This document shows, one piece after another, positions 1-43,768 of a stretch of 43,768 nt of DNA; position 1 is the first letter of the stretch, and each line of letters starts with the position of its first letter. Source of the stretch: a virus; IMG/VR virus record IMGVR_UViG_3300049629_000734, positions 1 through 43,768 of that record. One strand, given 5' to 3'. Under the pieces are notes generated by a model. That model worked only from the letters and a program-made list of their open reading frames with translations. It ran no database searches and was not told the origin of the DNA. The position numbers and the translations under genes are program-made.

Positions 1-1
1 A

Positions 2-517
2 ATACTTGATTTTAAAACAGAACCAGAAGTTGTATCTTATATTACTCAGAATAATCTGCAGAAAGATTTAATTAGAATAGGATTTGAAAACCTACATCAA
101 CACTTAACATACACTACTTTTGATAAAGCTTTTTATACATTAGCAGGATTGGATTTTGATATTAGATTTTCTAAATTTTATTTACAAAGAGATTATTCTA
201 GAGAGGAAGAATTAGTAAAAACATTAAACCCAACTGGAGAACCATATGCTTTTGTTCATGATGACCCAGATAGGGGATATAGTATTGACATAGATTGTGA
301 CTACAATATCATTAGGAATGATAAAAGATTTTTACTATTTGATTACATTAGTTTATTGGAAAATGCAGAACAGATACATTTGATGCAATCTTCTTTTAAA
401 GATATGATTAATTCTTTCAAAATGAATAAACCAAAAATATATCAGCATAATTATGTTAGAAACTATCCTAAATCAATACACTCAGTAGGATTAAATTACA
501 TAGAGGAAATTAATTGA
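2..517 (+). CDS. Unassigned glycan-cassette protein, 5' end outside window
   Basis: The frame is open from base 2, so the gene is truncated by the window edge; a TTG at 149 is an internal leucine codon, not a start. 171 residues are visible. No diagnostic motif was recognised. The C-terminal half (LLENAEQIHLMQSSF, then a Tyr/His-rich segment) resembles regions seen in GT-B type sugar transferases of marine phages, but this is a weak impression. It is the first visible gene of the glycosyltransferase cassette and its TGA overlaps the ATG of the next gene (TGATG), so it is probably co-translated with it. A role in surface-glycan synthesis is inferred from context only. Confidence 0.7.
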   Translation: MLDFKTEPEVVSYITQNNLQKDLIRIGFENLHQHLTYTTFDKAFYTLAGLDFDIRFSKFYLQRDYSREEELVKTLNPTGEPYAFVHDDPDRGYSIDIDCDYNIIRNDKRFLLFDYISLLENAEQIHLMQSSFKDMINSFKMNKPKIYQHNYVRNYPKSIHSVGLNYIEEIN

Positions 518-1197
518 TGAAAATACTTTATTGCATTAAAACTACAGAGAGGTATCAAAATAGAAGAGATTCTATTAAAGATACTTGGTTAAAAAACGTT
601 GATGATTATCTTTTTTATTCAGACCATGAAGATTTGGATAATAGTATAATTAAAGTTTGTGAAGATTCTTCTTATGGTGGATTAGAAGAAAAGGGTGTAA
701 ATTTTTATAATCTGCTCAAAGACATAGAAATTCAAAGTGAAAAAAATGTTTTGGAGTATTATGATTGGTTATTTTTAGTAGATGATGATACTTTTGTTAA
801 TACTAAAAATTTAAATGATTTTGCTCAAGGTGCTGATGAGAGTAAAGGTTATGGGGAAATATTTACATATGAAACACATCCAGACAATCCTATGTTTAGT
901 TCTCCATCATTTAAAAAATCATATAAATGGTACTCTGGTGGAGCTGGTTTGTTAGTCAGCACAAAGACTATTAAAAGTATAAATGAATTTATTAATTACA
1001 ATACTAGACATGATGATGTTAGTATTGGTCTTACTTTTTTTAATAATGGAGTTGAGTTAGTAGATTCTAATAATTTTAATTCACAACCTCCAGAATTCTG
1101 GGGAGAAACAGATTTGGATATAAAAAATAAAATTACATATCATCACATAGATGAAAATAAAATGTTAGATCTTTATAAAGTTTTGCAAAATGACTGA
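517..1197 (+). CDS. GT31/fringe-like glycosyltransferase
   Basis: 226 residues starting at ATG 517; the TTG three bases earlier is less likely, and GAGGAAA lies about 8 bases upstream as ribosome binding site. It resembles the fringe/beta-1,3-galactosyltransferase family. Residues 9-24 hold the N-terminal R..SI..TW pattern, residues 89-93 are DDDTF (the metal-binding DxD region), residues 139-146 are YSGGAGLL, and residues 166-171 are DDVSIG, where the family has its catalytic acidic pair. It probably transfers a hexose from a UDP-sugar. It is shorter than eukaryotic members and has no membrane anchor, so it would act in the cytoplasm. The family call is good; donor and acceptor are unknown. 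Confidence 0.72.
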   Translation: MKILYCIKTTERYQNRRDSIKDTWLKNVDDYLFYSDHEDLDNSIIKVCEDSSYGGLEEKGVNFYNLLKDIEIQSEKNVLEYYDWLFLVDDDTFVNTKNLNDFAQGADESKGYGEIFTYETHPDNPMFSSPSFKKSYKWYSGGAGLLVSTKTIKSINEFINYNTRHDDVSIGLTFFNNGVELVDSNNFNSQPPEFWGETDLDIKNKITYHHIDENKMLDLYKVLQND

Positions 1198-2065
1198 AGT
1201 TAAAAAAATATGTTTTTTTAATCATTACCATAATGGTGATTTGTTCAACAGCAAATCTTTTATAGAAGAAATTATTTCTAATATAAACTTAAAATATTAC
1301 TATGCACATTCAAATCAATCTATAGTTCTTTCTGATTTAAATGCAGAATATTTAGAAATCCCAAACATTTCCCATTCTGAAAAATTTTTAATAGACAATG
1401 ATATTTTGTACGTTAATACTTGGATAGGATGTTATTTTGATTCTAATAAACCTTTTAATGGAGAATGTACTTTAAGATTTTCTTATCAAATGTTTGGAGA
1501 AATATATGAATATCTTAATTCATTATTTTTGTCTGATTTGAAATTAAAGTCCATTGAGGAATATTTTTCTTTTGTGGATTATTCTAAGTTTAATCTTTTG
1601 AATGTAGATGAGTTTGTAAATCAATTTCTTCAAAAGAAAATTTTATTTTCTAATGGTCCATGTTTATCTGGACAATGTAATTACTATGGAGACATGTCAA
1701 GTATTATTGAAACATGTGCTAAAAAAAATGAAGATAAAATTTTTGTAGTAACGCACAAATTTAATACTGATGTTCAAAATATAAAATTTACAGATGATAT
1801 TTTAAATTTAAATAGATGTGACTTAAATGAAATTTCTTATATTTCAACTTTTTGTGATATAATTATTGGTAGAAATTCTGGACCATTTTGTTTTTCTATG
1901 ACAAAAGAAAATGTCTTAAATCCACAAAAAACATTTTATGCTTTTGGGAATAAAGAGACTGATTGTTTTTGTTATGGAGTTGATATTAATTGTGAATTTG
2001 TTTTTGAATACTTTGAAAGTTTGGAGCAAATTGAAGAAACCATTTTATCTTTAGTTAAAGTATGA
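1190..2065 (+). CDS. Putative glycosyltransferase, unassigned family
   Basis: 291 residues; its ATG overlaps the previous gene by 8 bases. No family was recognised with confidence. It is rich in Asn, Phe, Tyr and Cys and very AT-rich. Near the C terminus a hydrophobic strand is followed by IIGRNSGPFCF, which resembles the donor-binding Gly/Ser loop of GT-B enzymes such as GT9. The N-terminal CFFNHYHNGD could be the first strand and turn of a Rossmann-like domain. Placed between glycosyltransferases, it is most simply another sugar-transfer or sugar-modifying enzyme. The function is inference. Confidence 0.6.
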   Translation: MTEVKKICFFNHYHNGDLFNSKSFIEEIISNINLKYYYAHSNQSIVLSDLNAEYLEIPNISHSEKFLIDNDILYVNTWIGCYFDSNKPFNGECTLRFSYQMFGEIYEYLNSLFLSDLKLKSIEEYFSFVDYSKFNLLNVDEFVNQFLQKKILFSNGPCLSGQCNYYGDMSSIIETCAKKNEDKIFVVTHKFNTDVQNIKFTDDILNLNRCDLNEISYISTFCDIIIGRNSGPFCFSMTKENVLNPQKTFYAFGNKETDCFCYGVDINCEFVFEYFESLEQIEETILSLVKV

Positions 2066-2769
2066 TTAGCATTGTTACTGGTACACTCAATAGGGGACCA
2101 CTCCTTCAAAGATTGATAGAAAATACAGTTGAAGCAAACGAGAAACTTGAACTAGTATTGGTTGATGGTGGAAGCACTGATGGGACCATTGAGTATATTA
2201 AAGAAGAAAATCATCCAAGAATTAAACTAATTGAAGTTGGGCAAAGAAGTCCTTATCCACACTTTATGAATCTTGGAATACAAAATGCATCACATGACAT
2301 AGTTTGTCAGTGGAATGATGATGTTCTTTTATCTAATGATTGGGAAGAAATATTTCAAGAAATAGATGATGAGCATGATTTTTATTTGTTCAATTGGAAA
2401 TATGGCAATGTTTCTGATATGACTGATGAAACTTGGTTATCTGGCGATGACCATCAGAATAATTGGTGTTTACTTAATAATAAACCTGATGGTGAGATTG
2501 TTATGAATTATGGATTATATAAAAAGAAAATCTTTAGAGAAGTTGGAATGTATAATTTTGAGTATAGATATTATTGCGCTGATGGTGATATGGCTGATAG
2601 GGCATATGAGTTTGGGTATAAAGTAAAAACACTGAAGAATATAAAAATTTGTTCTTTAATAGCAGATAAAGTAGCACAACATTTTTCTGGGGACCAAGAA
2701 ATATACCAAAAGAATTTAAGTTTACATAAACAAAAAGTATTGCCAGATTCACTTGAGTTTTTATTATAA
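2062..2769 (+). CDS. Family 2 glycosyltransferase
   Basis: 235 residues, ATGA overlap with the preceding gene. Classic GT2 layout: N-terminal beta strand MISIVTGTLNR, nucleotide-binding VDGGSTDGT at residues 34-42, and the metal-binding QWNDDVLL segment at 83-90. The last third (YYCADGDMADRAYEFG) fits the acceptor-side region. It should transfer a sugar from a nucleotide donor to a growing glycan in the cytoplasm. There is no transmembrane segment. Specificity cannot be told from sequence. Confidence 0.85.
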   Translation: MISIVTGTLNRGPLLQRLIENTVEANEKLELVLVDGGSTDGTIEYIKEENHPRIKLIEVGQRSPYPHFMNLGIQNASHDIVCQWNDDVLLSNDWEEIFQEIDDEHDFYLFNWKYGNVSDMTDETWLSGDDHQNNWCLLNNKPDGEIVMNYGLYKKKIFREVGMYNFEYRYYCADGDMADRAYEFGYKVKTLKNIKICSLIADKVAQHFSGDQEIYQKNLSLHKQKVLPDSLEFLL

Positions 2770-3578
2770 TGGAAAAGTATAAAATTAATTTAGTAGGTGA
2801 TTCCTTTACACATCTTACTGGTGGTAATAAAGGATATTCTGTGGCAGGAAAAGAATCTAAGTTTGTTCAATGGGTAAAAGATGATTCTCTTCCTGAAACA
2901 GTTTATGTTGATGCTTGGATCAATCAAGCATTTACTGATAAAATTTCTGGAATTAAATATGCTTGGTTATTAGAGTCCAAGTGTGTAACACCAGACATTG
3001 TAGATGAGGTTAAATTTAATTATGAAGAATATTTTAAAGTATTCAAATATATTTTTACTCATAATAAAGAACTATTAAATCTTGATGATAGATTTAAGTG
3101 GTGTCCTGCTAATGGTTTTTGGATTAAAGAACCAAAGATTTATGAGAAAAGTAAAATGATCTCCATGATCTCATCCAATAAAAATTTTACAGAAGGTCAT
3201 TTAAAAAGGTTAGAGTGGTTATCGAGGATTAGTGATCAGGTAGATGTCTATGGTAGAGGATTTAATGAAATAGAATTCAAAGAAGAAGGTCTATGTGATT
3301 ATATGTTTTCTGTTGTAATTGAAAATGGATTTTATGAGTCGTACTTCACTGAGAAGATTCTTGATTGTTTCGCTACTGGTACTATTCCTGTTTATTTGGG
3401 ATCTCCAGACATTAAAAACTATTTTAATGAAGATGGAATAATTTTCTTAACTGATGAATTTGACGTATCTGAAGAAATATATTATAGTAAAATGGATGCT
3501 ATTAAAGATAATTTGAAAAGGATAGAAGAAATTGAAGTCCTTGAAGATTTTATCTACAAACAATATTTGGAGAAATAA
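2769..3578 (+). CDS. GT10-type alpha-1,3-fucosyltransferase-like protein
   Basis: 269 residues; the start overlaps the preceding TAA by one base. Residues 178-213 contain the GT10 signature: a YMFSVVIEN stretch, then YFTEKILDCFATGTIPVYLG, corresponding to the Y.F....EN....Y.TEK...A...G..PV..G donor-binding motif of alpha-1,3/4-fucosyltransferases. The expected donor is GDP-fucose. No membrane anchor, as in bacterial GT10 enzymes. A GT11-like gene lies two genes downstream, so two fucosyltransferase families occur in one cassette. GDP-fucose synthesis genes are not in this window and would have to come from the host or elsewhere in the phage. Confidence 0.78.
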   Translation: MEKYKINLVGDSFTHLTGGNKGYSVAGKESKFVQWVKDDSLPETVYVDAWINQAFTDKISGIKYAWLLESKCVTPDIVDEVKFNYEEYFKVFKYIFTHNKELLNLDDRFKWCPANGFWIKEPKIYEKSKMISMISSNKNFTEGHLKRLEWLSRISDQVDVYGRGFNEIEFKEEGLCDYMFSVVIENGFYESYFTEKILDCFATGTIPVYLGSPDIKNYFNEDGIIFLTDEFDVSEEIYYSKMDAIKDNLKRIEEIEVLEDFIYKQYLEK

Positions 3579-4208
3579 ATGAGCACATTAGTTTATATTG
3601 GAACCAATGAAGGTGATGGACTAAAAGAATACATTAATCTGTATGATAGTGTTTATGCATTTGAACCTGATCCTGAAATTTTTAATATTTTGAAAAATAG
3701 GTTTGCAGATTGTGAACACGTAACTTTTATTAATGCAGCTTGCTCAGAAACAGAAGGTGTTAAAACACTTTATGTAACTGAAAATAGACATTCAACTTCC
3801 CTATCAGAATTGTCTGAATTTTCTTTGACTAAAGGATTTTCTGGAGGTAAAGCATCATTTAAAACCTTTGATGTCAATACCATTAATCTTAATAATTTTC
3901 TTAGTGAAAATGGCATTGATCATATTGATACTTTGATTACTGATTGTCAAGGGAGTGACCTTTCAATTCTTACTACAATTAAATCTTTTATTGATGATGG
4001 AAAAATTAGTGAGATCTTTTGCGAAACACATGCAAATTCTGTAGAACTTTATGAAGGTCTTTATAATCAGTATGATGGATTTAAGGAATTACTTTCTCAT
4101 AATTATGAAGTAAAAGATTTCTATCTTGATGGAAAACTTATGTCTAAAGATGGAGAACCTTTTGTTGAGTGGGATACTCATTGGATTTTGAAAAATGATA
4201 TCATTTAA
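3579..4208 (+). CDS. FkbM-family SAM-dependent methyltransferase
   Basis: 209 residues beginning directly after the previous stop. The N terminus reads VYIGTNEGDG, the degenerate SAM-binding glycine loop, followed by YAFEPDPE at residues 26-33, the acidic end of strand 2 typical of FkbM proteins. A later IDTLITDCQGSD segment matches the IDFLKIDVEG-like motif. FkbM enzymes O-methylate sugars or small molecules; within a glycosyltransferase cassette it likely caps or decorates a glycan. A 14-base overlap with the next gene suggests translational coupling. Confidence 0.82.
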   Translation: MSTLVYIGTNEGDGLKEYINLYDSVYAFEPDPEIFNILKNRFADCEHVTFINAACSETEGVKTLYVTENRHSTSLSELSEFSLTKGFSGGKASFKTFDVNTINLNNFLSENGIDHIDTLITDCQGSDLSILTTIKSFIDDGKISEIFCETHANSVELYEGLYNQYDGFKELLSHNYEVKDFYLDGKLMSKDGEPFVEWDTHWILKNDII

Positions 4209-4995
4209 TCAATTAGGAAATTTAGGACGACTTGGAAATCAAATGTTTCAGTATGCCTCTTTGAGAGGTATTGCTGCGAATAGGGGATTTGATTTTTGTA
4301 TTCCACCAAAAAGTTATTTTGGTGTTGTTGACCCTAATGTAAAAAACTCTAATGTTGATATTCATAATACATTTAACATTTCTCATACACAAACTGAAGT
4401 AACACATTATAAATCTGTTGAAGAATCTTTATATGGATTTGATGAAGAACTTTTCAACAACTGCGAAGATGAAATAGATTTGGTTGGATACTTCCAGTCA
4501 GAGAAATACTTTAAACACATTGAAGAAGACATTAGAAAGGACTTTACATTTTCAAAAGAACTTGTAAAAAATTGTTCTGATTTTATTGATGAGATTGATT
4601 CTAATAGAGAAGTTATTTCATTGCATATCAGACGTGGTGATTACTTAAGTTTGCAATCATTTCATCCTACGCCACCAATAGAGTATTATGAGGAAGCATT
4701 AAAACAACTTCCAAATTCTCCAGTTCTTATTTTTTCAGATGACCCTGAATGGTGTTTAAACCAACCTTTGTTTGAGTCTGATAGATTTTTAATTTCCGAA
4801 TTAAATACTGCTGACTTTGATATGTGTATAATGACCATGTGTAAATATCACATTATGGCTAACTCATCATTCTCTTGGTGGGCATCTTGGTTATCTAAAA
4901 GTGAAAATGTTATTGCTCCAAAGGTTTGGTTTGGACCTTCATTGTCCCATAAAGATACTTCTGATTTATATTGTGATGGGTGGATAAAACTATGA
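4195..4995 (+). CDS. GT11-type alpha-1,2-fucosyltransferase
   Basis: 266 residues, close to the usual length of bacterial GT11 enzymes. All three family motifs are visible: GRLGNQMFQYA at residues 11-21, HIRRGDY at 144-150 (the GDP-fucose binding HxRRxD motif), and NSSFSWWASWL at 223-233. It should transfer fucose from GDP-fucose in alpha-1,2 linkage to a terminal hexose. ATG 4195 lies inside the end of the FkbM gene. With the GT10-like gene this points to a fucosylated phage-encoded or phage-modified surface glycan. Confidence 0.9.
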   Translation: MISFNQLGNLGRLGNQMFQYASLRGIAANRGFDFCIPPKSYFGVVDPNVKNSNVDIHNTFNISHTQTEVTHYKSVEESLYGFDEELFNNCEDEIDLVGYFQSEKYFKHIEEDIRKDFTFSKELVKNCSDFIDEIDSNREVISLHIRRGDYLSLQSFHPTPPIEYYEEALKQLPNSPVLIFSDDPEWCLNQPLFESDRFLISELNTADFDMCIMTMCKYHIMANSSFSWWASWLSKSENVIAPKVWFGPSLSHKDTSDLYCDGWIKL

Positions 4996-5642
4996 GAACT
5001 TTGAATGATTATTTTGACAAGATTTATTGTATTAATCTTGATGATAGAAAAGATAGAATGGTAGATACTGTAAAGCAATTCCATAAACATAACCTTTGGG
5101 TGGAGAGAGTTCCTGGAATTAAAGGTTCAGATATGAACCTTGATTTTCCTCCAGAAATTAAAGAAGGTGCAGTTGGATGTGCACTGTCTCAATTGTTTAC
5201 ACTTAAGTTAGCAAAGCAAGTTAATGCGAAAAAGTTTTTACTCCTTGAGGATGATATTGAATTTGATGAAGATTTAAATAGCAAGTTCAATAAGTATTAT
5301 GCTGAAGTTCCAAATGATTGGGATATGTTGTATCTTGGTGGGCAGCATTTTCATGGAATGAATCTTACCCAAGTATCTGAACATATTTACAGATGTGAAT
5401 ATACTTTGGCAGCACATTCTGTTGCTTTTAAGTATACAGTTTATGATAGGTTTATTAATAAACTTGTAGATATTACCAAACCCTGTGATGTTCATTATGC
5501 AGAATCTCATAAAGAAATTAATGCATATGTTATTGTTCCTCACTTAACATGGCAAAGAGAAAGTTATTCTGATATTGAAAAATTTAATGTAGATTATTCT
5601 TTCCTGAAGGATCATAGATATCCACAGTGGGGCAAGCCATGA
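4992..5642 (+). CDS. GT25-family glycosyltransferase
   Basis: 216 residues from ATG 4992, which overlaps the preceding TGA (ATGA); an in-frame GTG at 4980 is less likely. The family 25 LPS glycosyltransferase pattern is clear: YCINLDDRKDR at residues 12-22, GAVGCALSQ near 59-67, and LLLEDDIEF at 83-91 holding the metal-binding acidic residues. Family members transfer galactose or glucose to lipopolysaccharide cores in Gram-negative bacteria. A second GT25 gene closes this cassette at 7245. Confidence 0.85.
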   Translation: MRTLNDYFDKIYCINLDDRKDRMVDTVKQFHKHNLWVERVPGIKGSDMNLDFPPEIKEGAVGCALSQLFTLKLAKQVNAKKFLLLEDDIEFDEDLNSKFNKYYAEVPNDWDMLYLGGQHFHGMNLTQVSEHIYRCEYTLAAHSVAFKYTVYDRFINKLVDITKPCDVHYAESHKEINAYVIVPHLTWQRESYSDIEKFNVDYSFLKDHRYPQWGKP

Positions 5643-6373
5643 CTAAAGTATTATCATATTGTGTATATGGAGATGTTCCAAAATATACATTGGGTGCTAT
5701 TAGAAATGCAGAAACTAAAGATGATTATTTTCCAGATTGGGAAATGAGAATGTATCATGATGATTCTGTTCCTGTTGATATTTTGAAACAACTTGAAAAA
5801 TTAAATGTAAATTTAATTGATATAACTAAAGAAATATCAGGCATTTATTATCCAACAAAAGATGAATCAAAAACATATGGTATGTTTTGGAGATTTGTTC
5901 CTGCTGGAGATGACACTGTAGATTATTTTGTCTCAAGAGACACTGATTCAAGATTTTCTGAACGAGAAGTTTTAGCAGTTAATGAATGGATAGATTCTGA
6001 ACAACCATTTCATATTATTAGGGAACATCCGTGGGGTCATACTTGGGTAATCAACGGTGGTATGTGGGGTTGTGAGGGGGGATTTATAGAAAACATAGAC
6101 CAATCAATCAAGGACTATTTGCAGACAAGTAAATGGGCACATGAGCAAGCTGCAGATCAATGGTTTCTCAAAGAGTGTATATATCCTGTTGTAAAGGATT
6201 ATGCGTTTATTACAGATGAGTTTATAAATTATGAAGGAAGATCTGTATCTATTAAAAGAGATAGAGCATTGGATGATTTTGCTTTTATTGGAGAACCATT
6301 TGATGAAAATGAAATCTACGATCAAAGTCATAGAGATTTAATACAACAATACTATAATCAACTTAAAAGATGA
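5639..6373 (+). CDS. GT-A-fold-like putative glycosyltransferase
   Basis: 244 residues from ATG 5639 (ATGA overlap with the preceding stop); GTG 5627 is an alternative. The sequence has a DxD-like RDTDSR at residues 100-105 after a hydrophobic strand, preceded by a conserved-looking MFWRFVPAG, and followed by an aromatic block containing GGMWG. This arrangement resembles GT-A nucleotide-sugar transferases, but no numbered family was recognised. It is embedded in the cassette with one- to four-base overlaps, so a glycan role is likely. The call rests on the DxD motif and context. Confidence 0.6.
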   Translation: MTKVLSYCVYGDVPKYTLGAIRNAETKDDYFPDWEMRMYHDDSVPVDILKQLEKLNVNLIDITKEISGIYYPTKDESKTYGMFWRFVPAGDDTVDYFVSRDTDSRFSEREVLAVNEWIDSEQPFHIIREHPWGHTWVINGGMWGCEGGFIENIDQSIKDYLQTSKWAHEQAADQWFLKECIYPVVKDYAFITDEFINYEGRSVSIKRDRALDDFAFIGEPFDENEIYDQSHRDLIQQYYNQLKR

Positions 6374-7248
6374 AAAGTTTAGTTACTGGGGGTGCTGGTT
6401 TTATTGGTTCCAATCTTGTCAACAGGTTGGTTGAAATAGGACATGATGTTATTGTTTTGGATAGAGTGTATCCAAAAGTAAAAAATAAAAATGCACAATA
6501 CTATCTTCAAGATTTGTCAGAAAGATATACAAAGTATCTTCACTTATTTGAAGGTGTAGACAATGTATTTCATTTAGCTTCAGAGGTTTCTATTCCATAT
6601 TGTGTGGAGAAGCCAAATGAAAGTATGTCTAATAATGTATTATCTACTATGAACTCTTTGGAGTGTTCAAGAATTCATAATATTAAGAAGTTTATATTTT
6701 CCTCAACTTCTGCTGTTTATGGAAATACCTTGTTTATTCCAAGCATAGAGACAAACCAAGTTCATTGTATGAATACATATTCAATATCAAAGTATACTGG
6801 TGAACAACTTTGTAAAATGTATTATGAGTTGTATGGTATCAAAACAATAATCTTTAGATACTTTAATGTTTATGGTGAAGGTAATCCCAAAACAGGTCAA
6901 TATGCTCCAGTAATGTCCATCTTTGAAAATCAAAAACGCAATAGTGAACCATTAACTATTATTGGAGATGGGTATCAGACAAGAGACTTCGTTCATGTGT
7001 CTGATGTAGTTTTGGCAAACATCCTTGCTTCACAAAGAGAGCTAAAAAATTATGGTGAAGTTTATAATGTAGGCACTGGAAAAGGTATAGAAATCAAAGA
7101 AATAGCAGACCTTATTTCACATTATCAAATGAGTATTCCAGAACGTCCTGGAGAGGTATTGCATTCTAGAGCATCTATTGATAAAATTAAGAATGATTTG
7201 GGGTGGAATTACAGTATAAATGTTTTGGACTGGATTAAAAATAAATGA
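6370..7248 (+). CDS. NAD-dependent nucleotide-sugar epimerase/dehydratase (extended SDR)
   Basis: 292 residues. TGGAGFIGS at residues 6-14 is the GxxGxxG dinucleotide-binding loop; FIFSSTSAVYG (108-118) supplies the catalytic Ser/Thr; YSISK (137-141) is the YxxxK active site; FRYFNVYG follows as in GalE-type enzymes. The C-terminal substrate domain is slightly short (about 290 against 310-340 residues). It interconverts or modifies a UDP- or dTDP-sugar, supplying donor for the neighbouring transferases. UDP-glucose/GlcNAc 4-epimerase is the nearest guess; dehydratase activity cannot be excluded. Confidence 0.88.
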   Translation: MKSLVTGGAGFIGSNLVNRLVEIGHDVIVLDRVYPKVKNKNAQYYLQDLSERYTKYLHLFEGVDNVFHLASEVSIPYCVEKPNESMSNNVLSTMNSLECSRIHNIKKFIFSSTSAVYGNTLFIPSIETNQVHCMNTYSISKYTGEQLCKMYYELYGIKTIIFRYFNVYGEGNPKTGQYAPVMSIFENQKRNSEPLTIIGDGYQTRDFVHVSDVVLANILASQRELKNYGEVYNVGTGKGIEIKEIADLISHYQMSIPERPGEVLHSRASIDKIKNDLGWNYSINVLDWIKNK

Positions 7249-8027
7249 CTGATACATCTACAGTGAGAAAAAAACTTAAAGGGATGGGTCCAATTCTTTG
7301 GATTAATCTTGATACTGAAACTAACAGACAAGAACATATGACAAGTTTGTTAGATTTCTATGAGATTCCTCATACAAGGATTTCTGCCATTGATGCTAGG
7401 GGTGATAATGATGTTAGCGATCTTTTGGTAGGAAGATACCCAGAAATGATTACTCAAGGTGAACTTGGTTGTACAATGTCGCACCTAAAAGCAATTAAAT
7501 ATTTTTATGAAGAAACAGATTTAGATTACATTATTATATGTGAAGATGATATTGTGTTTGATACAGTCCCTTATTGGCCTTTCACTTGGAGTGGATTTAT
7601 TTCTCATGCTCCATATGATTGGGATGTATTACAATGTGCAATTACCAGCACTAAAAATTTGAGAGCAAATCTTCATCCAAGATTAATTAATGATTTTTGT
7701 GCAGCATTTTATATAATTACAAGACATCATGCAGCAAAGATTCTGAAGTTGCACGTAAGGGGTGATAAGTTTAGGTTGGACCAAAAATTGAAACCAAGAG
7801 CAACATCTGAAGAAATTATCTACAATACAGGCAGAACATATTCAATGCCTTTGTTTACTTATAGATATGACTTTGACTCTGGTATTCATCAAGACCATAT
7901 TGAAATTTTCCATAAAAATAATGTAGAGGGAGTTTTAAACTTTTGGAAAAGTAGATCTCCAGAAATGGGAACACAACAATTATTAGATTATGATTACTAT
8001 GGTTTTTGGGAACCTTTGGTGGGTTGA
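7245..8027 (+). CDS. GT25-family glycosyltransferase
   Basis: 260 residues, ATGA overlap with the epimerase. WINLDTETNR at residues 19-28, GELGCTMSH at 72-80 and IICEDDIVF at 97-105 are the GT25 strand-1, central and metal-binding motifs. It is a diverged paralogue of the gene at 4992. It ends the cassette; the TGA at 8025-8027 lies within the -35 element of the porin promoter, so cassette and promoter physically overlap. Confidence 0.82.
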   Translation: MTDTSTVRKKLKGMGPILWINLDTETNRQEHMTSLLDFYEIPHTRISAIDARGDNDVSDLLVGRYPEMITQGELGCTMSHLKAIKYFYEETDLDYIIICEDDIVFDTVPYWPFTWSGFISHAPYDWDVLQCAITSTKNLRANLHPRLINDFCAAFYIITRHHAAKILKLHVRGDKFRLDQKLKPRATSEEIIYNTGRTYSMPLFTYRYDFDSGIHQDHIEIFHKNNVEGVLNFWKSRSPEMGTQQLLDYDYYGFWEPLVG

Positions 8028-8057
8028 CAAAATAAAATTTTTAGGATAATATAAATA
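8024..8057 (+). promoter_or_regulatory. Porin promoter: sigma70-like plus T4-type late motif
   Basis: TTGACA at 8024-8029 is followed by GATAAT (8045-8050, 15-base spacer) or the weaker TAATAT (8047-8052, 17 bases). A perfect T4 late motif TATAAATA lies at 8050-8057. The gene could therefore be read by host sigma70 polymerase early and by the gp33/gp55-type late machinery later. Motif matches are seen; promoter activity is inferred. Confidence 0.65.
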
Positions 8058-8064
8058 CGTACTT

Positions 8065-8085
8065 GAAATCTAATAGTTAGATTTC
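8065..8085 (+). promoter_or_regulatory. 5'-terminal leader hairpin of the porin mRNA
   Basis: GAAATCTAA (8065-8073) pairs perfectly with TTAGATTTC (8077-8085) around a TAG loop, 8 bases after the late motif, so it would lie at or near the 5' end of the transcript. The 10-mer ATTTCTTAAC (8081-8090) recurs in the psbA leader hairpin. Such 5' stem-loops can protect mRNA from decay; that role is inferred. No Shine-Dalgarno sequence lies between here and ATG 8121. Confidence 0.6.
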
Positions 8086-8120
8086 TTAACAATTGTAGTT
8101 TAGTACTAAAAAAAATTTTT

Positions 8121-9602
8121 ATGAATTTTCTCAAACAACTAATGCTCGTGCCTGTTGCACTGGGTCTTGTTGCTCCTGCTGTGAATGCTGCAGAACTCAA
8201 TAATGAGGATGTCAACAAGTATGCCTCAGTACAACAAGTTACCAGCATTACACAATTCTCTGATATCCAACCCACTGATTGGGCTTATCAGGCACTTGGC
8301 AATCTTGTAGAACGTTATGGTTGTGTGGCAGGTTATCCTAATGGCACCTTTGTTGGTCGTCAGGCAATGACTCGCTTTGAAGCAGCTGCCCTTCTCAATG
8401 CTTGCTTGGATCGTGTAACTGAAACTACTGATGAACTCAAAAAACTCCTTGCTGAGTTTGATGCAGAACTCACAGTGATTACTTCTCGTGTAGATGGTCT
8501 TGAAAGTAAAGTTGGGCAACTTCAAGCAACCCAATTTTCTACTACAACCAAACTTAAGGGTGAAGCTAGCTTTGTTCTTGGTGGAGTTCCTGGTTTAAAA
8601 ACAAATGATGGTGGAAACGTTGGCAACACCGCATTTAACTATGACCTTCGTCTGAACTTTGATACTTCATTCACAGGTAAGGATTTGCTTCGTACTCGTA
8701 TTCGTTCTGGTAACTTCAGCAGTGATCCTTTTGGTTCAAGTTCTTCTCTGTTCAAACTGGACAAGGCAGAAACTTATGAGAACCAAGCAGTCATTGATCG
8801 TCTTTACTATCAGTTCCCAGTTACTAACAGTGTAACTCTGACTGCTGGTCCTCTGGTTCGTAACACAGAGATGGCTTGGATTCCTTCTGCTTATAAGTCA
8901 GATATCCTTGACTTCTTCCAACTTGGTGGTGCCTCTGGTGTCTATAACAAGGCAACTGGTGCTGGTTTTGGTGCTCAGTGGAAACAACCTACTCAAAAAG
9001 GTAAAGGTGGATTTCTTGTTAACCTGAACTATGTTGCTCAAAATGGCGACAATAGTGATACTGGTGTGTTCAATGCAGATGGTGCTCTGAACTTTATGGG
9101 TCAAGTAGGTTATCGTGCTCCTCAGTGGGGTGCTGCTGTAGCTTACAGGTATGGTACTGAAGGTTCTCGTGTTCGTACCTTCAACTCTCTTGGTGGTGGT
9201 TCTGCTGCCCTTGTGTCTGGTCAATCCAGCAACAGCATTGCTTTAAATGCTTACTGGCAACCACAAGATTCAGGTATTGTTCCCTCAGTTTCTGTGGGTT
9301 ATGGATACAATGAAATTGATGGTACTGGTTCTAAAAAGGGTGCTACCAATTCTGATTCCTGGTTCGTTGGGCTTCAGTGGTCTGATGTGTTTGCTAAGGG
9401 TAATTCTGCTGGAGTTGCTTTTGGTCAACCTGGAAATTCTGAGAACATTAGTGATGATGCTCAAATGCTTGAAATTTTCTACAAGTATAGAGTGTCTGAT
9501 AACATCAGCATCACTCCTGCTCTCTTCTACATCAGCAACAACCAAAGATTCCAAAATGAATCTGCTTGGGGTGGCGTAGTCCAGACAACCTTCAAGTTCT
9601 GA
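8121..9602 (+). CDS. SLH-domain outer-membrane porin (cyanobacterial Som/OprB type)
   Basis: 493 residues. An N-terminal signal peptide (about residues 1-23, ending VNA-A) precedes an S-layer-homology domain at roughly 44-110 (FSDIQPTDWAYQAL, GYPNGTF, MTRFEAAALLNACLD). A coiled-coil linker (about 112-138) follows, then an OprB-like beta-barrel ending with a C-terminal aromatic residue (TTFKF). This is the full architecture of cyanobacterial major porins, where the SLH domain binds the peptidoglycan-linked polymer. It would alter outer-membrane permeability in the infected cell. Codons end in C more often than in the upstream glycan genes, as in psbA and pstS, suggesting high expression or a different origin. 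No Shine-Dalgarno is present before ATG 8121. Confidence 0.92.
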   Translation: MNFLKQLMLVPVALGLVAPAVNAAELNNEDVNKYASVQQVTSITQFSDIQPTDWAYQALGNLVERYGCVAGYPNGTFVGRQAMTRFEAAALLNACLDRVTETTDELKKLLAEFDAELTVITSRVDGLESKVGQLQATQFSTTTKLKGEASFVLGGVPGLKTNDGGNVGNTAFNYDLRLNFDTSFTGKDLLRTRIRSGNFSSDPFGSSSSLFKLDKAETYENQAVIDRLYYQFPVTNSVTLTAGPLVRNTEMAWIPSAYKSDILDFFQLGGASGVYNKATGAGFGAQWKQPTQKGKGGFLVNLNYVAQNGDNSDTGVFNADGALNFMGQVGYRAPQWGAAVAYRYGTEGSRVRTFNSLGGGSAALVSGQSSNSIALNAYWQPQDSGIVPSVSVGYGYNEIDGTGSKKGATNSDSWFVGLQWSDVFAKGNSAGVAFGQPGNSENISDDAQMLEIFYKYRVSDNISITPALFYISNNQRFQNESAWGGVVQTTFKF

Positions 9603-9623
9603 TAATCACTCCCAAAATGAGTG

Positions 9624-9652
9624 AAAGCACCCCCCAAAGGGGTGCTTTTTTC
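9624..9652 (+). terminator. Rho-independent terminator after porin
   Basis: AAAGCACCCC (9624-9633) pairs with GGGGTGCTTT (9639-9648) around a CCAAA loop and leads into a T run. It separates porin from pstS. Confidence 0.9.
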
Positions 9653-9695
9653 TTAACCAAATCTTAGTTGATTTTATATTTTCTTCAAATAGAAT
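9652..9695 (+). promoter_or_regulatory. Pho-box-like triple repeat and -10 element of pstS
   Basis: Three 8-base units with 3-base spacers: CTTAACCA (9652-9659), CTTAGTTG (9663-9670), TTATATTT (9674-9681). The first fits the cyanobacterial Pho-box consensus PyTTAAPyPy(T/A) fully; I count 6 of 8 matches in each of the others. The 11-base period is what PhoB/SphR-type regulators need. A TAGAAT -10 element sits at 9690-9695, eight bases beyond the last repeat, and no good -35 is present, as expected of an activator-dependent promoter. It suggests that the host phosphate-starvation regulator controls the phage gene. Confidence 0.7.
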
Positions 9696-9718
9696 TATCT
9701 TGTAGTTATTCACTTTTT

Positions 9719-10684
9719 ATGAAACTCAAACATTTTATTGCTATTAGTCTTGCTCTTGCACCTACTGCTGCATTTGCTGGAGTTGACCGTATCGCTGTTG
9801 CTGGTGCTACTTTCCCAGCAACTATCTATCAACGCTGGTTTGCTGCTCTTGCCAAGTCTGGTGGACCAAAAGTAAACTATCAGTCAGTTGGTTCTGGTGC
9901 TGGTCGTAAGGCATTTATTGACCAGACAGTAACCTTCGCAGCAACTGATGATCCTATCTCTGATAAGGACAGAGCAAAGGTTTCTCGTGGTGTAGTTCAA
10001 ATTCCTACCGTTGGTGGAACGATTGCTATTGCCTACAACAATCCTGCTTGTAAACTGAAACTCACCCAGAAGCAAGTAGTATCTGTCTTTATGGGTTCTA
10101 TTAACAACTGGAAGGAACTTGGATGCCCTGCTGGTAAGATTTCTGTGGCACACCGTTCTGATGGTTCTGGAACCACTGCTGCCTTTACTGAATCACTTCA
10201 ATCTTTCTCCAAAGAATGGACTCTTGGTGTTGGTAAGTCTGTAAATTGGAAAGTTGGTGTTGGTGGTAAAGGTAATGAAGGCGTTGCCGGTGTTCTCCAA
10301 ACTACTCCTGGTTCAATTGGTTATCTTAATCAATCTTTTGTGAAGGGTAATCTGAAAGCAGCGGCAGTTCAGAACAAGGTTGGTGAATTCGTTCTCCCCA
10401 ATTATACTTCTGGCGCCAAAGCACTGAATGGTATTAAGTTGGATAAAAATCTTGCCGGACAAAATCCCAATCCTTCTGCCAGTGGTGCTTATCCTATTGC
10501 CACTTTGACTTATGTTCTTGCCTATAAGACTGGTAATGGTCCTAAAGCAGCATCTATCAGACAGGCAATTAGTTATATGCTGAGCGATAAGGCACAGGCA
10601 CTTGCTGATGATCTTGGATATGTTCCCCTTAAGGATGAAATCCAATCACGAGCACAGGCTGCTGTGAAACTTATTGGTGAATGA
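9719..10684 (+). CDS. pstS: Phosphate-binding protein PstS
   Basis: 321 residues from ATG 9719. Signal peptide 1-20 ends AFA-G. The mature part has the PstS ligand-binding elements: AGATFPATIYQRW near the N terminus, YQSVGSGAGRKAF, ATDDPIS, and HRSDGSGTTAAFTE, which binds the phosphate oxygens. It is the periplasmic substrate-binding component of the host Pst ABC transporter; other pst genes are absent here, so it must work with host PstCAB. Cyanophages carry it to sustain phosphate uptake during infection. The upstream Pho-box-like element supports phosphate regulation. Confidence 0.95.
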   Translation: MKLKHFIAISLALAPTAAFAGVDRIAVAGATFPATIYQRWFAALAKSGGPKVNYQSVGSGAGRKAFIDQTVTFAATDDPISDKDRAKVSRGVVQIPTVGGTIAIAYNNPACKLKLTQKQVVSVFMGSINNWKELGCPAGKISVAHRSDGSGTTAAFTESLQSFSKEWTLGVGKSVNWKVGVGGKGNEGVAGVLQTTPGSIGYLNQSFVKGNLKAAAVQNKVGEFVLPNYTSGAKALNGIKLDKNLAGQNPNPSASGAYPIATLTYVLAYKTGNGPKAASIRQAISYMLSDKAQALADDLGYVPLKDEIQSRAQAAVKLIGE

Positions 10685-10712
10685 TAAGTCAGTAAATCCT
10701 GACATAATTAGG

Positions 10713-10720
10713 TATAAATG
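10713..10720 (+). promoter_or_regulatory. Late-promoter-like motif TATAAATG
   Basis: Matches the T4 late consensus TATAAATA at 7 of 8 positions, 29 bases after pstS and just before the terminator stem. It could supply late transcription of hli and petF. Weak evidence alone. Confidence 0.4.
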
Positions 10721-10726
10721 CTTACC

Positions 10727-10755
10727 AGAGGGGCTTGACCCCTCTTTCTTTTTGC
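10727..10755 (+). terminator. Rho-independent terminator after pstS
   Basis: AGAGGGG (10727-10733) pairs with CCCCTCT (10739-10745) around CTTGA, followed by a T-rich tract. The -35 hexamer of the next promoter is built into the loop and 3' arm. Confidence 0.85.
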
Positions 10756-10763
10756 TATATAAT
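10735..10763 (+). promoter_or_regulatory. Sigma70-type promoter of hli/petF operon
   Basis: TTGACC (10735-10740) and TATAAT (10758-10763) are separated by exactly 17 bases, an 11 of 12 match to consensus. It overlaps the pstS terminator. Transcription should begin near 10770, about 20 bases before the hli ATG. Confidence 0.85.
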
Positions 10764-10790
10764 TCTGTAATAGTTCTTTACAAAACTCAA

Positions 10791-11000
10791 ATGACCGTAA
10801 CAAAAAATGAATTTGGACAAATGAACATGTTCGCCAAAGAGCCTACAATGTGGATGTCAGAAGAAGACATTGAGCGTTATGGATTTGAGCCTTATGCTGA
10901 GAAAGCGGAGAAATCAAATGGACGTTGGGCTATGGTCGGTTTTGTTAGTGGGATCATTTCTTATACTCTCACTGGCAACTTCTTCTTCGGTATCTTCTGA
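10791..11000 (+). CDS. hli: High-light-inducible protein (Hli)
   Basis: 69 residues from ATG 10791; a longer reading from 10674 would run back through the promoter and is rejected. Residues 40-62 hold the chlorophyll-binding Hli/CAB helix with E..NGRWAMVGF and a following hydrophobic single TM segment ending in a TGNFFFGIF-like tail. Hli proteins bind chlorophyll and protect photosystem II and newly made pigment proteins from light damage. The TGA overlaps the ATG of a 28-residue membrane peptide. No Shine-Dalgarno is visible before the start. Confidence 0.92.
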   Translation: MTVTKNEFGQMNMFAKEPTMWMSEEDIERYGFEPYAEKAEKSNGRWAMVGFVSGIISYTLTGNFFFGIF

Positions 11001-11086
11001 TGACTGAAATTCTTTGGACGTTAACCACAGTTGCTTTTTTTGTGACTTTGGGTTATGCTGTAGAACAACTTGCTGAAACCTACTGA
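11000..11086 (+). CDS. 28-residue single-TM peptide between hli and petF
   Basis: ATG 11000 overlaps the hli stop (TGATG) and the frame ends at TGA 11084-11086, six bases before petF. The peptide begins [19 protein letters not shown], one membrane helix with a short polar C terminus ending ETY. Size and topology resemble the tiny subunits of photosystem II or the cytochrome b6f complex, but I could not match it to PetL, PetN, PsbX or another named subunit. The translational coupling to hli argues that it is real. Confidence 0.55.
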
Positions 11087-11091
11087 TTTTT

Positions 11092-11385
11092 ATGGCAACT
11101 TACAAAGTAACACTTCAATCCCCTGATGGTACTGAGACAGTCATTGACTGCCCTGATGATCAATATATTCTCGAATCTGCTGATGAGGCAGGTGTAGATC
11201 TTCCTTCATCCTGCCGTGCTGGTGCTTGCTCTGCTTGTGCTGGTAAACTGATTAGTGGTACAGTAGATAATTCTGAGCAATCCTTTCTTGATGATGAACA
11301 AATGGAAGAAGGTTGGATTCTCACTTGTGTGGCATATCCCACCAGTGACTGTGTAATTCTTACTGAACAGGAAGAAAACCTGTGA
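11092..11385 (+). CDS. petF: Plant-type [2Fe-2S] ferredoxin
   Basis: 97 residues, the normal length for cyanobacterial ferredoxin I. Cluster ligands are Cys41, Cys46, Cys49 and Cys79 in the CRAGACSAC...LTC pattern. It accepts electrons from photosystem I and supplies FNR, ribonucleotide reductase, bilin reductases and similar enzymes. Phage ferredoxin likely redirects reductant in the infected cell. It is co-transcribed with hli from the promoter at 10735. No Shine-Dalgarno is visible before ATG 11092. Confidence 0.95.
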
Positions 11386-11594
11386 GTGCTAGTATGTTAG
11401 GGCAACTTGAACTTGCCCTTCAAGAACTCTCTGCTGCTGGGTGGAATCCAGACACACAATTGGAAGTCAAGATTGCAGGCACCCTAAAGAATGACAAGTT
11501 TATTGCCATCAAACCTATCAAAGAAAAACTGGTTTGTAATCCAAACCCAGAACTTAAACAACATCACACTATTAAGGAGAAAAACAATGTTTAA
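11382..11594 (+). CDS. Small conserved-type hypothetical protein in photosynthesis operon
   Basis: 70 residues if started at GTG 11382, which overlaps the ferredoxin stop; ATG 11394 would give 66. The sequence [17 protein letters not shown] followed by two beta-like strands and a basic tail has no recognised domain. It overlaps the second hli by eight bases, so it is translationally linked on both sides. The AAGGAGA ribosome site of hli lies inside its 3' end. Confidence 0.6.
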
Positions 11595-11697
11595 CGAAAA
11601 GTCTGAGCGTATTAATGGTTGGTTTGCAATGATTGGTATCGTTGCTGCTATGGGAACTTATGCTTTTACTGGGCAAATCATTCCTGGCATTTGGTGA
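11587..11697 (+). CDS. hli: Short high-light-inducible protein (Hli)
   Basis: 36 residues, among the shortest Hli forms. It consists almost only of the chlorophyll-binding helix: ERINGWFAMIGIVAAMGTYA, then a TGQIIPGIW tail. The usual E..NGR.AM.G motif is E..NGWFAMIG here, so the arginine is replaced by tryptophan. AAGGAG at 11574-11579 is a good ribosome site, in contrast to the first hli. It ends the operon; a terminator follows at 11785. Confidence 0.88.
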   Translation: MFNEKSERINGWFAMIGIVAAMGTYAFTGQIIPGIW

Positions 11698-11784
11698 CTG
11701 AAGGTAACAAAAAAAAGTTCTTGAGTATGTAAAAACACCTGTCAGGAAAACCTCATTAGTTTGAAATAATAAGCAATAATAATT

Positions 11785-11821
11785 AACTCTATTTCTAAAT
11801 ATGGAAGTAGAGTTTTTTTTT
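11785..11821 (+). terminator. Strong rho-independent terminator of the hli/petF operon
   Basis: An 11-bp stem, 11785-11795 with 11804-11814 (one G-T pair), an 8-base loop and a T run at 11813-11821. Confidence 0.9.
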
Positions 11822-11823
11822 AC

Positions 11824-11985
11824 ATGCCCAGAGGACAATTGACAAAAGATGAAATAAAGTGTTGGGTGTTAAAATTAAAACAAAAACTTTATAACGAAAA
11901 TATTGGTTATACCTCTGACCCAAAAGCACTTGCAGATAGTTATCTGAATAAAGTTTTAGAAAAAATAGAGGAATGTCAAAGATGA
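11824..11985 (+). CDS. Small hypothetical protein
   Basis: 53 residues from ATG 11824, immediately after the terminator T run. The peptide (MPRGQLTKDEIKCWVLKLKQ then a helix-rich second half) looks like a small helical cytoplasmic protein. No family recognised. Its TGA overlaps the ATG of the next peptide. How it is transcribed is unclear because it starts directly behind a terminator; read-through is possible. Confidence 0.5.
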   Translation: MPRGQLTKDEIKCWVLKLKQKLYNENIGYTSDPKALADSYLNKVLEKIEECQR

Positions 11986-12056
11986 TGGAATGGTTTTTAT
12001 CTTATTTTTTAATTGTTGTAGCAATTATTATAATAAAAACATCATTATCTAAATAA
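11982..12056 (+). CDS. 24-residue membrane peptide
   Basis: ATG 11982 overlaps the previous stop (ATGA). The peptide MMEWFLSYFLIVVAIIIIKT plus four residues is a single hydrophobic helix with a lysine-containing end. It lies just upstream of the peptidase and endolysin genes, so a lysis-accessory role is conceivable but unproven. It is very short and could be spurious. Confidence 0.4.
   Translation: MMEWFLSYFLIVVAIIIIKTSLSK
12048..12055 (+). promoter_or_regulatory. Late-promoter-like motif TCTAAATA
   Basis: 7 of 8 match to TATAAATA, 22 bases before the C39-like peptidase start. It fits late expression of the peptidase/endolysin pair. Confidence 0.4.
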
Positions 12057-12076
12057 AATACAGAATTGATAAAGCA

Positions 12077-12763
12077 ATGAAAGTAGATCTTCACAATTTT
12101 TTTCAATATTACGATCCAAAAAATCCAAAACATGTTGCTGCAGTAGAGCAACTTGAAGTTGATTTGAAAGACTCTCCACTCTTGGATGATACCTCAAACT
12201 GGGTGAAGATTTTCAGGACAAAAGTGGAACCAGTAGTTCCAGGAGTTCTCAATGTTCCTTACTACCCTCAAACGGATAATTACAGAGACGCTAATCGTAC
12301 TTGTAATAGTTCTTCCTGTGCTATGTGTCTTGAGTATTTTAGTCCAGGAACACTAAAAGGACCAAAGGGTGATGATGCTTATGTTCAAAAAGTATTCGCA
12401 GTGGGCGATACAACTGATCATGCAGTTCAGACAAAAGTTCTCAGTTCTTATGGGATTAAGTCTGAGTTTAGGTATAATCTTTCATTTGCAGATCTTGATC
12501 GTGAGTTATCTGCTGGTAGACCCGTTGTTATTGGGGTACTCCATCGTGGCACTTTATCTTCTCCTACTGGTGGGCACATGTGTGTAGTCATAGGAAAGAA
12601 AGGTGATTGTTATGTAGTAAATGATCCTTATGGTTCTTTGAATGATGGGTACACAGGACCTGTTACAAATGGTAAGGGTGTAGTTTATAAGAAGACGGAT
12701 CTTCAATATCGTTGGTTGGAGAAAGGGAAAGATAAAACTGGTTGGGGCAGAATCTTCAAATGA
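12077..12763 (+). CDS. C39-like papain-fold peptidase, possible cell-wall enzyme
   Basis: 228 residues. NVPYYPQTD (residues 59-67) followed by Cys76, Cys81 and Cys84 and later GGHMCVVIG with His167 and NDPYG with Asp183 give the Cys-His-Asp order of C39-like proteases (bacteriocin-processing type fold). Which Cys is catalytic cannot be settled. No signal peptide or transport domain is present. The gene overlaps the endolysin ATG by four bases, so the two are co-translated and probably act together, for example in peptide cross-link cleavage during lysis. Maturation of a phage or host protein is the alternative. Confidence 0.75.
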   Translation: MKVDLHNFFQYYDPKNPKHVAAVEQLEVDLKDSPLLDDTSNWVKIFRTKVEPVVPGVLNVPYYPQTDNYRDANRTCNSSSCAMCLEYFSPGTLKGPKGDDAYVQKVFAVGDTTDHAVQTKVLSSYGIKSEFRYNLSFADLDRELSAGRPVVIGVLHRGTLSSPTGGHMCVVIGKKGDCYVVNDPYGSLNDGYTGPVTNGKGVVYKKTDLQYRWLEKGKDKTGWGRIFK

Positions 12764-13377
12764 CTATAAAATTTATTGATGCAGTAAAGAATCATAAAGA
12801 TCTTCCACATCAAAATAATGCTTGGCAGTTTCTTCAAGCATCAGTTCATAAAGAAATTCTAGATGAGTTTGCAAGAATTTATCGTAATCAACAGATCAAT
12901 TTAACATTAGAGGGTCTCCCTGAACCTGGAGTTTTTCTCATCAAAGAGTTTGAAGGATGCCATCTTTCTGCATACTATGACCCCCTCACAGGAGGACTTC
13001 CGATCACAATAGGGTGGGGAAGCACCAGAAGAAAAGATGGATCCATTTTTATGATTGGGAATCGTATTTCTCAAGAAGAAGCAGATGATCTTTTATACTT
13101 TCAATTGCGTCGTGAGTTTCTTCCAACACTTCAAAAAATTCCATATTGGAGGGAGATGAATGAAAATCAACAAGGCGCAATTCTTAGCTTTGCTTATAAT
13201 CTTGGTGCTGATTTTTATGGAAGCCCTGACTTTAATACGATAACTAAAGTCCTTAAGAATAAGGAGTGGGGTAAAGTTCCAGAGGCACTCAAACTCTATC
13301 GTAATCCTGGTAGTAAAGTAGAGAAAGGATTACTCAGAAGAAGAACTGCCGAAGGTGCCCTCTGGTCTTCCAAGTAA
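12760..13377 (+). CDS. GH24 lysozyme-type endolysin
   Basis: 205 residues from ATG 12760. The catalytic triad of T4-type lysozyme fits Glu65 (in EFEG), Asp74 (in YDP) and Thr83 (in ITIGWG). The C-terminal GLLRRRTAEGALW motif is the family's closing helix. It hydrolyses the MurNAc-GlcNAc bond of peptidoglycan. An extra N-terminal segment of about 50 residues precedes the catalytic domain and lacks a signal sequence, so a holin or similar pore would be needed for export. It is convergent with a minus-strand series of small genes that includes a holin candidate. Confidence 0.9.
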   Translation: MTIKFIDAVKNHKDLPHQNNAWQFLQASVHKEILDEFARIYRNQQINLTLEGLPEPGVFLIKEFEGCHLSAYYDPLTGGLPITIGWGSTRRKDGSIFMIGNRISQEEADDLLYFQLRREFLPTLQKIPYWREMNENQQGAILSFAYNLGADFYGSPDFNTITKVLKNKEWGKVPEALKLYRNPGSKVEKGLLRRRTAEGALWSSK

Positions 13378-13524
13378 CTTTCTACCACGCCTCCAAGTTC
13401 TACGAATTGCAGAACGAACTTCTGGTGGTTGTTGTTTAATTTTTATATTTCTATTCTCATTAAAGAAACCATCATTAGTCAGTAATCTAATGAGGATGAT
13501 TATCGGAAGAATTGTTTTCTTCAT
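13330..13524 (-). CDS. Possible basic small protein overlapping endolysin end
   Basis: 64 residues at most, start uncertain. The interior reads QPPEVRSAIRRTWRRGRK and the C terminus is Ser/Glu-rich. It overlaps the endolysin 3' end by 48 bases on the opposite strand and the preceding minus-strand gene by 38 bases. It would be the last gene of the minus-strand series. No family recognised; the strong Arg bias could suit nucleic-acid or membrane binding. Confidence 0.4.
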   Translation of the reverse strand: MKKTILPIIILIRLLTNDGFFNENRNIKIKQQPPEVRSAIRRTWRRGRKLLGRPEGTFGSSSSE

Positions 13525-13615
13525 TATCCCAGATAAGAATTTTGTAGATACACCAAATAACTCCTATCAGACCAACACCTAACAATATATTTACACTCCA
13601 AACTACATCACTCAT
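13487..13615 (-). CDS. 42-residue single-TM peptide
   Basis: It starts with the ATG whose first base is 13615, inside the end of the upstream gene, and stops at TAG 13487-13489. It has one membrane helix (SVNILLGVGLIGVIWCIYKI) and an acidic/His C-terminal tail. Tight overlap with its neighbour supports a real gene. Together with the adjacent two-TM protein it could form part of a holin or spanin-like function, which is inference. Confidence 0.55.
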   Translation of the reverse strand: MSDVVWSVNILLGVGLIGVIWCIYKILIWDNEENNSSDNHPH

Positions 13616-13901
13616 TTTCCTTTTCTTCAGATTTTTTATTTAAGTTTGCTTTTAAAGCAATGATGGTTGCTAGAAGAGACATCAAAACTTGAATTGATTC
13701 TGATGTATTATCATCACATTTACTTGGAGGTTTTGCTCCACTTTTATCAAATGCTTTTACAAGATACAAGTAATGTAAACTAGACATCACTTTGAAATTA
13801 CATATCACATAGTTAGTGAATGTCATTCCAACAATTGCTGTTGCTACAAAGGCAACTAACATAGGAACAATATTATCAAGTGTTGGATATTTAAATTTCA
13901 T
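13608..13901 (-). CDS. Two-TM small membrane protein, holin candidate
   Basis: 97 residues from ATG at 13901, in ATGA overlap with the upstream gene; an earlier start at 13925 lies inside that gene. A first hydrophobic helix (IVPMLVAFVATAIVGM) and a second one (VLMSLLATIIAL) flank a polar, Lys/Asp-rich loop; the C terminus is highly charged. This topology fits class II holins and also many unrelated phage membrane proteins. The neighbouring convergent endolysin makes holin the leading guess. Confidence 0.6.
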   Translation of the reverse strand: MKFKYPTLDNIVPMLVAFVATAIVGMTFTNYVICNFKVMSSLHYLYLVKAFDKSGAKPPSKCDDNTSESIQVLMSLLATIIALKANLNKKSEEKENE

Positions 13902-14089
13902 CTTCCCTCCTCTTTGTGAACCCAAGTCTTAAGTTCATTTAAATATTGTCTCAACATATCCGCTTTTTTTAAATGCCAAACATCACCACTCTTGAAGTAC
14001 TCTTGAGTGTGATTATCTATTGCTTTGAGAATATGATGGATGGGAGAATTCCAAGGCTCACGCTTTGGAGTATTCCATTCTCTTGGCAT
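13898..14089 (-). CDS. Small hypothetical protein
   Basis: 63 residues, ATG at 14089 with GAGGA about 7 bases upstream. Trp- and His-rich, predicted mostly helical (HHILKAIDNHTQEYF and a second helix). No family recognised. It is joined to the next gene by an ATGA overlap in the minus-strand late mini-operon. Confidence 0.6.
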   Translation of the reverse strand: MPREWNTPKREPWNSPIHHILKAIDNHTQEYFKSGDVWHLKKADMLRQYLNELKTWVHKEEGR

Positions 14090-14095
14090 AAATCC

Positions 14096-14200
14096 TCACT
14101 TTTTCTTACCACCATTCTTTGCTTTCTTAGCAGTTGCATTGCCCTGATTCTGTTTAGAACCATTAGATCCTTTCTTACCTTTATTTGCAGATTTTGCCAT
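14096..14200 (-). CDS. 34-residue Lys/Gly/Asn-rich basic peptide
   Basis: Starts with ATG at 14200, 23 bases behind a late-promoter motif on the minus strand, and ends at TGA 14096-14098. The sequence consists of MAKSANKGKKGSNGSK-type low-complexity basic repeats, nearly one third lysine. It could bind nucleic acid or acidic surfaces. It is the first gene of the minus-strand mini-operon. Confidence 0.5.
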   Translation of the reverse strand: MAKSANKGKKGSNGSKQNQGNATAKKAKNGGKKK

Positions 14201-14222
14201 AGTAGTGAGTTGGGCACTTATT

Positions 14223-14230
14223 TATTTATG
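14223..14230 (-). promoter_or_regulatory. Minus-strand late promoter motif CATAAATA
   Basis: 7 of 8 match to the T4 late consensus, followed by an overlapping second ATAAATA, 23 bases before the ATG at 14200. It should drive the small-gene series down to 13330. It sits back to back with the psbA promoter. Confidence 0.6.
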
Positions 14231-14252
14231 GATAGACATGCATTTGGATAGC

Positions 14253-14286
14253 TTGACAGGATTTCCTGACAATGCTATAATAAATA
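14253..14286 (+). promoter_or_regulatory. psbA promoter: consensus sigma70 with overlapping late motif
   Basis: TTGACA (14253-14258) and TATAAT (14276-14281) match consensus at all 12 positions with a 17-base spacer. AATAAATA (14279-14286), 7 of 8 to the late consensus, overlaps the -10. psbA can thus be read by host polymerase at once and by the late system afterwards. Transcripts would start around 14288. Confidence 0.9.
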
Positions 14287-14287
14287 C

Positions 14288-14431
14288 ATGTTAAGGAATG
14301 AAATATTTCTTAACCTTCTCTAACCGAGATCATGAGAAGTAAAGCATCTCTCATACCCATGATGGAGGGTGTCATGGGAAATACTGTACCTGTTCAGTCC
14401 CCCTGAACCATACTTACCCTTTAAATAAAAA
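14288..14431 (+). promoter_or_regulatory. Structured psbA 5' leader (four hairpins)
   Basis: Four inverted repeats in series: 14290-14298 with 14306-14314 (9 bp), 14332-14337 with 14349-14354, 14356-14362 with 14372-14378 (CCCATGA/TCATGGG), and 14392-14397 with 14403-14408 (GTTCAG/CTGAAC). The final 22 bases are A/T-rich and lack a Shine-Dalgarno. Conserved structured RNAs named PhotoRC are known in psbA leaders of marine cyanobacteria and in phage-derived marine DNA. Position and context fit that class; identity is not proven. Confidence 0.6.
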
Positions 14432-15511
14432 ATGACTGCTACTATTGCTTCACGTAATTCTACTAACCTCTGGCAAGAATTTTGCGAGTGGGTTACTTCA
14501 ACAAACAATCGTCTTTATGTTGGTTGGTTTGGAGTCCTTATGATTCCATGCCTTCTTGCTGCAACTACTTGCTTTATTGTTGCATTTGTAGGTGCTCCTC
14601 CTGTGGACATTGATGGTATTCGCGAACCAGTTGCTGGTTCTCTGATGTATGGAAACAACATCATCTCTGGTGCCGTTGTTCCTTCTTCTAATGCTATTGG
14701 TCTTCACTTCTATCCTATCTGGGAAGCTGCTTCTCTGGATGAGTGGTTGTACAATGGTGGACCTTTCCAACTTGTTGTATTTCACTTCCTCATTGGCATT
14801 TATGCTTACATGGGTCGTGAATGGGAACTCTCTTATCGTTTGGGTATGCGTCCTTGGATCTGTGTTGCTTACTCAGCACCTGTTGCTGCTGCTTCTGCAG
14901 TTTTCCTGGTCTATCCTTTTGGTCAAGGTTCTTTCTCTGATGCTATGCCCCTGGGCATTTCTGGTACTTTTAACTATATGCTTGTATTCCAGGCAGAACA
15001 TAACATTCTGATGCACCCCTTCCACATGCTTGGAGTTGCTGGTGTCTTTGGTGGTTCATTGTTCTCTGCAATGCACGGTTCTCTGGTTACTTCTTCACTG
15101 GTTCGTGAGACCACTGAAACTGAATCACAGAATTATGGTTATAAGTTTGGACAAGAAGAAGAGACATACAATATTGTTGCTGCTCATGGATACTTTGGTC
15201 GTCTGATCTTCCAATATGCATCTTTTAATAATTCTCGTTCACTACACTTCTTCCTTGCTGCTTGGCCTGTAGTTGGCATCTGGTTTACTGCTCTTGGTGT
15301 TAGCACTATGGCATTTAACCTCAATGGTTTCAACTTTAACCAGTCTATTGTTGATAGTCAGAATCGTGTGATCCCTACCTGGGCAGATGTGCTTAACCGT
15401 GCTGGTCTTGGTATGGAAGTGATGCATGAAAGAAATGCTCACAACTTCCCTCTTGACCTTGCTGCTGCAGAGACAACTTCTGTTGCTCTGACTGCTCCAA
15501 GTATTGGTTGA
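14432..15511 (+). CDS. psbA: Photosystem II reaction-centre protein D1
   Basis: 359 residues, full length, colinear with cyanobacterial D1 and without an intron. Typical landmarks are [18 protein letters not shown], the five membrane helices, [23 protein letters not shown] (QB pocket), and the C-terminal [10 protein letters not shown], where CtpA cleaves after the first alanine, leaving a 15-residue extension. Phage D1 replaces photodamaged host D1 so that photosynthesis continues during infection. The gene has its own promoter, structured leader and terminator and is an independent transcription unit. Confidence 0.98.
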
Positions 15512-15526
15512 TATAAAACCTCAAAA

Positions 15527-15534
15527 AATAAATA
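15527..15534 (+). promoter_or_regulatory. Late-promoter-like motif AATAAATA before psbA terminator
   Basis: 7 of 8 match. It ends two bases before the terminator stem. A late transcript starting about 11-12 bases on would begin inside the stem, so it would not form the hairpin and could enter the downstream genes. This is inferred from position. Confidence 0.35.
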
Positions 15535-15536
15535 AG

Positions 15537-15562
15537 GGAGTTCCACAAGAACTCCTTTTTTT
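15537..15562 (+). terminator. Rho-independent terminator of psbA
   Basis: GGAGTTC (15537-15543) pairs with GAACTCC (15549-15555) around CACAA, followed by seven T. Confidence 0.92.
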
Positions 15563-15628
15563 ATGCTTTTAATCCTCCTACTCTTTCAACTCTTCGGAGT
15601 ATTCCTTTTCTTAATGTCCCTACTATGA
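15563..15628 (+). CDS. Possible 21-residue hydrophobic peptide
   Basis: ATG directly after the psbA terminator T run; the peptide MLLILLLFQLFGVFLFLMSL plus Leu is wholly hydrophobic. Its TGA overlaps the ATG of the next small gene (ATGA). No ribosome binding site. It may be a leader or chance frame. Confidence 0.25.
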   Translation: MLLILLLFQLFGVFLFLMSLL

Positions 15629-15753
15629 TATCATCAGAAACTCCACATAAACTTGCAGAAATTATTAGGGATACCTGGCCTAACCTTTACAGGAAACCAC
15701 AACCCAAGTATAATAATCAAAAGACTTCAGAAGATGAACAAGTACAACAGTGA
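15625..15753 (+). CDS. Small hypothetical protein
   Basis: 42 residues from ATG 15625. A short helical N terminus (HKLAEIIRDTWPNLYRK) is followed by a Gln/Glu/Lys-rich tail. It overlaps the next gene by 20 bases. No domain recognised. Confidence 0.45.
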   Translation: MISSETPHKLAEIIRDTWPNLYRKPQPKYNNQKTSEDEQVQQ

Positions 15754-16057
15754 AGATTATTTCTCAGTAAGAGAAAGAAGGACTGGAAGAAAGATTTGTG
15801 ATTGTGGAGATTTTGAAGATGCAAGAATGATAATGTATATGGATGCACCAAATCGTGAAATTGTAAAAAACAAAACACTCATGAGTCCAGTTGTTGATAT
15901 TGAGATGCCAAAAGCACTCCCAACCTCAGAGATTGTTGTAAATATGAATGGTGGAGTTGGTGGTTCCTGGAGAGTAGAAGAGGCAACAGGAAATGGACCT
16001 GGGGCTCCCCCTCAAATCAAACTTCCAGAAGGACAACAAGAACCTGTAATAGTATGA
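15734..16057 (+). CDS. Hypothetical protein
   Basis: 107 residues from ATG 15734; a longer frame from 15653 overlaps the preceding gene heavily and is less likely. The N terminus (YFSVRERRTGRKICDCGDFEDA) looks like a small beta/alpha unit with CDCGD; the C terminus is Pro/Gly-rich. Conserved-looking phage protein of unknown role. An ATGA overlap links it to the zinc-binding protein that follows. Confidence 0.65.
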   Translation: MNKYNSEDYFSVRERRTGRKICDCGDFEDARMIMYMDAPNREIVKNKTLMSPVVDIEMPKALPTSEIVVNMNGGVGGSWRVEEATGNGPGAPPQIKLPEGQQEPVIV

Positions 16058-16263
16058 ATCATCGCAAATATAAGCAAGCAGAGAATGTAAGAAGACCAAG
16101 AAAGGAAAAATACAATCCTTATGCAAATGACCCATCAGATGCAAAGTGTCCTTATTGTGGTCAGGGTGGGAAGATTTGTTCCTATGTAAATAGTGTTAGT
16201 CGTGGTTGGGGCAGAGGTGCTTGTGCCACAAAACATAATAATATTAAATTGGATGACCTATGA
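16054..16263 (+). CDS. Small basic protein with partial zinc-finger motif
   Basis: 69 residues. CPYCGQGGKIC supplies three cysteines (CxxC plus one) and the later GACATKH supplies a Cys and a His, enough for a zinc site. The N terminus is rich in Lys/Arg (RRPRKEKYNPYAN). Nucleic-acid binding is plausible. The stop overlaps the start of the following glycosyltransferase by four bases. Confidence 0.6.
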   Translation: MNHRKYKQAENVRRPRKEKYNPYANDPSDAKCPYCGQGGKICSYVNSVSRGWGRGACATKHNNIKLDDL

Positions 16264-17012
16264 AGTTACTTCATGTAGTTTTTTCTACTAATAGAGTAGA
16301 ATTTTTGAAAAAAACATTTGAAGCAAATAAAAAATTAGATTTTAGTGAATTGGATGTAGACCATTTATTCATTGATGATTATCCAAATGGACGGGATAAT
16401 GAATCTTTAGCAGAGTTTGTAGTAGCAAATGGATATAATGAAATTATTTTTCATGAAGAAAATCAAGGCATTACAAAAACTTGGCAAGAACTTTTCAATT
16501 TGGTTAGACAAAAAGATTATGATTATATCTTTCATCATGAAGATGATGTTGAAGTAATGTGTCCATTAAAGATAATGGATTTGATTGAACTTCTTGAACA
16601 AGACAAGACCTTATCTCAAATACAATTGAAAAGAAATAATTGGTATGATTTTGAAAAAGAAGAAATAGGTCCAAAAGATGATGATGTAATTTTTAAACAC
16701 TATAGATATGAAAAGGCAACTCCATATTTTTGGATGCTGATGTCTTTATATCCTGCTTGGATTGCTAAAGAACCTATCTTTGAAGAGACAGGATTCAATC
16801 CATCAGAATCAGTAATTGCAAATTACTTATTGAATAAGTATAATATTGGAGCAGGATTGTTGAAAACTGCTGAAGGTGGTATAATGGTAAATCATATTGG
16901 CGAATACTTTCATGGACAAAGAGTTTCTGAAGGAGAACCTGGATGGGATGGGTTTAAATATATTGATCCTAATGTAAAATATTGTTCTAAAACTGGTGTT
17001 ATTTTGGGATGA
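16260..17012 (+). CDS. Family 2-like glycosyltransferase
   Basis: 250 residues. GT-A layout: N-terminal LLHVVFSTNR strand, LFIDDYPNGRDN at about 36-47, then YIFHHEDDVEV at 89-99 with the metal-binding acidic cluster. The C-terminal region is aromatic, with NHIGEYFHGQR. It opens the second glycan block and is joined by overlap to a putative oxygenase. Donor unknown. Confidence 0.72.
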   Translation: MKLLHVVFSTNRVEFLKKTFEANKKLDFSELDVDHLFIDDYPNGRDNESLAEFVVANGYNEIIFHEENQGITKTWQELFNLVRQKDYDYIFHHEDDVEVMCPLKIMDLIELLEQDKTLSQIQLKRNNWYDFEKEEIGPKDDDVIFKHYRYEKATPYFWMLMSLYPAWIAKEPIFEETGFNPSESVIANYLLNKYNIGAGLLKTAEGGIMVNHIGEYFHGQRVSEGEPGWDGFKYIDPNVKYCSKTGVILG

Positions 17013-17575
17013 ATGTAAATCTTATAGTTGCAGATAACTTTTATAACAATCCTGATGATGTAAGAAACTTTGCATTATCACAGGAGTTTGCAGTAAGAGG
17101 AAACTATCCAGGATTGAGAACTAAATCATTTCTCAATGAAAGTAATAGAGAAGTCATAGATGCTCTTGTCTCTCATGCCTCTGGAGGTGTGACTGATTGG
17201 TTACTTGATGAAAATGGCGATGGATATACAGGAGCATTTCAAATTTGTACATCAATGGATCGTACATGGATTCACTCTGACTATAATAATATGTGGGCAG
17301 GAGTATGCTATCTAACGCCAAATGCTCCATTAAGTGCTGGTACTGCATTGTATAGGCACAAAAAAACTGGGGAGAGAGCATCTATAGACAACATTGATCA
17401 TGGTGAGGATGGACATGATTATACAAAATGGGAAACTGTAGATAGGATAGGAAACATTTACAATAGATTAATTTTATATCCTGGTAAGTTATTTCACGCT
17501 TCTATAGATTATTTTGGAAGTAATCTTCAAGATGGTAGATTATTTCAAACATTTTTTTTCAATACAAGGTACTGA
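17009..17575 (+). CDS. Putative 2-oxoglutarate/Fe(II) oxygenase-like protein (DUF6445-like)
   Basis: 188 residues. A WIHSDYNNMWAG segment places His89 and Asp91 as HxD, followed by LTPNAPLSAGT, then His163 (KLFHAS) and Arg177 (DGRLFQTFFF). The HxD...H...R order is that of the double-stranded beta-helix oxygenases, in which the three ligands hold iron and the arginine binds 2-oxoglutarate. The nearest family I recall is DUF6445. It lies between a glycosyltransferase and UDP-galactopyranose mutase and has a paralogue at 19755. Substrate unknown; a sugar or lipid-linked glycan is possible. Confidence 0.7.
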   Translation: MNVNLIVADNFYNNPDDVRNFALSQEFAVRGNYPGLRTKSFLNESNREVIDALVSHASGGVTDWLLDENGDGYTGAFQICTSMDRTWIHSDYNNMWAGVCYLTPNAPLSAGTALYRHKKTGERASIDNIDHGEDGHDYTKWETVDRIGNIYNRLILYPGKLFHASIDYFGSNLQDGRLFQTFFFNTRY

Positions 17576-17577
17576 TA

Positions 17578-18609
17578 ATGTCATTAGCATATGTGATTGG
17601 TTCTGGAACTGCTGGTGCTACATCAGCAAGGATACTCAAAGATAATGGATGGGACGTAGAGGTCTTTGAAACCAGAGAATATCTTTCTGGCAATTGTTAT
17701 GACTATGTTGATGAAAAAACAGGATGTGTAATTCATGCACATGGACCTCATGCTATCCATACAGATAATGATCGTGTTTGGGATTGGTTGAATCAATTTG
17801 CAGTTTTCAATAATTTTTCTGTTGAAGTATGGGCAAACACAAGTCTTGGAAAAATTCCTATTCCATATAATGACAACTCAGATAAAATTATTGGCAGAAG
17901 ATTATCTGACACTGAAATTAAGGAATTAGTATTCAGAGATTATTCTGAAAAAATGTGGGGAGTTAAGTTAGAGGAACTTCCTATGGGCATTTTGAATAGA
18001 CTTCCTATAAGAAAAAAAGGTTCTAATGGGTCTTTCACTCAACAAAAGTATCAAGGTCTACCTAAGAATGGATTTGTGGACATGTTCAAGAATATCTTTG
18101 ATGATATTCCAGTTCATTTAAATGTATCAAAAGATGAATGGCGAACACTCAAAGACAAATGTGACTTGTTAGTTTTTACTGGAAAGGTTGATAATTATTT
18201 TGATTATCAGTATGGAAAGTTATCTTATAGGTCATTGAACTTTGAACATGTCTATTGTCCTAAGACAGTGTATATCCAACTTAATGAATGCAACAGAAAT
18301 AATGAATGGAATCGTGCTATTGACCACTCTTATTGGTACAATCAAGATGTTGAAACTACAGTAGTTACAAGAGAATATCCAGTAGAACATATTGAAGGAT
18401 TGAATAATCCATATTATCCTATGATTTTTGGAAAGTATCTGGAACAGTTTGAACAATATAAACCATTAATGCAAGCAGAAAAAAATACAATTTTTGTTGG
18501 AAGAACTGCTACTTACAAATACTTGACTATAGATCAGACTATAGCAAGAACAGCAAACAAACTCAAAAGAATGGGATTTGTTGATAGAATACTTACACCT
18601 GAATTATGA
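17578..18609 (+). CDS. glf: UDP-galactopyranose mutase
   Basis: 343 residues, near the bacterial length of about 370. The N-terminal YVIGSGTAGATSA holds the FAD-binding glycine loop (residues 8-14), followed by an acidic strand end (VFETREYLSGN). HAHGPHAIHTDN and IPIPYN match the conserved active-site region of GLF, and YSEKMWG follows as in the family. It is a flavoenzyme that converts UDP-galactopyranose to UDP-galactofuranose, so the glycan built here likely contains galactofuranose. ATGA overlap with the next transferase. Confidence 0.92.
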   Translation: MSLAYVIGSGTAGATSARILKDNGWDVEVFETREYLSGNCYDYVDEKTGCVIHAHGPHAIHTDNDRVWDWLNQFAVFNNFSVEVWANTSLGKIPIPYNDNSDKIIGRRLSDTEIKELVFRDYSEKMWGVKLEELPMGILNRLPIRKKGSNGSFTQQKYQGLPKNGFVDMFKNIFDDIPVHLNVSKDEWRTLKDKCDLLVFTGKVDNYFDYQYGKLSYRSLNFEHVYCPKTVYIQLNECNRNNEWNRAIDHSYWYNQDVETTVVTREYPVEHIEGLNNPYYPMIFGKYLEQFEQYKPLMQAEKNTIFVGRTATYKYLTIDQTIARTANKLKRMGFVDRILTPEL

Positions 18610-19712
18610 TGAAAAATACGAAAATTTGTTTGAATATGATGGTTGGTAATGAATCTCATATCATTACTAGAGTTCTTGAGTCTTGCTATAATCACATTGA
18701 CTATTGGGTTATCCAATGTAATGGCACTGATAATACGCAACAAATTATAGAAAAGTTTTTTGAAGAAAAAAATATTCCAGGATATTGTTATAATGTTGAG
18801 TGGCAATATCCTGGTTGGAATAGTGATCATTTAATTCAAGAATGTTATGATGCAAATCACCAGTGTGATTGGTTGTTTAGAATTGATGCAGATGAAGAAC
18901 TTTTAGTAGATGATGATTTTGATTGGAGTGTATTTGAAGATACCTCAATTCAATCTTGGGATGTTGTTGCTACCACTGGAGATTCATCCTGGTTAAGAAA
19001 TAGAGTTTGGAATGCTAATTTTTCTTGGAGATTTAAGCACGATAAAAGACATGAGTGTATCATTCTTCCTGGATGTGGTCCAACAGGAGAAGAATTTCAA
19101 AGAGTTCTTTTGGACAAAGGGTTTAGGCATTTTATCAGAAGTGAAGGAGATACTTATACAAGTCCAACAAAATTTGTAGTAGATGCATTAGAACTTGAAC
19201 AACAGCATGTATCTAAAGGTTCTTTATTGTCAGACCCTTATCATTTCTTTTATATTGGAAAAAGTTATAGCGATTGTTATGGTGTAGATGGTCTTCCTTT
19301 GGGATATGAACATCAAAAAGAATATGCAAGAAGATGTATTTTTTACTTTACTGAGTATATAAAAAACTTTTATAATGGTAATGAGAATGAAATGATATAT
19401 TATTCTCAATATCTTATAGGTAGTGCTTATAGATTTTGTGGAGAGCATGATATAGCAATTGAAGAGTATATGAAATGCACCCCACTTTGTTTAAGTAGAA
19501 ATGAACACTTTTGTGGCCTAATTGAATTGTATTTATATAAAGGTGAGTATGAAAATGCTTATGTCTATGCTTCTATGTTAATGCAAGAAGACAGAAAAAA
19601 TCCTTTTCCAAGAATTGGATTTTTGATCCACAATCAATGTTATTATGATACTGGAACATATGTAAAAGTATTGTTTGATCAAGCAAAAGAAAAGTTAGAA
19701 TCTATTAGTTGA
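18606..19712 (+). CDS. Family 2 glycosyltransferase with helical repeat tail
   Basis: 368 residues. The N-terminal domain (MMVGNESHIITRVLES, QCNGTDNTQQII, then RIDADEEL at 92-99) is typical of GT2 enzymes with a tetratricopeptide-like C terminus. From about residue 240 the sequence forms helical pairs with TPR-like spacing (YLIGSAYRFCGEHDIAIEEY). ATG 18606 overlaps the glf stop; ATG 18609 is equally possible. It is the last gene before the promoter at 19709, whose -35 lies at its stop codon. Confidence 0.85.
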   Translation: MMKNTKICLNMMVGNESHIITRVLESCYNHIDYWVIQCNGTDNTQQIIEKFFEEKNIPGYCYNVEWQYPGWNSDHLIQECYDANHQCDWLFRIDADEELLVDDDFDWSVFEDTSIQSWDVVATTGDSSWLRNRVWNANFSWRFKHDKRHECIILPGCGPTGEEFQRVLLDKGFRHFIRSEGDTYTSPTKFVVDALELEQQHVSKGSLLSDPYHFFYIGKSYSDCYGVDGLPLGYEHQKEYARRCIFYFTEYIKNFYNGNENEMIYYSQYLIGSAYRFCGEHDIAIEEYMKCTPLCLSRNEHFCGLIELYLYKGEYENAYVYASMLMQEDRKNPFPRIGFLIHNQCYYDTGTYVKVLFDQAKEKLESIS

Positions 19713-19737
19713 CATTTTATTATGTGTAATGTATAGT
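19709..19737 (+). promoter_or_regulatory. Sigma70-type promoter
   Basis: TTGACA (19709-19714) and TATAGT (19732-19737) with a 17-base spacer, 11 of 12 to consensus. It sits 17 bases upstream of the oxygenase gene at 19755. The -35 overlaps the end of the previous gene. Confidence 0.82.
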
Positions 19738-19754
19738 ATAAGTTAAAAGCTCCA

Positions 19755-20339
19755 ATGAAGTTTATCACAGTAAGTAATTTAAATCCTAACCCAGACAAAA
19801 GAATTTTTGTAGTAGATAATTTTTATTCTGACCCTTATGAGGTAAGAAATTATGCACTACAACAAGAATTTATAGAGGATTTGAGATATTATAAAGGTAA
19901 GAGAACAGAGGAAAAATTTTTTGTTCCTGGAACAAAAAAAGCATTTGAAGAAATCATAGGTCAAAAAATAAATGTTTGGGATGAATATGGAATGAATGGG
20001 GTTTTTCAAACTTGTAATCCACAAGACCCATTAGTATATCATACAGATCATCAACAATGGGCTGGTATGATATACTTAACTCCAAATGCACCATTTCAAG
20101 CAGGAACATCTATGTATGCTCACAAAGAAACAAAAGCACGACATGTTTCTGACCCTGAAATTGAATCTGCTTTTGATGGTGGATTTTATGATGGAACAAA
20201 GTTTGAACTTGTTGATTCTATTGGCAATGTTTTCAATAGGTTAGTTATTTTTAATGGCAAATGTATTCATTCTGCTTCACAATATTTTGGACAAACATTA
20301 GAAGATTCAAGATTATTTCACATGTTCTTTTTTGATTGA
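19755..20339 (+). CDS. Putative 2-oxoglutarate/Fe(II) oxygenase-like protein, paralogue
   Basis: 194 residues and clearly related to the gene at 17009: shared FYxxPxxVRNxAL near the N terminus, HTD with His96 and Asp98, LTPNAPxxAGT, FNRL, His172 (CIHSASQYFG) and Arg186 (SRLFHMFFF). All putative iron and co-substrate residues are retained. Unlike its paralogue it has its own early-type promoter. Two copies in one glycan block suggest sequential or alternative modification of related substrates; this is inference. Confidence 0.7.
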   Translation: MKFITVSNLNPNPDKRIFVVDNFYSDPYEVRNYALQQEFIEDLRYYKGKRTEEKFFVPGTKKAFEEIIGQKINVWDEYGMNGVFQTCNPQDPLVYHTDHQQWAGMIYLTPNAPFQAGTSMYAHKETKARHVSDPEIESAFDGGFYDGTKFELVDSIGNVFNRLVIFNGKCIHSASQYFGQTLEDSRLFHMFFFD

Positions 20340-20340
20340 T

Positions 20341-21594
20341 ATGAATTACAAGTTTAGTATTATTACACCAGAGCACAGAAAAGAAAACATTCCTTTTTTG
20401 ATGGAACTTTATGAAACCATCAAACAACAAACATATACAAATTGGGAATGGATTATATACTTGAATGGTAATTGTAAAGCATCTCATCTTCCTCAAGAAT
20501 TGAAAGATGACCAAAGAATTAAAGTTCGTAATGGAATCACACATCCTAATGTTGGGTTTGTGAAAAACAGGGCATTTAGTTTGGGGTCAGGTGATATTCT
20601 TGTTGAGGTAGACCATGATGATTTACTTTCTGAGGATTGTTTAGAAGAACTTAATAACGCATTTCAAGACCAAGAAGTTGGATTTGTTTATAGCGAAGAT
20701 CTTCTTTATGATATGAGAGGTGATGAATATAAGATTCCTTGGAATCCTGAAAATGGATGGACTTATAAATGGATGAACTTCAGAGGGGAAGATTTTATTA
20801 AAATTGATATGTTTCCTGCAACAAGTCACAGCATTGGTATTATTTGGTATGCTCCTGACCATGTTCGTGCTTGGAGGAAAAAAGTATATGACCAAGTTGG
20901 AGGACACAATCCAGACTTGAATATTTGTGATGACCATGATTTAGTCATCAGAACATACTTACAAACTAAGTTCTGTTTTATTCCAAAAGTTCTTTATTAT
21001 TATAGATGGTTGCCTGGAGGAGACAATACTCAACTTCAACGAAATCAAGATATTCAAATTAAAACTTTTGAATTGTTTCATCAATATGGACAACAACTTG
21101 CAGAAAGAGATGCTGAACTAAATGGGTTGATGAAGGTTGATATTGGTGGAGGATTATTCCCAAGACCAGGATATACTACAATTGATCAGGAAGGTGCAGA
21201 CATCACATGCGATTTGAATGATGGTATACCATTGCCAGATAATAGTGTTGGTGTTATCAATGCAAGTCATGTCATTGAGCATTTAAAAGACCCAATCAAA
21301 ACTATGTCTGAAATTCATAGAGTTTTATGTGATGGAGGTTGGGCATTTATTGAAGTTCCTTCTACTGATGGTAGAGGAGCATGGCAAGACCCAACACATG
21401 TAAGCTATTGGAATGAAAATAGTTTTTGGTATTACACAAGAGCAGATAAAGCACAATATATAAGAAACACCACAATTAGATTTCAAGAATTTAGACTTGA
21501 AACTACTTGGTGGGAAAACAATGTTGCAGTAACTACAGCATGGTTATGTGCCATAAAATCAGATAAAAAACGTCCACATCCAGTAAGAATCTAA
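20341..21594 (+). CDS. GT2 glycosyltransferase fused to SAM methyltransferase
   Basis: 417 residues from ATG 20341. Residues 1-240 are a GT2 domain with WIIYLNGN and the DHDD motif at 91-94 and an ICDDHDLVIR acceptor segment. Residues about 260-417 are a class I methyltransferase: VDIGGG at 266-271, CDLNDGIPLPDNSVGVI, and HVIEHL at 310-315, the hallmark of the Methyltransf_11 group. The order suggests transfer of a sugar and then its methylation, a way to cap a chain. Both catalytic cores look intact. Confidence 0.85.
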   Translation: MNYKFSIITPEHRKENIPFLMELYETIKQQTYTNWEWIIYLNGNCKASHLPQELKDDQRIKVRNGITHPNVGFVKNRAFSLGSGDILVEVDHDDLLSEDCLEELNNAFQDQEVGFVYSEDLLYDMRGDEYKIPWNPENGWTYKWMNFRGEDFIKIDMFPATSHSIGIIWYAPDHVRAWRKKVYDQVGGHNPDLNICDDHDLVIRTYLQTKFCFIPKVLYYYRWLPGGDNTQLQRNQDIQIKTFELFHQYGQQLAERDAELNGLMKVDIGGGLFPRPGYTTIDQEGADITCDLNDGIPLPDNSVGVINASHVIEHLKDPIKTMSEIHRVLCDGGWAFIEVPSTDGRGAWQDPTHVSYWNENSFWYYTRADKAQYIRNTTIRFQEFRLETTWWENNVAVTTAWLCAIKSDKKRPHPVRI

Positions 21595-21598
21595 GGTT

Positions 21599-21847
21599 AT
21601 GAATTTTACAGTTTACAGCAAACATGGTTGCCCATATTGTACTAAAGTTATTCAAGTTTTGAATACTCTTAGTGTATCAAAGGGGTATTCAATAAGAGAG
21701 TATGTTCTTGGAACAAACTTTACAAAAGAAGAATTTTATAAAGAATTTGGAGAAGGTTCAACATTCCCTCAAGTTATTTTTAATGATAAACATCTTGGGG
21801 GTTGTTCAGATACAGTCAAATACCTTAAAGAGAATAATTTGATTTGA
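21599..21847 (+). CDS. Glutaredoxin
   Basis: 82 residues. CPYC redox motif at residues 11-14, TFPQVIFND (cis-Pro and glutathione contact) and GGCSD near the C terminus complete the fold. It reduces disulfides with glutathione and in T4-like phages supplies electrons to ribonucleotide reductase. That gene is not in this window. A perfect late promoter follows the stop codon within 8 bases. Confidence 0.92.
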   Translation: MNFTVYSKHGCPYCTKVIQVLNTLSVSKGYSIREYVLGTNFTKEEFYKEFGEGSTFPQVIFNDKHLGGCSDTVKYLKENNLI

Positions 21848-21854
21848 TGGACTC

Positions 21855-21862
21855 TATAAATA
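21855..21862 (+). promoter_or_regulatory. Perfect late promoter TATAAATA
   Basis: 8 of 8 match to the T4 late consensus, intergenic, facing the gene at 22042. It marks the start of a leader of about 170 bases. Confidence 0.75.
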
Positions 21863-22041
21863 ATGACAGTACTCTTCCTGTTAACAGGGGTATAGAGCTA
21901 GTCTTAAAAAGGAGGACTCCAAACAAAAAAACATTCTCAATATGTTTTGAAAGAGTGGTTATTTTTTTCAAACGAAAGATAACCATTTACTTTAATTTTT
22001 CCTTGAATGTAGGAAAACCAAAGTAATTTAGGAGAAACACT
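21863..22041 (+). other. Long leader with hairpin, no convincing gene
   Basis: This stretch after the late promoter contains a strong but apparently unused ribosome-binding sequence AAGGAGG at 21909-21915 and a long hairpin (TGGTTAT 21956-21962 with ATAACCA 21979-21985, extended by TTTC/GAAA). A 59-residue frame from ATG 21847 crosses it but looks non-protein-like. The real start at 22042 has GGAG at 22031-22034. Confidence 0.4.
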
Positions 22042-22266
22042 ATGTTAGCAATAACCCTTGTCTTTACTGTATTATTTGTAATAATGGCAATTGTTTTAGG
22101 TGGTTTAGTTGGTTGGACATTAAATCAATATGTCTCACAAAAACAACCATATACTTATCATCCAGAAATGTTTGATGAAAATGGTGATGTATTAGCAGAC
22201 GACCTTATAGCATTTAGATTTGAAGGTACAGAAAATATGGAAGAGGAAGAAGAAACAGAAGATTAA
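22042..22266 (+). CDS. Small membrane protein with acidic cytoplasmic tail
   Basis: 74 residues. An N-terminal helix of about 25 residues (TLVFTVLFVIMAIVLGGLVG) is followed by a soluble segment ending in a run of Glu/Asp. Single-span, C terminus probably cytoplasmic. Similar small membrane proteins occur in marine T4-like phages; the role is unknown. Confidence 0.68.
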   Translation: MLAITLVFTVLFVIMAIVLGGLVGWTLNQYVSQKQPYTYHPEMFDENGDVLADDLIAFRFEGTENMEEEEETED

Positions 22267-22269
22267 TTA

Positions 22270-22716
22270 ATGGAGTTGAAAATGAAGTTGCCACCAGACC
22301 AGTTGTTATCTGAGATTATTCAAAAGGTATCAAATTGTAAAACAAGAGACGAGAAAATAGAAATTCTTCGTCATTATGATTCCCCTGCTTTGAGAGCTAT
22401 TTTAATTTGGAACTTTGACCAAAGAGTTCAATCTGCTCTCCCAGAAGGTGAAGTCCCATACACCCCAAATGATGCTCCAATTGGAACAGAGCATACAAGA
22501 CTTGTTCAGGAATGGAGAAAGTTTAACTATTTTGTAAAAGGAGTAACTAATACTCCTCAAGCAAAAAGAGAAACTATGTTTATTCAAATGTTAGAATCTC
22601 TTCAAGAAGTTGAGGCAGAATTAATATGTCTTGTAAAAGATAAGCAATTGCATAAAAGGTATAAAGTTACTAAAGTAGTAGTTCAAGAAGCATTTCCTGA
22701 TATTGTTTGGGGATAA
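22270..22716 (+). CDS. Conserved-type T4-like cyanophage protein, unknown role
   Basis: 148 residues, mostly helical: LSEIIQKVSNCKTRDEKIEI, LRAILIWNFD, then a Pro-rich turn (PYTPNDAPIG) and two long helices. It resembles a protein family common in marine T4-like phages (possibly DUF6433), usually near speD and phoH. No catalytic motif. Soluble and probably early-expressed. Function unknown. Confidence 0.7.
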   Translation: MELKMKLPPDQLLSEIIQKVSNCKTRDEKIEILRHYDSPALRAILIWNFDQRVQSALPEGEVPYTPNDAPIGTEHTRLVQEWRKFNYFVKGVTNTPQAKRETMFIQMLESLQEVEAELICLVKDKQLHKRYKVTKVVVQEAFPDIVWG

Positions 22717-22717
22717 A

Positions 22718-22972
22718 GTGAAAAGTAAAATTAGAGTTATAAAAGAAAATTGTGATTTATCTGCAGCAAAAGATAAATCACTTCCTTTAGATTCTTACAT
22801 TGTTGAATATGACAATGGTGATGGAGTTTGTATTGATATATCACAAGGATTGCGAGTAGATATTTTTGACCATTATTATGATAGATATGGAAATGTTATT
22901 TCTATGAAATGGACTGATGGAAGGGTAAATCCAAAACTTTATAGCGAGCAACAAAAGAAAAAGAAAAAATAA
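22718..22972 (+). CDS. Small hypothetical protein
   Basis: 84 residues from GTG 22718, two bases after the previous stop; a TTG start at 22703 would overlap that gene. Beta-rich (KIRVIKENCDL, YIVEYDNGDGVCIDI) with a Lys-rich end. SH3-like or small beta-barrel fold is possible. It abuts speD directly. Confidence 0.62.
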   Translation: MKSKIRVIKENCDLSAAKDKSLPLDSYIVEYDNGDGVCIDISQGLRVDIFDHYYDRYGNVISMKWTDGRVNPKLYSEQQKKKKK

Positions 22973-23299
22973 ATGGGAAAACATTATCTACTAAATCTGT
23001 ATGGTTGTTCGTTTGTTCTTCTGGATGATGAGCGCTGTCTTATAGACCTATTGGAAAATGCAGCAGCAGCAAGTGGAGCAACAGTGGTTCAGACTGTATC
23101 TAAAAAGTTTGAACCACAAGGAGTAACTGTACTCTGTTTGTTGTCTGAAAGTCACATCAGCATTCATACTTGGCCTGAAGAAGGAAAGGCTGCAGTAGAT
23201 GTGTATACTTGTGGGGATTGTAATCCTAAGATTGGATGTGATATTATTATACAGCAGCTCTATGCACAAACCCACACTCTTAGTTACATTGAAAGGTAA
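22973..23299 (+). CDS. speD: S-adenosylmethionine decarboxylase proenzyme
   Basis: 108 residues, the short prokaryotic class. The self-cleavage motif SES-HISIHTWPE is at 58-69: Ser60 becomes the pyruvoyl group after cleavage following Glu59. His66 (in IHTWPE) and Cys80 (YTCG) are the expected processing and catalytic residues. It makes decarboxylated SAM for spermidine synthesis. Cyanophages often carry speD; polyamines may assist DNA packaging or photosystem stability. Confidence 0.95.
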   Translation: MGKHYLLNLYGCSFVLLDDERCLIDLLENAAAASGATVVQTVSKKFEPQGVTVLCLLSESHISIHTWPEEGKAAVDVYTCGDCNPKIGCDIIIQQLYAQTHTLSYIER

Positions 23300-23329
23300 A
23301 TGCTAAATAACCCTATATGGAGACTACAT

Positions 23330-23650
23330 ATGCTCTCTACCCAGTATAGACTACGCTTAGAGGCAATTTGTGCAAAGATTGTACAACATGAAGAAGTAAG
23401 TCTAGAAGATATGATCTGGGCAGAAAAACTTTCAAGAGTTAATAGAACTGCAACAACAATGTTGAGGCAAGCAAGAAGGAAAGCAGAGAATCCTGATATG
23501 CAGGAGGGTGATTTGGACGACTTCCTCAATCAATTAGATATTGGTGGATTAGGTAACGAAAGATTTGGTGTCAATAGATTTAATAATGTAGATGATATTG
23601 TAGATTTCTTCAAAGAAGATAAACCAGAAGATTGGAGACAAAGAGACTAA
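23330..23650 (+). CDS. Conserved-type cyanophage protein, unknown role
   Basis: 106 residues from ATG 23330, preceded by GGAG at 23319-23322; ATG 23300 directly after the speD stop is the alternative. Helical N-terminal half (YRLRLEAICAKIVQ, LEDMIWAEKLSRVN) and an acidic C-terminal half. No family recognised. It follows speD as in several marine T4-like phages. Confidence 0.65.
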   Translation: MLSTQYRLRLEAICAKIVQHEEVSLEDMIWAEKLSRVNRTATTMLRQARRKAENPDMQEGDLDDFLNQLDIGGLGNERFGVNRFNNVDDIVDFFKEDKPEDWRQRD

Positions 23651-23690
23651 ACTGTATAAGTAAGTAGGCATAAATTTTTGTTAAGGAATC

Positions 23691-23719
23691 CTGACAAATA
23701 CCATACATAATGTTAGAAT
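23691..23719 (+). promoter_or_regulatory. Sigma70-like promoter
   Basis: CTGACA (23691-23696), 17 bases, TAGAAT (23714-23719): 10 of 12 to consensus. Faces the small gene at 23782, which ends in its own terminator. Confidence 0.6.
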
Positions 23720-23781
23720 TATGAGGTCATACAAATGAAAGAAATTCTTTGTGATGATATTCTTTGTGCGTGGAGGTCATT

Positions 23782-23958
23782 ATGCACAATCTTATTTCTT
23801 ACAATCAACTTGCATCTTGGAATCATTTAGAAAATACAATTAGTAAATTTACTGAGGAAAACGAATTGATGAATGATTACTTTAATTGTTTAATTGAGTG
23901 TGATAATAATCAACAACAATGTAAAAAAATCTGTAGAGAGATATTAAAACAATTGTAA
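23782..23958 (+). CDS. Small hypothetical protein as single-gene unit
   Basis: 58 residues from ATG 23782, with GGAGG at 23772-23776. Helical with Cys pairs (CLIECDNN, CKKIC). It has its own promoter and strong terminator, so it is a monocistronic early-type unit, a frequent arrangement for host-takeover proteins. No family recognised. Confidence 0.65.
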   Translation: MHNLISYNQLASWNHLENTISKFTEENELMNDYFNCLIECDNNQQQCKKICREILKQL

Positions 23959-23966
23959 TGATGGTT

Positions 23967-23992
23967 GGGGGAGTTGCTCTCCCCCTTTTTTT
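23967..23992 (+). terminator. Strong rho-independent terminator
   Basis: GGGGGAG (23967-23973) pairs with CTCCCCC (23979-23985), TTGCT loop, seven T. Confidence 0.95.
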
Positions 23993-24021
23993 ATGTTAGA
24001 ATACCTGAAAAGAATTAACTT

Positions 24022-24180
24022 ATGAACAAAGAAAGAGTAAAATTAATAGTCAAAAATATGGAACTATTAATTGATTCACTTAAAAAAGAATTAAATGAAA
24101 CTGAAACTGAAGATGTAGGAGAACAAATCATAACTACAATTCCTTATGTAGAAGATTATGATGAGGTATTTTCTGGATGA
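24022..24180 (+). CDS. Small hypothetical protein
   Basis: 52 residues from ATG 24022. An N-terminal helix (VKLIVKNMELLIDSLKKEL) and an acidic tail (YVEDYDEVFSG). Its TGA overlaps the next ATG. No family recognised. Confidence 0.55.
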   Translation: MNKERVKLIVKNMELLIDSLKKELNETETEDVGEQIITTIPYVEDYDEVFSG

Positions 24181-24356
24181 GACTTAAAAAAATGTTAAAG
24201 TTGCTCAAAGAAGCAACAAAAAATAATGGGTCAATCTATACTCAAGCAGAATTAAATTATATGAATAATCAACTTGAAGTGATTGAAAGCGAATTAAAAA
24301 AATTAGAACATAGAGACTATAAAGGATTTGGAAAAAAGTATGAAACCAATAGTTAA
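24177..24356 (+). CDS. Small helical hypothetical protein
   Basis: 59 residues from ATG 24177 (ATGA overlap). Two helices with heptad-like leucines (LKKMLKLLKEATKN and MNNQLEVIESELKKLE), so a short coiled coil is likely. It overlaps the thyX start by 17 bases, indicating translational coupling. Confidence 0.55.
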   Translation: MRLKKMLKLLKEATKNNGSIYTQAELNYMNNQLEVIESELKKLEHRDYKGFGKKYETNS

Positions 24357-24981
24357 ATTTGTTAGTGTAACTCCAGATGCAGAAAAGGCTATGGCATATA
24401 TTGCCAGAGTTTCTAATCCATCAAATCAGGATAATGACAATTATGCAGGTCTTCTGAAGTATTGTATTAAGCACCAACACTGGTCTGTGTTTGAGCAGTC
24501 ACACATGTCCCTTGAGATTGAAACTACAAGGGGAATTGCTGCACAGATTTTGAGGCATAGGAGTTTTACATTCCAAGAGTTTTCTCAAAGGTATGCTGAT
24601 ACAAATCTTCTTTCTGAACATATTCCTATCCCAGATTTGCGTAGGCAAGACACAAAGAATCGTCAAAACTCAATTGATGACATCTCTGAGTATGTAAAAT
24701 TAAAACTTCAAGGAGAAATTTCAGGGCATTTTATTGCATCTAAAAATCTTTATAATCGTCTTTTGGAAGCAGGAGTTGCTAAAGAATGTGCAAGGTTTGT
24801 TCTACCTCTTGCAACACCAACAAGAATTTACATGACTGGTTCTTGTAGGAGTTGGGTACATTACATTCAACTTAGAGAAAAGAATGGGACTCAAAAAGAA
24901 CATATGGATATTGCTCTTGAGTGTAAGAAAATATTCATTGAACAATTCCCATCAGTATCAGAAGCTCTTGAATGGGTCTAA
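24340..24981 (+). CDS. thyX: Flavin-dependent thymidylate synthase ThyX
   Basis: 213 residues from ATG 24340. The ThyX signature RHRSFTFQEFSQRY is at residues 72-85 (RHRx7S), and the nucleotide-binding Arg-rich segment WVHYIQLR lies near the C terminus. It methylates dUMP with methylenetetrahydrofolate using FAD and NADPH and supplies dTMP for phage DNA. Length matches the family. The TAA is part of a late-like motif TCTAAATA (24977-24984). Confidence 0.96.
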   Translation: MKPIVKFVSVTPDAEKAMAYIARVSNPSNQDNDNYAGLLKYCIKHQHWSVFEQSHMSLEIETTRGIAAQILRHRSFTFQEFSQRYADTNLLSEHIPIPDLRRQDTKNRQNSIDDISEYVKLKLQGEISGHFIASKNLYNRLLEAGVAKECARFVLPLATPTRIYMTGSCRSWVHYIQLREKNGTQKEHMDIALECKKIFIEQFPSVSEALEWV

Positions 24982-25006
24982 ATAAATTATCTTGAATTTG
25001 TAACTT

Positions 25007-25249
25007 ATGGCATTATATCCCATTATCCATGTAGAAACTGGTGAAAAAAAAGTAGTTGAAATGAGTGTTCATGACATTATGGAATGGTATAAAGACAATC
25101 CTGAATGGAAAAGGGATTGGTCTGAAGGATGTGCAACTCCAGGAGAGGTTGGTGATTGGCGTAACAAGTTAATCAGCAAGAGACCTGGATGGAATGACGT
25201 TCTCGAAAAGGCATCAAAAGCACCTGGATCACGAGTAAAAAAAATCTAA
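25007..25249 (+). CDS. Conserved-type cyanophage protein preceding phoH
   Basis: 80 residues. The N terminus (YPIIHVETGEKK) is like a FmdB-type zinc-ribbon hairpin but without its cysteines; the middle is Trp-rich (WYKDNPEWKRDW). It is fused by a one-base overlap to phoH. Function unknown. Confidence 0.65.
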   Translation: MALYPIIHVETGEKKVVEMSVHDIMEWYKDNPEWKRDWSEGCATPGEVGDWRNKLISKRPGWNDVLEKASKAPGSRVKKI

Positions 25250-26010
25250 TGGCAAGAAACAGAAGAAGAAACACAGGAGATTCTCCTATTGGTATTGGCA
25301 CTACAGCAAGAAACAGGAAAAAGAAAAAACCAATTAGTGCAGAAAGTTTAGTTGATATTCAACCATTAACTGCAAATCAAAAGATACTTTTTGAGTCTTA
25401 CAAACAAGATAAGCACTTGTTTGTTTATGGTTGTGCTGGAACTGGTAAAACATTTTGTGCATTATATTTGGCACTCAAGGATGTTCTTGATGAATTAACA
25501 CCATATGATAAAATTGTTATTGTAAGGTCACTTGTGTCTACAAGGGAAATTGGGTTTCTTCCTGGAGACCATGAAGACAAATCAAGTCTTTATCAGATTC
25601 CATACAAGAATATGGTAAAGTATATGTTTGAACTCTCAAGTGATTCTGAGTTTGAAATGCTTTATGGCAATCTTAAGTCTCAAGAAACAGTTACTTTTTG
25701 GAGCACATCATTCATTAGAGGAACTACTTTAGACAACTCTATTATCATTGTAGATGAAAGTCAGAACCTTAATTTCCACGAGCTTGATTCTATTATCACT
25801 CGTGTTGGTGATAACTCAAGGATTGTATTTTGTGGTGATGCTACACAATCTGATTTAACTAGAAATAACGAAAAGGATGGTATCCTAAACTTTATGAAAA
25901 TTATTCAAAGAATGCCTGAGTTTGAATCAATTGAGTTTGGTGTAGAAGATATTGTCAGGTCTGGATTAGTCAAGTCTTACATTGTGAATAAAATGGCAGC
26001 TGGATTTTAA
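25249..26010 (+). CDS. phoH: PhoH-like P-loop ATPase
   Basis: 253 residues. A basic N-terminal extension (about 30 residues) precedes the ATPase: Walker A GCAGTGKT at 61-68 and Walker B IIIVDESQN around 165-173, then GDATQSDL as in PhoH proteins. PhoH family members are RNA/DNA-associated ATPases linked in bacteria to phosphate stress. It is near-universal in cyanophages; its phage role is unsettled. No Pho-box-like element was seen near it, in contrast to pstS. Confidence 0.93.
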   Translation: MARNRRRNTGDSPIGIGTTARNRKKKKPISAESLVDIQPLTANQKILFESYKQDKHLFVYGCAGTGKTFCALYLALKDVLDELTPYDKIVIVRSLVSTREIGFLPGDHEDKSSLYQIPYKNMVKYMFELSSDSEFEMLYGNLKSQETVTFWSTSFIRGTTLDNSIIIVDESQNLNFHELDSIITRVGDNSRIVFCGDATQSDLTRNNEKDGILNFMKIIQRMPEFESIEFGVEDIVRSGLVKSYIVNKMAAGF

Positions 26011-26687
26011 TGTTTAGACATATTGATATGAATCTTCCCAAGTTAGAAAGGGAAGAAATTGATGGGGTAAGATATTATAAACTACCTGGAGAGGATAAAC
26101 TTTCCAGGTTAGTTTCTATTACATCAGTTACAAGTTTTCATAATAGACATATTTTTGAAAACTGGCGAAAGAAAGTTGGAGAAGAAGAAGCAAACAGAAT
26201 TAATAAGAAAGCAACAAGTCGTGGTACTGATTTGCACTCTTTAGTAGAAAATTATCTTCTTAATGAACATCTTCCAGAAGTTCAACCAATTTCAAATTTT
26301 CTATTCAAAATTGCTAAGGAAAAACTTGGCAACATAAATAACATTCATGCTCTTGAAAGTTCTCTTTATAGCAAACAGTTAGGCATTGCAGGAACTGTAG
26401 ATTGTATTGCTGAATATAATGGTGAACTGGCAGTCATAGATTTCAAGACATCTAAAAAACCAAAACCAAAAAATTGGGTTGAACATTATTTTGTTCAGTG
26501 TGCTGCATATGCTTGTATGTTTTATGAAATTACAGGCATCCCAGTTAAGAAACTGGTCATCTTAATGGCATGTGAAGATGGGGATTGCGTTGTCTATGAA
26601 GAGTATGATAAAATGAAGTATATTAGGTTACTAAATGATTACATTAGAGAATTTGTTCAATCTAAACTACAAGAATATGGAAGATAA
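26010..26687 (+). CDS. RecB/MGME1-like PD-(D/E)XK exonuclease
   Basis: 225 residues. The nuclease core is visible as RGTDLH (71-76), Glu116, Asp131 (GTVDCI) and DFKTSKK with Asp144 and Lys146. This is the RecB-type PD-(D/E)XK arrangement also found in mitochondrial genome maintenance exonuclease 1. Expected activity is metal-dependent trimming of single-stranded DNA ends, in phage recombination or host DNA breakdown. The gene overlaps gene 33 by 11 bases. Confidence 0.82.
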   Translation: MFRHIDMNLPKLEREEIDGVRYYKLPGEDKLSRLVSITSVTSFHNRHIFENWRKKVGEEEANRINKKATSRGTDLHSLVENYLLNEHLPEVQPISNFLFKIAKEKLGNINNIHALESSLYSKQLGIAGTVDCIAEYNGELAVIDFKTSKKPKPKNWVEHYFVQCAAYACMFYEITGIPVKKLVILMACEDGDCVVYEEYDKMKYIRLLNDYIREFVQSKLQEYGR

Positions 26688-26934
26688 ATTAAAAGACGCA
26701 TTAGAACTAAAGTTCCTATGTCCAGCAAAGTTTTCTCAAATCATAGAAGAACTTGTGAAGACAAACGAAGAAATGAATTACATAGATGCTATAGTTCATT
26801 ACTGCGAAGAGAATGGATTGGAAGTAGATTCTGTATCTAAACTTATTAGCAAACCACTAAAAGAAAAAATTAAGTGTGATGCTATCAACTTAAACTTTTT
26901 GAAAAGAACATCCAGAGCTAAACTTTTGATATGA
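26677..26934 (+). CDS. 33: Late transcription co-activator gp33
   Basis: 85 residues from ATG 26677. Compared with T4 gp33 (112 residues) it lacks N-terminal residues but keeps the helical core that binds the RNA polymerase beta flap and the hydrophobic C terminus (LNFLKRTSRAKLLI) that contacts the sliding clamp. It links clamp and polymerase for transcription from the TATAAATA promoters seen in this window. Gene order exonuclease-33-59-x-32 is typical of cyanomyoviruses. Confidence 0.8.
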   Translation: MEDKLKDALELKFLCPAKFSQIIEELVKTNEEMNYIDAIVHYCEENGLEVDSVSKLISKPLKEKIKCDAINLNFLKRTSRAKLLI

Positions 26935-27521
26935 CCTCCTTTGATGCTTATAAAACTTACCTTGCACTGAAGAACCACTTTAGTAAACCAAAGTATGACT
27001 ACTTCAAATATGCAGGTAAGTCCAGAGCATCAGTAGAAACATTTAACAAACGTAAAGATAAGTATTGGTTTGAGAGAATTAGTAGACAAAAAAATGACCA
27101 GGAAATAAAAGATTTCTTTGTTGCTAATTTTGTGAAAAGTGATAATCCACAGTCAATGTGGATTGGGCAATTGATGCGTGAAGGTGAGGACTGTTATAAG
27201 GAATGGTCTAAAAGACAACAAAGTTTGTCTTACATTTTTAAACAAGAGTCAGAAGATTTGTTGTCATCAGGAACCATAGATGAGATTCTTGATGCCTCAA
27301 GGCAACATCCAATCATTCTTAAAATGTTCCTGAGCGGGAAAATTAGTATAGAAACACTAGTGGTTTGGGATAAAATTTTCCTGTTCAGGAACAATTTTGA
27401 TAAGCAACTTTTGGACCCTGTGTGGGAGATAGTGTCTTTAAAGATACAGAAGTATTCTTTGTTTCTAAATATCAGTATACAGGATTACAAAAAAATGTTG
27501 AGAAACATTGTAGAGGGGTAA
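26931..27521 (+). CDS. 59: Helicase loader gp59
   Basis: 196 residues, near T4 gp59 (217). The all-helical pattern, N-terminal FDAYKTYLALKNHF and the basic KSRASVETFNKRKDKYWFER segment match T4-like loader proteins. It loads the replicative helicase gp41 on gp32-coated forks. ATGA overlap with gene 33. Confidence 0.85.
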   Translation: MTSFDAYKTYLALKNHFSKPKYDYFKYAGKSRASVETFNKRKDKYWFERISRQKNDQEIKDFFVANFVKSDNPQSMWIGQLMREGEDCYKEWSKRQQSLSYIFKQESEDLLSSGTIDEILDASRQHPIILKMFLSGKISIETLVVWDKIFLFRNNFDKQLLDPVWEIVSLKIQKYSLFLNISIQDYKKMLRNIVEG

Positions 27522-27522
27522 T

Positions 27523-27858
27523 ATGGCCTTCTTTGATTCAGAAATAGTTCAGAACGAATTAAAAACTATAGAAAATCTTCAAAGGCATTTGACCAGAGGA
27601 GTTTTGAGACTACCAATAATGTCAAAGGCAGAAAAGCTTGAGCATGTAAATTTGTTATCTGAACTATTAGAGAAACAAAAAATCCTGTATACCAGATTGT
27701 CATTGTCAGATGACCCTCAAGCCATAGAAAAAAAGAATGAAATTATTGAATCATCTAAACTTTTAGGTTATGGCAACCCTTCAAATATGAATCTGGTTTT
27801 TGAAAATATGCAAAAGGTTATTGCCAGACTCAAGAAAGAAGCAGAGGTTGACAAGTAA
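27523..27858 (+). CDS. DUF1825-like protein between gp59 and gp32
   Basis: 111 residues. The N terminus MAFFDSEIVQNEL closely resembles the start of a short cyanobacterial family I recall as DUF1825 (FFDSEIVQ), followed by long helices (LQRHLTRGVL, KAEKLEHVNLLSELLEK). It is placed between two replication genes, so a role in replication or recombination is likely, and it may be of host origin. The gp32 promoter -35 lies in its last codons. Confidence 0.65.
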   Translation: MAFFDSEIVQNELKTIENLQRHLTRGVLRLPIMSKAEKLEHVNLLSELLEKQKILYTRLSLSDDPQAIEKKNEIIESSKLLGYGNPSNMNLVFENMQKVIARLKKEAEVDK

Positions 27859-27876
27859 CCTTTGTTTTGTTATGAT
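27848..27876 (+). promoter_or_regulatory. Sigma70-type promoter of gene 32
   Basis: TTGACA (27848-27853) and TATGAT (27871-27876), 17-base spacer, 11 of 12 to consensus. Transcripts would begin near 27883 and carry a 40-base leader. Confidence 0.85.
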
Positions 27877-27890
27877 GTCTGTGGATAACT

Positions 27891-27917
27891 AATCCAATCA
27901 ATCCAACTAATCCGAGG
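27891..27917 (+). repeat. AATCC repeats in gene 32 leader
   Basis: Three AATCC units (27891, 27900, 27909) at 9-base spacing form an unstructured A/C-rich leader just before the GAGG ribosome site (27914-27917). T4 gp32 represses its own mRNA by cooperative binding to an unstructured leader; this could be the equivalent operator. Inference. Confidence 0.4.
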
Positions 27918-27924
27918 TAATCTA

Positions 27925-28839
27925 ATGTCTTTTTCGGACCTTAAGAAAAAATCAAGTCTTGGTTCACTCACTTCTAAACTGGTTCAAGAAGTTGAGAAAA
28001 TGAATTCAAGCAGTGGTTCTACAGATGAACGTCTGTGGCGACCTGAAGTGGATAAAGCAGGCAATGGGTTTGCTGTTATTCGTTTTCTTCCTGCACCATT
28101 GGGTGAGGAACTTCCTTGGGCAAAGGTTTATACCCATGCCTTTCAAGGTTCTGGTGGATGGTTTATTGACAACTGTCTGACCACACTGAATCAAAACTGT
28201 CCTGTATGTGAGGCAAACAGGGAACTGTGGAACACAGGAAGTAAAGCAAATCAAGATATTGTTCGTGATCGTAAGCGCAAACTGTCTTACTATTCCAACA
28301 TCTATGTTGTTCAGGACAAAACACATCCTGAAAATGAAGGAAAGGTATTCCTTTATAAGTTTGGCAAAAAAATCTTTGATAAGATTACTGCAGCAATGCA
28401 ACCAGAGTTTGATGATGAAACTCCCATTGACCCATTTGATTTTTGGAAAGGTGCTAATTTCAAACTGAAAATCACCAAGAAAGATGGGTATTGGAACTAT
28501 GACAAGTCAGAGTTTGGTAGTTCAGAACCACTCTTTGATGATGATGATGTTATGGAAGCAGTCTGGAAAAAGACTTATTCTCTTGCTGAATTTACTGATG
28601 CAGAGAAGATGAAAACCTATGAACAGTTGAACACTCGTCTGAAAGCTGTTCTTGGTAAGAAACCAGTTCAACAAGATGAATCATTTGATGATGAAGATGA
28701 TGAACGTGGTCCTGTTCCTACTAATGAAGAACTACTGCAGGGAAAATCTGGTGGAACTCGCTCACAAAAGAGTTCTGTATCTTCTAATGAAGATGATGAT
28801 GACACCCTTGCATACTTTGCCAGGTTGGCTGAAGAGTGA
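27925..28839 (+). CDS. 32: Single-stranded DNA-binding protein gp32
   Basis: 304 residues, T4 gp32 is 301. The basic N terminus (SFSDLKKKSSLGSLTSKL) mediates cooperativity. The zinc site is His71, Cys84, Cys92, Cys95, in the same order as T4 His64/Cys77/Cys87/Cys90. The OB core follows, and the last 40 residues are strongly acidic (DEDDERG, NEDDDDTL) for recruiting replication proteins. It has its own early-type promoter and a terminator that lies within the convergent gene 53. Confidence 0.96.
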   Translation: MSFSDLKKKSSLGSLTSKLVQEVEKMNSSSGSTDERLWRPEVDKAGNGFAVIRFLPAPLGEELPWAKVYTHAFQGSGGWFIDNCLTTLNQNCPVCEANRELWNTGSKANQDIVRDRKRKLSYYSNIYVVQDKTHPENEGKVFLYKFGKKIFDKITAAMQPEFDDETPIDPFDFWKGANFKLKITKKDGYWNYDKSEFGSSEPLFDDDDVMEAVWKKTYSLAEFTDAEKMKTYEQLNTRLKAVLGKKPVQQDESFDDEDDERGPVPTNEELLQGKSGGTRSQKSSVSSNEDDDDTLAYFARLAEE

Positions 28840-29502
28840 TTATCTTGGGGAGAGGACTCTTAAGTTCTCTCCCTTTTTAGTGTTGTCATTAATATATTGA
28901 GAAGAGAATCCATAAGACATAATAGTTCTTAAATCATCAAGAGCAGCTTGTAAGAATCTTGGTCTTAAAAGATAAATGTTTCTCTTCTTATCATTCTGTG
29001 CAATCTCATACTCATAGATACTGACAAGTTTAACTGGAGTTTCTGTAATGGTTAAGTTTGTTCTTTCATCATAGTAAGTTACAGAAAAATTAGAATCCAC
29101 AATTTTGCCTGCAGGAACAATCAGTCTTCCTCTTGAATCAGACAAAGGAGTTGTTTCATAATGATGTGGTGATGCTAACTCTGCTTCTGTATATTTTCTT
29201 TCTAAGTAATCAGTAAACTCTGAATCAGACAGTGGCCATTCAGTTCTTACATTTAGGATATTGTTGGAGATTAAAACTAACCAATCATAGGTAGGACTTC
29301 CATAAGTTTTTTCTGCTACTTGTTCTGGTCGCTCTTCACCAATAATTTTATACTTGGTGAACACAGTTGCAGACTGGAAAAAGTCATCACGAATCTTTGC
29401 TCTACGAAAAAGATTTTTGACTCTTGCATAATCATATGAAGAGTTTCTGTTTGGATTTTGTGACTGATAAAGTAAGTCTGATACTTCTCTGAAATACGTC
29501 AT
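28840..29502 (-). CDS. 53: Baseplate wedge protein gp53
   Basis: 220 residues (T4 gp53: 196). The N-terminal part has the family's tyrosine-rich DLLYQS...SYDYARVKNLFRRAK segment, then GEERPEQVAEKTYGSPTYDWLVL, a conserved wedge motif in T4-like gp53 proteins. It joins the inner baseplate wedge. It is the last gene of the minus-strand structural operon and overlaps gp48 by one base. Its 3' end carries the gene 32 terminator. Confidence 0.92.
   Translation of the reverse strand: MTYFREVSDLLYQSQNPNRNSSYDYARVKNLFRRAKIRDDFFQSATVFTKYKIIGEERPEQVAEKTYGSPTYDWLVLISNNILNVRTEWPLSDSEFTDYLERKYTEAELASPHHYETTPLSDSRGRLIVPAGKIVDSNFSVTYYDERTNLTITETPVKLVSIYEYEIAQNDKKRNIYLLRPRFLQAALDDLRTIMSYGFSSQYINDNTKKGENLRVLSPR
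28848..28878 (+). terminator. Rho-independent terminator of gene 32, inside gene 53
   Basis: 28848-28857 pairs with 28864-28873 (10 bp, one G-T), six-base loop, TTTTT. The same bases encode the C-terminal residues of gp53 on the other strand. Confidence 0.88.
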
Positions 29503-31160
29503 TATCTTCCTCCTGGATTTATTCCTGGTAGACCTATTCCTGGTAAACCGTTTGCTAGATCATTTGGCAGTCCTATTCCAGAAGAAGGTGTTGGGGATTC
29601 TGAAGACCCAGTAATTTTATATTCAGACCCTTCAGGACCTATGCTGTTTTCTGCTCCATCACCTTCTGCATCATATTCATCATTATAAACTGGAGTAAGT
29701 TCTGTAAATGCAAGTTGCATTACTGTTGCTATTGGTTGAGATCCATTTGGTCCATCATAGGCAGCATAAAATCCATCAGGAGTATAGTTGACTGTACAAG
29801 ATACTAATGCACAAGTTTTTATTCTTCCAATACCCTCAATATCTTTATCTGCTCCAGTTACAAATTTTAATTTAAAAACATTTGGAGTTCCAAGATATAT
29901 TGATTTTTCTGCTACTGTGCTTCTTCTTGGAGCCATTCCTTTTTTGAAGAATTTTACAATACTTCTAATATTTCTTGCTTCATCTGCACTTCTTGGCGTC
30001 ATTTTAAAACTAAATCCAAACTGTCTTAGTTTTGGACCATTAAATAAAAGTTCTAAGTTTGGATTAATAGCAACTCCAGTAACTCTGTTTAAATATGCTT
30101 CTGGGTCTACGTTTATTCCTCCAAGTTTTATTAAAGATGCTGCAGCATTTGTAGTTAAAAATTGATTCAACCTGTTTTTAGTTTGACCACTAAATAAAGT
30201 TTCTCCAAGTCCTCTAACTGCATCTATTGATTCTCCAGGATTAGCAGTGGCAAGTCCTTGAGCAGCACGAGCAGCAGGATTCATTAAAGCTGCAGCAATA
30301 GTTGATAGGGAACTTTCTCCCCATGCAGTTTGGTTTGTTTCTGAAATATCATTAGGCATAGGTAATACAACCATACCTAAAGATTTTGTTAATTGAGAAT
30401 CTCTATTTCCCAATAATTCAGATATTTGATTTATATTTGTATTGGCAGCAGTGATACCAGAAGGGACATATTCAATTTGAGTTATCATAATTCTATCTTG
30501 TCCATTATCAATAGATGTGGGATATTTTAAAAATGATTCTTTTAAAGCTCCAAATGTATTTGTTGTATCAAAGTTTTCTAATTGACTTCCTAATCCAGTA
30601 AGTGCTTGTGGATCTATGTTTGCATTTGGATTTTCTGAATTTGGTCCAGTAGCAATTGGATTTTGATCTAAATTGGGGTCAGTTGGTGTTGATGTTTGTA
30701 ATGATGATGCAAGTTGAGGTGCTAGTCCAGATCTAGTATTAACTGCAGCATTAATAACTTGGTTTTGAACTGCTTCATAGTAAGGACTTCCAGGAGTGTT
30801 TAATGATGCTATAGCAGCAGCACCTAAAATAGGATCTCCAACTTTTGCGCCAGGAGGAAGGGAATTTTCTGATCTATAATTAAGTGTTCTAAATGTTTTC
30901 CCACCATCATTACTATAAGCTGCTATAGAATATCCTCCAGGGTCAAAATTGGATGTACTTGTAGGAGTTCCTCCACCAAAAGTATTTCCAGCACTATCTC
31001 TTCCTCCTGGAATTGCAGAATAATATACATAAATTTCGCTTGAAGTCACAGTTCCTGAAGAATCTTCTTCGTATTTTACAATTGTTCTAGTTGGCAAATT
31101 AACTCCATTTACAGTTGGAGTTGTTTGTTCTCCATATAAAAATTTTACTGTATCAGCCAT
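29502..31160 (-). CDS. 48: Baseplate tail-tube cap gp48-like protein
   Basis: 552 residues, longer than T4 gp48 (364). The C-terminal part from about residue 360 matches gp48 and its tube relatives: SFKMTPRSADEARNIRSIVK, then a VNYTPDGFYAAYDG strand and a MQLAFTELTPVYND strand. The first 200 residues form a Gly/Pro/Thr-rich extension not found in T4 and may bind other baseplate proteins. gp48 polymerises on the hub around the tape measure and starts the tube. Confidence 0.82.
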   Translation of the reverse strand: MADTVKFLYGEQTTPTVNGVNLPTRTIVKYEEDSSGTVTSSEIYVYYSAIPGGRDSAGNTFGGGTPTSTSNFDPGGYSIAAYSNDGGKTFRTLNYRSENSLPPGAKVGDPILGAAAIASLNTPGSPYYEAVQNQVINAAVNTRSGLAPQLASSLQTSTPTDPNLDQNPIATGPNSENPNANIDPQALTGLGSQLENFDTTNTFGALKESFLKYPTSIDNGQDRIMITQIEYVPSGITAANTNINQISELLGNRDSQLTKSLGMVVLPMPNDISETNQTAWGESSLSTIAAALMNPAARAAQGLATANPGESIDAVRGLGETLFSGQTKNRLNQFLTTNAAASLIKLGGINVDPEAYLNRVTGVAINPNLELLFNGPKLRQFGFSFKMTPRSADEARNIRSIVKFFKKGMAPRRSTVAEKSIYLGTPNVFKLKFVTGADKDIEGIGRIKTCALVSCTVNYTPDGFYAAYDGPNGSQPIATVMQLAFTELTPVYNDEYDAEGDGAENSIGPEGSEYKITGSSESPTPSSGIGLPNDLANGLPGIGLPGINPGGR

Positions 31161-31162
31161 TC

Positions 31163-31702
31163 TTATCTACCCCACACCTTGTCTGAACGGATTGGTATCT
31201 CTACCCCACCCAAGTCCCTTACAAATTCTTCTACTGGTAATAGACACATAGTTTGCCATTCTTGTTGTGCTAATATCAAGTAAGGGCTTCTTACCTCTGA
31301 TAATAAGTATTTATGTGCTCCTTTGCGAAACTTTGGGATTCTATCTTCCATTAAACTCATCACAAGACCCATTCTTTGTTCAGGAGAATAGTAATGTAAG
31401 TTCACTGCAAAGAATGACCTTGCATCCATTTCTAAAACAAATGCTAAAGGATACTTATCATAAAAGGGAAGGTCTCTTCTTGTCTTTGCTTTATACTTAT
31501 AAAGCATTAAGTTGAATAGCAAAGGAAATGATGTGCTTCTATTTTGGTCTCGCTCCAAAACATCTCCAACTTCATCTGCCCTTTCTTCTGTTATAATATT
31601 TTCAGGACTTTTATCAAATACTTTTTCTCTATACCATTCTCTTGGTTGACTTCTTCCTCCAGTCTCTTCTTGGATTTCTTCGAAGATAGTTTTATAAGCC
31701 AT
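31163..31702 (-). CDS. Conserved-type T4-like structural-operon protein, unassigned
   Basis: 179 residues. Charged N terminus (EEIQEETGGRSQPREWYREK), then FPLLFNLMLYKYKAKT and a YDKYPLAFVLEMDARSFFAV core with YYSPEQR. Similar genes occur beside gp4/gp53 in many T4-like phages under varied names, including DNA end protector and hypothetical protein. T4 has gp2 next to gp4, but I see no convincing gp2 match. Virion or assembly role inferred from the operon. Confidence 0.7.
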   Translation of the reverse strand: MAYKTIFEEIQEETGGRSQPREWYREKVFDKSPENIITEERADEVGDVLERDQNRSTSFPLLFNLMLYKYKAKTRRDLPFYDKYPLAFVLEMDARSFFAVNLHYYSPEQRMGLVMSLMEDRIPKFRKGAHKYLLSEVRSPYLILAQQEWQTMCLLPVEEFVRDLGGVEIPIRSDKVWGR

Positions 31703-32136
31703 TATACCCCCAAGTGGTCTTCAGTCAATATTTGAAACTCCCATCTTCTATCCTCACAAAATTCTTTTGCTGCTTTCCATTTTGCTTGGTTCTTAGCAAA
31801 CTCTTTTATTTCATACATTTGCTTTTGTGACACACGCTTTTGTGCTTTAGGTCCTTCAACTTGTCTTTTTGGTTTTATTTCAATCAAACTTTCTTTGATA
31901 TTACCTTTACTATCTTTGTATTTTATAAAAAAGTCAGGAAAATATCTATGTACTCTTCTATCTATTGGTGACAAATAAGGAATCCAAATTTCTTCTGATG
32001 CCCACTTCATTATATTTTCATTCAAATCACAGTAGGTCATAAACTTTCTTTCCCACAATGACCTGTAGACAATATTGTTTGGGTCTCCTATGTATTTTTG
32101 TGGATAAGAAGGTTTGTATATTCCTTTATAACTCAT
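31702..32136 (-). CDS. 4: Head completion nuclease gp4
   Basis: 144 residues (T4 gp4: 150). A PD-(D/E)XK-like core is visible: Pro67-Asp68 in RYFPDFF and Glu86-Ile-Lys88 in IEIKPK, with Glu49 upstream (ASEEIWIPY). gp4 acts in head completion at the portal before tail joining. First gene of the minus-strand structural operon, 25 bases after a late-promoter motif. Confidence 0.93.
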   Translation of the reverse strand: MSYKGIYKPSYPQKYIGDPNNIVYRSLWERKFMTYCDLNENIMKWASEEIWIPYLSPIDRRVHRYFPDFFIKYKDSKGNIKESLIEIKPKRQVEGPKAQKRVSQKQMYEIKEFAKNQAKWKAAKEFCEDRRWEFQILTEDHLGV

Positions 32137-32160
32137 ACATATAATATAGGCACTTCAAAG

Positions 32161-32168
32161 TATTTAGA
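32161..32168 (-). promoter_or_regulatory. Minus-strand late promoter motif TCTAAATA
   Basis: 7 of 8 to consensus in the 31-base divergent gap between gene 4 and gene 54; it overlaps the first base of the gene 54 start codon. Should drive gp4-x-gp48-gp53. Confidence 0.5.
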
Positions 32169-32944
32169 TGGCAGTAGATTACACTAAGTTGTATTATAAA
32201 ACTGATGATATATTAAAGAAATTTAAACCTTCTTTATCTAATTATTTTAATGTGCATGTAAGTGCTGACTATGATGGTATCAACCAATCTTTTGAAAAGG
32301 ATATAGATTTTTTGGCATATGAGGCAGTTCTTCCAGGAACTTCATATGAAACCACGCAAGTATTTGGAGACAGACAAGGAATCACAGAAACATTTGCAAA
32401 TAAAAGAGTTTATCCTCCTGTAGATATAAGTTTTTATATTGATAATAACTATAATATTTTAAGATTTTTTGAAAGTTGGATGGGATATATTAGTCCAAAT
32501 TCAGGGGTTCCTTATGAGTCATATCAAAAGTTTAATTATCCTCAAAATAATGGATTAAGTGGATATAAAAAAGAAGTTATTATAACTAAATTTGAAAGAA
32601 ATTTTAGAACCCCTGACCAAAGATTAGTTGAGAATGGAGTATATGATGTTCCTGATAGTAACTGCACTTATATTTTAAGAAATGCTTATCCAACTAATGT
32701 AATTGCAGTTCCAGTTTCATATGAAGGCGCAAATATATTAAGAACAACAGTAACATTTAATTATGATATTTACAGATTTGAAAAGTCTGATGGAAAACCA
32801 ATAAATGGTGATGGTGGAAATTCAAGTGCTCAACCTGGAGGAGATTCTGGAGCAACATTGGGGGAATTAAATAGACAAGTTAGATTGATTAATGAAAATA
32901 TTCCTATCACTGGATTAAATCCTAACCCAAGAGATGTGGGATAA
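32168..32944 (+). CDS. 54: Baseplate tail-tube initiator gp54-like protein
   Basis: 258 residues (T4 gp54: 320). Tube-fold pattern: YEAVLPGTSYETTQVFGDRQ, YPPVDISFYIDNNYNILRFFE and a C-terminal VTFNYDIYRFE strand, as in gp19/gp48/gp54 paralogues. The C-terminal 50 residues are a Gly/Asn-rich tail. It forms the layer from which the tail tube polymerises. Diverges from gp4. Confidence 0.8.
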   Translation: MAVDYTKLYYKTDDILKKFKPSLSNYFNVHVSADYDGINQSFEKDIDFLAYEAVLPGTSYETTQVFGDRQGITETFANKRVYPPVDISFYIDNNYNILRFFESWMGYISPNSGVPYESYQKFNYPQNNGLSGYKKEVIITKFERNFRTPDQRLVENGVYDVPDSNCTYILRNAYPTNVIAVPVSYEGANILRTTVTFNYDIYRFEKSDGKPINGDGGNSSAQPGGDSGATLGELNRQVRLINENIPITGLNPNPRDVG

Positions 32945-32947
32945 ATA
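32940..32947 (+). promoter_or_regulatory. Late-promoter-like motif GATAAATA
   Basis: 7 of 8 to the late consensus, overlapping the gene 54 stop and 27 bases before gene 26. Confidence 0.45.
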
Positions 32948-32973
32948 ACTAAACCTGAATTTTATATTTTAAT

Positions 32974-33705
32974 ATGCCTTTACCTACAGTTGCAACTCCA
33001 ACCTATGAGTTGACATTACCATCAAACAAAAAGACTATTAAGTACAGACCTTTCTTAGTCAAGGAAGAAAAGATTCTTATCTTGGCTATGGAAAGTGGTA
33101 ATTCAAAAGATATTACTAATGCAGTTAAGAATACATTGAAAGATTGTATTTTAACCAGAGGCATTAAGATTGATTCTCTTCCAAGTTTTGATATTGAGTA
33201 TCTGTTTTTAAATATTAGAGCAAAGTCAGTTGGAGAATCAGTAGAATTAATCATCACCTGTCCAGATGATAATGAAACACGTGTAGATGTTACTGTTAAT
33301 ATTGATGAGATTGAAGTTGTAATTCCAGAAAATCATACATCTGAAATTAAAGTTGATGATAGTATTACAGTTAAGATGAAGTATCCATCACTTCAAGAGT
33401 TTATTGATAATAATTTTGATTTCTCTGGACAAACTGGAAGTAAAGAAACTATTGACAAATCATTTGATATTGTTGCATCTTGTGTGGATATGGTTTATAC
33501 CAAAGATGAATCTTGGTCTGCTGCTGATGTTACTAAGAAAGAATTGATTGAATGGTTACAGACATTTGATTCAAATCAATTCAAAGGTATTGAAGAGTTC
33601 TTTGATACTATGCCTAAACTTTCTCACACATTAACAGTTAAGAATCCAAACACTGGCGTTGAGAATGAAATTGTATTGGAGGGACTCTCAAGTTTTTTCG
33701 GATAG
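32974..33705 (+). CDS. 26: Baseplate hub protein gp26 (zero-frame product)
   Basis: 243 residues (T4 gp26: 208). N-terminal TPTYELTLPSNKKTIKYRPFLVKEEKILILA is the family's recognisable strand-helix start; the C-terminal half is helical (KELIEWLQTFDSNQF). gp26 is needed for hub assembly. The last codons AGT TTT TTC GGA TAG contain a perfect slippery heptamer, and the -1 frame continues for another 60 codons that encode gp51. GGAGGG at 33678-33683 lies in the coding sequence where a stimulator of frameshifting would be. Confidence 0.85.
   Translation: MPLPTVATPTYELTLPSNKKTIKYRPFLVKEEKILILAMESGNSKDITNAVKNTLKDCILTRGIKIDSLPSFDIEYLFLNIRAKSVGESVELIITCPDDNETRVDVTVNIDEIEVVIPENHTSEIKVDDSITVKMKYPSLQEFIDNNFDFSGQTGSKETIDKSFDIVASCVDMVYTKDESWSAADVTKKELIEWLQTFDSNQFKGIEEFFDTMPKLSHTLTVKNPNTGVENEIVLEGLSSFFG
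33678..33699 (+). promoter_or_regulatory. Programmed -1 frameshift site: internal Shine-Dalgarno plus T TTT TTC
   Basis: GGAGGG (33678-33683), 9 bases, then T TTT TTC at 33693-33699 in the exact X XXY YYZ phase of gene 26. Stop TAG follows at 33703. This is the dnaX arrangement, where an internal ribosome-binding sequence about 10 bases upstream promotes -1 slipping. A small GGA/TCC inverted repeat follows the heptamer; no strong downstream hairpin was found. Confidence 0.72.
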
Positions 33706-33881
33706 TCCTTAGTCATGAAGATTTGGAGTCTTATTATAGAGTTAATTTTGCCTTGATGCAGTATCATAAATACTCTTTGACTGAGATTGAAAATATGATG
33801 CCGTGGGAACGTGAAATCTACTTAACTCTTTTAGAAAATCATATCAAAGAAGAAGAAGAAAAAGCATCAAGAGTAAAATAA
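33699..33881 (+). CDS. 51: gp51 hub assembly catalyst, probably made as gp26-gp51 frameshift fusion
   Basis: 60 codons in the -1 frame after the slippery site, ending TAA 33879-33881, one base before the next ATG. The sequence includes YRVNFALMQYHKYSLTEIEN and PWEREIYLTLLENHIKEEEE, matching short gp51-like proteins of marine T4-like phages and the C-terminal extensions of frameshifted tail-assembly chaperones. Protein-like sequence begins well before the only ATG (33756), which has no ribosome site. Expected fusion product: 302 residues (32974-33699 joined to 33699-33881). Confidence 0.78.
   Translation, partial: RIVLSHEDLESYYRVNFALMQYHKYSLTEIENMMPWEREIYLTLLENHIKEEEEKASRVK
33765..33772 (+). 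promoter_or_regulatory. Late-promoter-like motif CATAAATA inside gene 51
   Basis: 7 of 8 to consensus, 110 bases before the tape-measure-like gene. Could be chance within coding DNA. Confidence 0.3.
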
Positions 33882-35600
33882 ATGACTCCAGGAGATTTTG
33901 GATTTAAAGATAGAGTATCTAGATTTATTTCAGGAGCAAGTTCCAGAAGTAAATTTGGATTCTCTGCTACGCCAAAACTCACAAGAATTGCTGGGATGTT
34001 TCCAAAAAGACAAGTCCCTCAACAAATTGTATCTGGGTCTTCTGAACAAACAGATCCAGAAATTGGAGCGCCAAAAAGAGTTATTTCTTCTTTAGGAAGA
34101 TTGACTTTAGACCTTGAGATTGTCAACAATAATCTTGATAGAATTGCATCAATTATTCTTCAAGATTATAAAGAAACTCAAGATACAAATAAAAAAGAAA
34201 TAGAAGATTTTAGAAAAAGAGTTGCAAATAGAGGTAGATTATTTGGTAAGAAAGAGTTAGGAGATAAGAAATCTGATGTTCTTGGTGCAGTTAAAAAATA
34301 TGTAGGGTCATTCTTTAGTGGTGCTGGAGGTGCTATCAGAGCACTCTCTATGTTTAATTTGATGCAGGGGATTTTATCTGGAGACCCATCTAAAATTATT
34401 GGACCACTTCTTGGAATAGGATTAACATATCTTCCTGCTATTGGTGCTGGAATTGCTGGTGCAGTAGCAACATCTTTGGTTGGGAAGTTATTTGGAGGTG
34501 GGGCAGCAACAAGAGCAGCAGCATCAGCAGCTCCTGCAGCAGCTGGAGCAGGGGGAGCACTTGGAAGATTGGGTAAATTTGGTGGAAGAGCTGCACTTGT
34601 TGGTGGAGGAATTGCATTAGCAAGTAGTATCTTCAATAGACCACAAGAAGATCAATCACAACAAAGATTAGAAGAACTTACACAACAACAAAAAGCATCA
34701 GTAGAACCTGGAAATTTAGTTCCAATTCCACAAGATGATTTGAGGAGATTCGAAAAATTAAACAAAAAATTTGAAGCAGCACTTGACTTTTTATTAGGCA
34801 AACAAAAAGAACAAGACAGGCAACCTCAAAAAACAGGTGGGAGAGGAGGTGGAGGAGGTGGGGGTGCTCCTCCCCCTCCTGGTCAAATTATGTCAGGACC
34901 TGCCCCTGGAGAAATTAATGCTTTGATGTCAGCAATTTCTGGAGCAGAAGGTGGATTAGAATCAGTTAATAAAATAGGTCCTATGCCTGGTTTGTCTCAA
35001 ATGACTATTGATGAAGCCATATCAAAAGTTGAATCATTCAGAGCACAAGGTAAAACCTCAGGGGCTATGGGCAACATGCAGCAAATGTCTTATTACTTGA
35101 GAGAAAGAGCTATAGCAGCAGGGTTAGATCCATCAACAGCATTGTATAATCAAGAAAATCAATACAAAATTAATAGAGCATATCTTGCCGGTCTTTTTTC
35201 TGGAGGAGAACAGGAAATAGTTAATTTAATTAGGTCAGGTAAAATCAATGAAGTAGTGAATAAATTAAAAGGAGTTTGGCCATCTCTTCCTGGAGGATCT
35301 CAAGAAAATGTTCATACATCAGATTTTTATAGAAGATTTCAAACTTTCTTAGGGCAAATATCATCTCCTGGAACTGTAACACCACCAATAAGTCCTGTTG
35401 CACCAGCACCAAGATCTGCAGCAACTGCTGCTCCAAGAGCACCACAAACACAAGTTACAGTTCTTCCTTTACCAACTCAACAACAATCTTCCCAAGCATC
35501 TGCAGTTTCTGGAGGAAATGATACTGTTCCATCAATAGATACTACTTATCCTGAAAACTTCTTGGCTTTGTATTCTAAACTAATCTATCAGATTGTTTGA
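33882..35600 (+). CDS. Tape-measure-like hub protein with lambda-R-like muramidase domain
   Basis: 572 residues. A charged helical N terminus (1-140) leads to a Gly/Ala-rich hydrophobic region (about 140-250, GLTYLPAIGAGIAGAVATSL), a Gln-rich linker and a poly-Gly/Pro stretch. Residues about 345-495 resemble the lambda endolysin/COG4678 muramidase fold: ISGAEGG with Glu356 as candidate catalytic acid, GAMGNMQQM, ENQYKINRAYL and VWPSLPGG at 465-472. The Pro/Ala-rich C terminus ends in a helix. It takes the place of T4 gp28/gp29 and likely carries local peptidoglycan cleavage during DNA entry. It follows gp51 with no gap. Confidence 0.75.
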   Translation: MTPGDFGFKDRVSRFISGASSRSKFGFSATPKLTRIAGMFPKRQVPQQIVSGSSEQTDPEIGAPKRVISSLGRLTLDLEIVNNNLDRIASIILQDYKETQDTNKKEIEDFRKRVANRGRLFGKKELGDKKSDVLGAVKKYVGSFFSGAGGAIRALSMFNLMQGILSGDPSKIIGPLLGIGLTYLPAIGAGIAGAVATSLVGKLFGGGAATRAAASAAPAAAGAGGALGRLGKFGGRAALVGGGIALASSIFNRPQEDQSQQRLEELTQQQKASVEPGNLVPIPQDDLRRFEKLNKKFEAALDFLLGKQKEQDRQPQKTGGRGGGGGGGAPPPPGQIMSGPAPGEINALMSAISGAEGGLESVNKIGPMPGLSQMTIDEAISKVESFRAQGKTSGAMGNMQQMSYYLRERAIAAGLDPSTALYNQENQYKINRAYLAGLFSGGEQEIVNLIRSGKINEVVNKLKGVWPSLPGGSQENVHTSDFYRRFQTFLGQISSPGTVTPPISPVAPAPRSAATAAPRAPQTQVTVLPLPTQQQSSQASAVSGGNDTVPSIDTTYPENFLALYSKLIYQIV

Positions 35601-35603
35601 TAA

Positions 35604-37589
35604 ATGGACCCAACATTACTTCTTAACAGACCAGTTGTAAAACCAAGAATAGTAGCAAAGATTACGAAGTTTAATAATCTTGTTGAGGTTTCTACTGAAG
35701 CTAGAAAGTCTTCTACTAAACTTAGAAAGGTTTTTGAAAAGGGAAGTTACCAAAAGAAAACCCAACTTTCAGTATTAAACAGATATAAAAAACGATTAGA
35801 AACTATTCAGAAACAAAATGATAGATCATTTCGTAAAAAACAAAGAGTAAAAGTTAAGTTACCAGACATTAAAAAGTATGTTGGAAACTTTTTTACGCCA
35901 GGATCTGCTGATGATCCTCTCAAAGCAATAGGAGCACTTGCAGCATTTAAAGCAGTTCAAAAAGGTTCTAAAGGTGATTGGGGTGGGGCATTAGCTTCTG
36001 GTTTAGTTGCAGCAGGATTAACTCTTGGACCTTCACTGTTGGGATTTGGTGCTGGTGCTTTGATGGGTAGAGGGGGAAGAGGAGGAGGTGTTGGTCCTGA
36101 AGTAGGAGTTACTCCTCCCAAACCATTAAAACCAGGGTCTATAAGTAGATTAAATGCATCACAAGCAAGATTCATTCAAGGTAGTGCAAATATTGGTGAT
36201 AGGGCAAGATTAATTCGTAGAGGAACTATTTCTCCTACAGGGGCATTTTCTCGTGGTGGTCCAGAGCAAATGGCAAAGTATGGGGCAGACACCTCAAAAG
36301 TTGGAAAAGCATTTGGTAGATTTGGTAAAGCAATTATTCCAGGCGTTGGTGCTGCAGTTGGGGCTATTGATGCAGGATTGAGAACAAGTGAAGGTGATTA
36401 CACAGGAGCTAAAATAGCAGGAACATCAGCAACTTTAGATGCACTTGCTGCTGCATCTGCTGCTACTGGAATTGGATTGCCAGTTGCTGGATTACTTTCT
36501 ATTGCATCATTTGCATTAGATGTAACTAATCTTGTTCGTGATTTAAGTGGCTCAAGTGAAAAAGAAGCACTGGCAAATAAATCTCAGCAAAATAGGTTAA
36601 AACAACAAACAGAAAAACAAAAACAAGCAGTTGAGGGTAAGAAGGAAGAAGGTGGAGCACTTACCTTTAGAAAAACTTTGAATGGTTATGAAAAGGCAGT
36701 TAATAAATTTGAAGAATTTGTTAAAGGATTTAAAGGTGGTATGGGAATGGGTGGGGAACAGTCTGGAGTTATTGAAACTGGAAATAGAGGATTAACTACT
36801 GGTGAATCCCTTCAAGATTTAGAAGCAACTGGAGGAGAAGTTCCAGGAAGACCAGATTCTGCTTATGGCCCAAGAGGAGGAAGACTACACAAGGGGAACG
36901 ATTATAATAGATCAGTTGGCACTCCAATCAGTATCATACAACCAGGAACTGTAACTGTTGCAGATATGAATTATGACCCCAGTGGATGGGGAGCAGTAGT
37001 TGAGATTAGACATCAAGATGGGTCTATAAGTAGGTATGCACACCTAAGTCAAATAAATGTTGCAGCAGGAACTCAAGTTTCTCCTGGACAAGTAATAGGA
37101 AAAGTTGGTGGTGCTCCTGGTGCTCCAGGATCTGGAAACTCTACAGGAGCGCATTTGCATTTTGAATATGAAAATGGTTCAGGAAGAATTGATCCAACTG
37201 CAATAGCACCAAGAATTTTTAGATTTGGTGGCGATGTAAGAGTTAAGCAACAATCAACACAACCACAACCTCCTGGTTCCAGACCAAGCACTGCAGCACA
37301 ATTGAGAGCAATTGGACAATCTGATGCTGCTTCACTATTAGAAAGACAACAACCTCCTGCTCCACGTAGACCTCCTTCAATTACACCTCCACCACGAACA
37401 CCAAGACCTGTTGGAAGTTTTCTTCCATATCAACAAGGAAGTCAACAACAAGTCACGGCATTTTATCCTGTGTCACAACCACAACAACAACCTATGCCAT
37501 CTGAAGATGTTCCTATGATGATGACAGGTCCATCAGAGCAACAGTTGTTAAATAGTTTCTATAAGAGAGTCCTTCTTAATACTGTATAG
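35604..37589 (+). CDS. Tape-measure-like hub protein with M23 peptidase domain
   Basis: 661 residues. The organisation parallels the preceding gene: basic helical N terminus, Gly/Ala-rich hydrophobic middle, low-complexity linker. Residues about 400-535 are an M23/LytM metallopeptidase: His429 and Asp433 (HKGND), the RYAHLSQ strand, and GAHLHFEY with His517 and His519. All zinc and catalytic residues are present, so it should cut peptidoglycan cross-links. The last 100 residues are Pro/Gln-rich and end in SFYKRVLLNTV, similar to the end of the preceding protein (ALYSKLIYQIV). The two may be ancient duplicates. Confidence 0.85.
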   Translation: MDPTLLLNRPVVKPRIVAKITKFNNLVEVSTEARKSSTKLRKVFEKGSYQKKTQLSVLNRYKKRLETIQKQNDRSFRKKQRVKVKLPDIKKYVGNFFTPGSADDPLKAIGALAAFKAVQKGSKGDWGGALASGLVAAGLTLGPSLLGFGAGALMGRGGRGGGVGPEVGVTPPKPLKPGSISRLNASQARFIQGSANIGDRARLIRRGTISPTGAFSRGGPEQMAKYGADTSKVGKAFGRFGKAIIPGVGAAVGAIDAGLRTSEGDYTGAKIAGTSATLDALAAASAATGIGLPVAGLLSIASFALDVTNLVRDLSGSSEKEALANKSQQNRLKQQTEKQKQAVEGKKEEGGALTFRKTLNGYEKAVNKFEEFVKGFKGGMGMGGEQSGVIETGNRGLTTGESLQDLEATGGEVPGRPDSAYGPRGGRLHKGNDYNRSVGTPISIIQPGTVTVADMNYDPSGWGAVVEIRHQDGSISRYAHLSQINVAAGTQVSPGQVIGKVGGAPGAPGSGNSTGAHLHFEYENGSGRIDPTAIAPRIFRFGGDVRVKQQSTQPQPPGSRPSTAAQLRAIGQSDAASLLERQQPPAPRRPPSITPPPRTPRPVGSFLPYQQGSQQQVTAFYPVSQPQQQPMPSEDVPMMMTGPSEQQLLNSFYKRVLLNTV

Positions 37590-37590
37590 C

Positions 37591-38952
37591 ATGGAAGATA
37601 CAAGTTCATATTTTAATTGGAAACTTAGAGAGTTTTTGATTGAGTCACAGGATGATACTAAGTTTTATAATATGACTCCTTATGTGAGTGCTGTTCAATA
37701 TTATGAAGACTTGTTTTCGCCATCTATTTTTCTTACAGTATTACTTGTAGACACTGATGGTAAGTTATCTTCGTTGATTGATGGAAGAACATCAGGACAA
37801 AATGGACTTAAAGGTGGAGAGAGAGTTAGATTAATTATAGATCAAACTGCTACAGGGGAATCTATTTCTTTAAAGGAAGATAGTAATAAGACTAACTATT
37901 ACATTTACAAAATCTATGCTTCAACTACAGAGTATACAAGAGAAGCATTTATTGTAGAGTTATGTCCTGCTGAAGTTTTTCAGAATGAAACTTCAAGAGT
38001 GGTTAGAAAGTATAAAGGTAATATTGGCAATAGTGTAAATCAAATTTTAAAAGATGTATTAAAAACTAATAATTATGATCAAAATAACATAGAACAAACT
38101 CAAAATGATTATGTCTTTTATGGAAATACAAAAAGACCTTTTACTGTTGTAACTTGGTTGTGTCCTAAATCTATACCAGGAAAAAATAAGTCCAGTCCAA
38201 CTGAAGGGACTGCAGGATTTCTTTTTTATCAAAATAAAAATGGATTTAATTTTAAAAGTTTAGATTCTTTAATCAGTGGATATGTGTTGGGGACAACAAA
38301 TACAAAACCATATGTGACATACAGATACAATCCAGTTGGAAATCCTGCAAGTTATGATTCTAATTTTTTAATTCAGAACACTCCAACTTTTGAAAAGAAC
38401 GTAAATATTATGGAAAACTTGAGGATAGGAATGTATGCAAGTAAAAGTTACTTCTTTGATATTAATTCAAGAAAATTTTATGAATATGATTACTCTTTAA
38501 ACAGTAGTTATGATTTGATGGAGCATACATCAGGGTCAAATAAAAAACCTCAAGTTCCTTTAGACCTCGATAAAAATCCATCAAGAGTTATGGTAAGAAC
38601 TTTAGATAATTTTAATGCAGACCCAGCAATACTTGAAGATTCTAATACTGCTGCAATAAATAATCCTAATGAAGATAAAACTACTTTATATCAGGCAGCT
38701 TCATTGGCAAGATACAATCTTGCATTTTCTCAAAAGTTAAATATAACAATCCCCTTAAATTTAAAATTGACTGTTGGTGATTTAATTAAGTTAGAATTTC
38801 CAGAAATTAAAGTTGGAACTGATAAAGTTAGAGATGATAATAAATCTGGATTCTATTTGATTAAAGAATTATCCCATGTATTTTCGCAAAATAAAGGATA
38901 CACTGGACTTAAGTTAATTAGGGATTCTTATGGAGTCAAACAAAATGTCTAA
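37591..38952 (+). CDS. Baseplate hub protein gp27-like
   Basis: 453 residues (T4 gp27: 391). The N-terminal tube-like domain (MTPYVSAVQYYEDLFSPSIF, IDGRTSGQNGLKGGERVRLI) and the C-terminal barrel (LTVGDLIKLEFPEIKVG, FYLIKELSHVFSQNKGYTGL) match the order of gp27 in T4 and VgrG-type hubs. It should form the trimeric hub that carries the gp5-like spike encoded two genes downstream. The stop overlaps the next small gene. Confidence 0.76.
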   Translation: MEDTSSYFNWKLREFLIESQDDTKFYNMTPYVSAVQYYEDLFSPSIFLTVLLVDTDGKLSSLIDGRTSGQNGLKGGERVRLIIDQTATGESISLKEDSNKTNYYIYKIYASTTEYTREAFIVELCPAEVFQNETSRVVRKYKGNIGNSVNQILKDVLKTNNYDQNNIEQTQNDYVFYGNTKRPFTVVTWLCPKSIPGKNKSSPTEGTAGFLFYQNKNGFNFKSLDSLISGYVLGTTNTKPYVTYRYNPVGNPASYDSNFLIQNTPTFEKNVNIMENLRIGMYASKSYFFDINSRKFYEYDYSLNSSYDLMEHTSGSNKKPQVPLDLDKNPSRVMVRTLDNFNADPAILEDSNTAAINNPNEDKTTLYQAASLARYNLAFSQKLNITIPLNLKLTVGDLIKLEFPEIKVGTDKVRDDNKSGFYLIKELSHVFSQNKGYTGLKLIRDSYGVKQNV

Positions 38953-39157
38953 CATCAACGATCATATCCAAAAAGACATAGATGAACTAAGTAATCCTAT
39001 GCTTTCATCTCAAAGACGTAGACACGTAGAAGAAGAGTTAGAGTCTTTGAAGAAGTATCATGTTAATCATCCAGAAGATGATCATGACCCAACTTCTTTG
39101 GAATTATTTTGTGATGAAAATCCAGATGCTTTAGAATGTAAGGTATACGACTTATGA
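38945..39157 (+). CDS. Small acidic hypothetical protein between hub and spike genes
   Basis: 70 residues from ATG 38945, which has GGAG at 38932-38935; ATG 38930 is in frame but lacks a ribosome site. Helical N-terminal half (LSSQRRRHVEEELESLKKYH) and an acidic His/Asp/Cys C terminus (HPEDDHDPTSLELFCDENPD). No family recognised. ATGA overlap with the spike gene. A chaperone or accessory role in hub assembly is possible. Confidence 0.65.
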   Translation: MSNINDHIQKDIDELSNPMLSSQRRRHVEEELESLKKYHVNHPEDDHDPTSLELFCDENPDALECKVYDL

Positions 39158-41190
39158 TGCTTGAGCAATCCCTAATTAGTCCCAACTTTTTAGGTAAAGA
39201 ATCCTTTAGATGGTTCATTGGTAAAGTTACAGACTATGGAAAAATTCAAGACTCTAACATTGGTGGAGGATATAAAGCCAAAGTTAGAATTATGGGTTAT
39301 CACCCAGATCTTCAAAGTGTCATACATGATGATGAACTTCCTTGGGCACATGTTCTTGTTCCATTGAATATGGGATGTGGAAATGGTGGAAATACTGGTG
39401 GGACAATTCCCAATGGAGGAGAAACAGTTATAGGTTTTTTTCTGGATGGTGATAATGCTCAACAACCAGTTATCATAGGAGGTTTATTTTCTGGATATGA
39501 TGTAGACCATACAAATACTTTTGAACAAGGAACAGATAAATTTAATACATTTCAAAGAAAAACTTCTGCTTTTAATGAAAATAATGTAAATTCAAAGACT
39601 GGAAGTGCAACAAATCCAAATACTAAAGCCACTAATGTTCCAGATCCAAGTAATCAAGTAGTAACAGAAGATGGGTCAGTAAATACAACAGGATCAGATA
39701 AAACTGATATTGGAGGTAAAGCAGGAACAGTAGTTGTTTCTAATGTTCAAACCTGTGATAGATCAGATAGTACGTTTGGAAAAATAGTAAAAGCACTTAA
39801 ACAATTTTTATTAACAGCACAACAAATTACAAATGGTTTTATCAATCCAGCTTTAAATGCAATAAGTAATATACCAGCACTTGTTGGACAAGTGACAATT
39901 GTATTGACTGATTTGTTTAGTAGATTTATTTTAAGAGCAAAAAATTTAGTCTTAGGTCAAATTTATGCTCAACTGGAACAAATTATAGGTAGATTATTAC
40001 CAAAGGATATTAAACTTTTCAAACAACTCGCCACTGATAAAGTAGTTGATGCTATTCAGTGTGCATTTTTGAAAACAATTAAACAACTTGCAGAATTTTT
40101 TACTGAATTTTTATTGCAACTTGCAGACTCTGCAATTAGTGTTCCTCTTTGTGCAGTAGAAGCATTGGTTGGCAGCACATTATCTTCAGTAACATCGACA
40201 ATTAATGATACAATAGGTCCTGCAATACAAGAATTTACCACAGAAGTTGGTGGTGTTATTGGGTCTATTAATGGATACATTTCTCAAGCATTATCTTATC
40301 TTGATGCAACAGTTAATTTTCTTACTTGTGATAGTGTTGAGTGTAAGGTGGTATATGATTATTCTCTTTCCGTAGGATGGATTCCACCAGAATCTGTATC
40401 AGATTTTCAAAATGCTTTAAATTACCCATCTAATGCTATTGCTAATGCATCTCAGTCTGCCACTAATTTAATAAATGGACTTGGTGGTGATGCAGCAACA
40501 ATTCCTCCAGAATTGTCTGGTTCAATTCCATTAGATTGTAACATAGCAGCACTTGATTGTGGTCCACCAGAAATAATCTTCTTTGGTGGAGGTGGTTCTG
40601 AAGCTGCTGGAGAAGCAATTATTGATTCATTCAATCAACTTATTGGCGTTAACATCATCAATCCAGGTTCTGGATATTCCCAAGCACCATATGTTTCCAT
40701 TCAAGATGCTTGTAATAATGGATTAGGTGCTCAAGCAACTGCAACAGTTGGATCTGGTGGAACAATAACTCAAGTAATAGTTACTAATCCTGGTTCAGGA
40801 TACTTAGGACCAATAAAGACAGATAAAGATCCTTGTGATGTAAATCCAGTCACATCATCTGGGTCTGAAGTTGTTGGATCTATTGTTGGGGTTGCTATTA
40901 TTAGAAATGGAATTGGATATAAACCAACAGATGTAATCACAAACATTACTTGTAGTAGTGATGTTGAGATTTATCCAGTAGTAGATGATAGAGGAAGAAT
41001 TATAGATGTTAATATTGTAAATCCAGGTACTGCAATTAGGGTTCTTCCAGAACTTTCAATAAATACTGAGAGTGGTGAAGGGGCAATCTTGAAACCAATA
41101 TTATCATTCAAACCAATTGAACCTGTGACTTCAGAAACTAATAGAGAAAAGGTTCAAAGAGTAATCCTTTGTGCAGAAAATCATGGCTGA
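39154..41190 (+). CDS. 5: gp5-like baseplate spike protein lacking lysozyme domain
   Basis: 678 residues. The N terminus (about 14-125) is the gp5/VgrG OB domain: FRWFIGKVTDYGKIQDSN, KAKVRIMGYHPD, PWAHVLVPLNMG, GETVIGFFLDGD and QPVIIGGLFSG. T4 gp5 continues with a lysozyme domain; here there is no GH24 motif, but a long helical region with hydrophobic stretches (about 200-420). The C terminus has four NPGxGY-like beta repeats (Asn503, Asn545, Asn585, Asn623) of about 40 residues. The needle itself is probably the next gene. Confidence 0.8.
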   Translation: MMLEQSLISPNFLGKESFRWFIGKVTDYGKIQDSNIGGGYKAKVRIMGYHPDLQSVIHDDELPWAHVLVPLNMGCGNGGNTGGTIPNGGETVIGFFLDGDNAQQPVIIGGLFSGYDVDHTNTFEQGTDKFNTFQRKTSAFNENNVNSKTGSATNPNTKATNVPDPSNQVVTEDGSVNTTGSDKTDIGGKAGTVVVSNVQTCDRSDSTFGKIVKALKQFLLTAQQITNGFINPALNAISNIPALVGQVTIVLTDLFSRFILRAKNLVLGQIYAQLEQIIGRLLPKDIKLFKQLATDKVVDAIQCAFLKTIKQLAEFFTEFLLQLADSAISVPLCAVEALVGSTLSSVTSTINDTIGPAIQEFTTEVGGVIGSINGYISQALSYLDATVNFLTCDSVECKVVYDYSLSVGWIPPESVSDFQNALNYPSNAIANASQSATNLINGLGGDAATIPPELSGSIPLDCNIAALDCGPPEIIFFGGGGSEAAGEAIIDSFNQLIGVNIINPGSGYSQAPYVSIQDACNNGLGAQATATVGSGGTITQVIVTNPGSGYLGPIKTDKDPCDVNPVTSSGSEVVGSIVGVAIIRNGIGYKPTDVITNITCSSDVEIYPVVDDRGRIIDVNIVNPGTAIRVLPELSINTESGEGAILKPILSFKPIEPVTSETNREKVQRVILCAENHG

Positions 41191-41749
41191 TTATCAACAT
41201 CCTTCAGGATATGTAATTAATAATGCTGATTATGGAAGTATTTTTATAGGTGAGGACAAAGGGACTCAAAGAACAAGGCAAATAGAACTTCATTCTGCAT
41301 CTAATGCAGCACTAAAACTTTTTAGTGATGGTGGATTTCAAATACAAAGTCAAAAAAGTGGGACTTCTGGTTCAAATAAGGAAGATTCTATTGTCAGTAG
41401 ATCTGATGATGGATTGTTTATTAATGCTGATAGCAATATTCACATATCTGCTGGTCCTACAGGAGCTATAACACTTGCTGCAAGAGAAATAAGGTTTGAA
41501 TCAACTGCACATGATGAAACTTTTGTCATTAGAGCAACTAAAAATTTACAATTGCAAGCAGATAATATAAAAATTGATGGTGGAACTGTTGCAATTGGTG
41601 CAAAAGTTAAAATGTTACTTCGTTCTCCTGGACCAATCTATATAAATTCAAGTGCAGGAGTTTCCATTGTGGAACCAAAGTTATCATTATGCCCTAAAAA
41701 TCTTTTGCAAGTTGTTCAAACTTTAGCTACTAATGTATTTGGATATTAA
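41183..41749 (+). CDS. Spike beta-helix (gp5 C-terminal-like) protein
   Basis: 188 residues from ATG 41183, overlapping the spike gene end. Alternating beta pattern (IELHSASNAALKLFSDGGFQ, LFINADSNIHISAGPTGAITL, NLQLQADNIKIDGG) matches the triple-stranded beta-helix of gp5 C-terminal and VgrG needles. It likely forms the membrane-piercing needle as a separate subunit, split from gp5 relative to T4. Confidence 0.72.
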   Translation: MADYQHPSGYVINNADYGSIFIGEDKGTQRTRQIELHSASNAALKLFSDGGFQIQSQKSGTSGSNKEDSIVSRSDDGLFINADSNIHISAGPTGAITLAAREIRFESTAHDETFVIRATKNLQLQADNIKIDGGTVAIGAKVKMLLRSPGPIYINSSAGVSIVEPKLSLCPKNLLQVVQTLATNVFGY

Positions 41750-41751
41750 AC

Positions 41752-42411
41752 ATGGCAAACATTAATACCATAGAAACTGAATCAATTCAGGTTGGGACAG
41801 CTCTTGCTCCTGCTATTGCTGCTGTAGATATTTGGCCATCTTTAGATCCAACTGTGCCATTTTCACAACAAGTTAATGGTATTAATAATTTTGTAGCACT
41901 GACAAATCAAATTGGTTTGTATAATGGTATAGGACTACAATCTATTACTGGTCTTAGTAATTTGCTTGGATTTAAAACTGGTGTTGGTGGGCAAGCAAAT
42001 GCAGAACCAAAACAAGACAATGCAACTCCTACTGCAAAGCATAGTTCTCCAAATGGCAATCTTCTTGGAAGTTGGAAGTTAAATGGAGTACCTATACAAA
42101 CAGTATCAGACATTAAATTTAAAGTAAATATAAAACCTCTTCAAAATTCTTTAGATAAAGTTTTGAAGTTGCAAGGTATGGAATATGATAGGACTGATTA
42201 TGAAAAGCACGAATATGGATTAATTGCACAACAAGTAGAACAAGTAATTCCAGAACTTGTAGATGAAAATTCAGAAAAAACTAAATTAGTTCATTATCAA
42301 AACTTAACTGCTGTTCTTGTAGAGGCGATTAAAGAACAACAAGAACAGATCAATTCCCTCAAGCAGACAGTTCAGGAACTGTCCACCAAACTTGCAGAGT
42401 GCTGCTCTTGA
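41752..42411 (+). CDS. Virion protein with C-terminal S74 intramolecular chaperone
   Basis: 219 residues. The C-terminal half is an S74 endosialidase-type autocleaving chaperone: SDIKFKVNIKPL with Ser119-Asp120 as the cleavage site, YGLIAQQVEQVIPELV, YQNLTAVLVEAIKEQQEQI, then a coiled coil. Such domains trimerise beta-helical fibres or spikes and are then cut off. The N-terminal part is short (118 residues), so it may trim a small spike tip or fibre. It directly follows the needle protein. Confidence 0.82.
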   Translation: MANINTIETESIQVGTALAPAIAAVDIWPSLDPTVPFSQQVNGINNFVALTNQIGLYNGIGLQSITGLSNLLGFKTGVGGQANAEPKQDNATPTAKHSSPNGNLLGSWKLNGVPIQTVSDIKFKVNIKPLQNSLDKVLKLQGMEYDRTDYEKHEYGLIAQQVEQVIPELVDENSEKTKLVHYQNLTAVLVEAIKEQQEQINSLKQTVQELSTKLAECCS

Positions 42412-42447
42412 TGCTATGATGGATAGGTAAGCAACCCCTGTAATCAA

Positions 42448-42618
42448 ATGCAAATCAACCGTGACCAACTGGATGAACTGAAAGGACTTCAAGAAGATAC
42501 TGCTGCCCATTTCACTGATGGCAATCTTGTAAGTGGTGAAACCTATTGGACTTGCGTTGAAGCATTTGCCCAAGCAAAACTGGCAGAACTTCGTGGTGAG
42601 TTGGTTTATGAGGGTTGA
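42448..42618 (+). CDS. Small hypothetical protein
   Basis: 56 residues. Reading MQINRDQLDELKGLQEDTAA, then FTDGNLVSGETYWTCVEAF and a helix AQAKLAELRGEL. Soluble alpha/beta peptide, no recognised family. Its stop codon is part of the -35 of the tRNA promoter. A TAAG and weak purine stretch precede the ATG. Confidence 0.6.
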   Translation: MQINRDQLDELKGLQEDTAAHFTDGNLVSGETYWTCVEAFAQAKLAELRGELVYEG

Positions 42619-42643
42619 CTTGGTGGTGGCAGTGTGGTATAAT
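42615..42643 (+). promoter_or_regulatory. Sigma70-type promoter of tRNA-Leu
   Basis: TTGACT (42615-42620) and TATAAT (42638-42643), 17-base spacer, 11 of 12 to consensus. Transcription would start near 42650, 40 bases before the tRNA. Confidence 0.88.
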
Positions 42644-42690
42644 ATCAAGGTGTGAAGGAAGTGCTGGAGAGGATTCTTTCTCTCCACTTT

Positions 42691-42774
42691 GGGAGCATGG
42701 CGTAATTGGTAGCCGCACCAGACTTAAAATCTGTTGGTCTTAAGACCGTGGGAGTTCGACCCTCCCTGCTCCTA
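42691..42774 (+). tRNA. tRNA-Leu (anticodon UAA)
   Basis: Class II tRNA. Acceptor GGGAGCA (42691-42697) pairs with TGCTCCT (42767-42773), discriminator A at 42774. Anticodon loop CTTAAAA gives UAA, reading UUA. The long variable arm contains GGTC/GACC; the T arm is GGGAG-TTCGACC-CTCCC. CCA is not encoded. UUA is frequent in this AT-rich DNA, so the tRNA suits phage codon demand. Confidence 0.95.
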
Positions 42775-42813
42775 TTTCAAAATTGACTTTTTATTTCAAA
42801 AATCCCCTCGAAA

Positions 42814-42846
42814 AAACTCCAGGCAAAAATTGCCTGTAGGGTTTTT
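42814..42846 (+). terminator. Bidirectional terminator after tRNA-Leu
   Basis: AGGCAA (42821-42826) pairs with TTGCCT (42830-42835), extended by imperfect pairing; TTTTT follows on the plus strand (42842-42846) and TTTTTT on the minus strand (42811-42816 complement). It serves both the tRNA and the convergent structural gene. Confidence 0.85.
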
Positions 42847-43768
42847 ACAACCATTCATCATTTGCAGGGTCTTGGAAGAAACTTAATAAAGCATTATTGA
42901 CTGCAATAGATTGATTCAGTTGTGCAGTTGATTCATTGTAAGCATAATTCTGTAATTCATATCCAGATTTTCCTGCTTTTAATATATTTACTTTTGTGAT
43001 TAAATTATTTCTTTGTGTTCTTAAAGTTGTAATTTGTGAATTTAGGTTTGAAATAGATGTAGCATAACCAGTACAAGTTCCTGAATCGCAAGATAATCCA
43101 ATACAAGTTCCAATTGGGTCTATGTAGATGCCAATAGACACTGAATCTACATAAGTTTCTGTTCCAAGACCAGCAGTATCTCCTGGAGTACCTACATATA
43201 CAATTGGTGTAGTTATGTAATTTGAACCTGGATTTACAACAGTAATGGATTGAAGTCTTCCATTACTATCAATTGTAGATGTTGCAGTTGCAGTAGTTCC
43301 AAATCCAACAGAGGATAGTGTAACAGTTGGAGTAAATGTATAACCATATCCAGGATTAGTTACTTCAAATCCAGTTACTACGCCAACAGATACATATGCA
43401 GTTGCAGTTGCTGTGGTTCCTATTCCAGGTCCTATTACGGTTGGAGGTTGAATAGAAACTGAAGGTGCTTGAGTGTAACCATATCCTGCATTAGATACAT
43501 TTATTGCAGTTACTATTCCAGGAGCACCAGTGGTTGCAACACCAACAGCAGATTGTATTAGTGGTGAGGCAATAGTTACTGATGGTGCAGAAACATAACC
43601 TTTTCCAGCATTGACTACAGAAATTGATGTAACTCTTCCATTTGATACTAATGCAGTAGCAGATTGGGAATCCGAAGATGCAACACTGACTAATGTTCCA
43701 TTGATAGTTTCAAATGGATTGGGGGAAAGATATGTGTATCCTCTGTATCTTAAGGTATCTTTATAAAC
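42845..43768 (-). CDS. Repeat-containing virion structural protein, 5' end outside window
   Basis: 307 residues visible; the frame stays open to the window edge with no interruption, so the M at 43141 is internal. Four beta repeats carry N(A/P)GxxY...P motifs (Asn codons at 43610, 43490, 43355 and 43232), spaced 40, 45 and 41 residues. The last 80 residues are a coiled coil ([20 protein letters not shown]) and a short acidic end. The repeat is the one found in the gp5-like spike. Likely a fibre or baseplate appendage protein. Confidence 0.8.

Follow-up and report, generated by a model that had tools for sequence, protein, structure and literature searches.

Frameshifting in genes for tail assembly chaperones (TACs) is classical and well known from lambda G/GT, in which a –1 slip shortly before the end of the chaperone gene, located between the tail tube and tape measure genes, gives rise to gpG and gpGT. 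In E. coli, dnaX carries the heptamer A_AAA_AAG, accompanied by a Shine-Dalgarno (SD)-like element about 10 nt upstream and a downstream stem-loop. As for T4-like phages, the abstract of Vladimirov, Gautam and Davidson 2022 is said to name T4 genes 26 and 51. In the passage citing it in PMC10885494 (PRFect), Vladimirov et al. 2022 (Virology 566:9-15) is credited with the observation that some T4-like phages have, in place of a frameshift, one short gene plus a long fused one, and in the corresponding passage of PMC12846349 with poly-T slippery sequences in the TAC-N genes of T4-like phages. The parts of PMC12846349 consulted also present phage Adele (Vandenendeviridae/Andersonviridae), whose TAC-N gene ends with a poly-T motif predicted to cause a –1 frameshift; every allele that the authors inspected has an open –1 frame. 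As judged from these citing papers, both tail-chaperone frameshifting in T4-like phages and the two-gene solution of T4 are already in print.

The junction of genes 26 and 51

The DNA analysed here, referred to as the window, is the 43,768-base IMG/VR virus record IMGVR_UViG_3300049629_000734, from a T4-like cyanophage. Its DNA-level matches comprised 441 phage records, with 355 Synechococcus phages, 49 cyanophages and 24 Prochlorococcus phages among them. In this window, genes 26 and 51 very probably constitute a single chaperone locus, from which two products would be obtained via a –1 slip at T_TTT_TTC (Table 1). Two separately annotated genes of a widespread phage group would in this way become one locus with two products.

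Table 1. Features of the gene 26–gene 51 locus and its neighbours (positions in the window)
Feature	Positions	Strand	Evidence or remark
Upstream gene, tail tube protein	32168..32944	+	Pfam Phage_TTP_2, E 7.2e-14; phrog_45, E 9.1e-34
Gene 26, short form, predicted TAC-N, 243 aa	32974..33705	+	Pfam T4_baseplate PF12322, E 2.1e-75
GGAGGG, internal SD-like element, probable stimulator	33678..33683	+	9 bases 5′ of heptamer
Slippery heptamer T_TTT_TTC	33693..33699	+	in phase in 172/176 loci
Zero-frame stop TAG of gene 26	33703..33705	+	one codon past heptamer
–1 frame extension ("gene 51", predicted TAC-C domain), 60 codons + TAA	33699..33881	+	phrog_634, phrog_150, pN/pS
Downstream gene, 572 aa, candidate tape measure	33882..35600	+	position and length only

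The 3′ end of gene 26 reads AGT TTT TTC GGA TAG, where the heptamer has the X_XXY_YYZ phase and, in the –1 frame, is followed by no stop before the TAA at 33879-33881. The slippery phase, the zero-frame stop and the open –1 frame, as the original prediction had described them, were all read directly in the sequence. The GGAGGG, which had been put 9–10 bases before the heptamer, stands at the lower of these two spacings, and the recomputed products had the predicted sizes of 243 aa for gp26 and 302 aa (242+60) for the fusion. The first ATG of the –1 frame had also been correctly placed at 33756, which is codon 19 when the codon at 33699 is counted as 0; left unmentioned was a TTG at 33723 (codon 8), ahead of this ATG.

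Conservation of the heptamer and selection on the –1 frame

The comparison was made on 176 gp26 loci, consisting of the best 80 of each of two large scans, two plus one from further scans and, as the remaining rows, twelve phage records (L002-L005, L086-L093) and the window. The gp26 of PhiW-14 used as scan query returned one locus and that of SRB7757 none. The in-phase T_TTT_TTC was present in 172 of the 176 loci, in 104 of 108 representatives after clustering at 90% protein identity and in 21 of 25 at 70%. The heptamer phase, which the original prediction had proposed to follow in an alignment of the junction, was thus kept even in deeply diverged phages, since the heptamer-bearing loci belonged to cyanophages and also to Aeromonas, Vibrio, Delftia, Citrobacter, Stenotrophomonas and Nitratidesulfovibrio phages. 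The exceptions were Rhizobium phage RHph_I46 (TTTTTTG), Pseudoalteromonas phage XG4 (TTTTTTA), Methylophilales phage Melnitz-2, with a T8 run that the stop follows immediately, and Vibrio phage D492 (L091), devoid of the heptamer. The distance from heptamer to stop was identical in 104 of the 108 representatives. In D492, where gp26 ends at locus position 3672, the –1 frame is open for 59 codons and an ATG overlaps the stop; re-initiation or a different slip may have taken over in this lineage.

The bare TTTTTTC is not rare in the AT-rich window (31 copies against 32.8 expected), and an explanation by chance, or by a sequencing error splitting one gene, with nothing programmed, would draw on this abundance. 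It is already contradicted by the conservation of the heptamer and by the selection on the –1 frame described below, and we give it practically no credence. Where two Phe codons are present, codon use in the remainder of gene 26 would lead one to expect the in-phase heptamer in approximately 9% of cases. Among the aligned representatives, the first Phe codon was TTT in 107/107 and the second TTC in 105/106, while the TTC fraction ranged from 7 to 64% in the other 11 columns with at least 50 Phe. The gp26 records are related and hence not independent, which is answered in part by the saturated synonymous change and by a control site. This control, a second in-phase TTTTTTC of the window (17554, near the end of an ORF), was kept in only 13 of 80 relatives, although Phe-Phe-Phe was kept in all 80. 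The site is an 8-T run near the end of ORF 17009-17575, with the –1 frame open into ORF 17578-18609, whose product we take to resemble UDP-galactopyranose mutase. A second frameshift at this place was rejected, and the heptamer was considered to be there by chance in view of its poor conservation.

Selection beyond the junction was assessed by pN/pS in 718 pairs of representatives with 70-96% gp26 identity, in which synonymous differences were high (pS 0.43 to 0.68). The –1 frame presented values of 0.32 (codons 0-7), 0.21 (codons 0-18, which all precede ATG 33756) and 0.12 (codons 19-49), with no stops. For the same three intervals, values of 0.50, 0.90 and 1.12, with many stops, were obtained in the gp26 frame, and of 4.85, 1.90 and 4.57 in the third frame. 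Past the junction, the –1 frame was open for 55 to 66 codons in 174 of the 176 loci, running off the contig in the other two. The residue encoded last in the zero frame differs among representatives (G 66, A 20, V 10, S 4, others 4; n=104), and the –1 codon overlapping it encodes Arg in 98 of the 104. Purifying selection on the –1 frame therefore starts at the heptamer, ahead of the only ATG.

Start codons near the junction would offer another route to gp51. An ATG occurs up to 7 codons past the heptamer in 83 of the 108 representatives, often overlapping the stop or two bases beyond it, which makes a separately started gp51 possible in those loci; a GTG or TTG falls within the same 7 codons in four further representatives. 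Public records annotate gp51 as its own gene from about there, in accordance with a small separate protein made by coupled re-initiation near the gene 26 stop, with no functional fusion. However, 20 of the 108 representatives, including the window, have no start in that stretch, the exact TTT TTC codons and the Arg codon are conserved upstream of any ATG, and a gp26-like domain is found in frame within T4-type gp51, all of which render re-initiation as the sole source of gp51 improbable. The original prediction had held that an independent start with a ribosome site in relatives would count against a frameshift; the start codon was indeed common, but an SD-like sequence preceded it in only 3 of 87 representatives. 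A free gp51 may be produced besides the fusion in many relatives, being less likely in the 20 representatives devoid of a start.

Slippage of the RNA polymerase, by which some transcripts would have an altered run length, finds its substrate in the T-run, particularly in the eight T of Melnitz-2. Nevertheless, six T followed by C are found in nearly all loci, a run that is short for polymerase slippage, and both the X_XXY_YYZ phase and the SD-like site at fixed spacing are features of ribosomal slipping, so this explanation is even less probable than re-initiation. A programmed –1 frameshift joining gp26 and gp51, as originally proposed, is strongly supported by sequence comparison, considering the conservation of the heptamer and its phase, the selection on the –1 frame from the heptamer onwards and the existence of an in-frame T4-type gp51 homologous to the fusion.

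Elements that might stimulate the programmed frameshift were sought on both sides of the heptamer. Codon use at the upstream site was evaluated in those representatives that have LEG or IEG (97 of 108, cyanophage-type). The Glu codon was GAG in 75 of these 97, against a background of 30% (binomial p 2.5e-21), ranking second in GAG usage among 21 Glu columns. Moreover, the predicted duplex with the 16S tail reached –7.92 kcal/mol versus –5.79 kcal/mol for synonymous recodings (replicate sd 0.15), and no comparable excess of anti-SD pairing was observed at four upstream control places. These data indicate that the codons of the SD-like site are selected for anti-SD pairing in cyanophage-type loci, where the element probably stimulates slipping. 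A universal role was not upheld, because the full GGAGG was missing in all ten distant non-cyanophage representatives bearing the heptamer (L004, L005, L086-L090, L092, L174, L175), seven of which had GAGG, GAAGG or AAGG and three none of these. The conservation of the upstream GGAGG, which was also to be looked for in the alignment, hence holds at the codon level in cyanophage-type loci, but the element is weaker or absent in distant phages. On the downstream side, RNAalifold on 25 junctions returned no consensus pairs, and folding the window strand alone revealed nothing out of the ordinary (z 1.24 for the downstream fold and –0.81 for the other), so that no stem-loop stimulator was detected in these pseudoknot-free folds.

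A putative tail assembly chaperone pair and its T4 counterparts

The relation of the fusion to the T4 proteins was traced through profiles. The window gp26 matched PF12322 with 253.6 bits (curated cut-off 24.5), and the same family recognized both T4 gp26 (213.1 bits) and T4 gp51 (177.5 bits, residues 1-201, E 3.9e-52). The –1 part matched phrog_634, annotated as baseplate hub assembly catalyst (E 1.8e-28), as well as the C-terminal portion of phrog_150 (E 1.8e-8), a profile that covers both parts. In T4 gp51, phrog_634 matched residues 147-246, and phrog_150 was covered from 13 to 280 of 282. When conceptual fusions were compared with T4-type gp51 by HHalign, residues 12-294 of 302 were aligned with no gap across the junction (E 5.5e-21); the –1 part alone gave E 5.1e-9. 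The position of the slip matches the C-terminus of T4 gp26 (KEFFELL), which has no heptamer. By these alignments, T4 gp51 (249 aa) is a long form encoded in a single frame and paralogous to T4 gp26. As T4 gp51 is the counterpart of the entire fusion and T4 gp26 that of the short form, T4 has two genes where the phage of the window would have one locus with a slip. The original prediction was right in that T4 has two separate genes, but the correspondence of each to one half of the fusion was mistaken.

In a tree of the PF12322 domain with 37 rows, T4 gp26 and T4 gp51 each fell in one group of their own, and the 25 other rows, including the heptamer-less D492, together made up one side of a branch (91/82); because the T4 branches are flagged and long (2.65 and 1.74), no point of duplication is claimed. 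One further record (IMGVR_UViG_2974754850_000001, locus 3001-3746) has a T4-type gene 51 with the frame broken mid-gene, perhaps by a sequence error, and was left out of the comparison. T4 gp26 itself (locus 3492-4118) presented a weak match to phrog_1140, baseplate hub distal subunit (E 0.00095). A 2010 study of 26 T4-like phages (PMC3037559) had remarked on the absence of the first ~200 residues from gp51 of cyanophages and marine vibriophages, and the word "frameshift" does not occur in the parts of its text consulted. Cyanophage gp51 would have seemed a T4 gp51 without its first ~200 residues because the missing residues are those of gp26.

The function of the locus was approached by structure prediction. 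An AlphaFold model of gp26, built with 47 sequences (pLDDT 86.4), was compared with solved structures, and its residues 1-95 resembled 3fgx (Z 8.0, 86 aligned, 4.0 Å), 2ob9, the HK97 tail assembly chaperone (Z 7.8, 84 aligned, 4.0 Å), and 3klu (Z 7.3, 86 aligned, 4.2 Å), followed by 5ir0 (Z 5.4) and by a next row at 2.8. The first three are named as tail assembly chaperones in the portion of PMC9603447 consulted. A Z near 8 can arise by chance and a plain Foldseek search with the gp26 model gave no match below E 0.001, so the weight lies on the grouping of three chaperones well above the rest. Against the sequences of solved structures, the gp26 profile returned five rows, none relevant (best E 0.24), and the model of a T4-type gp51 (pLDDT 92.7) matched no known chaperone (best Z 4.8), in a list that depends on Foldseek preselection. 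Given the resemblance of the gp26 model to solved chaperones, the locus is best read as encoding a predicted pair of tail assembly chaperones, a TAC-N of 243 aa and a TAC-NC of 302 aa. The function is better put in these terms, as a short and a long chaperone form, than as a hub subunit joined to an assembly catalyst. The fourth fold match, 5ir0, is ORF19 of a Vibrio cholerae PICI-like element, of unknown function, and might be a chaperone-like protein with which a phage satellite disturbs the assembly of tails.

The neighbourhood was also inspected. The tail tube gene lies directly upstream of gene 26, according to both Pfam and PHROGs, and the downstream gene has about the length of T4 gp29 (590 aa, from coordinates), with no match to a tape measure family in the Pfam or PHROGs scans. 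In the relatives L005, L087, L089 and L093, and for one ORF of P-SSM2 (L002), the downstream genes belonged to families of unknown function or to none; a second downstream ORF of P-SSM2 had a weak tape measure match (E 0.0021). T4 gp51 is required, yet absent from the particle, according to the part of PMC3004832 consulted. The second gene past the locus (35604-37589) is a 661-aa ORF in which Pfam recognized an M23 peptidase domain (E 6.5e-22), possibly a tail-associated lysin.

The mechanism that follows is inferred as regards the slipping and how often it occurs, its stimulation by the SD-like site and the role of the products as chaperones. Most ribosomes would end at the gene 26 stop and produce the short form, TAC-N. 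A minority would be paused on T_TTT_TTC while the 16S tail is paired with the GGAGG lying 9 nt upstream, and these ribosomes would slip back one base at the P and A sites, bypass the stop and add the 60-aa C-terminal domain, yielding the long form, TAC-NC. If they act like lambda gpG/gpGT, both forms, present in a fixed proportion, would cover the tape measure protein, recruit tail tube subunits and then leave the tail. Reading all observations jointly, it might be, quite tentatively, that the cyanophage slip is driven mainly by the SD element at its fixed 9-nt spacing, in a dnaX-like way without downstream structure, that in most lineages the ATG at the stop adds a free C-terminal domain as third product, that slip and re-initiation jointly set the chaperone ratio, and that the T4 group then replaced the slip by gene duplication; we regard this extended reading as possible rather than probable.

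Comparison with known systems

The trick of a chaperone frameshift is known from phage tails and is met here in a well-conserved, unannotated form. In the literature searched, some of it in excerpts, no paper naming a cyanophage gp26-gp51 join was found, and its absence from print is not claimed, Vladimirov et al. 2022 being known to us via citing papers. As cited there, the T4-like TACs of that study share with the present locus the short TAC-N, the long TAC-NC and a poly-T slippery sequence. The window differs in being an unannotated cyanophage fragment, and the SD-like site, the codon tests and the fold match come from the present analysis; the codon-level SD evidence and the fold match are additions, not found in the literature searched. 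The TAC locus of Adele, as far as presented in the parts of PMC12846349 consulted, likewise ends TAC-N with a poly-T –1 frameshift, but belongs to other phage families and has the motif GTTTTT.

The likeness to lambda gpG/gpGT consists in a –1 slip near the end of the chaperone gene, and the likeness to HK97 gp13 (2ob9) in the N-terminal part of the gp26 model. In contrast to both systems, no lambda- or HK97-type chaperone family was assigned to gp26 in the Pfam and PHROGs scans, and gp26, with ~240 aa, has further protein beyond the TAC-like part; the heptamer T_TTT_TTC is not that of lambda either. With dnaX, the window shares an internal SD-like element upstream of the heptamer, differing in the heptamer itself and in the downstream structure, which was not found at its junction. 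T4 gp26 and gp51 belong to the same family, PF12322, the latter aligning with the whole fusion. In T4 and the T4-type loci examined, however, the two forms come from two divergent genes. One locus with a slip and the two genes of T4 would offer a natural comparison for the ratio of short to long chaperone that a contractile tail needs.
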